Source: Bdellovibrio sp. KM01 (GTDB lineage Bacteria > Bdellovibrionota > Bdellovibrionia > Bdellovibrionales > Bdellovibrionaceae). Taken from it: a stretch of DNA of 64,000 nucleotides. A model generated the notes under the pieces. That model was not told the origin of the DNA, did not search any database, and worked only from the letters and a program-made list of their open reading frames with translations. How positions within the stretch are numbered: position 1 is the first letter of the stretch; every line of letters starts with the position of its first letter. The position numbers and the translations under genes are program-made. The stretch lies in NCBI RefSeq assembly GCF_013752535.1, contig NZ_CP058348.1:3472001-3536000 (forward strand), read 5' to 3'. Positions 1-64,000 of the stretch are shown in pieces.

Positions 1-2
1 CT

Positions 3-590
3 GATGCCTTCCTGACTGACTTCAAAAAACGCGGTGGCGAAATCGTAGCTGATGTTTCCTACCAAGCGGGCGATATTGATTTCAAAGCGCAATTGACTCA
101 AATCCGCTCTAAAAACCCTGAAGCACTTTATGTTCCCGGTTATTACACTGAAGTTGGTTTGATCGCACAACAAGCGCGTCAATTGGGTATCAAAGCTCCA
201 TTGATGGGTGGCGACGGCTGGGATTCTGATAAACTTCATGAAATCGGAAAAGAAGCTATCAACGGTAACTACTATTCAAATCACTACACTGTTGAATCAA
301 CAGATCCTGCTGTGACTGAATTTATCAAAAAGTTCAAAGCGAAATACAACGAAACTCCGGACGCATTGGCGGCTTTGGGTTACGATGCCGCAAAAATCTT
401 GGCTGGTGCAATTGAGCGCTCTGCAGACTTGTCAGGCAAAGCGATCCGTGATGAACTGGCTAAAACTAAAGATTTCCCGGGTGTGACGGGTAAGATCTCC
501 TTGAATGAAAACCGCGATGCTGTGAAAAGCGCTGTGGTGATTCAAGTGGACGGACCAAATCGCAAGTACATCACGACAGTGACACCATAA
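3..590 (+). CDS. livK: Branched-chain amino-acid ABC transporter, periplasmic substrate-binding protein (5' end cut off)
   Basis: The open frame runs in from the window edge, so only the C-terminal 195 residues are visible and the signal peptide and first lobe are missing. The visible part reads like the second lobe of a LivJ/LivK type I binding protein: a GDGWDSDKL segment, then ALGYDAAKILAGAIERS, then a terminal region with FPGVTGKISLNENRD and a VVIQVDG strand. Such proteins deliver leucine, isoleucine or valine (or related amides) to a LivHMGF permease. That permease follows directly, 23 bp downstream on the same strand, which supports the call. The exact ligand cannot be read from sequence. 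Confidence 0.9.
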   Translation, partial: DAFLTDFKKRGGEIVADVSYQAGDIDFKAQLTQIRSKNPEALYVPGYYTEVGLIAQQARQLGIKAPLMGGDGWDSDKLHEIGKEAINGNYYSNHYTVESTDPAVTEFIKKFKAKYNETPDALAALGYDAAKILAGAIERSADLSGKAIRDELAKTKDFPGVTGKISLNENRDAVKSAVVIQVDGPNRKYITTVTP

Positions 591-613
591 TAGGTCACTA
601 ACGAAGGACAGAC

Positions 614-1516
614 ATGCAGGATTTCGTACAACATTTGATTAATGGTATCAGCCTTGGCTCCATCTACGCATTGATCGCCCTCGGCTACACCATGGTGTAC
701 GGAATCCTGAAAATGATTAACTTTGCCCACTCGGATGTTTACATGGTGGGCGCCTTCGGAGCTTTCTATATCGCCCGCGCATTTGGAATCGAAGCAAATC
801 CTGGCGTCGGTTCTCTTGCGATCCTTCTGATTTCCTCCATGCTTGTGTGCAGTATCCTGGGTCTTTTGATTGAAAGACTGGCCTACCGCCCTCTTCGTAA
901 TGCACCAAAACTAAATATCCTGATCACAGCCATCGGTGTGAGTTTGTTTTTAGAATATGGTGGCCAAGCTTTGTTCGGAGCCAATCCCAGAGTTTTTCCT
1001 GAAGTCATGAAAGATTTTGTGATTTTCTCCTTCGGTAACGTCGAGTTGAAATCCTTCGACGTCACAGTTCTGATCGTCAGCGTTCTGGCGATGTTGGGAC
1101 TGCAATATCTGATCTATAAAACCAAACTAGGCAAAGCGATGCGCGCTGTCAGTGCCAATGCATCGGTTGCAAGTCTTTTGGGAGTGAATCCCGATAAGAT
1201 TATCGCTTTCACTTTTATCGTCGGCTCCGCACTTGCCGGTGTCGGCAGCGTTCTCGTGGGCATGAAATATCCAAAGATCGATCCTTTGATGGGAATGATG
1301 ATCGGGATGAAAGCTTTCGTTGCTGCAGTTCTTGGTGGTATCGGAAATGTTCGTGGCGCCGTTCTGGGCGCATTGATCATGGGTCTTTCAGAAGAAATGG
1401 TCGTGGCCTACTTGTCTTCGACTTACCGTGATGCTTTGGCTTTCGGTATTTTGATTGCGATTTTGATCTTTAAACCTGCCGGCTTGCTGGGCAAATACTC
1501 TGTGGAGAAAGTGTGA
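614..1516 (+). CDS. livH: Branched-chain amino-acid ABC transporter permease LivH
   Basis: This 300-residue integral membrane protein has about eight hydrophobic segments and the family opening GSIYALIALGYTMVYGILKMINFAHSD. Its C-terminal part holds the cytoplasmic coupling region (GMKAFVAAVLGGIGNVRGA). It forms the inner-membrane channel with LivM. AAGGAC lies 4 bp before the ATG. The stop codon overlaps the start region of livM, showing translational coupling within the liv operon. Confidence 0.95.
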   Translation: MQDFVQHLINGISLGSIYALIALGYTMVYGILKMINFAHSDVYMVGAFGAFYIARAFGIEANPGVGSLAILLISSMLVCSILGLLIERLAYRPLRNAPKLNILITAIGVSLFLEYGGQALFGANPRVFPEVMKDFVIFSFGNVELKSFDVTVLIVSVLAMLGLQYLIYKTKLGKAMRAVSANASVASLLGVNPDKIIAFTFIVGSALAGVGSVLVGMKYPKIDPLMGMMIGMKAFVAAVLGGIGNVRGAVLGALIMGLSEEMVVAYLSSTYRDALAFGILIAILIFKPAGLLGKYSVEKV

Positions 1517-2496
1517 TGATTCGCGCGTTCAAGAATCCTCTTTTATCTTTGCTTGGTGTTTTAGCGGTCGGTGCGATCTTCCAATTTGCATTTGATGAAT
1601 ACATTCAGTTGATGGTTTTATTCATCACCGTGAACTGCCTGATGGCGATGAGCTTGAATCTGGTAAATGGCTACACAGGTCAGTTTTCACTGGGGCATGC
1701 AGGCTTCATGGCGATCGGTGCTTACTTTACGGCTTACGCCTCCACTCATTGGAATTTTCTTCCGGCAGAGCTCCAAGGCGTGTCCTTCTTTATTTTTGCT
1801 ATCGGCAGCGGTCTTGCGGCGGCTTTGGCGGGTTTCCTGGTCGGCCTTCCTTCCTTGCGATTGAAAGGTGACTACCTGGCGATCGTGACTTTGGGTTTTG
1901 GTGAAATCATTCGTGTGTCCTTGCTGAATATGGATGTTTTGGGTGGCCCTCGTGGTTTCGCAAACATTCCTGGGTTTTCGAATTTCTATATGTCTTATTC
2001 GTTCGCTGTTTTGTGGATTTTGATCTGCTTCTTTACAATTTGGCGTGTGATGAAATCTTCCTGGGGCCGCGGCTTCCTGAGTGTTCGTGAAGATGAGATC
2101 GCTGCAGAATCTACAGGTGTTAACACCACCGGCATGAAAGTACGTGCTTTCGTTCTTTCCAGCTTTTTCGCCGGTGTGGCAGGAGCTTTATTTGCGCACT
2201 TTACGAACTTCATCAATCCTTCCTCGTTCACGTTCTTGCAAAGTGTGAATGCCGTGATCATGGTTGTTTTAGGTGGTATGGGTTCGATGACGGGTTCAAT
2301 CATCGCCGCTATTTTCGTAACATCCCTGCCTGAAGCACTTCGTCCGTTGCAAGAATGGACGGGCGTTGATTTGCGTATGGTTATTTATTCTTTGTCCCTG
2401 ATTCTTGTGATGATCCTTCGTCCTAAAGGTATCATGGGTGAACTTGAGATCACTGACTTGTGGAGAAAATATGTCCGACGTTCTGCTAGAAGCTAA
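1516..2496 (+). CDS. livM: Branched-chain amino-acid ABC transporter permease LivM
   Basis: This 326-residue polytopic membrane protein carries the LivM hallmarks NLVNGYTGQFSLGHAGFMAIGAY near the N-terminus and SVNAVIMVVLGGMGSMTGS near the C-terminus. It pairs with LivH in the permease. The ATG at 1516 shares one base with the livH stop. A GTG three bases earlier (1513) is an equally possible start, and GGAGA just upstream could serve either. The 3' end overlaps livG by 26 bp. Confidence 0.95.
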   Translation: MIRAFKNPLLSLLGVLAVGAIFQFAFDEYIQLMVLFITVNCLMAMSLNLVNGYTGQFSLGHAGFMAIGAYFTAYASTHWNFLPAELQGVSFFIFAIGSGLAAALAGFLVGLPSLRLKGDYLAIVTLGFGEIIRVSLLNMDVLGGPRGFANIPGFSNFYMSYSFAVLWILICFFTIWRVMKSSWGRGFLSVREDEIAAESTGVNTTGMKVRAFVLSSFFAGVAGALFAHFTNFINPSSFTFLQSVNAVIMVVLGGMGSMTGSIIAAIFVTSLPEALRPLQEWTGVDLRMVIYSLSLILVMILRPKGIMGELEITDLWRKYVRRSARS

Positions 2497-3247
2497 AGGT
2501 ATCACTATGCAGTTCGGCGGACTTAAAGCCGTCGATAACTTGTCCTTTCAAGTTAAAAAAGGCCAATTAGCAGGTTTGATCGGTCCCAACGGTGCCGGCA
2601 AAACTACAGCCTTCAATATGCTGACCGGTGTATACCAACCCACAAAGGGTGAAGTATGCCTGGATGGTCATTCTGTTCATGGTTTGAAACCTTGGCAAAT
2701 CTCTCAAAAAGGCATCGCACGTACTTTTCAAAATATCCGTCTTTTTAAAAATCTGACGGTATTGGAAAACGTTTTAATCGCGACTCATCAACACGTGGAA
2801 TACGGCTTGATGGATGCTCTTTTTCAAACCAAACGTTTTATCAAATCTGAAAAAGATATGACCGAAAAAGCGATGGCCTTGTTGGAAGTGTTCTCCCTTC
2901 AATCCAAAGCTCATGAAATTTCCAGCAGTCTTCCCTATGGTCAACAGCGTAAGCTTGAGATCGTTCGTGCTTTGGCTACGGATCCTAAGATTATTCTTCT
3001 GGATGAACCGGCTGCCGGCATGAATCACTCGGAAACCCATCAATTGATGGAAACAATCGCCGAGATCCGCGCGAAGTTTAATCTGACGGTTCTGTTGATT
3101 GAACATGATATGAAACTGGTAATGGGTATTTGCGAAAACATCGTGGTTCTGGATCACGGTGTGAAAATCGAAGAAGGCACCCCTAAGCACGTACAAAACT
3201 CCAAAAAAGTGATTGAAGCTTACCTGGGCGTTGAGGAAATTCACTAA
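2471..3247 (+). CDS. livG: Branched-chain amino-acid ABC transporter ATPase LivG
   Basis: This 258-residue ABC ATPase has Walker A (IGPNGAGKTTAF), the LivG-typical RTFQNIRLFKNLTVLENV Q-loop region, a degenerate signature (LPYGQQRKLEIVRAL), Walker B (IILLDEPAAGMN) and the switch histidine in LLIEHDM. I place the start at the ATG at 2471 because GGAGAAA precedes it and the protein then begins MSDVLLEAKGI, as family members do. An in-frame upstream ATG at 2438 would only add residues that overlap livM. It energises LivHM together with LivF. Confidence 0.95.
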   Translation: MSDVLLEAKGITMQFGGLKAVDNLSFQVKKGQLAGLIGPNGAGKTTAFNMLTGVYQPTKGEVCLDGHSVHGLKPWQISQKGIARTFQNIRLFKNLTVLENVLIATHQHVEYGLMDALFQTKRFIKSEKDMTEKAMALLEVFSLQSKAHEISSSLPYGQQRKLEIVRALATDPKIILLDEPAAGMNHSETHQLMETIAEIRAKFNLTVLLIEHDMKLVMGICENIVVLDHGVKIEEGTPKHVQNSKKVIEAYLGVEEIH

Positions 3248-3960
3248 TGAGCACTCCGATTATCTCTGCAGAAAACCTGAATGTTTATTACGGATCTATT
3301 CAAGCTTTGAAAGGCATCACCTTTCATGTGAACAAAGGCGAGATAGTAAGTCTTATCGGCGCAAACGGGGCTGGTAAAACGACGACCTTGCGTGCTTTGT
3401 CGGGCTTGGTTCCCGCTCAAGGTAAAATCGAACTTCACGGAAAAGATCTGACGACGGTTCCAACTCACCAACGTGTGACATTGGGAATTGCCCAGTCCCC
3501 AGAAGGCCGCGGCGTTTTTCCGCAAATGAGCGTTCAAGAAAATCTGGAAATGGGCGCTTACCACCGCTCTGACAAAGCTGGAATCAAAAAAGACTATGAC
3601 ATGTGTCTGGAACTTTTTCCGCGCATCAAGGAACGTCTGTGGCAAATGGCCGGCACATTATCAGGTGGAGAGCAGCAAATGCTTGCGATCTGCCGAGCTT
3701 TGATGTGCAAACCGGAAATCCTGCTTTTGGATGAACCATCTTTGGGCTTGGCACCTTTGATCGTGAATCAGATTTTTGAAATCGTCACAAAGTTGAATCA
3801 AGATGGCATGACGATTCTTTTGGTAGAGCAAAATGCTCGCCTGGCTTTAAGAATTTCTCACCGTGCTTATGTTTTAGAAACAGGCCGCGTGGTGATGCAA
3901 GATACAGGTATCAATTTGTTGAACAACGACGAAGTTCGTAAAGCTTACCTTGGTGTTTAG
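3247..3960 (+). CDS. livF: Branched-chain amino-acid ABC transporter ATPase LivF
   Basis: This 237-residue ABC ATPase shows Walker A (IGANGAGKTTTLRALSGL), the LivF marker SPEGRGVFPQMSVQENLEMGAY, signature LSGGEQQMLAICRAL, Walker B (ILLLDEPSLGLAP) and an H-loop replaced by the LivF-like LLVEQNA. The start overlaps the livG stop as TAATG. It is the last gene of the liv operon; a strong hairpin with a T-run follows within 30 bp. Confidence 0.95.
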   Translation: MSTPIISAENLNVYYGSIQALKGITFHVNKGEIVSLIGANGAGKTTTLRALSGLVPAQGKIELHGKDLTTVPTHQRVTLGIAQSPEGRGVFPQMSVQENLEMGAYHRSDKAGIKKDYDMCLELFPRIKERLWQMAGTLSGGEQQMLAICRALMCKPEILLLDEPSLGLAPLIVNQIFEIVTKLNQDGMTILLVEQNARLALRISHRAYVLETGRVVMQDTGINLLNNDEVRKAYLGV

Positions 3961-3986
3961 TTCGTTTACATCGACAATTTAAAATA

Positions 3987-4016
3987 AAAAACCCGCCTTC
4001 ACAGCGGGTTTTTTTT
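3987..4016. terminator. Bidirectional rho-independent terminator between livF and the convergent membrane-protein gene
   Basis: The arms AAAACCCGC and GCGGGTTTT surround a short CTTCACA loop, with an A-run on the left and a T-run on the right. It can therefore end transcription of liv from the left and of the minus-strand gene ending at 4015 from the right. The right arm overlaps the last bases of that gene. Confidence 0.88.
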
Positions 4017-5406
4017 ATTTGTTCTCTTCCGCGGGCTGTTGTTCGTGGTGCCATTGCTCCAGATAATTAGTGCTGGTCTTATTCTCTGGGTACTCGTGGT
4101 ATTCTTTATAAAGCTGCAAAACCTCGCGGTGGAAGTTTGATTTATACGAGTGAACACGACTGCCCAAGGCTCCGAAGGTATCAAACATACAGAACACGAG
4201 GAACACGCTCGCAAAGATCCAACTGAAACGTTTAGCTGGCATTTTATCACGCAATTTATGGAAGGCGATAGTGATCAGCACAGTCACGATCGGGAATGCC
4301 AAAATCAAATGCCAGTGATTGAATTCCACCGGGGAAAGGCCCGTCGCAATCAACATCGCAAAGAAAAAGTAAAACGCGTAAAGATAAATCCCCTGCTCGC
4401 CACGAATCGCCGTGCGATCGTCACCGCGTCTGAACGGATGACCTTGCTTCCAGATATCGCGAAAGATGCGCCATTGAACCACAGCACTGAAAACCACACT
4501 CACCGCCGTGAAGACATATTTCATTGAATGAAACGCGCCACTCACAACTTTTTGGACAGTCATGTCTTGAATCCACAAGAAATTGATTTCACTAAAGATA
4601 TGTCGGCCGTATGAAATGGCGCCATAACGAATCCAATAAGAAATCCCTTTTAGAACCGGATACACCAAGACAAAGTTTTTTCCGATGAACGTACCGGATT
4701 CTTTACTGACAGCCACGGCCAATTCACGATGAGCCAAGTAAGCCATAAACCAAGGCAGCAAGCTTAGGCCGACTACGGCGCTCCCCGCGACAAATCCCCA
4801 CCAATTCACTTTAAGGTATCTGAAACCCCAAAGGCCCAATGATAAAATTCCCAACATCAAAACGGAAAAGTGAACCTGAACGCAAAAACCAATCGTCAGC
4901 ACGTGAAAGAACGTCATCCAGAAACTTTTCTTGTTCATGTGATAGGCGGTATAGAAATGAACTGCCGAAAATAAAAACAAGTACGCTGGATTATAAAGCT
5001 CGGTCTGTTCCACACGCCAAGGGCTTAACCAGTACAGCAAAAGAAAATCGACCAGAATCAGCGATTTGAAATTTTCTTTTAGAACACTTGCGAACAGAAG
5101 ATACGAAATCACATGGAATAAAAGAATCACCACCAATGCGGAATACGGCGAAAAGTAAATCTGCATCGGAACTGCAGACACCGCCGTCAGAAAACTCCCC
5201 GGCAAAAATCCCATTCCTGTCGTGGCATTACCAAAGTGCGACCACTGGCCTTCGTCGACAACGCGGAAAACTTTCAGCAACATCTGCACATGATCATTAT
5301 GCATCGTCAGTTTTGTAAAAAACAAAATGCTAAAGAAAAGTCCCAAAGTAAAAAGGACTACTTTGCTCACTCGTTGGCATAAAATGGTATCATTATTCTT
5401 AGGCAT
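4015..5406 (-). CDS. Polytopic membrane protein, GT-C glycosyltransferase-like, function unknown
   Basis: This 463-residue protein has roughly ten hydrophobic segments. After the first segment comes a charged loop (MHNDHVQMLLKVFRVVDEGQW), the position where GT-C (PMT/ArnT-like) lipid-linked sugar transferases carry an acidic motif. The aromatic-rich loops (YWLSPWRVEQTELYNPAY, FNHWH) also fit that fold, but I cannot name a donor or acceptor. The ATG at 5406, preceded by GAGAG, is preferred to a TTG at 5424. The gene stands alone between two near-identical terminators, so it is probably transcribed on its own. Confidence 0.6.
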   Translation of the reverse strand: MPKNNDTILCQRVSKVVLFTLGLFFSILFFTKLTMHNDHVQMLLKVFRVVDEGQWSHFGNATTGMGFLPGSFLTAVSAVPMQIYFSPYSALVVILLFHVISYLLFASVLKENFKSLILVDFLLLYWLSPWRVEQTELYNPAYLFLFSAVHFYTAYHMNKKSFWMTFFHVLTIGFCVQVHFSVLMLGILSLGLWGFRYLKVNWWGFVAGSAVVGLSLLPWFMAYLAHRELAVAVSKESGTFIGKNFVLVYPVLKGISYWIRYGAISYGRHIFSEINFLWIQDMTVQKVVSGAFHSMKYVFTAVSVVFSAVVQWRIFRDIWKQGHPFRRGDDRTAIRGEQGIYLYAFYFFFAMLIATGLSPVEFNHWHLILAFPIVTVLITIAFHKLRDKMPAKRFSWIFASVFLVFCMFDTFGALGSRVHSYKSNFHREVLQLYKEYHEYPENKTSTNYLEQWHHEQQPAEENK

Positions 5407-5430
5407 AGGGTTACTCTCGCACAAAAATAA

Positions 5431-5454
5431 AAAACCCGCATCTCTGCGGGTTTT
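5431..5454 (-). terminator. Terminator of the 7571-5495 two-component operon
   Basis: The arms AAAACCCGC and GCGGGTTTT enclose a 6-base loop (ATCTCT). Read on the minus strand the hairpin is followed by a T-rich run, right after the histidine kinase gene. The stem matches that of the terminator at 3987-4016. Confidence 0.85.
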
Positions 5455-5494
5455 GTTGACGCCATATAGACACAGAATCTATGTCGTTCGGTAT

Positions 5495-6907
5495 TTAAGC
5501 CATCTTTTGCAGAGTGATTTCCATCTCCGTTCCGCGACCGTCTTTAACCGGGCTTTTGATATTCACTTTGCCATCGTGGGCTTCCACGACCGCTTTTACA
5601 AACGTCAGCCCCAAGCCCATCCCATATTCAGAACGGCTCTTGTCACTGCGGTAAAGCTTTTGCCAGATCAGACCATGCTCTTCCGGCGCAATACCAGGCC
5701 CAGAATCCGTGACCTTTAAAATCACGCTTTCTGTTTGATTGATCGTTTCAATAATCACTTCACCACCTGGTGGAGTATATTTATGCGCATTATCCAAAAG
5801 ATTTGCGATCACTCGGCTGATCAATCGAGGATCCACCATCGCCCAATCATGGGTATCCAGCTTCTGCGTGATTTTGATGTTCTTTTCCTCGAACGCCATC
5901 TCATACAGATCCATGATTTCACGCACCAGATCACTGATGAATTTCTTTTCGATTTTAAGCTTTTTACTGCGGTTTTCGGCCTCTGTGATATCCGTCAGAA
6001 CCTGCAGGAAACTTAGAATCTTATCTGAGTTTTCAAAACAGCTTTGCAAAGCTTCGCGGTAAGACTCAAGGTCACCTTCGCTGGTCAATGCGATTTCCGC
6101 ACGTCCACGCAAACGAGTCACCGGAGTACGAATATCATGGGCCAAATGGTCAAAGGCCTCTTTAAGTCCATTCACCAGATTTTCAATTTTATCCAAGGCC
6201 TTATTGAACAGAAGCTTCAGTTCTTCCAATTCGTCATCGCTGCCACCGATCGGAACACGAGTGGAAAGTGATCCCCGCTCGATCTTTTTCATCGAGTTGA
6301 TCAAGTCACGCACCGGGCTCAGTGTGGAATTGGACAGGAACAAGCCCCCCAGGAATCCAATCAATGCCACCGGAAGCAAAGACCACCAAAAAAGCTTTTG
6401 CAGATAACGGAGCTGCTTGCCCATGCCGGCGGTGCTTTTTGCGATAATCAGCCGTTCGCCACCTTTCAAGTTACGACCCAAAACCAAAACAGCCTCGGTG
6501 GAGGAAGCTTCGGGTAAGGAGAACTCAAAGGACGTTTCGCCATGACGATTCAGCTCGTTCAGCAATAGGTCTTTATTGATATCAAAGGCTGGAGTGGGAT
6601 TGTGCGCGAACAGCAATTCGCTGCGACCGCTGTAAATTTCCACTAATAGGGAAGCATCTCGATCATAATTGCGCAGCAATTCAAAGTACTGCTTAAAGTC
6701 GGCCATGCCGTTTACTTCAATACGATTCGCAAATTCTTCGGTTTTGGATTCAAGAATAGCTCGCTCCTGGTTTTGGAGCGAGTGAGTGATCTGAAAGTAT
6801 AGAAAACTAAAGATCAGTGTCGAGCTAAGAATCAGTACCATGGAGTACGCGAGCGTAAGCTTGGTACTGATTCGGAATAGCGTGGGTTTAAGTCCCTTTA
6901 AGAACAT
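5495..6907 (-). CDS. Sensor histidine kinase with periplasmic sensor and HAMP domain
   Basis: This 470-residue inner-membrane kinase has a first membrane segment at about residues 17-39, a periplasmic domain at about 45-170, a second segment at about 173-192 and a HAMP linker from there to about 245. The phospho-acceptor histidine is H257 in AFDHLAHDIRTPVTRLRG. A HATPase domain follows, with the N box (NLLDNAHKYTPPGG), DSGPGIAPEE and GMGLGLTFVKAVVEAH. It overlaps the end of the response regulator gene by 20 bp, so the two are a cognate pair. No stimulus can be inferred. Confidence 0.93.
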   Translation of the reverse strand: MFLKGLKPTLFRISTKLTLAYSMVLILSSTLIFSFLYFQITHSLQNQERAILESKTEEFANRIEVNGMADFKQYFELLRNYDRDASLLVEIYSGRSELLFAHNPTPAFDINKDLLLNELNRHGETSFEFSLPEASSTEAVLVLGRNLKGGERLIIAKSTAGMGKQLRYLQKLFWWSLLPVALIGFLGGLFLSNSTLSPVRDLINSMKKIERGSLSTRVPIGGSDDELEELKLLFNKALDKIENLVNGLKEAFDHLAHDIRTPVTRLRGRAEIALTSEGDLESYREALQSCFENSDKILSFLQVLTDITEAENRSKKLKIEKKFISDLVREIMDLYEMAFEEKNIKITQKLDTHDWAMVDPRLISRVIANLLDNAHKYTPPGGEVIIETINQTESVILKVTDSGPGIAPEEHGLIWQKLYRSDKSRSEYGMGLGLTFVKAVVEAHDGKVNIKSPVKDGRGTEMEITLQKMA

Positions 6908-7571
6908 AACCTACACCTCTGACTGTATAAATAAGTCGTGTAGGGAAATCTTTTTCTAATTTGTTTCTTAGGCGGCATACCAATACGTCTACCACATTCG
7001 TTTGTGGATCGAAATCATAATTCCAAACTTCCTTCAGGATCGTTTGTTTACCGATGATTTTATTGGGGTTGCTCATGAAAAGATCCAAAAGAACGAACTC
7101 GCGCTCTTGAAGATCCAATTTACGACCGGCACGAACCACATCACGGTTCAGACGGTTCAGACGGTTCAATTTCAAATCCTGGAATACCAGTTGAGTCACT
7201 TCAGAAGCTTTTTGAGCACGCTTCAAAAGGTTTTTCACGCGGATTTGCAGCTCAGCCATGGCGAATGGTTTCGTAAGATAGTCATCGCCACCCATGCTGA
7301 GACCTTTCAATCGGTCATCAAGCTCGCGCAAAGCGCTTAAGATAAGAATTGGTGTGTTGATTTCCTTTTCGCGCAAAGATTTCGCGAAAGTGTAACCATC
7401 CATTTCTGGAAGCATTAAATCCAGAACGATGATGTCATAATGATTCGTCAGAGCTCTTTCGTAAGCACGTCTTCCGTTGGATTCAACTTCGACTTCACCT
7501 TCAAGCTCTCCTAAACCTTGCTTTACTATCGTTGCGATCTCGTTGTCGTCTTCAACTACTAAGCATCTCAT
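6888..7571 (-). CDS. OmpR/PhoB-family DNA-binding response regulator
   Basis: This 227-residue protein has a receiver domain (acidic pocket VVEDDNE, phospho-acceptor D51 in DIIVLDLMLPEMDGY, K101 in LTKPF) and a C-terminal winged helix with the usual VWNYDFDPQTNVVDVLVCRLRNKLE and YTVRGVGYVL segments. GAGGGG lies before the ATG. The first gene of a two-gene operon with the kinase, it is likely autoregulated. The linker carries three consecutive LNR tripeptides (residues 135-143) encoded by a 9-bp tandem repeat, which is unusual. Confidence 0.94.
   Translation of the reverse strand: MRCLVVEDDNEIATIVKQGLGELEGEVEVESNGRRAYERALTNHYDIIVLDLMLPEMDGYTFAKSLREKEINTPILILSALRELDDRLKGLSMGGDDYLTKPFAMAELQIRVKNLLKRAQKASEVTQLVFQDLKLNRLNRLNRDVVRAGRKLDLQEREFVLLDLFMSNPNKIIGKQTILKEVWNYDFDPQTNVVDVLVCRLRNKLEKDFPTRLIYTVRGVGYVLKGT
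7143..7169. repeat. 9-bp tandem repeat, three copies, inside the response regulator gene
   Basis: Three head-to-tail copies of ACGGTTCAG (the last ending AA) encode LNR-LNR-LNR on the minus strand, at the start of the DNA-binding domain. The period is a multiple of three, so copy-number change would keep the frame. Confidence 0.9.
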
Positions 7572-7775
7572 GTACTAAACCCCTCAGGACTGATGATTAA
7601 AACTTGCGCTAGTGTATATCAGGTTTGTTTCTAAACAAAAGGAGCAATTTTAATAAACATTGCTAAAAAGCCCATTATTACACACATTTAATCGCTGTTT
7701 TTGGGGCATATTGCCCAAGATTGCGGGCTTTTAAAACTTCTGTGGGGCATTTAGGGTTGACCGACTAAAAAAGAA
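7572..7775. promoter_or_regulatory. Promoter region of the response regulator operon, with an inverted repeat
   Basis: This is the 5' region of the two-component operon on the minus strand. A hairpin-forming inverted repeat, TTTGTTT-CT-AAACAAA, lies at 7624-7639 about 55-70 bp before the start codon. It may be an operator, perhaps for the regulator itself. A minus-strand -10-like hexamer occurs around 7611-7618, but I could not find a convincing -35 partner. Confidence 0.4.
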
Positions 7776-7801
7776 AACAGGCCCGGGGTCACGGGCCTGT
7801 T
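7776..7801 (-). terminator. Terminator of the flagellar operon after flgE
   Basis: The 10-bp arms AACAGGCCCG and CGGGCCTGTT have a 6-base loop. On the minus strand the hairpin is followed by TTTTCTTTTTT. It lies 30 bp beyond the flgE stop. Confidence 0.9.
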
Positions 7802-7830
7802 AGACATGGATTATTTGTTATTTAGGGGGA

Positions 7831-9114
7831 TTAACGTTTCAACTGAATCACTTCGTTAAGAAGTTCATCTGTCGTCGTGATCGTCTTCGCATTGGCTTGG
7901 AAGCCACGTTGATTTTGGATCATGTTTACGAACTCAGTTGCTAGATCCACTGTAGATCTCTCAAGAGATTTCGCGAACAACTTACCGCGACCAGCTGCGC
8001 CCGGGCCACCCACTGAAGCTGTGCCTGAATCTCTGGATTCTTTCAAACGGTTGTTACCAACTTTGAAAAGAGCTTCTGGATTTTCGAACTTAGCAAGAGC
8101 GATTTGCGCCAAGTCTTGAGCCTGACCGTTTGAGTAAACTGCCGTCAAGATACCATCGTCATTGAAGGACAAGCTGTTGATTGTACCAGCAGCCGCACCG
8201 TCTTGATGCCAAGAGATAAGGTCAGAGTTTTTACCGTACTGTTTAGTACCGTCCAAACCTTTACCACCGTCTTTGATAGCATCACCGAAGTTCATTTTGA
8301 TTTCTTGACCTTGAAGAGCGCCGCCTTTGAAGTTGAAGCTCGAAGAAGTCATTGTTTGGCTGTCAAGTTTACCGTCTACTGTAAACTCAAGTTTACCAGC
8401 TACAACTTCAGAAAGTTTACCTTCTTCGCCGCCAGTCACTTCTTTACCGTCAACCAAGCCTTTGTATTCCCATTGTCTGTCAGCCACTTTATTGAAGAAC
8501 ATGCTCAACAAGTGCTTATTACCTTGAGAATCGTACATCTCAACACCTGTAGAGTAGTGAGAAGTGGAGTATGGATCTTTGATATCAAACTTTTTAGTTG
8601 GCTCCATACGAGAATCCAAGTTCAGATCCAACTTAACTTCTTTAGTTGCTTTCGCTGGAACTAGAGCACGAGGGAATTTGATATCAGTCATTTTGTTCAG
8701 GATGTTACCTTTTTCGTCAGTACCGAAACCTTGAACTTTTTGATTGTCGTTTGTAACCAGGTAACCTTCGCGATCAAAGTGGAAAGAACCGTCACGAGTG
8801 TAAGACTCGCCATCAGAACCTTTAACTTTGAAGTAACCGTCACCAGAGATAGCAAGGTCAGTTACTTTTTCAGTCGCGTCTACGTTACCTTGAGTAAGGA
8901 TTGGATTTACGGCACCGATCTTCACACCACGGCCGATTTGGTTACCACCAAGAACACCTTTTAAGCTTTTAGAAATGATATCTTGGAATTCAGCGCGAGA
9001 CGCTTTGAAACCGACAGTGTTTGCATTCGCGATATTGTCACCGATAACGCCAAGGGCTTCGCCCTGTGCAGTCATACCAGACACACCCGTGTACAATGAA
9101 GAAAGAATACCCAT
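7831..9114 (-). CDS. flgE: Flagellar hook protein FlgE
   Basis: This 427-residue protein has the axial-protein N-terminus (SLYTGVSGMTAQGEALGVIG then DNIANANTVGFKASRAEFQD) and the C-terminal coiled-coil end (NMIQNQRGFQANAKTI then TTTDELLNEVIQL). The middle holds the flgE domain (GDGYFKVKGSDGESYTRDG). It polymerises into the hook that joins the basal body to the filament. GGAGGTCAC stands before the ATG. It is the last gene of the operon and is separated from the previous gene by 170 bp, so it may also have its own promoter. Confidence 0.96.
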   Translation of the reverse strand: MGILSSLYTGVSGMTAQGEALGVIGDNIANANTVGFKASRAEFQDIISKSLKGVLGGNQIGRGVKIGAVNPILTQGNVDATEKVTDLAISGDGYFKVKGSDGESYTRDGSFHFDREGYLVTNDNQKVQGFGTDEKGNILNKMTDIKFPRALVPAKATKEVKLDLNLDSRMEPTKKFDIKDPYSTSHYSTGVEMYDSQGNKHLLSMFFNKVADRQWEYKGLVDGKEVTGGEEGKLSEVVAGKLEFTVDGKLDSQTMTSSSFNFKGGALQGQEIKMNFGDAIKDGGKGLDGTKQYGKNSDLISWHQDGAAAGTINSLSFNDDGILTAVYSNGQAQDLAQIALAKFENPEALFKVGNNRLKESRDSGTASVGGPGAAGRGKLFAKSLERSTVDLATEFVNMIQNQRGFQANAKTITTTDELLNEVIQLKR

Positions 9115-9284
9115 GTGACCTCCATGTCGTTGGCAGTTCTATTCGAGAACCACCGTTTGGAGGGCCTCCTCTACGAGGACCAGCCCTAATATTTAGTTTT
9201 TAAAACCAACCTCAGACACATTCTATGTCCTCGGTGCTTTGTACTTTATCTGTCTCTTCAGGACAGCTTCGGTACGTTTTGCGG
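9115..9284. other. 170-bp spacer upstream of flgE
   Basis: This is the widest gap in the flagellar cluster. I searched both strands for sigma-54 (GG-N10-GC) and sigma-28 (TAAA-N15-GCCGATAA) promoter patterns and found no convincing match. There are only small hairpins (for example around the palindromic GGAGGGCCTCC at 9160). It may hold a leader or promoter for flgE, which is needed in larger amounts than its neighbours, but this is not shown. Confidence 0.35.
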
Positions 9285-9722
9285 TTAAATAACCACTGTA
9301 GAATCGATGTTCGTGAACACATTTTCTTTCAATGCGGTCTTGTCCATCACTGTTACCACAGTATTATTCTTCACGCTGACAATCAGTGCCGAGTCATTCA
9401 TCAAAATCAATGAATCCTTGGAACCTTTCGCCGCAGCTCTCGAAACTGCATCATTCAGCTTAGTGATATCGTCGGGGCTGTAATTAATCCCGCGAGTACT
9501 CATTCGCTCAATCGCATGATTCGAAAACTTCACTCCTTCAACAGGCTTTGTAAAGCCCTGCGGATTCACTTGTTTCGCTGCCGGGGTCGCAATCGGCCCA
9601 CCGAGCTTATCAAGGGTTTCCTTGAAGGAAGGACCCGTTCCAGCGCCAACTTCAGGTTGAACCTTTGGCTGCGTCTTGGGGACGAGTTGTTCGAATGTCT
9701 GTATCTTCTTTAAGTCTACCAT
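9285..9722 (-). CDS. Small flagellar operon protein (TIGR02530-like), between flgD and flgE
   Basis: This 145-residue protein has a low-complexity N-terminal half and a conserved C-terminal module: FSNHAIERMSTRGINYSPDD, LNDAVSRAAAKGSKDSLILM, ALIVSVKNNTVVTVMDKT, then VFTNIDSTVV. I recognise this as the flagellar operon family often found between flgD and flgE in Firmicutes and some deltaproteobacteria. Its exact job in hook assembly is not established as far as I know. The gene lies 1 bp after flgD, fitting co-expression. Confidence 0.8.
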   Translation of the reverse strand: MVDLKKIQTFEQLVPKTQPKVQPEVGAGTGPSFKETLDKLGGPIATPAAKQVNPQGFTKPVEGVKFSNHAIERMSTRGINYSPDDITKLNDAVSRAAAKGSKDSLILMNDSALIVSVKNNTVVTVMDKTALKENVFTNIDSTVVI

Positions 9723-9723
9723 T

Positions 9724-10734
9724 TTACTTCGCCATCTCCTTCGCGATCTTATCCATCATGTCGCGAGATAAACCCACCGTATCCATGATCTTAGATTTAC
9801 CCATAGGAGCTGGCTCAGTAGTAGAACTTTGTTGAACTACATTCGCCTCTTTCTTAGTTTGTCCCGTGGCATCATCTTTTTTCAAGTCTAGGTTGGTGAC
9901 ATCATTTACATTCTGGTCGTTTCTCATAAGACGTGGGTCTGTGATCTTCTTCACGTCTCTGAAGCGGATTGCCTGATTTCCTACGTTAAGAACCGGGCCT
10001 TCAGAAGAGTAACTGACACCAGTGATCAAACCATCAAAGTCAGTTTTGATTCCTAATTTTTTTCCGTCAGCAGTTTTTGCTTCTGCGATGAATTGATATT
10101 CGCCCACAGCTGCTTTCATACCCTTTTCGTCTTCACCATTCCAAGTGAGCTTGTTGTCTCCTTGTTTCAGACCTTTCAAGTTGTATGTTCTTACCACAGC
10201 GCCATCCGCATCGCGAACTTTCACTGTGACTTCCTCTGCTGCCATTGGAAGATTAAATTTGAAATCGTGTTCTTTATCATTCAAGCCGCGCACGATCTTA
10301 GATGAATCACCCGCCACCGCTTTACCAATTAAGTTCAACGCCTGGAAATTTTCAGAAGGCTTTTGTGCATTCTTCAACTCCTCAAGTGTTTTGTTCATGT
10401 TCTGCATTTGCTCGAGTGACGAGAAGTTCGCCAATTGAGCCGCCATTTCATGGGACTTCATCGGATTCGTTGGATCTTGATTTTTCATCTGAGCAAGCAT
10501 CAATTTGAAGAATGCATCTTTGTCCAAATTGGGATTACCTGTCGTACGAACTTTTTTAGTGGGATCCGTCCAATTCGGGTCAGCAAGTTTATTGGCAACG
10601 GCGCCAAGATCTTCTTCGCCAACTTTCGCTTTGTCTTGAACGCTGAGGTTAGTTGGAGTTCCAACAGTGCTTGTCGGTTTGTCTTGTGTCGCACCGAAAG
10701 CATTTACTCCTAATTTCGCATTAACCATTGTCAT
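9724..10734 (-). CDS. flgD: Flagellar hook-capping (scaffolding) protein FlgD
   Basis: This 336-residue protein has the FlgD N-terminal motif (KDAFFKLMLAQMKNQDPTNP, then MAAQLANFSSLEQMQNMN at about residues 70-115). A FlgD Ig/tudor-like region follows, with GLKQGDNKLTWNGEDEKG and VGEYQFIAEA. It caps the growing hook rod so that FlgE can be added. It is longer than the usual 220-250 residues, mainly through polar tails at both ends. GGGAG at suitable distance favours the first ATG (10734) over the one two codons on. Confidence 0.94.
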   Translation of the reverse strand: MTMVNAKLGVNAFGATQDKPTSTVGTPTNLSVQDKAKVGEEDLGAVANKLADPNWTDPTKKVRTTGNPNLDKDAFFKLMLAQMKNQDPTNPMKSHEMAAQLANFSSLEQMQNMNKTLEELKNAQKPSENFQALNLIGKAVAGDSSKIVRGLNDKEHDFKFNLPMAAEEVTVKVRDADGAVVRTYNLKGLKQGDNKLTWNGEDEKGMKAAVGEYQFIAEAKTADGKKLGIKTDFDGLITGVSYSSEGPVLNVGNQAIRFRDVKKITDPRLMRNDQNVNDVTNLDLKKDDATGQTKKEANVVQQSSTTEPAPMGKSKIMDTVGLSRDMMDKIAKEMAK

Positions 10735-10760
10735 TCAAATTCTCCCTTAAAAATTTAAGC

Positions 10761-12611
10761 CTACGCCACCAGGTTAAGTCCGCTGCCTTTGCCTTCTACT
10801 GCGCGCGGAGCTGCTTTCACAGATGCGCCGTCAATAGGTTGCAATGGATCACGACGTTTACCAGCATAACCACGAAGCGGTTGCATCTCAGTAAAGGCTT
10901 CACGGCGGCCTTGGTTACCAAAGCTTTCGTTGAAGTTATTCCAGAACTGACGCGCATCACGCTGGCCACCTTGGCCATTCGTATTATTATTTTGGTTTTG
11001 TGTCGCAGTATCTGCGGAAGTCGTGTTCACAACATCCACTTTAACATTTTCCACAGACAATTTGTGAGCAGCAAGACTGTTCTTCAAATCAACTAGACTA
11101 GACTCGATCGACTTCTTCGCCTCTTGAGAGTCCGCTTGCATTTGAAGATTTACTTTTCCGTCCTGAAGCATCACTTTCAAGTGGATCGTTCCCATGCCCT
11201 CGGGGGTCATTTGAACTTTCACTTCACCGCCACCTTGCTTAATCAGGTATTGGGCTTGATTCATCAATTGCTTCACGTTGGCTTCGTTTTGCGCCTCTGT
11301 TGCCGGTGCTTTCGGGGCCATCGCTGCCATTGCCGGGTCAAACTTCAAAGTTTCACCTTTCAACGGTTGCGCTTGCAAACCTTCAAGTCCCATCATCTCT
11401 GCTTTGAATTCCGTAGCTTTTGTTGTCAGCTTTTCTTTCGCCGCATCTTTATCCTGAGCTCCACCTTGTTGCGTGAATTCATTTGCGGAATCCTGCATCA
11501 TGGACTGCTCTTGACCTTGCTGTTGTTGGAAGAATGACTCCGGAGTGACTTTACCAGCCACTGCTTTGTTCATCATATCTGCTTGCTGTGGCTTCTCTCC
11601 TCGAGGAGCCTCCAGAGCTTTAGTGAACTCGTTCGTCAATTCAGACGAAGAATCTTCTGTCACAGCACCTTCAGCTTTTTGAGCTGCCGCTGCGGCTTGT
11701 TTCGCTGCCAATGCTGCCAACAATGCTGGAGACATTGTCTCTTTCATTTGTCCTTGCAAATGAGGAGGCAACTTATCCAACAGGCTTTGCTGATTTATAG
11801 CTTCTGGAGCAGGAGCTTCCATACCTGGCATTTCTGCCAACGGAGCTTCCGCCAAAGCGCTATCATCCATCATCATGCGTGATGCAAGATCGCCCTTTAG
11901 ATCCGGCATAGCTGTCGTTTTCATCGCAGCATCCGGTTTCATCCAGAATTTTTTATTAACGCTATCTGCAGCAGCACCCAATTGGGTCTGCTTTTCCTGA
12001 GCGGCTGCCACACGCATCTGCATGCTCTGTTGAGACATACCAGCGCCCACGGACATTTCTGTCATTTCTTTAGGCGTTTGCTGTTGTGGCATCTGTTGCA
12101 ATTGCGCCAACAAACCTGCATACATGGCCGCGGCTTTTTCTGCCTGGTCATCGTCCAAGTTCAATTGGTCAATTACAGCATTCGCTGTTACTTCCGGGGA
12201 TTGTTTGAGCTGGCTGTCATCCAGTTCGGCCATCGCTTCCACAAGTCGTGTGGGAGGGATTTCAAATTCACTCTCGAATGAGTCCATGAATTCTTTGATT
12301 GCCTGCTGTCTGTTCGCCGCCCGTTTTTCTTTCCCATCGTTAGTGCTGACCTTGCGTTCTGGCTTTGCATCCTTCGCTGGAGCTTTGTCGTCTCTGGTCT
12401 CTTTCGAGTCGTTAGAGTCTTTGGCTCTGGCTTCTTGCCTTTGCGATTCTTTGGCTTCTTTCGGGCTTTTCAGATTAATTTTATCCTGAAGAGCTTTATT
12501 GAAACCGGAATCTGCACCGGAACCCTTGAAGTCTTTCTCCTGAAGTTTATCAGAAGCTTTAGGCTTCAATTCGGTCGCACCCACCATTGGGGGGCCGACT
12601 ATATTTAACAA
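10761..12611 (-). CDS. fliK: Flagellar hook-length control protein FliK
   Basis: This 616-residue protein is the ruler/switch for hook length, secreted through the flagellar export gate. The N-terminal 450 residues are low-complexity, rich in K, A, Q and M, as in FliK rulers. The conserved C-terminal domain reads GGGEVKVQMTPEGMGTIHLK, MLQDGKVNLQMQADS and IESSLVDLKNSLAAHKLSVE. The start is a TTG at 12611 supported by GGAGGA five bases upstream; the next candidate, ATG at codon 9, lacks such a site. It lies upstream of flgD, with which it works. Confidence 0.92.
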   Translation of the reverse strand: MLNIVGPPMVGATELKPKASDKLQEKDFKGSGADSGFNKALQDKINLKSPKEAKESQRQEARAKDSNDSKETRDDKAPAKDAKPERKVSTNDGKEKRAANRQQAIKEFMDSFESEFEIPPTRLVEAMAELDDSQLKQSPEVTANAVIDQLNLDDDQAEKAAAMYAGLLAQLQQMPQQQTPKEMTEMSVGAGMSQQSMQMRVAAAQEKQTQLGAAADSVNKKFWMKPDAAMKTTAMPDLKGDLASRMMMDDSALAEAPLAEMPGMEAPAPEAINQQSLLDKLPPHLQGQMKETMSPALLAALAAKQAAAAAQKAEGAVTEDSSSELTNEFTKALEAPRGEKPQQADMMNKAVAGKVTPESFFQQQQGQEQSMMQDSANEFTQQGGAQDKDAAKEKLTTKATEFKAEMMGLEGLQAQPLKGETLKFDPAMAAMAPKAPATEAQNEANVKQLMNQAQYLIKQGGGEVKVQMTPEGMGTIHLKVMLQDGKVNLQMQADSQEAKKSIESSLVDLKNSLAAHKLSVENVKVDVVNTTSADTATQNQNNNTNGQGGQRDARQFWNNFNESFGNQGRREAFTEMQPLRGYAGKRRDPLQPIDGASVKAAPRAVEGKGSGLNLVA

Positions 12612-12649
12612 AACGATCCTCCTTCCTAGAGAATTGCTGTTACTAACTT

Positions 12650-13477
12650 TTATTTTTCAGATGCTGGAGCACGTTTATAACCGGCATACTTCTCAGAAAT
12701 GATCTGAGCTTTCTCCGGTTTTAATAAATTCATGATATCAGCAGCATTTTTCTTTTTCATACGACCAAGTATCTCGACCACCAAATCCTCGTCCATCGTC
12801 TCAAAGACTTTGGCCGCTTGCGGGGCTTTCATATTGGTGTACATCTGTACCAAGGTATCGACTTTCTGGTCGTCAGCCTTGACGCGAGTTTCAAGCATGT
12901 TGGAAATTTTCCCACGCATGTCTTCAAGCTCTTTCAAGCGTTTATCAAGTTCTACCTTCTGCGCTTGCAACTCTGTCTCTTGACGATTGAGTTCTTCTTC
13001 ACGCGCATCCAATTCTTTTTTTCGGTCATTTAGTTTCGTCAGATGATCAATTTCATCAGAAGACAAAGCTGCAGCTTTAGTTTCAGTTTCTGCAGCGGCC
13101 TCTTCTTTTTTCTCGGCGGCTTTGGCGGCTGGTTTTGCCGGAGCTGTTTCTGCGACAGCTTCACCGGTCATAGTGATTTCCACACGTTTCAAAATATTGT
13201 CGATCTCTTCGTGATTTTGAAATCCCACAACTGCCAAGACCAATCCCAAGAATGAAAATCCGGCCATTTTCCAATGAACGCCAGATTTTTTCTTTTTCTT
13301 TTTCGGGGCTGTCATTTTCATGCGGCGACGAAGTTGCTGTTCAACGTCTTCAGAGGATAGATCCAGATGCAGGCGTGTCGATGATGGATTTTTGGTGAAT
13401 TTCACAGGAGATGCTCCACCATTTTCATCAGCGACTTTGCGAGCATTCTTAAAGAACTGATCGTATCCCGTTTTCAT
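12650..13477 (-). CDS. MotE/FlbB-like flagellar protein with MgtE-N-like domain
   Basis: This 275-residue protein has a polar N-terminus with a lysine run (about 59-64), one membrane segment (about 70-86), an alanine/glutamate-rich stretch and a coiled coil (about 135-190). The C-terminal module resembles the N-domain of MgtE and FliG (LVQMYTNMKAPQAAKVFETM, VVEILGRMKKKNAADIMNLL). This layout matches the MotE-type chaperones of the stator protein MotB. The 50-residue cytoplasmic N-terminal extension is longer than I would expect. AAGGAAATCG precedes the ATG. Its place between fliJ and fliK is usual for this family. Confidence 0.78.
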   Translation of the reverse strand: MKTGYDQFFKNARKVADENGGASPVKFTKNPSSTRLHLDLSSEDVEQQLRRRMKMTAPKKKKKKSGVHWKMAGFSFLGLVLAVVGFQNHEEIDNILKRVEITMTGEAVAETAPAKPAAKAAEKKEEAAAETETKAAALSSDEIDHLTKLNDRKKELDAREEELNRQETELQAQKVELDKRLKELEDMRGKISNMLETRVKADDQKVDTLVQMYTNMKAPQAAKVFETMDEDLVVEILGRMKKKNAADIMNLLKPEKAQIISEKYAGYKRAPASEK

Positions 13478-13511
13478 CGATTTCCTTCATCCTTGAAGTG
13501 CGCCGAATATC

Positions 13512-13958
13512 CTACTCAGCAATTTTTTTGAAACGCAAGATGGCTTGTTCATCCATCTCTTTTTGATCTTGGATCTTACGTTCGGCTTTATATTCCTCGA
13601 ACTTATTTTCCCGGACCTTCTCCATAATTTTATATTCTAGAGCGGCTTGTCGCAAAATTTCTCTCTTGTACTCGACTATTTTCTCGATCTCTTGAATTTT
13701 TTGCTCTTGCTGGAGAATGCGAATCTTTTGACCTTTAAGGAATTCGTGAATTTGGGACAGGGCTGGACCTTGGGCGCCCCCGGCCTGAACGAGGCTCCCC
13801 GCGCGGGCTTGGGCTTCCAGGATCTCTTGATTCATATTATCTAGCTTCGCCTGGAACTCGTTTAAAACGGCTACTGCGTCTTGAAAATCCTTCTGCGCAA
13901 GGTTTTCCACAACCTTGCGATGCTCAAGAACCTTTTGCATGGGGAATTTAAATCTCAT
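13512..13958 (-). CDS. fliJ: Flagellar export protein FliJ
   Basis: This 148-residue protein is almost entirely alpha-helical and charged. It opens with RFKFPMQKVLEHRKVVENLAQ and forms a coiled coil throughout, as expected for the FliJ stalk that contacts the FliI hexamer and the export gate. GGGGAGAG lies directly upstream of the ATG. Its identity rests on helical character, length and position right after fliI. Confidence 0.88.
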   Translation of the reverse strand: MRFKFPMQKVLEHRKVVENLAQKDFQDAVAVLNEFQAKLDNMNQEILEAQARAGSLVQAGGAQGPALSQIHEFLKGQKIRILQQEQKIQEIEKIVEYKREILRQAALEYKIMEKVRENKFEEYKAERKIQDQKEMDEQAILRFKKIAE

Positions 13959-13972
13959 GACTCTCCCCTAGG

Positions 13973-15304
13973 TTAGGCATTCATCAGGATCTGTTGGAGC
14001 ATACGAACTGTATTATTGAAGTTCGTTGGGTCCTCGACTCTTTGTTTTAAGAAGTCGTTCACTTGATCGATCACTTTCACAGCTTTATCAATCTTAGGAT
14101 TGGAACCTGGCTTGTAAGCACCGATATTAATCAAATCTTCAGCGTCTTTATAAACTGCCAGGACTTCTTTTAGTTTTTGCGCAAGCCTCACGTGTTCTGA
14201 TGAAGCCACGGCTTTCATAACACGCGAGGCACTTTGCATCACATCAATCGCAGGATAGTGACCACGTGCTGCCAAGGCACGGGAAAGCACGATGTGTCCG
14301 TCCACGATAGAACGAACAGAGTCCCCGATCGGGTCATTCATGTCATCACCCTCTACGAGAGTGGTATAGAACCCAGTGATACTGCCTTCGCCTTCAAAAT
14401 TTCCGGCGCGCTCCAAAAGTTTTGGCAGAGTCGCAAATACCGAAGGCGTATAACCTTTTTGCGATGGTGGTTCGCCTGTCGACAAACCGATTTCACGTTG
14501 AGCCATTGCAAAACGTGTGACTGAATCCATCATCAATAAAACATTCTTACCTTGAGCACTGAAGTATTCTGCCATGGCTGTGGCCACATAGGCGCCACGC
14601 ATACGCAACAGAGGAGACTGGTCACTTGTCACACAAACGACGACAGAGCGAGCCATACCTTCAGGTCCCAAATCGTGTTCAATAAACTCACGCACCTCAC
14701 GACCACGTTCACCGATCATCGCAATCACGTTAACATCGGCACTGGTGTTACGAGCCATCATCCCCAATAGAACGGACTTACCCACACCCGAACCGGCCAT
14801 AATAGCGACACGCTGGCCTTGGCCCGCGGTTAATGCGCCATTGATCGCACGGATACCCACATCCAGGGGCTCACGAATCGGCTGTCTATCCAAAGGGTTA
14901 CGAATTTCGCTGTACAAAGGAACTTCACGGAAGTTTTCGATCTCGCCTTTGTTATCCAAAGGACGACCCAAACCATCCACCACGCGGCCCAAAAGCTCAT
15001 CGCCAGCGCGAACAGTGGCAATTTGACGGGAAAGAATGATCTTAGAACCTAAAGCGACGCCTCGCATGTCATTCAGAGCCATCATCAGAACGTGCTTGTC
15101 TTTAAAGCCCACCACTTCCGCAAGGAAAGAGCGCTCAAGACCCGTCGGATTGATTTGCACGATACTGCCAACGCTGGCGCCAGGGAGATACCCCTTGATC
15201 AGCATTCCGTTCACCTCAGTCACTTTACCGCTATCGCGGGTCAAGTGGATCGAGTTGACCAAGTCAGAATACTTATCCAGATCAAGAGACATTTCGTCGT
15301 TCAT
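13973..15304 (-). CDS. fliI: Flagellar type III export ATPase FliI
   Basis: This 443-residue F1-beta-like ATPase has Walker A (MAGSGVGKSVLLGMM), the GERGREVREFIEHDLG segment, Walker B (VLLMMDSVTRFAMAQREIGL) and the type III ATPase marker GEPPSQKGYTPSVFATLPKL. It powers early steps of flagellar protein export with FliH and FliJ. The start codon overlaps the fliH stop (TAATG), so translation is coupled. Confidence 0.96.
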   Translation of the reverse strand: MNDEMSLDLDKYSDLVNSIHLTRDSGKVTEVNGMLIKGYLPGASVGSIVQINPTGLERSFLAEVVGFKDKHVLMMALNDMRGVALGSKIILSRQIATVRAGDELLGRVVDGLGRPLDNKGEIENFREVPLYSEIRNPLDRQPIREPLDVGIRAINGALTAGQGQRVAIMAGSGVGKSVLLGMMARNTSADVNVIAMIGERGREVREFIEHDLGPEGMARSVVVCVTSDQSPLLRMRGAYVATAMAEYFSAQGKNVLLMMDSVTRFAMAQREIGLSTGEPPSQKGYTPSVFATLPKLLERAGNFEGEGSITGFYTTLVEGDDMNDPIGDSVRSIVDGHIVLSRALAARGHYPAIDVMQSASRVMKAVASSEHVRLAQKLKEVLAVYKDAEDLINIGAYKPGSNPKIDKAVKVIDQVNDFLKQRVEDPTNFNNTVRMLQQILMNA

Positions 15305-16116
15305 TAACTAGCAACCTTGTCTTTAACTTTAGGCATGTTTTCGGAAAGAACAGACCAAAGCTGTTCCAGGCGTTGCTCGACACGAGCATCCACTTCGCCA
15401 TAATTTGTTTCCACGATGCAACCACCAGCCATAATTTCTGTGCTTGGTTCAAAGCGGATCTTTTTCGTAAATTCCAGATCGCGGCCGGTTTCTTTTTTAA
15501 GCTCTTCCAAGAATTCGAATTGCTCTTGAGAAACATGGACAGTGATTTGTTCTTCGTCTTGCGCCAGGCTGACAGCATCACGCAATATCTGAATCATGGC
15601 ATCGTTATTAGTCTGCAACTCTGCCTTCGCCAAGCGACCCGCCATTTTATAGGCCAAAGTCACCAGATGGTTTTCATTGAAAGCTGCGAGATCTTTTTTC
15701 AACTCTTTCACGCCAAGCAAAAGCTCATCCAAGCCTTGCATGCGGGCTTGGATTTCAGCAGAAACTTTCTCGAAAGCTTCTTTACGGCCTTCTTCCAGAC
15801 CCAGGTTGTAAGCTTCCTGATAAGCCTGCTCCTGAATTTCTTTTAGCTTTTCCAGGGCTGCGGCTTCGATTTTTTCTTCTTCATCAATGCGTTCCACTTG
15901 ATCCACACCCGTTTGAATACGGATGGCATCATTCATTCGGAAATCAGAACCACGTTGTTTCTGAATCAGATACTCATGGGCTTGAGCGGGAGTGCCCAGC
16001 TCAAATTTAGCTGGGACAAACTCCAGAACGGTCTTTTCAGCCACGTCCTTTTTAAGAACTGCTTTTGTATGGGCGCCCACGCCCTGTTTACTAGACCATT
16101 GCATCTTCTGAACCAC
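15304..16116 (-). CDS. fliH: Flagellar assembly protein FliH
   Basis: This 270-residue protein has a variable N-terminal half and a long helix with the small-residue pattern of FliH (AYQEAYNLGLEEGRKEAFEK). The C-terminal domain is like the V-ATPase E subunit (ILRDAVSLAQDEEQITVHVS, EIMAGGCIVETNYGEVDARV, QRLEQLW). It binds FliI and tethers it to the C ring. It overlaps fliG by 10 codons at its 5' end and fliI by 1 bp at its 3' end. Confidence 0.92.
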   Translation of the reverse strand: MVQKMQWSSKQGVGAHTKAVLKKDVAEKTVLEFVPAKFELGTPAQAHEYLIQKQRGSDFRMNDAIRIQTGVDQVERIDEEEKIEAAALEKLKEIQEQAYQEAYNLGLEEGRKEAFEKVSAEIQARMQGLDELLLGVKELKKDLAAFNENHLVTLAYKMAGRLAKAELQTNNDAMIQILRDAVSLAQDEEQITVHVSQEQFEFLEELKKETGRDLEFTKKIRFEPSTEIMAGGCIVETNYGEVDARVEQRLEQLWSVLSENMPKVKDKVAS

Positions 16117-17125
16117 CTCTTGCGATCATAATCTTGCCTTCCGCTTCTAGGCGGCGAGCTGCATTGACGATCTCTTGTTGTGCGCCCTCGACGTCTGACA
16201 AACGAGAAGGTCCCATGTTCGATAAGTCTTCGCGCAACATCTCGGCCGCACGGGCAGAAATATTTTTGAAGATTTTGACACGGATCTCTTCGCTTGACGT
16301 TTTGAGTGCCAAAAGAAGTTTGTCGTTCGGTACTTCTTTGAGAAGTGCCTGAATACCACGGTCGTCGATTTTGATGATGTCGTCGAAGACAAACATAAGT
16401 TTGCGGATCTCTTCGGCAAGAAGAGGATCTTTTTCTTCCAAACGGGACATGATCGCCGTCTCTGTGTTTTTGTCCATAACGTTGAGCATTTCTGCCACCG
16501 GTTGAACACCACCCAAAGCCGCTTGTTCGACTGTCGCTGTATTAGATAATTGATGTTTCAATACGCGGTCGATCTCGCCGATCAACTCTGGATCGACGTG
16601 CTCCAAATTCGCCATACGCAGAACCACTTCGGCCTGAAGAGCTTCTGGAAGACGTTTTAGAACCTCACCTTTTTTCTCTGGCTCCAAGTGAGCCAAGATA
16701 ACTGCAACTGTCTGAGGATGCTCATTCACCAGGAATGTCGCCAAAGACTTCGCATCGACCATTTCCAAAGATTCCAGTGAACGCGAGCCACCTGTCGTGA
16801 TGTTCAAACCACCCAGGATACCTCTGGCACGTTCCTCACCCAAAGCGTCCACGATAGTTTCCTTCGCAGAGATCGTTTCAGAGAAGATGTAATCTTCAGT
16901 TTCAGAAATCATTTCATAGAACTCTTCAAGAACACGTTTTGTCACGTGCACAGGAACCACGCGCAATTTACTCATTTGATTAATAAGCTTGCGGATGTCT
17001 GCATCGTCCATGCGACGCAAAAGAACCTTAACGGCATCCTTACCAAGATAATTGATAAGAATTGCTGCCTTGTCGAAACCTTTGAGCTGTTCGTACTCAA
17101 TATGATCGGCTCTTTGCAGTTTCAT
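16091..17125 (-). CDS. fliG: Flagellar motor switch protein FliG
   Basis: This 344-residue C-ring protein has the N-terminal domain (KGFDKAAILINYLGKDAVKV), the middle domain with the EHPQ motif (VNEHPQTVAVILAHLEPEKK) and the torque-generating C-terminal domain (IRKLMFVFDDIIKIDDRGIQ, charged helix KTSSEEIRVKIFKNISARAA). The start is the ATG at 17125, which overlaps the fliF stop as TAATG and has AAGGAAGGA upstream. An in-frame upstream start at 17149 would extend it by eight residues but lacks this support. Confidence 0.96.
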   Translation of the reverse strand: MKLQRADHIEYEQLKGFDKAAILINYLGKDAVKVLLRRMDDADIRKLINQMSKLRVVPVHVTKRVLEEFYEMISETEDYIFSETISAKETIVDALGEERARGILGGLNITTGGSRSLESLEMVDAKSLATFLVNEHPQTVAVILAHLEPEKKGEVLKRLPEALQAEVVLRMANLEHVDPELIGEIDRVLKHQLSNTATVEQAALGGVQPVAEMLNVMDKNTETAIMSRLEEKDPLLAEEIRKLMFVFDDIIKIDDRGIQALLKEVPNDKLLLALKTSSEEIRVKIFKNISARAAEMLREDLSNMGPSRLSDVEGAQQEIVNAARRLEAEGKIMIARGGSEDAMV

Positions 17126-18777
17126 TAAGAATCCTTCCTTACCAGCCACATACCAAAGGCATTAGCGGCTTTTTCTTCATCACGACCCATGGTCGCCATA
17201 ATACGGTCTTTCAACAATTCAGATTCAGCTTTCTCAGGGTCAATAGATTCCTGCAGAACAGGAAGAGCGGTCGACATACCTGGAAGCGTGTTATCCACAG
17301 ATTGCAATTCTTCAAGTTCCTCGATCGTACGTGGCAGCATTTCCTCAACAGAGTCTTGGAAGCTGTCTGTGATCCATTGCATAAATGGACGAACCACGAT
17401 GAAGAAGAACAGAGCCAAAGAGAAACCCAGAAGAGCCCATTTGAACAAAGCGTGGATCAACTTTTTACGCTCAAGCGTCGTCAGGATCTTTTCTGCTTCG
17501 GAGAAGTCTTCTGGTTGGAACTGGATCGTTTCAACTTTAACTGAGTCACCACGAGCCGCATTGAAACCAACCGCACCTTTGATCAGGTCTTCATATTTTT
17601 TAACTTCTTCAACAGAGCGAGGTTGCCATTTCGTTTCTGATGTTCCGTCCTGATTTTTTGTCGTAACGGCTACACCATCAACCACTACCGCGATACTGAG
17701 GCGCTCAAGGTTACCCGCTGTTTCACGGATATTGCGCACTGTTTTAGGAACTTCATAGTTAATTGTTTTAAGTTCTTTTTTAACGTCTTGTTTAAAACCC
17801 ACTTGGCCATTGTTGTCTTCGGCACCCGGGATGTTGGAACGGGAACCTGGAACACCAGAAGGATTCGTACGAGCCCCATCCAAAGATTCCTCTTCAGATT
17901 GTTGGGAACGAATTGCTGTTTTATCTGGATCCACAAGTTCTTCCACAGAAGAAATCACACGGTGATTCAAAGTGGCGTCAACTTTAGCAACAACTTTGGC
18001 GTGACCCACTACTTTAGAAAGGATGTCTTCAATTCGATCTTCAAAATCTCTTTCAACTTTAGCTTTTAGATCCAAAAGCTCATTGGAACCACCAGTTGAG
18101 CCATCTGAAGTACGAGTCAAAACTTTACCGCGCTCATCAAGAACCGCGACTTTATCAGCGTCCATACCTTCAACTGCGTTCGCAACCAGGTAACGGATAC
18201 CACGAACTTGATCAGGCGTAAGTTCTTTACCTGAATGAAGCTCAACGACAACGGAAGCCGATGGCGAGCCACCTTCTTCCAGGAATGTTTTCTTATTTGG
18301 CAATGCCAGGATCACTTTAGACTGCTTGACCGCGGTCAAAGTGTTGATAGCTCTCATCAACTCCCCTTGAAGGGCACGTTGATAGTTAATTTTTTGAGCG
18401 TAAGAGTTCACACCGAAATCTTGCTTGTCGAAAAGCTCAAGTCCGATGTTCCCCATTTTTGGAGAACCGATCTCTGCCATCAACGTCATTTGCGTTGAGT
18501 GCAAAAGCTCTTTTGGGATCGCAACGGTTTTACCGCCGTCACGCAATTGGAATGGAATATTTTTTTCGTTCAGCTTAGCTACGATCGAAGAAACTTGTTC
18601 AGTCGGGATGTTTGTGAATAGAGGAACATAGTCTTTACCAGACGCCATGAACATCATCGTCAACAAAGCCACTACCGCAATAAGAGTTACGGCAACAACT
18701 GAAAGTCTTTTGGTTGGACCCAGATTTTTAAAGAACTCGCGAAACTGGACAACCAATCCACCAAAAATTTTGTTCAA
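17125..18777 (-). CDS. fliF: Flagellar MS-ring protein FliF
   Basis: With a TTG start at 18777 this is a 550-residue protein with two membrane segments (about residues 25-45 and 435-455) around the periplasmic ring-building motifs (YVPLFTNIPTEQVSSIVAKL, LPNKKTFLEEGGSPSASVVV). A C-terminal tail binds FliG. GGAGGG lies five bases before this TTG. A GTG at 18819 would give 14 extra residues (MLWRSQSEKPRRDS) of no family resemblance and has no such site. It forms the base of the rotor and houses the export gate. Confidence 0.93.
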   Translation of the reverse strand: MNKIFGGLVVQFREFFKNLGPTKRLSVVAVTLIAVVALLTMMFMASGKDYVPLFTNIPTEQVSSIVAKLNEKNIPFQLRDGGKTVAIPKELLHSTQMTLMAEIGSPKMGNIGLELFDKQDFGVNSYAQKINYQRALQGELMRAINTLTAVKQSKVILALPNKKTFLEEGGSPSASVVVELHSGKELTPDQVRGIRYLVANAVEGMDADKVAVLDERGKVLTRTSDGSTGGSNELLDLKAKVERDFEDRIEDILSKVVGHAKVVAKVDATLNHRVISSVEELVDPDKTAIRSQQSEEESLDGARTNPSGVPGSRSNIPGAEDNNGQVGFKQDVKKELKTINYEVPKTVRNIRETAGNLERLSIAVVVDGVAVTTKNQDGTSETKWQPRSVEEVKKYEDLIKGAVGFNAARGDSVKVETIQFQPEDFSEAEKILTTLERKKLIHALFKWALLGFSLALFFFIVVRPFMQWITDSFQDSVEEMLPRTIEELEELQSVDNTLPGMSTALPVLQESIDPEKAESELLKDRIMATMGRDEEKAANAFGMWLVRKDS

Positions 18778-18860
18778 AGAATCCCTCCGGGGCTTTTCAC
18801 TTTGGCTCCGCCAAAGCACACGATCTAACTAAACCTGTACCAGTGATTATAATCTAAAAA

Positions 18861-19199
18861 CTAAACCTGCATCTTCATGACTTCTTGATACGCATCGATG
18901 ATCTTGTTGCGCACCTGAACCATCACACGCAAAGCGATATCAGCTTTTTCTGCGGCAATCATGGCACCAGCGACGTCGTCCGTTTTTCCTGTTGCAACGT
19001 TTTGTGCAAATTTATCCGAAGACTTTTGCAATTCGTTCACAGAGGAAACGGCTTCCTTCAGAGTGTCAGCAAAGCTCTTACCCGATTCTGATGTATTACT
19101 GAGTGGTGTCGTCTCGCCCGAGATAGACAGTGACTTTGAGTCACGCAGATTTCCAGATTCCAGAAATCTGTTTGCATTTGATACTGTAAAACCCTCCAT
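18861..19199 (-). CDS. fliE: Flagellar hook-basal body complex protein FliE
   Basis: This 112-residue protein has the FliE C-terminal half: FADTLKEAVSSVNELQKSSD, FAQNVATGKTDDVAGAMIAA and EKADIALRVMVQVRNKIIDA, ending YQEVMKMQV. FliE joins the MS ring to the rod. AAGGAG stands 10 bases before the ATG. It lies between flgC and fliF, its usual place. Confidence 0.95.
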   Translation of the reverse strand: MEGFTVSNANRFLESGNLRDSKSLSISGETTPLSNTSESGKSFADTLKEAVSSVNELQKSSDKFAQNVATGKTDDVAGAMIAAEKADIALRVMVQVRNKIIDAYQEVMKMQV

Positions 19200-19278
19200 G
19201 GCTTCACTTCTCCTTGTACTCTATAAAGTGTATTCTAAACGTTCTTAAATTTCCTGCTTTTTCAACCTAGTCTAGGAA

Positions 19279-19722
19279 CTATCTTCCTATCTCTAGAGCG
19301 CTCATGGCCATATCTTTTGACGCCTGCATCGCCGATACGTTGGCCTCGTAGGAACGCGACGATTGTATCATATTGGTCATTTCTTCCATGAGATTGATAT
19401 TCGGATAAGCGACGTAACCCTCTGGATTTGCATCAGGATGATCCGGCTCATATTTCATCAAAGGAGCTTTTCGATCCGAGACAACATCAGTCACCTGGAC
19501 CCGTTGCATATTCCCCATAGGGTCTGTACCTGTCACGATTTCGCCGAAGTTCTTAGCGTCGGGCATCGACTCGAAAACCACGTCCTTACGGCGATACGGA
19601 CCACCCTCAGGGGTCTGGGTTGTATTGATGTTAGCGATGTTGCTGGCAATCGTATTCATGCGCATTCTTTGCGCCGCCATACCACTGCTACTAATTCTCA
19701 TACCCGTTAAAAAATCAGCCAT
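19279..19722 (-). CDS. flgC: Flagellar basal-body rod protein FlgC
   Basis: This 147-residue proximal rod protein has the N-terminal motif MRISSSGMAAQRMRMNTIAS, then NIANINTTQTPEGGPYRRKD, a VVSDRKAPLMKYEPDHPDAN segment, and the C-terminal PNINLMEEMTNMIQSSRSYE with ANVSAMQASKDM. AGGAG lies six bases before the ATG. Confidence 0.96.
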   Translation of the reverse strand: MADFLTGMRISSSGMAAQRMRMNTIASNIANINTTQTPEGGPYRRKDVVFESMPDAKNFGEIVTGTDPMGNMQRVQVTDVVSDRKAPLMKYEPDHPDANPEGYVAYPNINLMEEMTNMIQSSRSYEANVSAMQASKDMAMSALEIGR

Positions 19723-19757
19723 GACTTACTCCTGAACATCCTGTTCTGGATTTAAAA

Positions 19758-20168
19758 TTATCTGCCTTCGGAAGCTGCGTACTTCAGAGCCGCCATTTTT
19801 TTATTGATCAGCTGAAGCGCAGTTTTGTACATGATCGCATTCTCTGACAGCGCCGACATTTCTTTTTCCAGGTCCACAGTGTTGCCGTCATTGTTCACAG
19901 CACCCTCTGGATTTTCATAAATATCAGGTCGAGTTTTAGCCACCGAAACACCACCCAGCGCGAAATGCTCGCCGCTGCTGGTGCTAAGGGCGTTCATGCC
20001 ATCCATATTTAAGGAACGAGACAATGCCTCTTCGAAATCCATCTTTTTTGCGTGATACCCTGGAGTCTCCGCATTAGCGATGTTAGAGGAGGTTACATTG
20101 TTACGCATCTGGCGCATACGCATCGACGTCGCCAGCGCGTTCGTTGTTTTATCGAAAATATCACTCAT
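19758..20168 (-). CDS. flgB: Flagellar basal-body rod protein FlgB
   Basis: This 136-residue rod protein has the FlgB N-terminus (LATSMRMRQMRNNVTSSNIA, NAETPGYHAKKMDFEEALSR) and the C-terminal helix NTVDLEKEMSALSENAIMYK. Its ATG overlaps the stop of the upstream regulator gene (ATGA), so the regulator and the rod genes are translated as a unit. Confidence 0.96.
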   Translation of the reverse strand: MSDIFDKTTNALATSMRMRQMRNNVTSSNIANAETPGYHAKKMDFEEALSRSLNMDGMNALSTSSGEHFALGGVSVAKTRPDIYENPEGAVNNDGNTVDLEKEMSALSENAIMYKTALQLINKKMAALKYAASEGR

Positions 20169-21007
20169 GCGACACCTTCTTCCCTGTACTCGTTAAGTTT
20201 GTTTCTTAAAGTTCGGATACTGATTCCAAGCATTTGCGCCGCGCGCGTGCGGTTCTGGGCCGTCAGTTCCAGGGTCTGAAGAATCAGACGCTTTTCCACC
20301 GCAGAAAGGGACATTCCGGGAGCAAAATCTGCCGCCGTATCATCCTGGATGGATTCAAATTGAATAGAAGCGACTTCGATGGTCTGGGTCTTAGCCAGAA
20401 CCACGGCGCGTTCTATAACATTTTCAAGTTCGCGGATATTTCCTGGCCAGTTCCAGCTGGTCAAACGGGCATAGGCATCCGTTGAAAAATGCATGCCTGA
20501 ACGGCCATGCATAATCTGAGTAACTTCCAGGATAAAACTCGCAATCGTATTGAAATCGCCGGTGCGATCTTCAAGACGTGGAACTTCCAAATGAATCACT
20601 GCAATTTTATAAAACAAGTCCTGTCTGAATTGTTCCTGCTTCACCATCGCGCGCAAATCGCGACGGGATGTGGAAATGAAACGTGGCTTTGTGCCATCCG
20701 TTCTTTCCGCAAGCTTCATCAACTCCGCCTGAACGTGAGATGATGCGCAATCCAAATCCTCAATTAGTAAAGTGCCGCCATCAACTTTATCAAAGTTAAA
20801 ACCACCGGCGTTTTTGCATTCCAAAACCTGAAGCTTCCCCGAACGGCTTTTAGAGTAAATGTAACGAGCCAGACTGGTTTTACCCACACCGGCTTCACCA
20901 AGCACCAAGAGACTTGCTTGTGTTGCTGCCAACTGCAAACCCAACTGCTTTGCTTCGTTCATTTTTCTGTCTTCGATGTTCAAAGCATCAAAATCAAAAT
21001 ACGACAT
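20165..21007 (-). CDS. AAA+/Fis-type regulator of the sigma-54 activator family lacking the GAFTGA loop
   Basis: This 280-residue protein has Walker A (GEAGVGKT, 37-44), an altered Walker B (TLLIEDLD, 79-86, where activators have TLFLDEIGD), the arginine-finger segment FRQDLFYKI (127-135), WPGNIRELEN (187-196) and a Fis-type helix-turn-helix (NRTRAAQMLGISIRTLRNKL, 252-271). It has no receiver domain. The stretch between Walker A and B is about 25 residues shorter than in the NtrC-type protein at 41880. What is gone is exactly the ESELFGH-GAFTGA region that contacts sigma-54. It may be a TyrR-like or accessory flagellar regulator rather than a sigma-54 activator. It overlaps flgB by 4 bp. I could not name it. 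Confidence 0.85.
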   Translation of the reverse strand: MSYFDFDALNIEDRKMNEAKQLGLQLAATQASLLVLGEAGVGKTSLARYIYSKSRSGKLQVLECKNAGGFNFDKVDGGTLLIEDLDCASSHVQAELMKLAERTDGTKPRFISTSRRDLRAMVKQEQFRQDLFYKIAVIHLEVPRLEDRTGDFNTIASFILEVTQIMHGRSGMHFSTDAYARLTSWNWPGNIRELENVIERAVVLAKTQTIEVASIQFESIQDDTAADFAPGMSLSAVEKRLILQTLELTAQNRTRAAQMLGISIRTLRNKLNEYREEGVA

Positions 21008-21020
21008 CCTGTCTTTACTC

Positions 21021-23795
21021 CTACTTGCTTTCCTGCTTGTCCGCTGCCATTGCGGGAATTCTTTGAATATACTTTTTATAACCGTCTCGCCATTCGGAGT
21101 TCTTCAGCTGCTCTTGTGCGAGATTTTTCCAGAATCCACTTTTTTGACCCTTGAATTCGTTCCAAACCTCAGCAGCCTTTTGAACTTCGCCGCGATTAAA
21201 ATAAATCTGACCCAATTTGTATCTGATGGAAGAAAGAGGTCTTGTGTCCTCGTACTGTTCCAAAAGATTTTTATAAGAGCCAATCGCTTTGTCTTTCTGA
21301 CCGGCTTCCAGGTACACATTCCCCATCATTTCCAAAGCTTTGGCATGAACCACCGCTGGAACCTTTTGAGAATCGGTTTTCAATTTATCGATCATTCCCA
21401 AAGCCTGAAGAGCTTCGTCTTTTTTACCTTGCTTCAATTGAAGTTCTGCAAGTTTCAAGTAAGGCTCTGCCACCAACTCCGGCTGACCTTTCCAGGTTCT
21501 TAGCAACTCTCCCAAATAACGAACCGCGGAGTCCGTGTCACCACGACGCTCTAGCAAGCGAACTGCAATTCCCACGCGCTCGATCTGATCGTTTTCAGAA
21601 AGCTTCTCTGGATTTTTGATATTCTTAAGGTACTCGTAAGCTTGATTGTATTTTTGCTCATTCGAAGAAACTGCCGCCAGACGTAAATTTAATTCTTCGA
21701 TAGAAGGAACTTCTTCCTTGACGCTGATCTCTTTGGCCTCAGGAGTGCCTTGCAAAGCATACACACGATTCAACACTTCTTTGTAATAGCGTTCAGACTC
21801 TGCCGGAGTTCCCGCCATTTCAAAAGCGCGACCGACATTGAATTTTGTATCCAGACGGTTAGAGTTTTTCAACCAGTTGTCAGCATATTGACTGTGAGTT
21901 TTCAAGGCACCGATGAAATCGCCCTTTTCAACTTGATCGTCCAATTTACTGTTGATGTTGCCGATAATTCGACCGGTCAACAAAGGAGCATCGACAGAAC
22001 CTGGATGTTCCTTATAGTACTTCGATAAAAGATTTACGGACTTATCAAACTCTCCACGTTGAGAGTAACCATCCGCTACCATCACAGTCGCAAATTGCTC
22101 CATGTTTGGCAGATCCACTTTCTTCGCAAGTTCCATGATTTCTTTAACGGCGTTGGCTGTTTCTTTGGGTTTCATGCCCTTCATACGAGCACTCAACAAA
22201 CGCAAACGCGCGATCACCGCGCTGGGCGTTTCGCCATAGCGGAAATATGTTTCAAGATAAGCACCCATCACGCGGGATTTGTCAGCACCCAAGATATCCA
22301 GCAACTCCCCAAGGCGGGTCATCGCATAAGGAGCATGGTCACTGGATGGGAATTTTTTAACAAACTCACGGTACATGTCCAAACTTTGGGGATACATTTT
22401 CAACCCAAACATGGATTCAGCCTGGTTGTAAAAAGCATTCGGATAAATATTTTGACCCTCTGGATATTTCTTCAAAGAGTTTTTGTATTCATCAACGGCC
22501 TTCGCGTAATTCTTAGCGCGAACCCAGACGTCACCACGACGGTAAGCGGCTTCCACTTTCAAATCACGGTTTGTAGAGTTTTTTTCAATCTCATTAAACT
22601 GCGCAACGGCATCGTCCCATTTATTTAAACGCATGAAAGCCAAGCCCGTGCCCATACGAGCCAGGTCTTTGGACAATGATTCTTTTCCACCGAAGTTTTT
22701 ATTTTCGATATGCTCTTTGAACAGACGAAGGGCTGCCAAATTATCGCCACGATCCAAAGTCAAATAGCCAACCTTCAATGACGTTCGTTCCGCCAAAGGA
22801 GATGTTGGGTATTTTTCAATCGCTTCTTTATATTTCTGAACGGCTTCGTCAAAGTATTCCATTTTTCCGCTTTGTTTGTACAAAGCAAGATTCACGTCGC
22901 CCGTCATGAAGTCGATGATTTCGTTGTATTCAGACTTTGGATACTTTTCGCGGAACCATTCACGAGTTTTCAAATAGACGGCGTAACGTTCTTTTTCAAA
23001 AAGAGTCAAAAGCAGACGCGCCTGCTTGTTTTCTTCAGTTCCTTTGGGAGTGATCTCGTAAATAGTTGGAGTGATTTTTAGTTTTTCCCACTGGGCCACC
23101 GGAGTTTCCAACATAGGAAAGGAGATATAATAGTTATCTTTGGCACGAATGATCGAGTCTTCCTTAATATCATAAGGTTTGATCGAAAAACGTTCATAGT
23201 TGGGATCCCCACCATCAAAGATACCGGATTGGATCTGATCCGCTTGCGCCACCACAGTTCCCGAATCCTTGATTGCCAACGCATCTGAAGTAGCTGGCTT
23301 GCGGTTTGTAGTTTTAACTTTCGCAATTGTTTTTGCAGACTTAGGCGCTGCCTCTGTCGTTACCGTTTCATCTTTTTTAGCTGGAATTTTTTTGGCTGCT
23401 TTAACCATATTGGGATTTAAATAGAAATCCATGATCAAGCGGGAAGGTTGGTCAGTCAGATAATCAAAAGTATCAACGCTTTCACCAGCCAGTGTGAAAG
23501 AGATCACAGATTTACCATCCGTGCCCTGAGCATCCACTGTTACTTTGGTAACCATGTCACTTTTAAATGTGTTGAGTGACTTGATCGTGGATTCATCAAG
23601 AGCAGGGACAGTCATACGGACGATGGTCTGGCCTTTGTCATCCAAACGCTTCACATCGTAGTCCCAATTTTGTTGGCCCAATAACTCCAAATGCACAGTA
23701 TCGCCCTGGAAGTTGATGAAGCCATTTACTTTGTTATTTGCTGCATTGGCGACTAGACCAAAGCAAAGGCATCCTGCCAAAATTACGTTGCGCAA
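21021..23795 (-). CDS. Periplasmic AMIN-domain and TPR-repeat protein heading the flagellar operon
   Basis: This protein of about 924 residues has a signal peptide (ending ANA), an AMIN-like beta domain (about residues 20-125, ending DYLTDQPSRLIMDFYLNP) and a lysine/threonine-rich linker. From residue 250 it is filled with tetratricopeptide repeats (for example FYNQAESMFGLKMYPQSLDM, AVHAKALEMMGNVYLEAGQK). AMIN domains usually target envelope sites or peptidoglycan, so this may be a scaffold for motor or envelope assembly. GAGGAG lies seven bases before a TTG at 23795 but abuts the GTG at 23804, so the TTG start is favoured. A sigma-54 promoter lies just upstream. Confidence 0.75.
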   Translation of the reverse strand: MRNVILAGCLCFGLVANAANNKVNGFINFQGDTVHLELLGQQNWDYDVKRLDDKGQTIVRMTVPALDESTIKSLNTFKSDMVTKVTVDAQGTDGKSVISFTLAGESVDTFDYLTDQPSRLIMDFYLNPNMVKAAKKIPAKKDETVTTEAAPKSAKTIAKVKTTNRKPATSDALAIKDSGTVVAQADQIQSGIFDGGDPNYERFSIKPYDIKEDSIIRAKDNYYISFPMLETPVAQWEKLKITPTIYEITPKGTEENKQARLLLTLFEKERYAVYLKTREWFREKYPKSEYNEIIDFMTGDVNLALYKQSGKMEYFDEAVQKYKEAIEKYPTSPLAERTSLKVGYLTLDRGDNLAALRLFKEHIENKNFGGKESLSKDLARMGTGLAFMRLNKWDDAVAQFNEIEKNSTNRDLKVEAAYRRGDVWVRAKNYAKAVDEYKNSLKKYPEGQNIYPNAFYNQAESMFGLKMYPQSLDMYREFVKKFPSSDHAPYAMTRLGELLDILGADKSRVMGAYLETYFRYGETPSAVIARLRLLSARMKGMKPKETANAVKEIMELAKKVDLPNMEQFATVMVADGYSQRGEFDKSVNLLSKYYKEHPGSVDAPLLTGRIIGNINSKLDDQVEKGDFIGALKTHSQYADNWLKNSNRLDTKFNVGRAFEMAGTPAESERYYKEVLNRVYALQGTPEAKEISVKEEVPSIEELNLRLAAVSSNEQKYNQAYEYLKNIKNPEKLSENDQIERVGIAVRLLERRGDTDSAVRYLGELLRTWKGQPELVAEPYLKLAELQLKQGKKDEALQALGMIDKLKTDSQKVPAVVHAKALEMMGNVYLEAGQKDKAIGSYKNLLEQYEDTRPLSSIRYKLGQIYFNRGEVQKAAEVWNEFKGQKSGFWKNLAQEQLKNSEWRDGYKKYIQRIPAMAADKQESK

Positions 23796-23837
23796 AGTGT
23801 TCACTCCTCGAACCCCTTTTCCCCTGCGTTATGCATT

Positions 23838-23853
23838 TGCACATACGATGCCA
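23838..23853 (-). promoter_or_regulatory. Sigma-54 (-24/-12) promoter for the flagellar operon
   Basis: On the minus strand the sequence TGGCATCGTATGTGCA matches the RpoN pattern TGGCAC-N5-TTGCA in its key positions: GG and GC ten bases apart, with TGGCA and TGCA intact. It lies about 35-45 bp before the start codon of the first gene of the operon, at a workable distance. Sigma-54 control of basal-body and hook genes is well known in several Proteobacteria. Confidence 0.72.
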
Positions 23854-23912
23854 GCCTTGCAAAGGTCTATTGGCAAATATGTTCAAGATGGGCAAAATGT
23901 TTCATAGAATTA

Positions 23913-23928
23913 TTGTCAGGCCTGACAA
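23913..23928. promoter_or_regulatory. Perfect 16-bp palindrome in the divergent spacer
   Basis: TTGTCAGGCCTGACAA is a perfect palindrome. It is placed 60 bp upstream of the sigma-54 element and about 80 bp before the lipoprotein gene at 24007. It has the size of a dimeric regulator or enhancer site. No regulator can be assigned. Confidence 0.5.
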
Positions 23929-24006
23929 AGCGATGACAGCGACGTTGGTCTGGATTGAATTTGTAAGACTGAATTTTCCGTCAGAAAATTCCGATAGATA
24001 GGCGAT

Positions 24007-24495
24007 ATGAAAAACCACTTTAAATACATCATCATGAGCTTACTTCTTGGCAGTTGCGTATCGGTGGAACTCCCTGGTGGCAAGGTAACGGCCGCTAAAG
24101 ACGTGGAGTTTTCGGAGCCTGGCGGAGACTATTCCAAAATTAAAGCCAAAGGTGCGGATCGCGCATGGCAGAGTTCTAAAACGGGAAACACTATTTCCTA
24201 TATCTCTGAGTGCGGCGGTAATACCGACGCGAGTTTGCAGACTTTGGAAACAGAGTCGTTGAGTGCATTGAATAAATTGGAAGTTTTAAAAACGGAAGAA
24301 AAGCTTTTTAATGGACGTGCTTCCCGCCAAACGACTTCAGTAGGTTCCATCGATGGCGTACCCGTAGCACTTTCTCTGGTGGTCTTTAAAAAGAACGGCT
24401 GCAACTATACCTTGAGTTATGGTGGCGTTGAGAAACAATTCAATTCGGAACTTCCCGTATTTGAAAATTTCAAAGCAAACTTCAAGGCACCATAA
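24007..24495 (+). CDS. Lipoprotein of unknown function, first gene of the mlaEFD operon
   Basis: This 162-residue protein has a lipobox (LLGSC, Cys at about residue 17), so it is probably an outer-membrane or inner-membrane lipoprotein. The rest contains a predicted alpha/beta domain with two further cysteines (SECGG and KNGCNYTLSY). It has no motif I recognise. Its stop codon is directly followed by the mlaE start, which suggests a role with the lipid transporter, perhaps as an accessory lipoprotein; this is inference. Confidence 0.7.
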   Translation: MKNHFKYIIMSLLLGSCVSVELPGGKVTAAKDVEFSEPGGDYSKIKAKGADRAWQSSKTGNTISYISECGGNTDASLQTLETESLSALNKLEVLKTEEKLFNGRASRQTTSVGSIDGVPVALSLVVFKKNGCNYTLSYGGVEKQFNSELPVFENFKANFKAP

Positions 24496-25284
24496 ATGTT
24501 ACAAGCCCTTTTACCTCTTACTAACTTCACGATAGAGATCTTCCACTTCCTGGGTGGTATTGGTCTTTTGACTCGTGATATTTTTCGCGAGCTGACGTCC
24601 AGCAAACTTTACTGGCGTCTGTTGGGCGAGCAAATTTATCAAGTCGGCATTCGTTCTGCCCCCCTGATCGTAGTCACAGCTGTGACTATCGGTGCGGTGA
24701 TGTCTTTGCAATTTGGTCTGGGCTTGGAAAAGTTCGGTGGTAAGATGTATGTTCCAAAACTCTTAGCCGTCACCATCTTACGCGAAATGGGCCCTATGTT
24801 CACAAGCTTGATGCTGGCGGCCCGCGTGGGCGCCGGCATTGCCAGTGAAATTGGTTCGATGGTCGTCACTCAGCAGGTGGATGCTATCCGTGCCTTGGGT
24901 ACTTCCCCGATTCGTAAAATTGTTATCCCTCGCGTATTAGCCTGCTTGATTACTTTACCCATTCTTTGCGCTGTCACCAACGTGGTGGCGAATGCGGGTG
25001 GCTTGTTCATCGGGGCCGTTGAATTGAATCTGGATCCAAGTTTTTATCTTTTGAAAGTTTTGTCCACGTCCTCGGTCGGCGACTACGTTTCTGGCTTCGG
25101 AAAAACGTTCTTCTTTTCTTTATTCATCTCAATCCCCGCTTGTTACTTTGGATTGAATGTTAAAAACGGAACGAAAGAAGTCGGCATCGCGACGACAAAA
25201 GCGGTCGTGGTTTCTTCTATTTTGATTTTGATTGGGGATTTCTTTCTTTCGAAACTATTCTGGATTGTGGAGAAAATCTTATGA
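24496..25284 (+). CDS. mlaE: Phospholipid ABC transporter permease MlaE
   Basis: This 262-residue membrane protein has the MlaE/TGD1 family signatures: YQVGIRSAPLIVVTAVTIGA, LREMGPMFTSLMLAARVGAG and VVTQQVDAIRALGTSP, the last being the coupling-helix region. Five to six membrane segments are visible. It is the inner-membrane channel of the system that moves phospholipids between membranes. It overlaps mlaF by 4 bp. Confidence 0.95.
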   Translation: MLQALLPLTNFTIEIFHFLGGIGLLTRDIFRELTSSKLYWRLLGEQIYQVGIRSAPLIVVTAVTIGAVMSLQFGLGLEKFGGKMYVPKLLAVTILREMGPMFTSLMLAARVGAGIASEIGSMVVTQQVDAIRALGTSPIRKIVIPRVLACLITLPILCAVTNVVANAGGLFIGAVELNLDPSFYLLKVLSTSSVGDYVSGFGKTFFFSLFISIPACYFGLNVKNGTKEVGIATTKAVVVSSILILIGDFFLSKLFWIVEKIL

Positions 25285-26030
25285 GTGACAAACCACAAGC
25301 CTTTATCGAAGTGATTGATTTCCATAAATCCTTTGAGGAGAAAAAAGTCCACCAAGGCGTGAGCTTCTACGTCCGCAAAGGTGAATGCCTGGGGCTCATC
25401 GGGGGATCTGGTACGGGTAAATCCGTTCTGTTGCGCACATTGGTGGGCTTGGAAAAACCCGACAAAGGGCAAGTCATCGTGGATGGAACTCCGATTCATG
25501 GTATGAACGAAGCTCAATTGGTCGATGTTCGTAAAAAAGTGGCCTATGCATTCCAAGGCGGTGCTCTTTTTGACTCGATGACGGTTTATGAAAACCTAGC
25601 ATATCCTCTTCGCGAGCATTTTAATTTCTCTGAAAAAGAAGTCGAAGCCCAAATCAAAGCTCAATTGGAAGAATTCGGCCTGGCGCCGGGAACTGAAAAG
25701 CTTTACCCGGGAAGTCTTTCCGGGGGCATGCAAAAACGTGTGGGCTTAGCCCGTGCGATGATGATTCATCCTCAAGTGGTTTTATACGATGAACCAACGG
25801 CAGGCCTGGATCCTTATAATACCAAAAAAATTCAAGAATCTATTTTGAAATTAAAATCCAAAGGGATGACTTCGATATTGGTCACCCATGATATGCCGAC
25901 CGTGTATGCTGTTTGCGACAAAGTAGCTTTGCTGCAAAATGGTCGCATCAGCGAACAGTATACGATCGATACTTTGAAAAAAGAGCCGAGCGGCGCGATG
26001 ACAGAATTTATCAACGGAGAGAGCGCGTAA
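25281..26030 (+). CDS. mlaF: Phospholipid ABC transporter ATPase MlaF
   Basis: This 249-residue ABC ATPase has Walker A (IGGSGTGKSVLLRTL), AYAFQGGALFDSMTVYENLA as Q-loop region typical of MlaF, signature LSGGMQKRVGLARAM, Walker B (VVLYDEPTAGLDP) and the switch histidine in VTHDMPTVY. The start overlaps mlaE (ATGA), and the stop overlaps mlaD (TAATG). Confidence 0.95.
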   Translation: MSDKPQAFIEVIDFHKSFEEKKVHQGVSFYVRKGECLGLIGGSGTGKSVLLRTLVGLEKPDKGQVIVDGTPIHGMNEAQLVDVRKKVAYAFQGGALFDSMTVYENLAYPLREHFNFSEKEVEAQIKAQLEEFGLAPGTEKLYPGSLSGGMQKRVGLARAMMIHPQVVLYDEPTAGLDPYNTKKIQESILKLKSKGMTSILVTHDMPTVYAVCDKVALLQNGRISEQYTIDTLKKEPSGAMTEFINGESA

Positions 26031-26839
26031 TGGAATCATCAAACAGCACCCAAGTTAAAGTTGGAATCTTCCTGGCGATCGGAATTGTGATCATCTTAGG
26101 ATCGATCTTTTTCATCGGCGGCGAAAAATCCATCTTTAAATCCTATATTAACCTGCATGCGCACTTTGAACAAGTTCAGGGTCTGGCAGAAGGCAGCGTG
26201 GTATCCCTTTCCGGCATCACGATCGGCAACGTGCAAAAGATCAATTTTCTTTCTGACAAGAATTCTTTGGACGTAGTGATGAGAGTCGACAAGGAATTCC
26301 TTCCGCGCATTCGCGAAGGCTCTCAGGTCGAAATTCGCACTCAGGGTGCCTTGGGCGATAAGTTCGTCTTTATTATTCCCGCAGACCCTCGCAACCCCGA
26401 AGTGAAAGACGGCACAATCCTGGAAGTAGCCAAAGCCACTGACCTGATCGGTGTGATCTCTGAACGTGGCAGCGAGGCTGGTAAGTTGTTTGATATTATC
26501 GATGAAATGCACAAGATCGCGAAATCCATGAACGATGGCAACCGCCTGGGGAAAATCATGGCCAACTTTGAATCCACGTCGGCTAACTTAAGCAAAGTCA
26601 GCGGTGACGCTTCTAAAATGATGAGCCACTTAAGTGACGGTAACAGCGGTGAGAAATTGAAAAATACTATCAACCGTCTGGATGCGATCGTAGCGAAAGT
26701 AGATCGCGGTGAAGGCACATTGGGTGCTTTGATCAATGACCCAAGCATTCACAATCAGTTGAAGGCACTTTTGGGCGGGACTCAACGTAAAAACAACGTT
26801 AAAAACCTTCTTCGCACATCCATCGAAAAAGAAGATTAA
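26030..26839 (+). CDS. mlaD: MCE-domain lipid-binding protein MlaD
   Basis: This 269-residue protein has an N-terminal membrane anchor (about residues 10-30) and an MCE domain (LHAHFEQVQGLAEGSVVSLS then GITIGNVQKINF). A long helical tail ends in LDAIVAKVDRGEGTLGALIN and DPSIHNQLKALLGG, the helices that build a central tunnel in MCE hexamers. The ATG at 26030 overlaps the mlaF stop; a longer in-frame opening starting at 25913 lies entirely within mlaF and is rejected. No mlaB or mlaC is seen here. Confidence 0.93.
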   Translation: MESSNSTQVKVGIFLAIGIVIILGSIFFIGGEKSIFKSYINLHAHFEQVQGLAEGSVVSLSGITIGNVQKINFLSDKNSLDVVMRVDKEFLPRIREGSQVEIRTQGALGDKFVFIIPADPRNPEVKDGTILEVAKATDLIGVISERGSEAGKLFDIIDEMHKIAKSMNDGNRLGKIMANFESTSANLSKVSGDASKMMSHLSDGNSGEKLKNTINRLDAIVAKVDRGEGTLGALINDPSIHNQLKALLGGTQRKNNVKNLLRTSIEKED

Positions 26840-26872
26840 TCACCTCCTATACATCTAAATAGTTAAATCCAA

Positions 26873-26893
26873 AGAGGGCTCAAGAAGCCCTCT
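26873..26893 (+). terminator. Terminator of the mla operon
   Basis: The arms AGAGGGCT and AGCCCTCT enclose a 5-base loop and are followed by a T-run, 33 bp after the mlaD stop. Confidence 0.88.
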
Positions 26894-26943
26894 TTTTGCA
26901 TTATTACTCCTTGTCGTGATCCAAAAGTTCCCAGGAGGAATAT

Positions 26944-27786
26944 ATGCCAGCTCAAAACCCGACAGGCAGCGCCCGCCGTCATAGTGTCTTAAAATTAGAC
27001 ACGGGTCTGCGTTTGGCTATGGCTTTGATTATCCCCCTGGTGACATCGTTATCCGCCCAAGCCCAAGTGGTTTCGTGTGGGCAGGTCTTTGCCACCACGG
27101 CCCGTGATGAACGCGCTCCGTACTATGACGAGGCTTTTGAGCGCGCATTGACTAAATCCATCCGACTTTTTAGCGATAAAGAAGGCCTCTCCGCCAATGA
27201 CATCGAATTGCTGGTGGAAAAGGTTTACGCCAAAGAAGAAGGTCCCCTTTATAAAGCCAAAGATTATCTGACTCTTTCGCCGCGCGAGCGCACATTTAAA
27301 GCCCTGACTCGTCAGATGGCTGAAAAAGTCACACGCGATGGTCTGATCGCTTACTTTCGCGAGAACGGAATTTTACTGGATAGCTCAAAGCTGCTGACGA
27401 AACTGATTTTTATCAATCGCGCAGGCATCACCAACGTCGGTTCCGCAGGACTTGCCGTTTATGGTTTAACCAAAGGCCGACTGCCGATCCTGCTTCCTGA
27501 TGTGTTTTCGAAAATCAAGACGGACGACATGAATGTGCTGTTATTGCGTGGCCTGGAATCCAAAGAAGGCCGCGAGATTTTGGAAAAGTATCACTCTAAG
27601 CAGGAAATCCTGCGTGGCTATACGATCTTTAATCGCAACTATACGCGCATTGCTTTGGCCGTTGTGATCGCCGTGCTTTGGGATAAGGGCGACGATTTCT
27701 TTAAAGAAAAGCACGATGATATTTTCAATGATCTCTGGGTGCGTATTTTGGAAGAACTAAAATTGGTGAAAGGAAAATCAGCATGA
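26944..27786 (+). CDS. Secreted protein of unknown function, upstream of a serine protease
   Basis: This 280-residue protein has a long N-terminal signal region (positively charged to about residue 23, hydrophobic to about 40, ending SAQAQ). The mature part is mostly helical and charged, with a possible hydrophobic helix near residues 235-250 (RIALAVVIAVLW). I recognise no family. AGGAGG is placed before the ATG. It overlaps the following protease by 4 bp, so the two are co-translated and may act together. Confidence 0.65.
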   Translation: MPAQNPTGSARRHSVLKLDTGLRLAMALIIPLVTSLSAQAQVVSCGQVFATTARDERAPYYDEAFERALTKSIRLFSDKEGLSANDIELLVEKVYAKEEGPLYKAKDYLTLSPRERTFKALTRQMAEKVTRDGLIAYFRENGILLDSSKLLTKLIFINRAGITNVGSAGLAVYGLTKGRLPILLPDVFSKIKTDDMNVLLLRGLESKEGREILEKYHSKQEILRGYTIFNRNYTRIALAVVIAVLWDKGDDFFKEKHDDIFNDLWVRILEELKLVKGKSA

Positions 27787-28703
27787 GAAAATTTCTTTTC
27801 CTTCTAAGTTTTTTATCGCTCGCAGCCTGTCAGGATGGTGGCTTTCACAACAACCAATCCGTGCCCCATCCAAATGTAAAATCCAATGTTGATGACACCA
27901 TCATCGGAGGCCATGAAGCCAAGTCCGGGAGCGAGATTTCCAAGCTTGTTTTTTCCTTTAAATCTTTGGTGGAACCATTAGAAAGTCAAACCGGCAGTCA
28001 TAAAGTAGCTGTCACACAATGCTCGGCCTCGGCTTTAACCCGACGAGTGATTTTAACAGCAGCTCACTGTATTAACGGCGAGAATCCGAGCTATATTGAA
28101 ATCATGCAAGGAGCAACGGTGACTACGATACCGGTTGTTAAGACTGTTATCATAGATGACTATAAAACAGATTCTTTTGCAGATCTGGCTCTTGCCGTAT
28201 TGAAAGACGAACTACCGGCAGACACGATGACAGTACAGATTCCCAACCCCAATATGGAAATCGATTTGAAAAAGTTGGATTTGATTTCTGCGGGTTATGG
28301 TAAAGATACGGAAACCACGGGCGAAGAAGTTAAAGACGGCTTGGGCGTGTTGCGCGTTGTTTTGCTAAAAATCTCTGGTTATGAATTTGCTGACAGCAAA
28401 TTTCTGGTCGATCAATCCCAGGGCAAAGGTTTTTGCCAAGGCGATTCAGGTGGCCCCGGTATGTTTCAAGTTGATGGCAAGTACTACGTCATGGGTGTCG
28501 CTTCTAAAACAGTTTTCCCAGAACAACAGCAAAAGGAATCTGGAGACACACCCGTGTGTAGTTTCCGCGGTGCTTACGTGAATCTGGTGAAATTTAAAAA
28601 TTGGATCGAAGGCACAACTAAAGAATTGATGGCTGAAATTGAAGCCATCGAAGCTCCGATTGCATCTTCTGCCCCGAATGCTGATCAAACTGGAATCAAC
28701 TAA
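27783..28703 (+). CDS. Trypsin-like (S1) serine protease, predicted lipoprotein
   Basis: This 306-residue protein has a lipobox (LAAC, Cys16) and an S1 protease domain. The activation-site-like IIGG is at 40-43. The catalytic triad is H95 (LTAAHC), D134 (FADLALAVL) and S222 (CQGDSGGP). Paired cysteines flank the active-site H and S. A 25-residue spacer precedes IIGG, which could be a removable propeptide. It is likely an envelope-anchored or exported endopeptidase. The gene is convergent with the DUF721 gene and overlaps it by 4 bp. Confidence 0.92.
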   Translation: MRKFLFLLSFLSLAACQDGGFHNNQSVPHPNVKSNVDDTIIGGHEAKSGSEISKLVFSFKSLVEPLESQTGSHKVAVTQCSASALTRRVILTAAHCINGENPSYIEIMQGATVTTIPVVKTVIIDDYKTDSFADLALAVLKDELPADTMTVQIPNPNMEIDLKKLDLISAGYGKDTETTGEEVKDGLGVLRVVLLKISGYEFADSKFLVDQSQGKGFCQGDSGGPGMFQVDGKYYVMGVASKTVFPEQQQKESGDTPVCSFRGAYVNLVKFKNWIEGTTKELMAEIEAIEAPIASSAPNADQTGIN

Positions 28704-29107
28704 TCTTCAGAATCCGGCGCGAGTCTTTGAATCATCTCGCGAATGCCCGTTTGATCGTCTTGAGGAACCTCATGGCGATCCAGGGTGAATTTGATATAGC
28801 GAACAAAGTTATTCTCGAACTTCTCGTTGATAGTGTCGCGGATCTGATCCTTCAGAAAGATCATCTGCTGCATCCATGATGAATTTCGGACCCAGACGTA
28901 CAACACGCCTCTCTGGAATCCCACGGGCTCTGCATTTTTTGCAATGGTAGGACCCACGACCTCTTCCCATTTCGCCCATAATTTCCAGCGCATGAACTGT
29001 TCTGACAATGGCGACTTGCCATTTTCAAAAAGACTCTGTAGGACTTCGGATCCTAGAGTGAGCTTGCGCTTTTTATTTTTAGGGTGGCTTGGATCGTTTG
29101 AATTCAT
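28700..29107 (-). CDS. DUF721 / DciA-like protein
   Basis: This 135-residue basic protein has the DUF721 core: FMRWKLWAKWEEVVGPTIAK, then AEPVGFQRGVLYVWVRNSSW and MQQMIFLKDQIRDTINEKF. Some DUF721 members (DciA) help load the replicative helicase DnaB; whether this one does is unproven. The ATG at 29107 is chosen because longer forms would run into the divergent trmFO gene, which starts 33 bp away. GGGGG lies just upstream. Confidence 0.78.
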   Translation of the reverse strand: MNSNDPSHPKNKKRKLTLGSEVLQSLFENGKSPLSEQFMRWKLWAKWEEVVGPTIAKNAEPVGFQRGVLYVWVRNSSWMQQMIFLKDQIRDTINEKFENNFVRYIKFTLDRHEVPQDDQTGIREMIQRLAPDSED

Positions 29108-29140
29108 TTGCCCCCAAGTTAGCAAAGGATTTCCAAAAAG

Positions 29141-30472
29141 ATGACCAATTTCACGCAAAATCAAAAAATTACTGTCGTTGGCGCGGGGCTCGCGGGCTCT
29201 GAGTGCGCGTTGCAGCTTGCTGATATGGGTTATAAGGTCGTTCTGTGCGAGATGCGCGATAAAACCATGACACCAGCGCACAAAACCCACAAGTTTGCGG
29301 AACTGGTTTGCTCCAACTCCTTTGGGACTTTGAACGAAATCTCGGCCCCAGGGCAATTGAAATGGGAAGCCGAATTGAATGGCTCCCACATCCTAAAAAT
29401 CGCTAAAGAATCCGCAGTTCCCGCGGGTCAGGCTTTGGGTATGGACCGCGAGGTTTTCTCCCAACTGGTGACTGATAAAGTTAAAAGCCATCCCAACATT
29501 GAAATTCGCAATGACGTGATCAAGTCCTTGAACGATGTTCCCCGCCCAGCAGTGATCGCCACAGGCCCCTTGACTCACGATGAATTGGCAGAAGATCTGC
29601 GCAAGCATTTCGGCGACGAGTTCTTGTACTTCTTTGATGCGATAGCACCGATTATCGATGCGGAATCCATCAACACCGAAATCGCCTGGAAAGCGGATCG
29701 TTGGGGCAAAGGTACCAACGATTACTACAACTGTCCGATGAACAAAGAAGAATACAATAACTTCATCCAGGCAGTGACTGACGCCAAAAAAATTGAACCT
29801 AAAGACTTCGAAAAAACTGAATTCTTTGAAGGCTGCATGCCGATTGAAGTGATGGTCGAGCGCGGCCCTCAGACTTTACGTTTTGGTCCTATGAAACCAA
29901 TTGGCCTGGATGATCCTCGCACAAACCGTTACCCTTGGGCCGTCGTACAACTTCGCCAGGACAATAAAGAAGGCACCGCTTACAACATGGTGGGTTTCCA
30001 GACTCGTATGGCTTATGCCGATCAGGTGCGTGTGTTCCGTATGATCCCTGGTTTGGAAAATGCGGAGTTCTTGAAATTGGGTTCTATCCATAGAAACCTT
30101 TTCATCAACTCTCCAAAACGTCTGAATAAAGATCTTTCCAGCAAGAACGATCCTTGGTTGTTCTTTGCAGGACAAATCACCGGTGTTGAAGGTTATTTTG
30201 AATCCACTTGTGTGGGCTTGATGGTGTCTCGTTTCATCAATCAAAAACTGAAGGATCAAACTTTCAATCCACCGCCAAGAGCCTCTGCATTCGGCTCGCT
30301 GTTGGAAGCCATCACAGATGAATCCCGTGCCGAACACTTCCAGCCGACGAATATCAATTTCGCGTTGTTGCCTCCATTGGCTGAAAAAGAACGCGACAAA
30401 GAGATTCGTAAAAAGAAGCAAATCGAAATTGCCCGCAATGCAGCTCAAGAATGGGTTCAAACTCACTCTTAA
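29141..30472 (+). CDS. trmFO: Folate-dependent tRNA (uracil-54-C5)-methyltransferase TrmFO
   Basis: This 443-residue flavoprotein has an N-terminal FAD-binding motif (VVGAGLAGSECALQLADMGY) and the TrmFO/GidA-like segments MTPAHKTHKFAELVCSNSFG, YYNCPMNKEEYNNF and FAGQITGVEGYFESTCVGLM. It makes ribothymidine at position 54 of tRNA from methylenetetrahydrofolate. AAAGGA precedes the ATG at a suitable distance. It is transcribed away from the DUF721 gene. Confidence 0.96.
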   Translation: MTNFTQNQKITVVGAGLAGSECALQLADMGYKVVLCEMRDKTMTPAHKTHKFAELVCSNSFGTLNEISAPGQLKWEAELNGSHILKIAKESAVPAGQALGMDREVFSQLVTDKVKSHPNIEIRNDVIKSLNDVPRPAVIATGPLTHDELAEDLRKHFGDEFLYFFDAIAPIIDAESINTEIAWKADRWGKGTNDYYNCPMNKEEYNNFIQAVTDAKKIEPKDFEKTEFFEGCMPIEVMVERGPQTLRFGPMKPIGLDDPRTNRYPWAVVQLRQDNKEGTAYNMVGFQTRMAYADQVRVFRMIPGLENAEFLKLGSIHRNLFINSPKRLNKDLSSKNDPWLFFAGQITGVEGYFESTCVGLMVSRFINQKLKDQTFNPPPRASAFGSLLEAITDESRAEHFQPTNINFALLPPLAEKERDKEIRKKKQIEIARNAAQEWVQTHS

Positions 30473-30496
30473 TCCGCTGCCCCATTGCTTAAAGAC

Positions 30497-30517
30497 AGCT
30501 GGGAGCCTTTCCCAGCT
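30497..30517. other. Hairpin after trmFO without T-run
   Basis: The perfect 8-bp arms AGCTGGGA and TCCCAGCT enclose a 5-base loop. There is no T-tract on either strand, so it may stabilise the 3' end of the trmFO transcript rather than terminate it. Confidence 0.4.
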
Positions 30518-30534
30518 CAGGGCAAAATAGGTCC

Positions 30535-30936
30535 ATGATCTTTCTGGGGGCATTTCTTTCGATCTTTTTATTTGCGCATCAGGCGAAGACAACTCCCTGT
30601 CAGGGTTCCTATCGAGTTGCGGTCAACGAATCCGAGCCACTCTATTTTCAGGACGGAGGCAGCAAACGTTATACGGGCGTCAGTTTTGACACTATGGAAG
30701 AGTTGGCAAAACGCACGACATGCAAGTTTACAGCGGTGCCCCTAAACCGCACCGTCATTGCAGGCCGCCTATCAATTGCTAGTCAGGACACCCCGGGCCG
30801 CAGTTGTGCAGAATGAATTTGTACATGAATACTTTAAAAAGGAAAGATCGCGAACGATATGGTGAAAGACGGAACTTGGGAGCGAATCACTAACACTTAC
30901 ACGAATTACAAAAAACCCACTCCCCGATCGAAATAA
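30535..30936 (+). pseudogene. Decayed periplasmic amino-acid-type solute-binding protein (paralogue of the gene at 31501)
   Basis: The first part (30535-30816) encodes a signal peptide and RVAVNESEPLYFQDGG, SFDTMEELAKRTTCKF and LNRTVIAG. It aligns with the intact neighbour (RTSVNESPPLYFPPEP, DIIEELRKRTGCEF, MNRSRT). It then runs into a stop. A second frame from about 30782 gives AAVVQNEFVHEYFKKERS, like AVFASQSTLINYYL in the neighbour. The first frame resumes with NDMVKDGTWERITNTY, like ADLVKDGTLNKIIDQY. Two internal deletions and frame changes have reduced a protein of about 257 residues to about 134 codons. Confidence 0.82.
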
Positions 30937-30939
30937 AAG

Positions 30940-31392
30940 CTATTTTTTGCAGAATTGATCCGGCTTAATGTTTGTTCCCGGCACACACATATCCAACCAT
31001 TGATTGTTTTTGTTAGTGGAGTAACCATAGAACCAAACCAATTCATCATTTTGTGATGTAAAAGAAACTTTATGTGGCATCGCCAACGGCACTTTTCCGT
31101 TCACTGAATAGCACCAACCATAAGCGCGCATCAAAGTGTCAGAAATCACCTCGACCGCATCCAATCCCACCGGAGAATCATTTACAGAGCTGATGCCCTC
31201 TTCAACACCGTAGTATTGAACTTTATTGGCATCAAAGATTTGAATCGTATTTGCGCCCACGGATTTACCCAAGTCTGCCGTGGCAGTGCCTTGATAAAGT
31301 GGAGTTTCAGAGCAAGCTCCTATCACTTTCCAAGTGATAGCGTAAGATGACAAAGGGGCCAAAACCAACAAAAGTGCGATTATGTTTTTCAT
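30940..31392 (-). CDS. Small secreted DUF4430-like protein
   Basis: This 150-residue protein has a clear signal peptide (ending SSYA). The mature part contains YGWCYSVNGKVPLAMPHKVS and DELVWFYGYS, which resemble the YGWMYYVNG and GDxVxWxY pattern of DUF4430 domains (seen in transcobalamin-like proteins). Four cysteines could form disulfides. The ATG at 31392 is chosen because the signal peptide begins there, although no good ribosome-binding site is visible. The protein sits between two solute-binding protein genes, one of them decayed. Its ligand is unknown. Confidence 0.6.
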   Translation of the reverse strand: MKNIIALLLVLAPLSSYAITWKVIGACSETPLYQGTATADLGKSVGANTIQIFDANKVQYYGVEEGISSVNDSPVGLDAVEVISDTLMRAYGWCYSVNGKVPLAMPHKVSFTSQNDELVWFYGYSTNKNNQWLDMCVPGTNIKPDQFCKK

Positions 31393-31500
31393 AAGGAACT
31401 GACTAAACCGGTCGCTCTCTGGATGCAAGGAATCTGTGTTCAAAGACACCTGACTTGCAAAAAATTGAATAAGAACCCCGTCCCTAGCTACAATAATTTC

Positions 31501-32274
31501 ATGTGGACGGCGTCGATAAGTCTCCTTATTTCCATTTTATTACTCAACACTCCGGCAGCGGCAGAACGCCCTCCTTGCGGTGTCAACTTTAGAACATCTG
31601 TGAATGAATCACCTCCCCTTTATTTTCCACCCGAGCCAGGGGGAAAACCCAGGGGTATTACTATTGATATTATCGAGGAGCTTAGAAAACGTACGGGATG
31701 CGAGTTCACCATCACTTCTATGAATCGGTCTCGAACCGCTCAAAGCTTAAAGAGTTCTTCCCTCGACCTGGTACTGTTAGATTCTCGAAACATCACTTAT
31801 GATAAACATGCCAAATTCATTCTCCTGCGACACTCCGCCAGAAAGTTTCTGGTCAACTTAAAAACTCCGCCAGCAACTCCACTGACTGTGGATGAGCTTA
31901 TGAACAACCCCAAATTCAAATTTATTATCCAACCCGGCGGCCTGATTTTCTTTAAGCAAGACGAAGCCACCAAAATCGAAAAGCAGCAAAGATTCATTAC
32001 CATGCCAAATCTTCCCGAGTGTTTTAAAAAATTAAAGACGACAGAGAACGCGGTGTTCGCTTCTCAAAGTACGTTGATTAATTATTACTTGGGAGACCAT
32101 CCAGAATTCACGTTGGTCGAAGATAACGTGAATGTTTTTGATAGCGGTGCCTACTATGTTCCTCGAAAGGGCATTCAAGCAGGCATCGTTCTGATAGAAA
32201 AAGCCTTGGCCGATCTGGTGAAAGACGGAACCTTGAACAAGATTATCGATCAATACCTAAGAAAGCCTAAATAG
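31501..32274 (+). CDS. Periplasmic solute-binding protein, family 3-like
   Basis: This 257-residue protein has a signal peptide (ending AAA) and the family 3 pattern: RTSVNESPPLYF, KPRGITIDIIEELRKRTGCE, then DLVLLDSR and a terminal LADLVKDGTLNKIIDQYL. Family 3 members bind amino acids for ABC transporters or act as sensors. No transporter genes lie nearby, so it may be an orphan or a sensor. I take the ATG at 31501 because the signal peptide begins there. It converges with tdk and overlaps it by 8 bp. Confidence 0.85.
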   Translation: MWTASISLLISILLLNTPAAAERPPCGVNFRTSVNESPPLYFPPEPGGKPRGITIDIIEELRKRTGCEFTITSMNRSRTAQSLKSSSLDLVLLDSRNITYDKHAKFILLRHSARKFLVNLKTPPATPLTVDELMNNPKFKFIIQPGGLIFFKQDEATKIEKQQRFITMPNLPECFKKLKTTENAVFASQSTLINYYLGDHPEFTLVEDNVNVFDSGAYYVPRKGIQAGIVLIEKALADLVKDGTLNKIIDQYLRKPK

Positions 32275-32893
32275 AAACTTCCGTCGTCTCTTCTGTGCGA
32301 CGTAATTTGAAATCCAAAGTCGGCAAATCCACGACAGGCTTAAAGTGAGAACGGCAACGAGCTTCGTAAGCTTCGTGAGTACCGACCTGAACTTGACCGT
32401 CGCCACCCGCAGTTCTTTGCGTGCGACAAGCCGGAGCTCCACACACAACACACACGGCATGTTGTTTCGTCACGTTTTCGGCAATCGCCATCAAAGTCGG
32501 CATCGGTTCGAAAGGTTTTGCCTGCCAGTCTGTATCCAAACCAGCAATGATAACACGCAAACCGCGCTCGGCCAGATCCTGAGCCACCTGAACCAGGTTG
32601 CCAGAAAAGAACTGACCTTCATCAATCCCCACCACTTTCGTTTCTGGCTTTAAATGCTCCCAGATCATTTCGGCGTCTTCGATTGGTTGGGAATCCATTG
32701 TTGTAAAGTTATGAGAGGTCACGGCCATTTCGTTGTAGCGCTTATCGATCACAGGTTTGAAAACCTGAACCTGCAGACGAGCGAATTCCGCACGACGCAA
32801 ACGACGGATAAGCTCTTCCGTTTTCCCGCTAAACATAGAGCCGACAATCACTTCAATCCAACCGCGGGTCACAACATATGAAAATTCAGACAC
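32267..32893 (-). CDS. tdk: Thymidine kinase
   Basis: This 208-residue class II thymidine kinase has the P-loop GSMFSGKTEELIRRLRRAEF, the catalytic acid segment VVGIDEGQFF, the lasso region and zinc-binding cysteines (CVVCGAPACRTQR). It phosphorylates thymidine for the salvage pathway, which would suit an organism that consumes prey nucleosides. The GTG at 32893 is chosen because GAGGGGA lies six bases upstream. A TTG at 32908 would add five residues. Confidence 0.94.
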   Translation of the reverse strand: MSEFSYVVTRGWIEVIVGSMFSGKTEELIRRLRRAEFARLQVQVFKPVIDKRYNEMAVTSHNFTTMDSQPIEDAEMIWEHLKPETKVVGIDEGQFFSGNLVQVAQDLAERGLRVIIAGLDTDWQAKPFEPMPTLMAIAENVTKQHAVCVVCGAPACRTQRTAGGDGQVQVGTHEAYEARCRSHFKPVVDLPTLDFKLRRTEETTEVSI

Positions 32894-33093
32894 GAAACAT
32901 CCCCTCAAAATGAACCGCCCAAAGCATCGGATGGGGGCGAAATAGTGTCAAATGATTGCGTTGCATTAAGAAAATGAGGGCGAGAAGCTTTGTTTCCCGC
33001 TCGCATCAAGGGCTTGCGGATATTGAATATTTTTCTGAAATCGAGCCAAAAACGGCAATCTTTCACATTTAAAACCCCAATTCGGCTGCTTAT

Positions 33094-33107
33094 TGCTTGC
33101 GCAAGCA
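33094..33107. promoter_or_regulatory. 14-bp palindrome upstream of the lytic transglycosylase gene
   Basis: TGCTTGCGCAAGCA is perfectly symmetric and lies 30 bp before the preferred ATG at 33138. It could be an operator or a short stem in the leader. The rest of the 32894-33137 spacer shows no promoter I can support. Confidence 0.35.
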
Positions 33108-33137
33108 GCGCGCCATAAGTTACTCAGCCCGAACACT

Positions 33138-34514
33138 ATGGGTGGCAATTTAAGATTTAGACAGAAATTCAAACAGCTTTGCGTGGTCAGTGGACTAGCG
33201 GCAATGACGTTCATCATGAACGGTTGCGATGCTATCTATTGGGACGAACAGGAAAGTTTGGAGAAAGTCCAAAAGCAGGGCGAGATTACAGTCCTGACCA
33301 CACAAAGTCCTCTTATATATAGTCAGCGTAAAAAAGGTGAAGCCAGCGGAATCGATCACGATCTGATCCAAAACTTCGCTAACCACTATCACCTCAAAGT
33401 AAAGTTCGTGGTGATGAAAGACGAAAGCGCTATTTTAAGAGCTCTTTCCAAAGGCCAAGGCGATGTGGCAGCAGCTCGCATCCGAACTCCTGAAAATCGC
33501 TCAGGGTTTTTAACGGGCCCGGCTTATGAAGACACCACATTAAGTCTTTACTGCCAACGCAAGTCCCAGATCAGCAATATTCAAGACCTCGGCGGCAAAA
33601 GTGTCGCCCTCCTTAAAAAAGACAACTATCAGGGTTTCTCACAACGCCTGACACAACTGACCCCGACGACTAAAATTGAATTGCTGGAAAACACCCGCAC
33701 TCAAGATCTGCTGTCTCAACTGAACAATAAAAAATTCGACTGTGTGATTTCTGAAAACGTCAGCGGCGATTTCTATGTTCGTTTCCATAAAAACATCGAG
33801 AAAATCACTTCGTTGACGGATTCTTACTCTTTGAGTTGGCTCTTGAGTCCCGACAGCCAGGACCTCGCGCGCTTAATGCAAGCTTGGTATCAGTCTGCCA
33901 GCCGTGAAGACAGCGTCATGCGTATCATGGACCGCTATAAAACGACCTTGAACCAATTGGATAAAGCCGACATTTCGCGCTTCTTCCGAAATATCGAAGA
34001 CATTTTGCCGACTTACCGCCAAGCTTTCAAAGACGCAGGCAATGAACACGGTCTTCCTTGGCAGCTGATTGCCTCTGTTGCTTATCAGGAATCTCATTGG
34101 AATCCGGATGCTCGCAGTTTCACGGGAGTTCGCGGCTTAATGCAATTGACGACAGACACAGCAGACCATGTCGGCATCGATGATCGCACCGACCCTTTGC
34201 AAAGCATTTGGGGTGGTTCGAAATATTTGAAATACCTATTGGATAAAATGCCGCGCTCTTTGAACTCAAAAGACCGCATGGCTTTGGCTTTAGCTGCTTA
34301 TAATGTGGGTTATGCCCATCTTCGTGATGCGCAGAAGTTGGCCGAGAGCATGGGACGCGATCCATATTCTTGGCGCCATATGAAAGAAATTTTGCCATTG
34401 TTGGCAGATCCAGATTACACAGAAAAATTGGAATACGGTTACGCTCGTGGGTACGAAACTGTTGAGTTCGTTGAGCGCGTGAAGTCTTTCTATAGCTTAA
34501 TGTCCGCGGGTTAA
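33138..34514 (+). CDS. mltF: MltF-like membrane-bound lytic transglycosylase with solute-binding domain
   Basis: This protein of about 458 residues has an N-terminal signal region with a lipobox-like MNGC, a family 3 solute-binding domain (EITVLTTQSPLIYSQRKKGE, then GIDHDLIQNFANHY) and a C-terminal SLT domain. The SLT domain has the catalytic glutamate in YQESHW, plus GVRGLMQLTTDTADHVGI and LALAAYNVGYAHL. The two-domain order matches MltF, which cleaves peptidoglycan glycan strands and is controlled by muropeptides through the binding domain. No strong ribosome-binding site marks the start; the ATG at 33138 is the best of several. Confidence 0.9.
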   Translation: MGGNLRFRQKFKQLCVVSGLAAMTFIMNGCDAIYWDEQESLEKVQKQGEITVLTTQSPLIYSQRKKGEASGIDHDLIQNFANHYHLKVKFVVMKDESAILRALSKGQGDVAAARIRTPENRSGFLTGPAYEDTTLSLYCQRKSQISNIQDLGGKSVALLKKDNYQGFSQRLTQLTPTTKIELLENTRTQDLLSQLNNKKFDCVISENVSGDFYVRFHKNIEKITSLTDSYSLSWLLSPDSQDLARLMQAWYQSASREDSVMRIMDRYKTTLNQLDKADISRFFRNIEDILPTYRQAFKDAGNEHGLPWQLIASVAYQESHWNPDARSFTGVRGLMQLTTDTADHVGIDDRTDPLQSIWGGSKYLKYLLDKMPRSLNSKDRMALALAAYNVGYAHLRDAQKLAESMGRDPYSWRHMKEILPLLADPDYTEKLEYGYARGYETVEFVERVKSFYSLMSAG

Positions 34515-34558
34515 AATTCACTCTCTCTTTTCAAGAAATCTTGTTAAGGTTTTTTGGA

Positions 34559-35125
34559 ATGATAAAAACTTTTCTTCGCAAATTTATTATTTATCTTGCT
34601 GTGCTCTCCACAGGCTTGTTTGCGGGATTCACATCATTCTTTTCATTAATATTCGGTCCCACATTAAAAGAGCTGCCACCTTCGACATTTCTGGAGTTCT
34701 TTCGTTATGATCGCGAGGCCTTTGATAAAAACGTTTTGTATCTTTATCTGTTGATGTGTTTGTCCACTGGCATTTGGCTGATTATGTGGCGACGACGTTA
34801 TCGCATGGTGGATTTCTATTTTGTCTTGGGTGCATTTCTTTGCGTGCTTCAGGAAGTATTTCTGTCTTATCTGGGACACTATCGTATCAATGTCATTCTG
34901 CGATCTTTTGCAGAAAACCGCGTGGTCGGCAGCGAGATCTATGGCTTACGTGAAGAGTGGGCTTACTTTATGAATTTTCACTTTGCGACGAATCTTTTGG
35001 GATTCTGTCTGGTGTTGGCAGCTCTTCGTCGCGCGAGCTCGGGACGGGATGCTCCCCGCAATAACTTCTTGGCACCCACACATCATAAAAAAACCCGTGA
35101 GATCATCACGGGTTATGGACAGTAA
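34559..35125 (+). CDS. Small polytopic membrane protein, unknown function
   Basis: This 188-residue protein has about four hydrophobic segments separated by short charged loops, with an arginine-rich loop (WRRRYRMVD) after the second. I recognise no family. The ATG at 34559 is preferred to a TTG at 34541. It follows the transglycosylase gene by 44 bp and may be co-transcribed. Its last codons overlap the hairpin that ends glmS on the other strand. Confidence 0.6.
   Translation: MIKTFLRKFIIYLAVLSTGLFAGFTSFFSLIFGPTLKELPPSTFLEFFRYDREAFDKNVLYLYLLMCLSTGIWLIMWRRRYRMVDFYFVLGAFLCVLQEVFLSYLGHYRINVILRSFAENRVVGSEIYGLREEWAYFMNFHFATNLLGFCLVLAALRRASSGRDAPRNNFLAPTHHKKTREIITGYGQ
35092..35114 (-). terminator. 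Terminator of glmS, inside the 3' end of the convergent gene
   Basis: The arms AACCCGTGA and TCACGGGTT have a 5-base loop, followed on the minus strand by a run of seven T. It lies 29 bp after the glmS stop and within the last 11 codons of the plus-strand gene ending at 35125. Confidence 0.85.
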
Positions 35126-35142
35126 AAATCTAATTTTTTAAA

Positions 35143-37029
35143 CTATTCAACAGTCACGGACTTCGCAAGGTTGCGTGGCTGATCCACGTCGTAACCCAAG
35201 CTTGATGCTAAGTGATAGCTCATCAATTGCAACGGAATCACTGACAAAATCGTGTTCGTTGTCCAGTGAGCTTTCGGCATTGCCAAATAGTATTCACTGA
35301 TACCACGAAGTTTTTCGTTTTCACCTGTACCGATAGAGATGATTTTACCACCACGTGCACGAGCTTCTTCCAGATTGCTGATCGTTTTTTCGTACCAGTG
35401 ATCTGTCGGAGCCACCATCACGATCGCCATGCGCTCATCGATCAATGCCAAAGGACCGTGCTTCATTTCGCCGGCAGCATAGCCTTCAGCGTGCATGTAA
35501 GCCAATTCCTTCAATTTCAAAGCACCTTCCATCGCGATTGGATAGCTTGTGCCACGACCCATGTACAAGAAACCACGGAACAGCTTCAATTTAGCCGCGG
35601 CTTCGTCGAAGTACTTGTCATAAACCAAGACGCTTTCCATCTGTGCCGGGGTCGCTAGCAAGCTTTGAACAAGTTCTTTTTCTTCCTTGGCTTCCATCAC
35701 GCCACGGCTGCGAGCCATTGCCACAGCCACACAGTTCAAAACTGCAAGTGTCGATGTGAAGGCCTTCGTCGAAGCCACACCGATCTCTGGACCGGAGTTC
35801 ATGTACAAGTGACCGTGAGCTTCACGATCGATTGTGGAGTTGCGCACATTACAGATACTCATTGTTGTAGCGCCCGCTTCTTTCGACATACGGATCGCTG
35901 CCAATGTATCTGCCGTCTCGCCCGATTGGGAGATCGTCATCACCAAAGTTTTTGGCGGGATCACTGGATTGCGGTAACGGAATTCAGAAGCCACATCCAC
36001 TTCAACTGGAATACGTGCCAATTGTTCGATCAAGTATTTACCAACAAGGCCCGCATAGAAGCTGGTTCCGCAAGCAATGATGAAAACGCGGTCGATGCCT
36101 TTGAACACTTCCTGAGTTTTTGCCCAGTCCGCTTTTGAATCCAGCTCTTCCAATTTTTGAACAGACTGACCACCGAAGCCGACGTTTTTCAAAGCCACAT
36201 TAAAGGCTTCTGTGTTGACGTGCGGTTCAATCGCAGCAGCCACAGCACGTGGTTGCTCATAAATTTCTTTCAACATGTAGTGAGCATAGCCTTGTTTTTC
36301 GACCATCTCAGGATTCCAATTCAACTCAACGGATTTCTTTTGGATCGGGAAACCGTTTGCAGAGAAGAACTCTACTTTGCTGCCTTTGATGTTTGCGATT
36401 TCACGGTCATCCAAATACACGAAAGTTTTTGTATACTGGATCAGTGCTTGAACGTCAGAAGCAACAAACACTTCGTCCTTACCCAAGCCCACAACCAAGG
36501 GCGGACCGTCTTTGAAGGCAATCAAATGATCTGGTTCTTTATCCCACATAACCAGGATCGAGAACGCACCACGAAGCTTTGTCAAAGTCGATTCGACGGC
36601 TTTGTAAAGATCTTTGGTGTTTTCAATTTCATTCGCAATCAAATGTGCGACCAACTCAGAGTCCGTGTCAGAAGTGATCTCTGCACCCTGAGCCAAAAGC
36701 TCTTCGCGGATATCAAGGTAGTTTTCGATGATACCGTTGTGAACCAGGTTGATGCCACGAACTTGATGGGGATGGGCATTGCGCTCGGAAGGCTTGCCGT
36801 GAGTTGCCCAACGAGTGTGACCGATACCCAAGTGGCCATCGAATTTTTCGTTTACAAGTTTTTCTTCAAGGTTTTTAAGCTTTCCTTGAGCGCGCACACG
36901 TTTCGTTGTGCCTTTGTCAAGGATAGCGATACCCGCGCTGTCATAGCCACGGTATTCAAGTTTTTTTAAACCACTGATAATGATGTCTTTGGGACTTTGA
37001 GGTCCAAGGTACCCTACGATTCCACACAT
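35143..37029 (-). CDS. glmS: Glutamine--fructose-6-phosphate aminotransferase GlmS
   Basis: This 628-residue enzyme has an N-terminal Ntn amidotransferase domain (catalytic Cys2 in MCGIVGYLG, GIGHTRWATHGKPSERNAHP) and two SIS sugar-isomerase domains (IACGTSFYAG, SQSGETADTLAAIRMSKEAG), ending LAKSVTVE as the family does. It makes glucosamine-6-phosphate for peptidoglycan and LPS. The 27-bp leader to glmU leaves no room for a glmS ribozyme. It is co-directional with glmU. Confidence 0.97.
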   Translation of the reverse strand: MCGIVGYLGPQSPKDIIISGLKKLEYRGYDSAGIAILDKGTTKRVRAQGKLKNLEEKLVNEKFDGHLGIGHTRWATHGKPSERNAHPHQVRGINLVHNGIIENYLDIREELLAQGAEITSDTDSELVAHLIANEIENTKDLYKAVESTLTKLRGAFSILVMWDKEPDHLIAFKDGPPLVVGLGKDEVFVASDVQALIQYTKTFVYLDDREIANIKGSKVEFFSANGFPIQKKSVELNWNPEMVEKQGYAHYMLKEIYEQPRAVAAAIEPHVNTEAFNVALKNVGFGGQSVQKLEELDSKADWAKTQEVFKGIDRVFIIACGTSFYAGLVGKYLIEQLARIPVEVDVASEFRYRNPVIPPKTLVMTISQSGETADTLAAIRMSKEAGATTMSICNVRNSTIDREAHGHLYMNSGPEIGVASTKAFTSTLAVLNCVAVAMARSRGVMEAKEEKELVQSLLATPAQMESVLVYDKYFDEAAAKLKLFRGFLYMGRGTSYPIAMEGALKLKELAYMHAEGYAAGEMKHGPLALIDERMAIVMVAPTDHWYEKTISNLEEARARGGKIISIGTGENEKLRGISEYYLAMPKAHWTTNTILSVIPLQLMSYHLASSLGYDVDQPRNLAKSVTVE

Positions 37030-37056
37030 AACTCACCTATTAATTCTAAAATCTAA

Positions 37057-38484
37057 TTACTTGTTCTCTGTTTCGTTTACGGCTTCCGGAGCCTTCACCA
37101 CATAGTTTTCTTTCGTGAACTGTTTGCCGCGAGCCACTGCCAAAGCATTTGCCGGAACATTTTTCGTGATCGTTGAACCGGAGCCAATCACCGCATCGTT
37201 GCCGACTTCAATCGGCGCGACGAATTGCGTATCACTGCCCACGAACACACGATCACCAATTTTGGTCTTATATTTCTTTTTATCTGCAGCGTAGTTGCAA
37301 GTTATAGTTCCGCAACCCACGTTCACTTCTTCACCAATTTCTGCATCGCCCAAGTACGTCAAATGACCGGCTTTGGATTTTTTGCCGAATTTGGTTTTTT
37401 TCATCTCCACGAAGTTGCCCACATGAGCTTCCTCAAAAATTTCAGTTTCTGGGCGCAAACGCGCGTATGGACCCACAGAAACTTTGTTATGAAGTTTAGA
37501 GCTTTCCAAGTACGTACCGCCACGCACCTGAACGCTATCACCGATTTCAGTGTCAGAGATAAAGGAGTTGGACTCGATCACACTGAATGAACCGATTTTT
37601 GTACGACCACGGATGAACACGTTTGGATAAACCACGGTACCCGCACCGATTTGCACGCTATCTTCGATGTAAGTCGTGCGTGGATCGATCATCAACACGC
37701 CTTCTTCCATCAAACGCAATGCTTTTCTTTTAAATAACAAGCGAGTCGCTTTCGCCAACTCCACCTGGTTATTCACACCCACAGCCACTTTCGGAGTGGA
37801 TTTGATTGCTTGCACTTTCATTTTGTCTTGAATGCACAAAGAGATCAGATCTGTGATGTAGAATTCTTTTTTTGAATTGTTGTTTTTGATTTGTGGCAAG
37901 TACTCAGCCAACACAGAAGCCTTGGCGATATAGATGCCGGTATTGATCTCACGAATTTTCAAAGTTTCCGCAGAAGCGTCTTTCGCTTCAACGATGGCCA
38001 CCAAGTCACCGCGGTTGCGCACGATACGACCGAACTCGGCAGGATTTTTCAACTCTGCAGTTACCACCGCTAAGTCACATTTCTCATCACGGAAAATGCG
38101 CAGGAATTCTTTAACGTCAGATGCCTCGATCAAAGGATGGTCGCCATTCATGATAACAACATCGCCTTCGATCGTCTCCGGTTTTGCACAACGAACCGCG
38201 TGGGCCGTTCCCAACTGCTCGTCTTGAGCATAGCAAGAGACACCCATCGGCTCCACAACCTGGCGAACCAAGTTTTGGCCATGACCAACGATCACGCGTA
38301 CTTCCGTCGCGCCGGCCCCTTTTGAGGCTTGAATAACTTTTTCGATCATTGGACGACCCGCCACCGGGTGAAGAACTTTAGGGAGTGGGGATTTCATACG
38401 TGTACCCTTACCAGCAGCGAGGGCAATCACAGTCAACTTGTCGGTAGTATTTGGGGGGGTATTAGTAGTGGCATTTCCTGACAT
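37057..38484 (-). CDS. glmU: Bifunctional N-acetylglucosamine-1-phosphate uridyltransferase / glucosamine-1-phosphate acetyltransferase GlmU
   Basis: This 475-residue enzyme has an N-terminal pyrophosphorylase domain (ALAAGKGTRMKSPLPKVLHP, then EQLGTAHAVRCA) and a C-terminal left-handed beta-helix acetyltransferase (HVGNFVEMKKTKFGKKSKAG, HLTYLGDAEIGE, ITCNYAADKKK). It completes UDP-GlcNAc synthesis. AAGGAAG precedes the ATG. With glmS it forms a two-gene operon for amino-sugar supply. Sixteen polar residues precede the usual start of the fold. Confidence 0.97.
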   Translation of the reverse strand: MSGNATTNTPPNTTDKLTVIALAAGKGTRMKSPLPKVLHPVAGRPMIEKVIQASKGAGATEVRVIVGHGQNLVRQVVEPMGVSCYAQDEQLGTAHAVRCAKPETIEGDVVIMNGDHPLIEASDVKEFLRIFRDEKCDLAVVTAELKNPAEFGRIVRNRGDLVAIVEAKDASAETLKIREINTGIYIAKASVLAEYLPQIKNNNSKKEFYITDLISLCIQDKMKVQAIKSTPKVAVGVNNQVELAKATRLLFKRKALRLMEEGVLMIDPRTTYIEDSVQIGAGTVVYPNVFIRGRTKIGSFSVIESNSFISDTEIGDSVQVRGGTYLESSKLHNKVSVGPYARLRPETEIFEEAHVGNFVEMKKTKFGKKSKAGHLTYLGDAEIGEEVNVGCGTITCNYAADKKKYKTKIGDRVFVGSDTQFVAPIEVGNDAVIGSGSTITKNVPANALAVARGKQFTKENYVVKAPEAVNETENK

Positions 38485-38541
38485 TCAGAAACTTCCTTTT
38501 AAATGCTTTTCTTCCGTTAAAAAAACAGGCTTAATTATCGC

Positions 38542-39237
38542 ATGCAACACCAAATTTTTCACCAATCTTCTTGGGCAAAGTCTGCATCGGGAAAAAACAT
38601 AGAGCTGTATAAAAAATCACACAGCTTGAGTGACTTTTCAGAACGCCCCATTCTCTTTGTGGGCGGCGTCCATGGCGACGAACCCGAGGGAGTTCGCCTG
38701 GCTCAGGATCTATTGCAATGGCTTCAGGAAAACGAGAAAACGCAAAGCGCGAAAATACGTCCTTGGATTCTTATTCCCAATATCAATCCCGACGGCTCCT
38801 CTCAAAATCAAAGAACCAACGGCAGCGGCGTCGACCTGAATCGCAACTTTCCCAGCAGCGATTGGAGCCCTGACGCTAAAGCTCCCAGATACTATCCCGG
38901 CCCTTCGCCCGGGAGTGAGCCCGAAGTTCAAGCTTTGGTAAAACTCATTGAGGACGAAAAGCCACATCTCATAGTACACTTCCATTCATGGGAGCCTTGC
39001 GTTGTCTATACCGGTGAACCGGGCAAAAAGGCCGCCGAGATTTTGGCAACTGGCACCGGATATGAGCATCGTGAGGATATTGGCTACCCAACTCCCGGAA
39101 GCTTGGGTCAGTACGGTTGGATCGATAAAAAAACGCCCGTTGTCTGCATCGAGGAACTGAGCGGAGAAGATCTCAACAAAGTATGGCCTCACTTTAGAAC
39201 TGGATTGGAAATGCTCCTTACAGGAAAAGGCGTTTAG
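38542..39237 (+). CDS. M14-family zinc carboxypeptidase, MpaA-like murein peptide amidase
   Basis: This 231-residue protein has the zinc ligands H44 and E47 (GGVHGDEPEG) and H146 or H148 (LIVHFHSW). The substrate-binding GVDLNRNFPSSDW is at about 97-109 and the catalytic glutamate in VVCIEELSGED. It lacks a signal peptide, like MpaA, which acts in the cytoplasm on murein tripeptide to recycle wall peptides. It is divergent from glmU and touches the HAD gene (next ATG directly follows its stop). Confidence 0.88.
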   Translation: MQHQIFHQSSWAKSASGKNIELYKKSHSLSDFSERPILFVGGVHGDEPEGVRLAQDLLQWLQENEKTQSAKIRPWILIPNINPDGSSQNQRTNGSGVDLNRNFPSSDWSPDAKAPRYYPGPSPGSEPEVQALVKLIEDEKPHLIVHFHSWEPCVVYTGEPGKKAAEILATGTGYEHREDIGYPTPGSLGQYGWIDKKTPVVCIEELSGEDLNKVWPHFRTGLEMLLTGKGV

Positions 39238-39921
39238 ATGACCATGATCAAGTCCATCGCATTCGATTTGGATGACACCTTGGTAGACACTTCGGGTCTG
39301 CTGGTGCCTATGGCTTCTCAGCGCGCATGCGAGGCGATGATCGCCGCTGGCGTTTGTATTTCCCTCGAAGAATGTATGCGCATTCGCGAGGAATTGGCGG
39401 CCAACCTTTCCCACACAGAAATTTTCACCAAGATCGCGAATCAGTACGGAACCAATACGCCCGGCAAAGCTGTACATGATGCTTTGGAGATGTTTTATAA
39501 TCCCGAAGTTCCCCCGGTTCTGCCTTTGTTGGCAGGTGCGACTGAAAATCTTTTACACCTGAAAGAACAATACAACTTGTATCTGGTGACGATGGGTTCT
39601 TACGAAGCCCAGGTCCGCAAGATCCAAGCCTTGGGTGTCGAAAAGTTTTTTAAAAAGATTTACATCCTGAACGGGTTTATCGGCGAGAAAAAAGAATCGG
39701 CTTTTCAAGACATTCTGGCTCGCGAGGGTCACAGTCCTGATGAACTGATCAGTATCGGCAACCGCCTTTCCAGCGAGATTCGCGACGGAAAACGCGTCGG
39801 GGCCAGAACTTGCTACTTCGCCCATGGCGAACACATTGGCGAGCAGCCCGTTTTCCCAGAAGACCATCCTGACTTTACCATCACTCAGCACAAGGATCTT
39901 ATCACCGTATGCGGACTTTAA
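39238..39921 (+). CDS. HAD-superfamily hydrolase
   Basis: This 227-residue protein has motif I (FDLDDTLVDT), motif II (LVTMGSYEAQ), a motif III lysine in IGEKKESAF and motif IV as SIGNRLSSEIRDGKRVGA. It is probably a phosphatase of small metabolites, with a substrate I cannot assign. The second methionine (39244) is an alternative start. It overlaps the following kinase gene by 13 bp and may be part of the same transcript as mpaA. Confidence 0.88.
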   Translation: MTMIKSIAFDLDDTLVDTSGLLVPMASQRACEAMIAAGVCISLEECMRIREELAANLSHTEIFTKIANQYGTNTPGKAVHDALEMFYNPEVPPVLPLLAGATENLLHLKEQYNLYLVTMGSYEAQVRKIQALGVEKFFKKIYILNGFIGEKKESAFQDILAREGHSPDELISIGNRLSSEIRDGKRVGARTCYFAHGEHIGEQPVFPEDHPDFTITQHKDLITVCGL

Positions 39922-41765
39922 AGGCGAGCTTCCTGCTGATCGGTCCGTGGGACTCGCGCTTGCAAGAGTTGGGGGCTCACATTGCCACCGATCTGCAACA
40001 GGCATGGCATTGGATTCAAGATTCAACTTATAACGTGGTCGCAGTTTCAGTCACAGTGATCCTGGGCAAACGCTTCAATGAATTTTATCAAGAAATTAAA
40101 CAGAACAGCCCGGCGACCCAATTCATTGCAGTTGTGCCGCCGGACTTTTCTGCCAATCAATTGAGCCGCTTGCACGAGGAATATTCTTTTATCCGCGTGA
40201 TGCACAGTTTTAATGACACGGATTTAGAAACTCATCTGTTTACAGCACTTGAGGAAGCCAATCAGCGCAAGCAGGATGAAAACTTGGCTGTGCTGATTCG
40301 CGAGCAAACTGAAAAATTAAAACGTCTGCAAATTGAATTGGAAGAGCGGGTTCAGAAAAGAACCAAGTTCCTAACCGAAGCTCGCCGCAAACTGTATTTG
40401 ACGAACTCCCGTATCGAGGGATTCAAAGTGGCGTTGATGGCGGTTCATCAGGCAAGTTCCGTCGCCGAGATTGAACAGCTTTTGAACGAATCTTTGGCGA
40501 CGACCGTACAAACTTCGTGGATTCGTATTTTCTTTTCTCCGCAGGACGAGCAGTTTTCCAGCCAGGTGACGGCTCAATTAAGTTTTACGCAGCTACAAGT
40601 GCCTTTGTTTAAAATGCATGATCGAATTGGTTCAGTCTTTTTCCTGCGTGCGCCCGATCATCCTTTCAACAAGGAAGAAAGCGATTTCCTGACTCGCGTG
40701 GCAGAGGCTGTTGCCCTGGCTTTAGATCGTATTCAGAAATTAAAAGAATCAGAGTCCATGAAAGAACAATGGGAAGCGACATTCAACTCGATGTCGGATC
40801 CCGTCGTATTGATTGATCAGAATTACGACATCATTCAATCCAACAAAGCCGCTGAAGAACGCCTGAAAGAGCGCGAACATCCTCAGAACACCCGCAAGTG
40901 CTATGCTTTATTGTACAACCGTGAAGAACCTTGCCCGGGTTGCCAACGCGGACGTAATTTCCGCATGCGTTCGAATGATCCGGCACCTCGCAGTTTCGAT
41001 GTTTTCAGTCAGAGTTTGCTGTTGGACAGCGATAAGCCTGCGGTCTTCGTGAATCTTTATCACGACGTCACTCAACAGATGAAAATGGAAAAGCAAATTC
41101 TGGAATCTGCAAAAATGGCAGAGCTTGGAACGATTGGCTCTTCCATCGCGCATGAACTGAACAATCCATTGGGTGGAATTTTATCATTCACTCAGTTGAT
41201 CAAAATGGACATGCCGGGTGATCATCCGCTTTATCCAGATATCTTAGAGATGGAAGCCGGAGTTCAACGCTGTAAAGAGATCGTCATAAATCTTTTAGGT
41301 TTCACACGCAGCTCAACATCAGATCAAGAAGGTGACGTCAGCCTGAAAGACGTGTCCCAAAGGGCTTTCAAGATTGTCGAACTACAAACGAAATCCCAAG
41401 GAATCGAAGTCCGCTTGCACTTCCCGGCTCAGGATATTTTCGTCAAAGGTCATTTAAATCTCTTGGCCCAAGCTTTGAAAAACGTTTTCCAAAACGCGAT
41501 CGACCATTTGACAGATCGCAGCCGACAAATCAAAGGATTCCGAGCTTCCCTCGATATTGAAATTGGGTCCAGTGAAGACGTTGCTACTATTTTAATCAAA
41601 GACAATGGGACCCCAGAGAAAAATCCAAGTCTTCCCATAGGTTTAGGTGTTCCTGTTGCCGCTCAGATCCTGCGCGATCACGAGGCCGACCTCGAATTTT
41701 ACACGGGTCCAGGCCAGGAAAACGTGGCAAAAATTTCCTTCAACCGTCTAGTTTTAAGGTCCTGA
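39909..41765 (+). CDS. Soluble sensor histidine kinase with pseudo-receiver, GAF-like and Cys-PAS domains
   Basis: This 618-residue protein has no membrane segment. Residues 1-120 resemble a receiver fold but lack the phospho-acceptor aspartate (YNVVAVSVTVI). A coiled coil follows (125-165), then a GAF-like region (170-275) and a PAS domain with CYALLYNREEPCPGCQRG (331-348), a cysteine-bearing PAS type that may sense redox or bind metal. The kinase core has H415 (IGSSIAHELNNPLGG) and a HATPase domain (DNGTPEKNPSLPIGLG). The NtrC-type regulator downstream is its probable partner. Confidence 0.88.
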   Translation: MRTLKASFLLIGPWDSRLQELGAHIATDLQQAWHWIQDSTYNVVAVSVTVILGKRFNEFYQEIKQNSPATQFIAVVPPDFSANQLSRLHEEYSFIRVMHSFNDTDLETHLFTALEEANQRKQDENLAVLIREQTEKLKRLQIELEERVQKRTKFLTEARRKLYLTNSRIEGFKVALMAVHQASSVAEIEQLLNESLATTVQTSWIRIFFSPQDEQFSSQVTAQLSFTQLQVPLFKMHDRIGSVFFLRAPDHPFNKEESDFLTRVAEAVALALDRIQKLKESESMKEQWEATFNSMSDPVVLIDQNYDIIQSNKAAEERLKEREHPQNTRKCYALLYNREEPCPGCQRGRNFRMRSNDPAPRSFDVFSQSLLLDSDKPAVFVNLYHDVTQQMKMEKQILESAKMAELGTIGSSIAHELNNPLGGILSFTQLIKMDMPGDHPLYPDILEMEAGVQRCKEIVINLLGFTRSSTSDQEGDVSLKDVSQRAFKIVELQTKSQGIEVRLHFPAQDIFVKGHLNLLAQALKNVFQNAIDHLTDRSRQIKGFRASLDIEIGSSEDVATILIKDNGTPEKNPSLPIGLGVPVAAQILRDHEADLEFYTGPGQENVAKISFNRLVLRS

Positions 41766-41788
41766 AACGCCCACTGGGCGCGGATTTT

Positions 41789-41804
41789 TTGACAGGCCCG
41801 TCAA
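41789..41804. promoter_or_regulatory. Inverted repeat upstream of the NtrC-type regulator
   Basis: TTGACAGGCCCGTCAA has 5-bp arms extended by flanking T- and A-runs. It resembles the palindrome at 23913-23928, sharing the CAGGCC centre. It may be an operator or a weak terminator of the kinase gene. TTGACA could also be a -35 box, but no good -10 follows. Confidence 0.35.
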
Positions 41805-41879
41805 AAATACCATATCCTTTTATCAAGGCTGACAGTACGTCGGCTGTCTCTCCAAGAACCCACCATGGAAGGAAGGTTC

Positions 41880-43292
41880 ATGCGTTCACAACGTGTTCTA
41901 ATCCTGGATGACGAATCGTCTCTGCGTACCGCTCTTTTCAGAGTGCTCGACAGAAAAGGTTTGAATGTCATCACTGCCAACAAAATCGAAGAAGCGAAAG
42001 CACTTTCTCAAGGGGACACTCCTATTGATTTAGCTATCGTTGATTTGAATCTCCCAGACGGAGATGGCATCGAGTTCATGACTTACCTAAAAGCTCTGAA
42101 CCCCGCTTGTGAAGTGATTATCCTGACGGGTCACGCGACGATTGAGTCTGCGATACGTGCGACACAAAAAGGTGCCTTCCACTTTGTGACGAAGCCATTC
42201 AATCTTGAAGAGCTGATGAGCTTGATCGAAAAAGCTCTGACTCATAAAAAACTTCAGCAAGAAAACCAACAGCTTCGCTCTGAATTGAACAAGAAATACA
42301 AATTCGACCAAATCGTGGGTTCTTCTGAACCTATCCAAAATGTTTTGCGTTTGATCGAACGTGTTGCTGATTCTGATTCAACGGTTTTGGTAACGGGCGA
42401 GTCAGGCACGGGTAAAGAGTTGATCGCGCGCGCGATTCACTACAACTCCCCTCGCGCCCAAGGACCTTTTATTCCGATCAACTGTGGTGCGATTCCTTCG
42501 GAACTTTTGGAAAGTGAATTGTTCGGCCACATGAAAGGTGCCTTCACAGGCGCTATCGCAAACCGCATCGGTCGTTTTGAAATGGCTGACGGTGGTACGA
42601 TCTTCTTAGATGAAATCGGTGACCTTGAGCCTTCTTTGCAAGTGAAACTTTTGCGTGCTCTTCAAGAACGCAGTTTTGAACCGGTGGGTTCAACAAAAAC
42701 GGTTTCCGTCAATGTTCGAGTGATTGCAGCGACCAACATTCACCTGGAAGAAGCTGTTGAACACGGCCGCTTCCGCGAAGATCTTTACTATCGCCTGAAT
42801 GTTATTCCTATCCACGTTCCGGCTTTGCGCGAACGTAAAAGCGACATTCCTTTGTTGTTGAACCACTTTATGGAGATCTTCAATAAAAACAAAGGTCGCG
42901 GTTTAACTGGAATTGCTGCTGACGCTTTGGATGCTTTGGGAAATTACCCATGGCCCGGAAATATTCGTGAGCTTGAGAATTTAGTTGAGCGCATGACGAT
43001 CCTTAAAGGTCAAGGCACTGTCGAGATGAATGATCTTCCGGTGAAATACAAATCCATGAAACCTGTGGCTTCCTTGGATGCAAGCCAGATGGAAATTCCT
43101 GACAGCGGCATGGACTTTAACACGGCGGTTGATAACTTCGAGAACAATCTGATCTTGAAAGCTTTGGAAAAAACCGGATGGAACCGCAATCAAGCTGCGG
43201 CGTTGTTAAGACTGAACCGCACCACGCTGGTGGAGAAGATCAAAAAGAAAGGTCTTACTCCTCCGAACGATATCAATCCTTCCAATTTCTAA
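41880..43292 (+). CDS. NtrC-family sigma-54-dependent response regulator
   Basis: This 470-residue protein has a receiver (D55 in AIVDLNLPDG, K105 in VTKPF) and an AAA+ domain with Walker A (GESGTGKE, 173-180), GAFTGA (220-225) and Walker B (IFLDEIGD). The arginine-finger segment FREDLYYRLN and a Fis-type helix-turn-helix (WNRNQAAALLRLNRTTLVEK) follow. It activates RpoN promoters. GGAAGGAAGG precedes the ATG at 41880, which I prefer to the ATG at 41865. The upstream histidine kinase is the likely partner. Confidence 0.95.
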   Translation: MRSQRVLILDDESSLRTALFRVLDRKGLNVITANKIEEAKALSQGDTPIDLAIVDLNLPDGDGIEFMTYLKALNPACEVIILTGHATIESAIRATQKGAFHFVTKPFNLEELMSLIEKALTHKKLQQENQQLRSELNKKYKFDQIVGSSEPIQNVLRLIERVADSDSTVLVTGESGTGKELIARAIHYNSPRAQGPFIPINCGAIPSELLESELFGHMKGAFTGAIANRIGRFEMADGGTIFLDEIGDLEPSLQVKLLRALQERSFEPVGSTKTVSVNVRVIAATNIHLEEAVEHGRFREDLYYRLNVIPIHVPALRERKSDIPLLLNHFMEIFNKNKGRGLTGIAADALDALGNYPWPGNIRELENLVERMTILKGQGTVEMNDLPVKYKSMKPVASLDASQMEIPDSGMDFNTAVDNFENNLILKALEKTGWNRNQAAALLRLNRTTLVEKIKKKGLTPPNDINPSNF

Positions 43293-43312
43293 ATCTCTGA
43301 ATGAGACAAGCC

Positions 43313-43336
43313 AGCGGCGAAGACACCTTCGCCGCT
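43313..43336 (+). terminator. Terminator after the NtrC-type regulator
   Basis: The 10-bp arms AGCGGCGAAG and CTTCGCCGCT with an ACAC loop are followed by six or more T, 20 bp after the stop. Confidence 0.9.
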
Positions 43337-43359
43337 TTTTTTATAATCAATTTCCTCGT

Positions 43360-43385
43360 TAAACCAGACGTTCGCCGAGCGATAA
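43360..43385 (+). promoter_or_regulatory. Candidate sigma-28 (FliA)-like promoter
   Basis: TAAA at 43360-43363 is followed 14 bases later by AGCGATAA (43378-43385), compared with the sigma-28 pattern TAAA-N15-GCCGATAA. Six of eight -10 bases match but the spacer is one base short. It lies 37 bp before the phospholipase-type gene at 43423. Suggestive only. Confidence 0.3.
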
Positions 43386-43422
43386 AACTTCACTTTCCCC
43401 CTCAAAAACCGATCAGAATTTA

Positions 43423-45642
43423 ATGCGATTTCTTCTGATTTCATTCATCATTTCAACGGTCTTAGGATTGCTTTCGTGCACCAGCGCGCAACGCACTCCC
43501 AGTTCTGTTGTGACTGACGAAGATCGCATCGTGCGGATTCAGGAAATCGACCTGGAGCTTTCGCAGTATTGGAATAACGACTGGCGCTACAGCCAAAAGC
43601 TTTTCCAGGTGGCTCCTTCGAAAGTCATGACTTCAAATGCTCCCTTATTCGATCTTTCAAAAATATCCGATCCGAAGATTCGCTCCGAGATTGTTCGCTT
43701 GCAGGCCGAGCGCCAGTCTTTGCGAGATGCTTTGGCTTTTAAATTCGAAGCCCGGGATTGGCAGGGTATCGGTCCTTGGTTCCAAAGCTCTTTCCGCCGC
43801 CCTTTGTTTGCGAAAGAAGAAATCATCAGCATCCGCGATCTGGAGGAATTCCGTTTAAACGGGAAGTCCTCCAATCCATTTCCTTTGGAGCATCGTTTTT
43901 TCGCCGACTATTCTCTGCGCTTTAAGAATGAAATGAAAACCGAGAACGGTGTCTTTGCGAAAGACAAAGACGATCGCATCAACAAACGTTACTTGAAGGC
44001 ACGCTTGGAATGTGATGGCGATATCATCGCGCCGGCGAAATATTTCTGGTTGTCTGAAGAACGCACACGCGTTTACGATTTCAAATGGTTTTATGCGAAT
44101 GAGAACACGCAAAATATTTCCGTGAAGTTTTCGTCCAACGTTTCTCAGTGTCGGTTCAGCTATTTTGATCCGGAAAAGGCAACAAGCTGGACAAACGGTT
44201 TTCCCTTAGCCAGTTTGCGTGACGTTTCCCCTGAGTGGATGAAGCTGACTCAGCAGATTGATGTGTGTCCTCAGATTTCAAATGGCTTTGGTAAGAATCC
44301 TGAAGGCTTTTTTTGGATGCAGGACTTTAACTTCGACACGTGCCCAGAGACTTTTGATTCCTATACGAATCTGCGCGATCCGTATGTGGCGATGAACCGT
44401 CGAGTGATTTCATTAACGGGCTCTTCTTTGCAACGGCGGGATTTCGATGCCAAGAATCCAATGGCGCCTCTGAATTTTGCCAAGGCTCCGCAATTTGATA
44501 TTTTATGGGTGTCTTCTTTGAACTTCTCCGCAGACTTTTCAGGAATGGTGACGGCACGGGCCATTCGTTATCACGCGGAAAAAGGCACACAAGTGCGCAT
44601 CCTGGTTCCGCAAGTCACGATGACCAAGAAAGACCGCGAGATCGTTTCCTGGTTGATGCGTGATCTGCCGAATGTGAAAGTTCAGTATTACAAATACTCT
44701 GTTACTGATGACAAAGATGGAACTTGGTTTGATCGACTTCACCGGGTGAATCACACAAAGTTGCTCTTAGGATATTCTGTCCGCGAGCCTGCCGCAAATT
44801 TCTTGATCACAGGTGGTCGTAACATTCGAGATTCTTATATTTTCCCGGAAACGCCGTTTTACCGTGCGTATAAGAATTTGAAAAATTATGGCGATGGTGA
44901 AGAACCGTATATTTACTATAACGACTTCGAAATCGAACTGCGTGGCACGGACATCGTGAAACACACTCTAGCGCAAATGTTGAATTTCTGGAATCGAGAG
45001 CCTTCCACTCAGCGCTTCCGTTCAACGAACGTGAATATCCCGGTGGTTGGCAACTCGGATCTGGTGGTTCGCTTGAAAGCTTTGCCGAATTCGAAACCCC
45101 TCGTTCGCCATGTGATGTCCTTGCCATATTTTGATGGCTATCAGCTGGAGCGTTTTTACATCGAGATGATCGATTCCGCTCAAAAAGAACTGTTGTTAAC
45201 CACGCCGTACTTCCGTCCTTCAGTGGCCATCAGCGCTGCCTTGGATCGCGCCCACGCTCGTGGCGTGGCGGTTAAAGTCGTAACCCGTATTCACTTAGCT
45301 GGCGACGGCACTCCCCAAATCGCCGAGGAAGTGAATAAAGAAGGCGTGAACCGCCATCTTAGAAACGTCATGATCTATGAGTGGACCGAATCCAATTCCA
45401 TCATGCACGCGAAAATTTTGGTTATTGACGGCAAACTAAGCTTCCTCAGCAGTGTGAATCTAAATCGCCGCAGCTTCATCCATGACACCGAAAGCGGCGT
45501 TTTGATTCTGCACGAACCCACAGCCGCCAATTTAAGAAAAGAATTCTTCAGCTACCTAAACCGCAGCCGCCTCATCACCATCGAAGAAAAAATAGGCTGG
45601 ATCAGCGGCCAACTCATCGACTGGGCGGACTCTTACTTCTAA
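43423..45642 (+). CDS. Phospholipase D-superfamily lipoprotein
   Basis: This 739-residue protein has a lipobox (LLSC, Cys at about residue 19) and two PLD modules. The first (H444, NHTKLLLGYS with later TGGRNIRD) lacks the HKD aspartate. The second (H662, HAKILVIDGK, then SSVNLNRRSF) is complete. The 350-residue region before them has no motif I recognise. It could hydrolyse or transfer phospholipids, like cardiolipin synthases, but is placed outside the inner membrane by its anchor. The gene stands alone after a terminator. Confidence 0.86.
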   Translation: MRFLLISFIISTVLGLLSCTSAQRTPSSVVTDEDRIVRIQEIDLELSQYWNNDWRYSQKLFQVAPSKVMTSNAPLFDLSKISDPKIRSEIVRLQAERQSLRDALAFKFEARDWQGIGPWFQSSFRRPLFAKEEIISIRDLEEFRLNGKSSNPFPLEHRFFADYSLRFKNEMKTENGVFAKDKDDRINKRYLKARLECDGDIIAPAKYFWLSEERTRVYDFKWFYANENTQNISVKFSSNVSQCRFSYFDPEKATSWTNGFPLASLRDVSPEWMKLTQQIDVCPQISNGFGKNPEGFFWMQDFNFDTCPETFDSYTNLRDPYVAMNRRVISLTGSSLQRRDFDAKNPMAPLNFAKAPQFDILWVSSLNFSADFSGMVTARAIRYHAEKGTQVRILVPQVTMTKKDREIVSWLMRDLPNVKVQYYKYSVTDDKDGTWFDRLHRVNHTKLLLGYSVREPAANFLITGGRNIRDSYIFPETPFYRAYKNLKNYGDGEEPYIYYNDFEIELRGTDIVKHTLAQMLNFWNREPSTQRFRSTNVNIPVVGNSDLVVRLKALPNSKPLVRHVMSLPYFDGYQLERFYIEMIDSAQKELLLTTPYFRPSVAISAALDRAHARGVAVKVVTRIHLAGDGTPQIAEEVNKEGVNRHLRNVMIYEWTESNSIMHAKILVIDGKLSFLSSVNLNRRSFIHDTESGVLILHEPTAANLRKEFFSYLNRSRLITIEEKIGWISGQLIDWADSYF

Positions 45643-45673
45643 TTCTTGTTAGCCGCTCACTCAATCCTTTCGA

Positions 45674-45755
45674 GGTCTCGGCCACACAACAACTCACCCT
45701 CTTATCCCGGGTATCGGTCAACTCCAAATCCCTCTCTTCCCGAGGGTATCGGTCA
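45674..45755. repeat. Three tandem REP-like units (about 35-bp period) at the 3' end of the RAYT gene
   Basis: Copies of the core GGTATCGGTCA occur at 45710-45720 and 45745-45755, with a degenerate copy (GGTCTCGGCCA) at 45674-45684. Start-to-start distances are 36 and 35 bp, and each core is preceded by a similar CTCTT/CCCGAG-type stretch. The last copy overlaps the RAYT stop codon. Confidence 0.75.
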
Positions 45756-46304
45756 CGCCCACAACTCCCTCAACTGCTCTTCTGACAACCCACGCAGTCG
45801 CGTTTTCGAATACAGCCGCCCTGTCGCCTCGAGCTCATTCAATTGAATATAGTCCCGAACAATTCGATAAGGTTTATAACCTTTAATAACCCGCGAAAAC
45901 GGACGATGCTTCCAAACCTTTTCACCCTCATGCTTCTGACTGAAGGTATCGGTCAAGCACTGAGCAAACTGCCCCGCCACCACCCGCAAGAAAATTTGCA
46001 TCGCCGATCTCCGCCCACCTCGCACCAAAAGATGGATGTGATCAGTTTGAATAGAAACCTGTTCAACTCGGACAAAAAACTTTCGCGAATACTTTCGCAA
46101 CAGTGCTTGTAACAAATTAAAAGTCCGAGGACTGCGAAGTCCGGCGCGAACAGCGCCTTTATTAACTTTAAAAACCAAATGAATAGGATCGGTTGACGAC
46201 AACGGGCGGGCTCCCCTGCCTTTGGACGATTTTCTTAAATTACCACCGTAACAATAGCGATGCCGCCAATGAGTATGTAGTTGAGAAAAAGTTTGCTGCT
46301 TCAT
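45753..46304 (-). CDS. REP-associated tyrosine transposase (RAYT, Y1/IS200-like)
   Basis: This 183-residue HUH endonuclease has the metal-binding HIH (89-91, in VSIQTDHIHLLVRGG) and the nucleophile motif DYIQLNELEA (Y152). I place the start at 46304, seven bases after GAGGAG; an in-frame opening reaching 46412 is not supported. RAYTs are single-copy domesticated relatives of IS200/IS605 transposases that act on REP sequences. Here copies of a REP-like core flank the gene in opposite orientation, and one lies within it (45945-45955). No insertion-sequence ends are seen. Confidence 0.9.
   Translation of the reverse strand: MKQQTFSQLHTHWRHRYCYGGNLRKSSKGRGARPLSSTDPIHLVFKVNKGAVRAGLRSPRTFNLLQALLRKYSRKFFVRVEQVSIQTDHIHLLVRGGRRSAMQIFLRVVAGQFAQCLTDTFSQKHEGEKVWKHRPFSRVIKGYKPYRIVRDYIQLNELEATGRLYSKTRLRGLSEEQLRELWA
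45945..45955. repeat. REP-like core inside the RAYT gene
   Basis: An exact GGTATCGGTCA lies in the coding sequence, in the same orientation as the copies at 45710 and 45745. On the coding strand it encodes part of LTDTF. Confidence 0.75.
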
Positions 46305-46318
46305 TTGTAACTCCTCTT

Positions 46319-46341
46319 GGGGAGTCGGTTGACCGATCCCC
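46319..46341. repeat. REP-like hairpin in the RAYT leader
   Basis: An imperfect inverted repeat is centred on TCGGTTGACCGA (46325-46336) with G-rich and C-rich edges. Its right half, TGACCGATCCCC, is the reverse complement of the REP-like core with one change. It sits 15 bp before the RAYT start codon, over the leader, so it could also control expression of the gene. Confidence 0.65.
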
Positions 46342-46565
46342 CCGAAACGAGGACGTGACGATGCAAATTGTGCGTGCGGGTCAGATGCGCGAGATTTTGA
46401 ATATGGATACATAGTTGTCCGATCTGAGGATGGCAGGATGGGATCACAGGATGGCGAGATACCAAGATGACCGATACCCCACGGACATTGGACAGGTTAG
46501 GGATAGAGATAGGAATAGATTAGGAAGCGAAAGGGATTCGGAAATAATAGCGTGAGGAGAAAAAC
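46342..46565. other. Non-coding stretch upstream of RAYT, with an inverted REP-like copy
   Basis: TGACCGATACC (46468-46478) is an exact inverted copy of the GGTATCGGTCA core, so the RAYT gene is bracketed by oppositely oriented cores. Around it the sequence is purine-rich with short AGGATGG and GGATAG reiterations. I see no gene here. Confidence 0.6.
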
Positions 46566-46590
46566 AAAACCCCAGGGGTGCTGGGGTTTT
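46566..46590 (-). terminator. Terminator of the agmatinase-family gene
   Basis: The 10-bp arms AAAACCCCAG and CTGGGGTTTT have a 5-base loop. On the minus strand they are followed by a T-rich run, 10 bp after the stop; the other strand also has T. Confidence 0.88.
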
Positions 46591-46600
46591 TCTAAAAAAA

Positions 46601-47533
46601 CTATTTAGCCTTAAACAAGTGGAGCATTTCAAACATCGCGTCCATTCCAGCCAGGGCGGTGATGTCGCCGTGGTCGAATGGTGGAGAGATCTCCACCACG
46701 TCACAGCCTACCAAGTTTGGAATTTTAAAGGCGCGGAAGATGCGTTGCACTTCGTACGTCGTCAATCCGCCCGGGACTGGCGTGCCGGTGCCTGGAGCGC
46801 AGCTTGGATCCAGGTTGTCGATGTCGTAGCTGATGTATGTCGGAGTATCGTCGAACGTCGGCAAGGTCTTCAAAAAGTCGTTGATGTTTTGATTGCGGAT
46901 TTCGTCGACAGTAATAACGCGAATCCCGTGTTTATTTACGAAATCCAAATCTCCGCCCGCCGCCAAGGGACCGCGGATTCCGATTTGCACCATTTTCTTG
47001 GGATCGACCAAGCCCTCTTCCACTGCGTGACGGGCAAAAGCACCATGATGGTATTCACAACCCCACGCAGCCGGATAAGTATCCAAGTGAGCATCGAAAT
47101 GTATGAAAGCCAAAGGCTTGCCATATTTTTTTCTTAATGCGCGCAATACCGGAAGAGTTGTCGAGTGATCTCCACCGACAGAAACGAAGCGCTTGTTGTG
47201 CTGAAGCAACTCACCCACGAACTTTTCAATGCGCTCGTATGTTTGACCTTGGTCAATAGGAACTGTGGGACAATCGCCGATATCTGCGACTTTTAATTTC
47301 TCAAAGAAGTTTTCCATACGAGTCATATGGAAGCCACGGCCCAAAGCAGAAACTTCGCGCACTTTTGTCGGTGCAAAACGAGCACCGGGACGATAGGAAA
47401 CGCCGCCGTCATAAGGAATACCAAAGATTCCAACTTCATAATCCGCGTCAATTGCCACGTAGGGCAATCTGAAGAAAGTTTTAATCGCAGAAAATCGGGG
47501 GAACTCACGTCCACTGAGCGGTTTGTATTCCAT
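46601..47533 (-). CDS. speB: Agmatinase/arginase (ureohydrolase) family protein
   Basis: This 310-residue enzyme has all the ureohydrolase manganese-ligand motifs: GGDHSTTLPVLRAL, FIHFDAHLDTYP and SYDIDNLDPSCAPGTGTPVPGG. The overall pattern is closest to agmatinase (agmatine to putrescine and urea), though related substrates such as guanidinobutyrate are possible. GAGGAG precedes the ATG. The gene is divergent from mutY with a 39-bp spacer. Confidence 0.9.
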   Translation of the reverse strand: MEYKPLSGREFPRFSAIKTFFRLPYVAIDADYEVGIFGIPYDGGVSYRPGARFAPTKVREVSALGRGFHMTRMENFFEKLKVADIGDCPTVPIDQGQTYERIEKFVGELLQHNKRFVSVGGDHSTTLPVLRALRKKYGKPLAFIHFDAHLDTYPAAWGCEYHHGAFARHAVEEGLVDPKKMVQIGIRGPLAAGGDLDFVNKHGIRVITVDEIRNQNINDFLKTLPTFDDTPTYISYDIDNLDPSCAPGTGTPVPGGLTTYEVQRIFRAFKIPNLVGCDVVEISPPFDHGDITALAGMDAMFEMLHLFKAK

Positions 47534-47572
47534 TATTGACTCCTCAATTATCTCCCGACTAGATTACCGCGG

Positions 47573-48568
47573 ATGAGCTCAAAATACGATCAGAAACTCG
47601 ACCATCAACGCGACCATAAAAGCTTGATCCAGTGGTACAAAAAGAATCGCCGCAGTCTCCCATGGCGCGAGAACAAAGATCCCTATCGTATCTGGCTTTC
47701 CGAAGTCATGTTGCAACAGACTACAGTCGTCGCAGTGATCCCTTATTTCGAAAAATTTCTTAAAAATTTCCCCACTGTTCAGGACCTGGCCTCAGCTCCA
47801 GAGCATGACGTATTAGAAGCATGGGCTGGTCTAGGTTATTATTCACGCGCCCGCAATCTTCATAAAGCGGCAAAAGCTTTGGCCGAAAATGGATTTCCCA
47901 GAACGGCCGCAGAACTTTTAGAACTTCCTGGATTTGGTCCGTACACTTCCCGTGCGGTGGCAAGCCTCGCCTTTGGTGAAAAAGTGGGCGTTCTTGATGG
48001 CAACGTGATCCGCGTTCTTTCACGCCGCTATGGTTTGAAGTTGGAGTGGTGGAACGGAAAAGCCCGCCAACAATTGCAGGATCTTTCTGATATCTTGTCT
48101 TCGTTTGGAAATTCTGACTCCGTCAATCAGGGACTCATGGAATTGGGAGCAACGATTTGCACTCCCCAAAAAGTCATGTGCTTGATGTGTCCTTGGTCCA
48201 CGGATTGCGTTGCACGCGAAAAAAACATGGTGGACAAATTGCCTCTGAAAAAGCCACGTAAGCAGAGTGAAGTCTGGGTCTGGAATCCAATTGTTTCAAT
48301 CAAGAACAATAAAGTCGCACTGATAGAGAATGACTATGCTCCGTTCCTTAAAGGGCAAATGATCTTTCCAGGAACGATTTCTCAAAATGATGACAAGCCC
48401 AAAGACTATGATGCTAAACACAATATCACACATCATGATATCTTCATAAAAATCGCTCAAAGAAAGAGCGTGAATAACCGAAACATCCAGTGGGTTGAGT
48501 TGAAAAATCTGAAGAAGGTCAATCCCTCCTCACTGTTACAAAAAGTACTTCACAAGGTAGAAATATGA
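47573..48568 (+). CDS. mutY: A/G-specific adenine DNA glycosylase MutY
   Basis: This 331-residue enzyme has LPWRENKDPYRIWLSEVMLQ with catalytic E44, the helix-hairpin-helix LPGFGPYTSRAVASLAFG, D142 (VLDGNVIRV) and the 4Fe-4S cluster cysteines C196, C203, C206 and C212 in the usual 6-2-5 spacing. It removes adenine opposite 8-oxoguanine. The C-terminal NUDIX-like domain is short. The stop overlaps the next gene by 4 bp. Confidence 0.95.
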   Translation: MSSKYDQKLDHQRDHKSLIQWYKKNRRSLPWRENKDPYRIWLSEVMLQQTTVVAVIPYFEKFLKNFPTVQDLASAPEHDVLEAWAGLGYYSRARNLHKAAKALAENGFPRTAAELLELPGFGPYTSRAVASLAFGEKVGVLDGNVIRVLSRRYGLKLEWWNGKARQQLQDLSDILSSFGNSDSVNQGLMELGATICTPQKVMCLMCPWSTDCVAREKNMVDKLPLKKPRKQSEVWVWNPIVSIKNNKVALIENDYAPFLKGQMIFPGTISQNDDKPKDYDAKHNITHHDIFIKIAQRKSVNNRNIQWVELKNLKKVNPSSLLQKVLHKVEI

Positions 48569-49878
48569 AGCAAACGTGTATGAAGATCTTTATTTTGGGC
48601 AGCATCCTTTCAGGATGCACACACAGCCCAACAAAAGATCTTTTGACCACGGATTTCCTGCTTCAAAAAGATATCAAGCAAATCACTTTTCAAGGTGATA
48701 ACGAACGTCCCCGTTTTTCAGCCAATGGCAATCGCTTGATTTACGCAAGCCGTGGCCGCGGCAACCAAAAGAATCTGCAGCTTTATGAAACAGATCTTAT
48801 TCGCAACAAGGAACGTCGTGTAACTTTTCAAGATGGCGACGCTTTCGATGCGAGCTATATCAGTGAAATGGAAATGATTTATTCAAGCACAACGGATGAG
48901 ATCAAAGAAAGTCCATTCTTGAATAGAAATCCCAGCAAAGAGTTTCCTCCAGCAGATATTTACATGAGCGACCGCTTTGGCTCTGATATTTTACGTGTCA
49001 CAAATCAGCCCGGTTACGATGGCGAGGCTTTCTTGATGCCTCACCCCACTAAGCCTTCCGTGATTTTCACGTCTCGTCGTGGTGATGTGACAGGCATTTA
49101 TCAGTCTGATTTGAAATCTGGCTTCGTGTCGTTGCTGGCAGCGGAAACCGGGAGAGATCGTCGCTCGCCGACTCTTTCACCTGAAAAATCTCGCGTCGCT
49201 TTCATTGAAACAAATTTGGAAACAAAACAACAAAGTTTACAATTGGTTGATATACGCACCAAACAAACGGTGCTTTTGAAATCCGATGAGGGACAATACC
49301 GCGACTTGTTCTTTGCCCCTCGCCCGCCGGCACGTTTGTTCTATAGCATTCTAAGAAAAGGCGAAAAAAAGAATCAAATCGAAGTCTACAATTTGGAAAC
49401 GAAATGCACGCAGGTCGTTTTCAAAGGCACAGACTCCTTAATGTACCCTGCCGTTTCCAATGAATCCAACGAACGTGTGGCATTCACCAGAACCTTCCAG
49501 GATAAAAAGCAAATCTACATCGTGGCCTTGCCGGATGATATGGGACCTTGCTTGGCAGATCCCAACGCCGCAAAAACGGAAGTGCCCGCTACGGCGAATG
49601 GAGTAACTTCAACTGACAATGCGGCTGCAGCAGCTGCCGTGGTAGCTCCGACACAAGCAAAACCCACTCGTCGCGCGAAACGCCAGCCAATTCCCAAGCC
49701 ATCACCAGTGCAGGAACCTGCAAATCCACTTCCTGAACGAAAAATCGTCCCGGAATCCCCGACTCCCTCTGTAGCACCTACTGCGACTCCCATTGAGTCT
49801 GCTGCACCGTCTTTAGCGCCAGCAGCGAGTCCAGTTTCTGCGGAAACGGCGACGCCAGCGCCTACACCCGTGAAATAA
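48565..49878 (+). CDS. TolB-like beta-propeller lipoprotein with Pro/Ala-rich tail
   Basis: This 437-residue protein has a lipobox (LSGC, Cys at about residue 18) and propeller-type repeats: DNERPRFSANGNRLIYASRG, RDRRSPTLSPEKSRVAFIET, LMYPAVSNESNERVAFTRTF. The last 110 residues are rich in P, A, T and S, a likely disordered or wall-spanning tail. It may be a surface or periplasmic scaffold; no enzymatic motif is seen. It is translationally coupled to mutY, though a shared function is not obvious. Confidence 0.75.
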   Translation: MKQTCMKIFILGSILSGCTHSPTKDLLTTDFLLQKDIKQITFQGDNERPRFSANGNRLIYASRGRGNQKNLQLYETDLIRNKERRVTFQDGDAFDASYISEMEMIYSSTTDEIKESPFLNRNPSKEFPPADIYMSDRFGSDILRVTNQPGYDGEAFLMPHPTKPSVIFTSRRGDVTGIYQSDLKSGFVSLLAAETGRDRRSPTLSPEKSRVAFIETNLETKQQSLQLVDIRTKQTVLLKSDEGQYRDLFFAPRPPARLFYSILRKGEKKNQIEVYNLETKCTQVVFKGTDSLMYPAVSNESNERVAFTRTFQDKKQIYIVALPDDMGPCLADPNAAKTEVPATANGVTSTDNAAAAAAVVAPTQAKPTRRAKRQPIPKPSPVQEPANPLPERKIVPESPTPSVAPTATPIESAAPSLAPAASPVSAETATPAPTPVK

Positions 49879-49925
49879 AGACCTTTGCTCTTGCTGGGCT
49901 AGGTCACCCTTGATAACCTGAAAGG

Positions 49926-50486
49926 GTGAGAACGTGGTTAGCTCTTCTTTTATTAAGTCCCCTGACAAGCTTCGCAGCCCCTTACCCTGCGACGAGTACT
50001 TCTGCGCTGACGGCGCCAGAAAAGGGTCTTTATTTTTTGCACAAGGGCTTTACCGTTAAAACAGATGGAAGCACTTGGACGCCGATTGCGACATCTGAAG
50101 ACAGCCTTCTCGACACCGTTCGCTTTGCAGATAAAACAGCACCCGATGCCGCTTCACTCAGCGTGCGCACGGACCGTGTTTCTAAAAATGCATCGCTCGA
50201 GCTTTACACGCGCAAATGGATGCGTGACTACCCAAGCTATGGCTTTGAAGTGCTAGCGACGAAACAATTCAATTTGAATGGCAGCCCGGCATTGATCGTG
50301 GACATGCTTTCCCGATCCAAAAACAAACAGATTCGCCAGGTCGTTTTGAAAAACGAAGACAAAGTGGCGATCATGACTTGCCTGGATAACAAAGACACTT
50401 TCACAAAGTCCCTGAAAGAGTGTAATCAGATCATCAAGACATTCTCTTGGGTCATTCCCGAAGAGAAACCGTCTCTTAAAAAATAA
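49926..50486 (+). CDS. Secreted protein of unknown function
   Basis: This 186-residue protein has a signal peptide (ending SFA) and a mature alpha/beta domain with two cysteines near the end (ATMTCLDNK region and KECNQ). The start is a GTG at 49926 with only a weak upstream site. The 47-bp gap after the TolB-like gene has no terminator, so the two are probably co-transcribed. I recognise no family. Confidence 0.6.
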   Translation: MRTWLALLLLSPLTSFAAPYPATSTSALTAPEKGLYFLHKGFTVKTDGSTWTPIATSEDSLLDTVRFADKTAPDAASLSVRTDRVSKNASLELYTRKWMRDYPSYGFEVLATKQFNLNGSPALIVDMLSRSKNKQIRQVVLKNEDKVAIMTCLDNKDTFTKSLKECNQIIKTFSWVIPEEKPSLKK

Positions 50487-50490
50487 TTTT

Positions 50491-51603
50491 TTATTGAAAG
50501 ACTTCTTGGCACAACGGGTGAGGCAGCCACTGGCCAGGCTTACCTTTATATTCCGCTATCAAAATATCGACATAAGGCGATGAGTCAGGTCCTTGTGCCT
50601 TCTTAGCCAATTGTAGAATCCGAGTTCTCTGTGAAATATCCATAGGAGTAGATCGCATTGAACTCCAAGCATTACTCGCTGTGTGAGAATGTTTAAAACC
50701 TTCTAAAAGAACATAACCATATTTTTCCGGATCCGAGGAAAGTTTCTCAAACAACGGATTGTAAGAAAAAAAATTTCGCATAATGGCCGCTTTGATCGAC
50801 TCTTGAGTGAAGTTTTCCACGGAGGCTTTTTCAATAACCTCCTTCGCCATATTAGATGAACCGTTTCTAATGATGAAATCCACGGCTTTGATTCCTTCTT
50901 CACCAGGAACCTTAATAGCTTTATAGAAGGCATCCATTTCCGCGCTTGGATTCTTGAAATTCTCTTCATTTTTCAGTTCAGGAAATAATTTAAAAAACTT
51001 TTTATAGCTCCATGGTCGCTCAGGAGTTGAAATCTTGATACTTCTAAAATCGTCAACGGTAGCCACGTGTATCTTCGACAGGGTTTCAACATCAATCACG
51101 TTCATCCATGTTGGTGTATGCCGAACAGAAATCACCGAAATGCCTTTGCTTCGCAATGCCTCCAAATACCAATTCCAACTTAGCATACTTCCGTAAGTGA
51201 CATTAAGCAGGATCGTATCTTTGGGAAGTTCAACCACGATAGCTGTACTTCCGTAATTAATGGAGTCCAATGGACTAGAAGAGACATAAAATCCTCCGCC
51301 AGAGTTTCCTCCTAGCTTCTTAAGAGCAGTCAAACGCTCTTCAGAAATTTTTCCTTCCGAATTCCATCTATTGATTTGTGAGCTCGAGGCCTTTTCCCAA
51401 TGGTACAATCGTGTTCCTTTTGGAAGTACTGTCAGTTCACCTATTTTTGTATCAGTCTGATGACGATATATAACCTCAGTGACACACAAGGCATTCTTTT
51501 CAAGAAAAAATTTGTCGGCATAAGGAACAGTTTCCGTCCCAGCTAATACGAGCGAAACACTGAAAAAATGTATTAAGAAAAAAAGCACTGCCAATTTCTT
51601 CAC
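50491..51603 (-). CDS. Secreted protein with ADP-ribosyltransferase-like motifs, function unknown
   Basis: This protein of about 370 residues has a signal peptide (ending VLAG). Residues 55-135 contain GTRLYHWEKASSSQINRWNS, then GGGFYVSSSPLDSINYG and AIVVELPKDTILLNVTYG. The LYH segment followed by GFYxSxxP and a tyrosine recalls the H-Y core of PARP-type ADP-ribosyltransferases, but I cannot assign a catalytic glutamate. The C-terminal half is helical. The GTG at 51603 follows GGAGAG and is preferred to an ATG at 51615. The gene looks richer in A/T than its neighbours. Confidence 0.6.
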   Translation of the reverse strand: MKKLAVLFFLIHFFSVSLVLAGTETVPYADKFFLEKNALCVTEVIYRHQTDTKIGELTVLPKGTRLYHWEKASSSQINRWNSEGKISEERLTALKKLGGNSGGGFYVSSSPLDSINYGSTAIVVELPKDTILLNVTYGSMLSWNWYLEALRSKGISVISVRHTPTWMNVIDVETLSKIHVATVDDFRSIKISTPERPWSYKKFFKLFPELKNEENFKNPSAEMDAFYKAIKVPGEEGIKAVDFIIRNGSSNMAKEVIEKASVENFTQESIKAAIMRNFFSYNPLFEKLSSDPEKYGYVLLEGFKHSHTASNAWSSMRSTPMDISQRTRILQLAKKAQGPDSSPYVDILIAEYKGKPGQWLPHPLCQEVFQ

Positions 51604-51768
51604 GCGTCTCTCCATCTACAATTTGCAAATGCAGTTTATTTTGCAAAAGATGTGCAGACTAAAAACCAGTCTGGATGAGATAGGACTCTCAAATTGAGAC
51701 ACTTTAAAGAAAACGCCAAAAAATGTTAACAGCTGAGCGTTTTCATCCAAGCAACAACAGGAAACATC

Positions 51769-52155
51769 TTAGTTGTTATCGAATTGCCCTGGGCAATAAT
51801 CCATCTCCACTGGGCAGTACACGCAGTTCAATCCACGGATATCTTTCGTCACGCGACCTGTGGATTGGATAATCTCGCGGTAAAATCCTTGATCGAAATT
51901 CAAAACGTATTTCATATCGCCATCCAAACCGACAGCAATCTGTTGGAACTCTTCAACACGATTGGAAAGAACCGTGACACGGTCATTTTCAATCCAATAC
52001 AAAGCAATGGGTTGATTCTTAGTGATAGCAAAATGAATCTGAATGGCTTTATCGGGAGTACGGCAACGAACACCGTTGTAAAGATCAGAAACCTCAGCCT
52101 GAGCCACTGATGATAAAACGAAAGAAGCCAACAAAGAGCAGAAAATTGTTTTCAT
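51769..52155 (-). CDS. Small secreted protein of unknown function
   Basis: This 128-residue protein has a signal peptide (ending AQA) and a predicted all-beta mature part with four cysteines, three near the end (LNCVYCPVEMDYCPG). The ATG at 52155 is chosen because the signal peptide begins there; a longer opening to 52194 runs into the terminator hairpin of the upstream gene. It probably has its own promoter. Confidence 0.6.
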   Translation of the reverse strand: MKTIFCSLLASFVLSSVAQAEVSDLYNGVRCRTPDKAIQIHFAITKNQPIALYWIENDRVTVLSNRVEEFQQIAVGLDGDMKYVLNFDQGFYREIIQSTGRVTKDIRGLNCVYCPVEMDYCPGQFDNN

Positions 52156-52173
52156 CACTCGATCAAAACGACA

Positions 52174-52202
52174 AAACCTCTTTGTGTCAAACAAAGAGGT
52201 TT
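52174..52202 (-). terminator. Terminator of the 471-residue lipoprotein gene
   Basis: The 12-bp arms AAACCTCTTTGT and ACAAAGAGGTTT enclose a 5-base loop. The minus-strand sequence after it is T-rich but interrupted. It lies 26 bp after the stop. Confidence 0.75.
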
Positions 52203-52227
52203 GCTGAAAACGAAAGGGCCTTTCAAC

Positions 52228-64000: not shown

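Follow-up and report, generated by a model that had tools for sequence, protein, structure and literature searches.

The window analysed here (64,000 bp of Bdellovibrio sp. KM01, from a genome of 3.96 Mb in a single contig) contains a flagellar gene cluster, in which a regulator gene with an ATG start codon is situated between flgB and a gene for a TPR-repeat protein. The 3' end of the regulator gene shares 4 bp with the start of flgB, and flgC, fliE, fliF, fliG, fliH, and fliI follow 3' of flgB in this order. A histidine kinase and an OmpR-type response regulator are located directly behind flgE in the flagellar cluster (5495-7571, minus strand). The regulator gene, its parts, and its two neighbours are arranged as follows:

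19758..20168, minus strand: flgB, its start overlapping the stop of the regulator gene
20165..21007, minus strand: regulator gene (280 aa), a relative of FlbD/FlrC without the L1 and L2 loops
20180..20311, minus strand: Fis-type helix-turn-helix (HTH), residues about 233-276, the most constrained part (dN/dS ratio 0.015)
20681..20707, minus strand: junction of the second deletion (about 10 residues, L2/pre-sensor-I insert), residues about 101-109
20750..20770, minus strand: altered Walker B LLIEDLD (DE to ED), residues 80-86
20780..20824, minus strand: junction of the 25-residue deletion (ESELFGH...GAFTGA, L1), residues about 62-76
20879..20899, minus strand: Walker A GEAGVGK, residues 37-43, kept (coordinates derived from residue numbers)
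21021..23804, minus strand: gene for the TPR-repeat protein (927 aa), upstream neighbour in the same orientation, syntenic throughout the order

Pfam detects in the regulator, in this order and all above cut-off, the AAA+ core (PF14532/PF00158), AAA_lid_14 (PF25601), and HTH_8 (PF02954; 2e-13), and no N-terminal sensory domain; the motifs GEAGVGK (Walker A), FRQDL, and WPGNIRELEN and the Fis-type HTH are all found. An earlier note on this DNA had described Walker A, WPGNIRELEN, and the HTH as retained and a receiver as absent, and the 280-aa reading frame agrees with it on both counts. Concerning curated families (NCBIfam), the regulator scores best with FlbD of Caulobacter (NF050807), with 189.7 bits against an equivalog cut-off of 750 bits, whereas it reaches 107 bits with FlgR and, at a rank well below FlbD, 87 bits with TyrR. 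Besides not being its best match, TyrR is set apart by N-terminal sensory domains, which are absent from the regulator.

Lost loops, altered catalytic residues, and selection

Sigma-54 activators are characterised by GAFTGA (L1), the L2 insert, the D-E pair of Walker B, the switch Asn, sensor I, and two arginine fingers. The roles of single residues were placed on the regulator by alignment, under the names customary for PspF-type proteins. From Walker A to GGT-Walker B, the regulator spans 40 residues, compared to 65 in the intact enhancer-binding proteins of its own genome. The shortening by about 25 residues and the absence of ESELFGH and GAFTGA, both reported in the earlier note, are thus confirmed by reading frame and alignment, as is the altered Walker B. 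A further deletion, overlooked in that note, takes out the L2/pre-sensor-I insert (about 10 residues), and the insert Gly of L2 is missing in 52/52 sequences tabulated from the regulator's own family. Within the genus Bdellovibrio, the switch Asn has changed to D/E, Walker B D-E to E-D, sensor I to R, and the second arginine finger to K (the latter in 23/23 sequences), and the Lys of Walker A, the first arginine finger, and the sensor II Arg are retained. The arginine-finger region, considered to be kept in the earlier note, is therefore kept in its first Arg but not in its second.

By sequence comparison, neither GAFTGA nor the L2 insert nor the catalytic set of a functional bEBP is present in the regulator. 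With the two loops and the majority of catalytic residues missing throughout the family, the earlier view that this is not a standard activator holds; its observation was correct but understated, since the loss of L2 and further catalytic changes have to be added. The regulator is probably a sigma-54-incompetent, ATPase-dead DNA-binding protein. A local lesion or a sequencing error, the former considered already in the earlier note, is excluded by the identical state in all 23 genus sequences tabulated together with purifying selection (see below); intact copies of GAFTGA are found only in other families and not in close relatives.

An AlphaFold2 model of the regulator shows AAA+ core, lid, and HTH with confidence (mean pLDDT 89.6) and corresponds to an FlrC-like AAA+ core minus the two inserts. 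Its closest folds in the PDB are the domains of FlrC (Z 22.9, rmsd 2.1, 212 residues) and NtrC1, with NtrC1 and FleQ domains within Z 1 of FlrC; such a common fold says nothing about activity.

Among sequences of the genus, dN/dS amounts to 0.006-0.072 for the regulator, compared to 0.011-0.038 for flgB. Concerning the parts of the protein, values are 0.015 for the HTH, 0.03-0.04 for the core, and 0.10 for the lid. Residues of the HTH, including R265, T266, L267, R268, N269, and K270, are invariant from Desulfobacterota to Bdellovibrio (56 aligned sequences). From the low ratios, lowest in the HTH, and from these invariant residues it follows that purifying selection maintains the remnant, above all for DNA binding. 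The constraint on P-loop and core within the genus suggests a role beyond simple DNA binding.

Relatives across the order

Almost everywhere in the order, the gene is situated between the TPR gene and flgB (TPR gene, regulator, flgB). Descent from NtrC/FlbD/FlrC agrees with the domain order given above and with synteny, as the regulator adjoins flgB also in many Desulfobacterota and some Deferribacteres. Outside the order, the flgB-adjacent relative mostly possesses GAFTGA and an additional N-terminal length (a receiver, e.g., in L029), whereas in other families of the order the ortholog at the same position lacks a receiver and mostly retains L1 and L2; of 27 sequences from other families and five from outside the order, nearly all are intact. 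Since the intact orthologs of the order are already receiver-less, the absence of a receiver is not part of the event in which the loops were lost.

In the regulator's own family (f1), which is monophyletic in a tree of TPR protein, FlgB, and FlgC (support 0.999), L1 and L2 are both gone in all 52 sequences tabulated. The Glu of Walker B is replaced by Asn in most genera of f1 other than Bdellovibrio and g3, and the Lys of the P-loop by Arg in five sequences. In genus g3, the reading frame comprises 239-260 aa in most genomes and 137-141 aa in three. These short forms consist of a lid remnant and HTH_8 (model pLDDT 89.5) and resemble Fis, with the DNA-binding domain of NtrC1 and Fis as weak top matches in phmmer (E 0.03-0.3); they differ from Fis in their lid-derived helical N-terminal part and in their location in a flagellar operon, and the likeness is not meant as orthology. 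In eight flagellated genomes of f1, the gene is absent and the TPR gene abuts flgB. On the tree, these losses map to no fewer than three or four separate positions, and a search for a relocated copy in the f1 genomes without the gene found none.

Two independent losses of L1 are present outside f1, namely in L028/L165 (family f2, L1 eroded) and in L153/L164 (L1 deleted; L164, of genome G094, belongs to family f10). L2 still exists in L164 and in L028/L165, which suggests that L1 was lost before L2. One further copy outside f1 (L156) is substituted to GAFVGA.

The operon promoter

The putative promoter of the operon lies in front of the TPR gene:

23837..23853, minus strand: sigma-54 -24/-12-like element TGGCATCGTATGTGCAA before the TPR gene, recognised by conservation
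23869..23879, minus strand: box B (TATTTGCCAAT), putative regulator site
23888..23905, minus strand: box A (ATGAAACATTTTGCCCAT), putative regulator site, weak dyad
23914..23927, without strand: palindrome TGTCAGGCCTGACA, putative enhancer (UAS) of another sigma-54 activator

The pattern TGGCAY-N6-TGCWW is found upstream of the TPR gene in 51/61 upstream regions of the order; controls yielded none in reversed sequences, none in shuffles, and six in the remaining 473 kb of sequence. As a genome-wide enrichment of this pattern was sought and is absent (20 vs. 23 in the control), the reality of the element rests on its conservation. It persists in six of the eight genomes without the regulator gene, from which we infer that the operon is activated by a protein other than the regulator. 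A loss of sigma-54 in the family was rejected, rpoN being present in 15/15 family genomes tested.

The palindrome TGTCAGGCCTGACA is situated about 60 bp above the sigma-54 element in most of the genus (its end at about 61 bp from the -24 element), with variants elsewhere and an additional TGTCA beside it (23934-23938). It is still recognisable in two loci without the regulator gene (L217 and L218). The strict palindrome occurs once in the genome, as does the longer composite without mismatch. Given this single occurrence and the control-level counts of the sigma-54 pattern, no regulon can be read from either, and a regulon-wide role of these patterns was rejected. Elsewhere in the window (39909-43292, plus strand), a HisKA kinase gene is followed by a gene for an NtrC-type regulator with intact GAFTGA, and the latter is preceded by two imperfect sites resembling the palindrome (41790-41834), which are at chance level. 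Concerning flagellin promoters, the sigma-54 element is found neither in the own family nor in others, such that a switch of regulon at these promoters is not demonstrable, and the sigma-28 pattern applied to them was so strict that its outcome carries no information. A sigma-28-like sequence CCGATAGATA was noted by eye at 23986-24006, directly before the divergent gene at 24007 (plus strand).

Between palindrome and -24 element, TTT[GT]CC boxes (TTTKCC) are located, phased about two helical turns apart. In f1, they occur in 37/43 promoters of operons with the regulator gene vs. 0/6 without it, and in other families in 7/23 promoters, with a shuffle expectation of 0.3-1.8 per group. The motif was defined on the same sequences on which it was scored, the promoters scored without the gene being six, and the naive hypergeometric P of 6.6e-5 for the co-occurrence carries less weight owing to relatedness among the genomes. 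In the genus and in several other genera, the distance from box end to -24 element is about 38 bp for one box and about 19 bp for the other; other genera of f1 exhibit one of these two spacings or a single box at about 22 bp, and in g3 box B is missing. In L224 and L225, which encode the short form of the protein, the palindrome lies 10 bp farther out and so does the box, a shift of one helical turn. The dyad symmetry of box A is weak (0.418 vs. a background maximum of 0.384), and the box-pair pattern, with 34 matches in the own genome, is not specific alone. The earlier note had named a repressor, a co-regulator, or a mixed-hexamer partner as possible roles. As genomes without the gene retain the sigma-54 promoter but have no boxes, the pattern favours a putative role of the regulator as a promoter-local modulator.

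Possible function and comparison with known systems

We assign a probability of roughly one half to the reading that the regulator is a converted FlbD/FlrC-type ortholog which would now bind DNA locally and thereby modulate its own sigma-54 operon. It would probably tune this flagellar operon, with switching on left to another activator. An HTH dimer of the regulator would bind the putative TTTKCC boxes in helical phase between the palindrome and the -24/-12 element and might there modulate looping or the access of polymerase. Its part could be that of a repressor/autoregulator acting locally or that of an IHF/Fis-like architectural helper. A different, intact sigma-54 activator at the palindrome would carry out the activation. 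In the genus Bdellovibrio, the regulator may still use its nucleotide-binding core to oligomerise across both boxes. Support for such a modulator comes from the stepwise erosion of the core in f1 while the HTH stays; the genus-level constraint on P-loop and core speaks against it. The conversion to the loop-less state, placed in the ancestor of the family, is part of this reading. A more far-reaching scenario appears tentative, namely that one family preserves the stages from an ATP-driven enhancer-binding protein to a small Fis-like architectural protein, with loops and catalysis, core, and gene lost successively, phased sites co-evolving, and the sigma-54 promoter passing to another activator.

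FlbD resembles the regulator in its Fis-type HTH and its flagellar role, but possesses a receiver and GAFTGA, both of which are missing here together with the L2 insert. It both activates and represses, acting as a repressor of fliF from ftr4 (PMC3930126). FlrC of Vibrio, likewise a flagellar regulator and the closest AAA+ fold in the PDB comparison, differs in its ATPase activity, in its GAFTGA and receiver, and in having FlrB as its partner kinase (PMC3930126).

The retained parts of the core also fit a mixed hexamer, in which the regulator would contribute DNA binding and part of the ring, and an intact enhancer-binding partner the GAFTGA loops: purifying selection within the genus preserves Walker A, the first arginine finger, and the lid, the model retains the FlrC-like ring-forming core, and the palindrome and the two boxes together form three sites on one helix face at intervals of about 20 bp. 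A precedent exists in the FleQ/FleT hetero-oligomers of Rhodobacter sphaeroides, where fleT is located in the fliEFGHIJ operon (PMC7277832), which is under sigma-54 and another activator. FleT, an atypical enhancer-binding protein, however, has no DNA-binding domain (PMC3162934) and is thus the reverse of the regulator. Furthermore, neither the switch Asn nor the second arginine finger is left. Much of the family is without Walker B, sensor II, or the entire core, and g3 is without box B, yet the HTH and one box are mostly retained. With relatives that consist only of a lid remnant and HTH, mixed hexamers are no general explanation; they are unlikely overall, but conceivable within the genus Bdellovibrio, which conserves Walker A and the first arginine finger.

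Relatives with defective GAFTGA have been described before, e.g., TyrR, DhaR, HupR, and VpsR (PMC3162934), and the NtrC proteins of Rhodobacter capsulatus and Caulobacter, with natural deletions of GAFTGA, still regulate transcription (PMC10274813). The regulator could, like either of these NtrC proteins or VpsR, act at sigma-70 or sigma-28 promoters elsewhere in the genome: characterised GAFTGA-less relatives are reported at sigma-70 promoters (PMC10274813; PMC3162934), and FliA is reported as a main regulator of the attack phase in Bdellovibrio (PMC3627812). These NtrC proteins, however, keep their receivers and nucleotide-binding motifs important in vivo, whereas the regulator has lost L2 and catalytic residues and is associated with a retained sigma-54 promoter. 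As the promoter of the resident operon appears sigma-54-dependent, the gene-linked boxes are situated there, and this analysis found no sign of other targets, such a role is rather improbable. A decaying relic heading for loss and of little function would explain the repeated absence of the gene from flagellated genomes without a relocated copy; dN/dS close to that of neighbouring flagellar genes, lowest in the HTH, and an E-D Walker B and loop-less architecture common to all 23 genus sequences make it very unlikely.

In the reference strain, flgB is Bd3407 (PMC12546842), so that the regulator is probably Bd3408. In the literature searched, no description of the gene was found, and a search for Bd3408 found none either. 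While enhancer-binding proteins without GAFTGA have so far been known one by one, new here is that the loss of both loops and of catalytic residues coincides with a kept sigma-54 promoter, with phased boxes co-occurring with the gene, and with forms that grade down to an HTH-only protein. Because intact, loop-less, core-less, and absent forms exist at one conserved locus with a conserved sigma-54 promoter, the consequences of each loss for the promoter become comparable. The putative modulator would represent a rewiring of a flagellar control circuit in which sigma-54 is kept, and it is relevant to how a predatory bacterium regulates its flagellum, about which little is known.

Concerning the flagellar sigma-54 activator, a receiver-less enhancer-binding protein of 342-355 aa with intact GAFTGA/GSFTGA, whose gene lies close to a flagellin gene in many of the order's genomes (L331 5819-6874, 351 aa, about 760818-761873 on C1 of the own genome; L332-L337, L339, L340), is a candidate for the working activator, with no link to the palindrome in these data. 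Its gene is located beside a recombinase gene (phage-integrase family) and usually close to genes for a lysine/alanine-repeat protein and flagellin. The lysine/alanine-repeat genes (L331 9005-9622 and similar in L332-L340) encode histone-like proteins and are found close to flagellin in many genomes.
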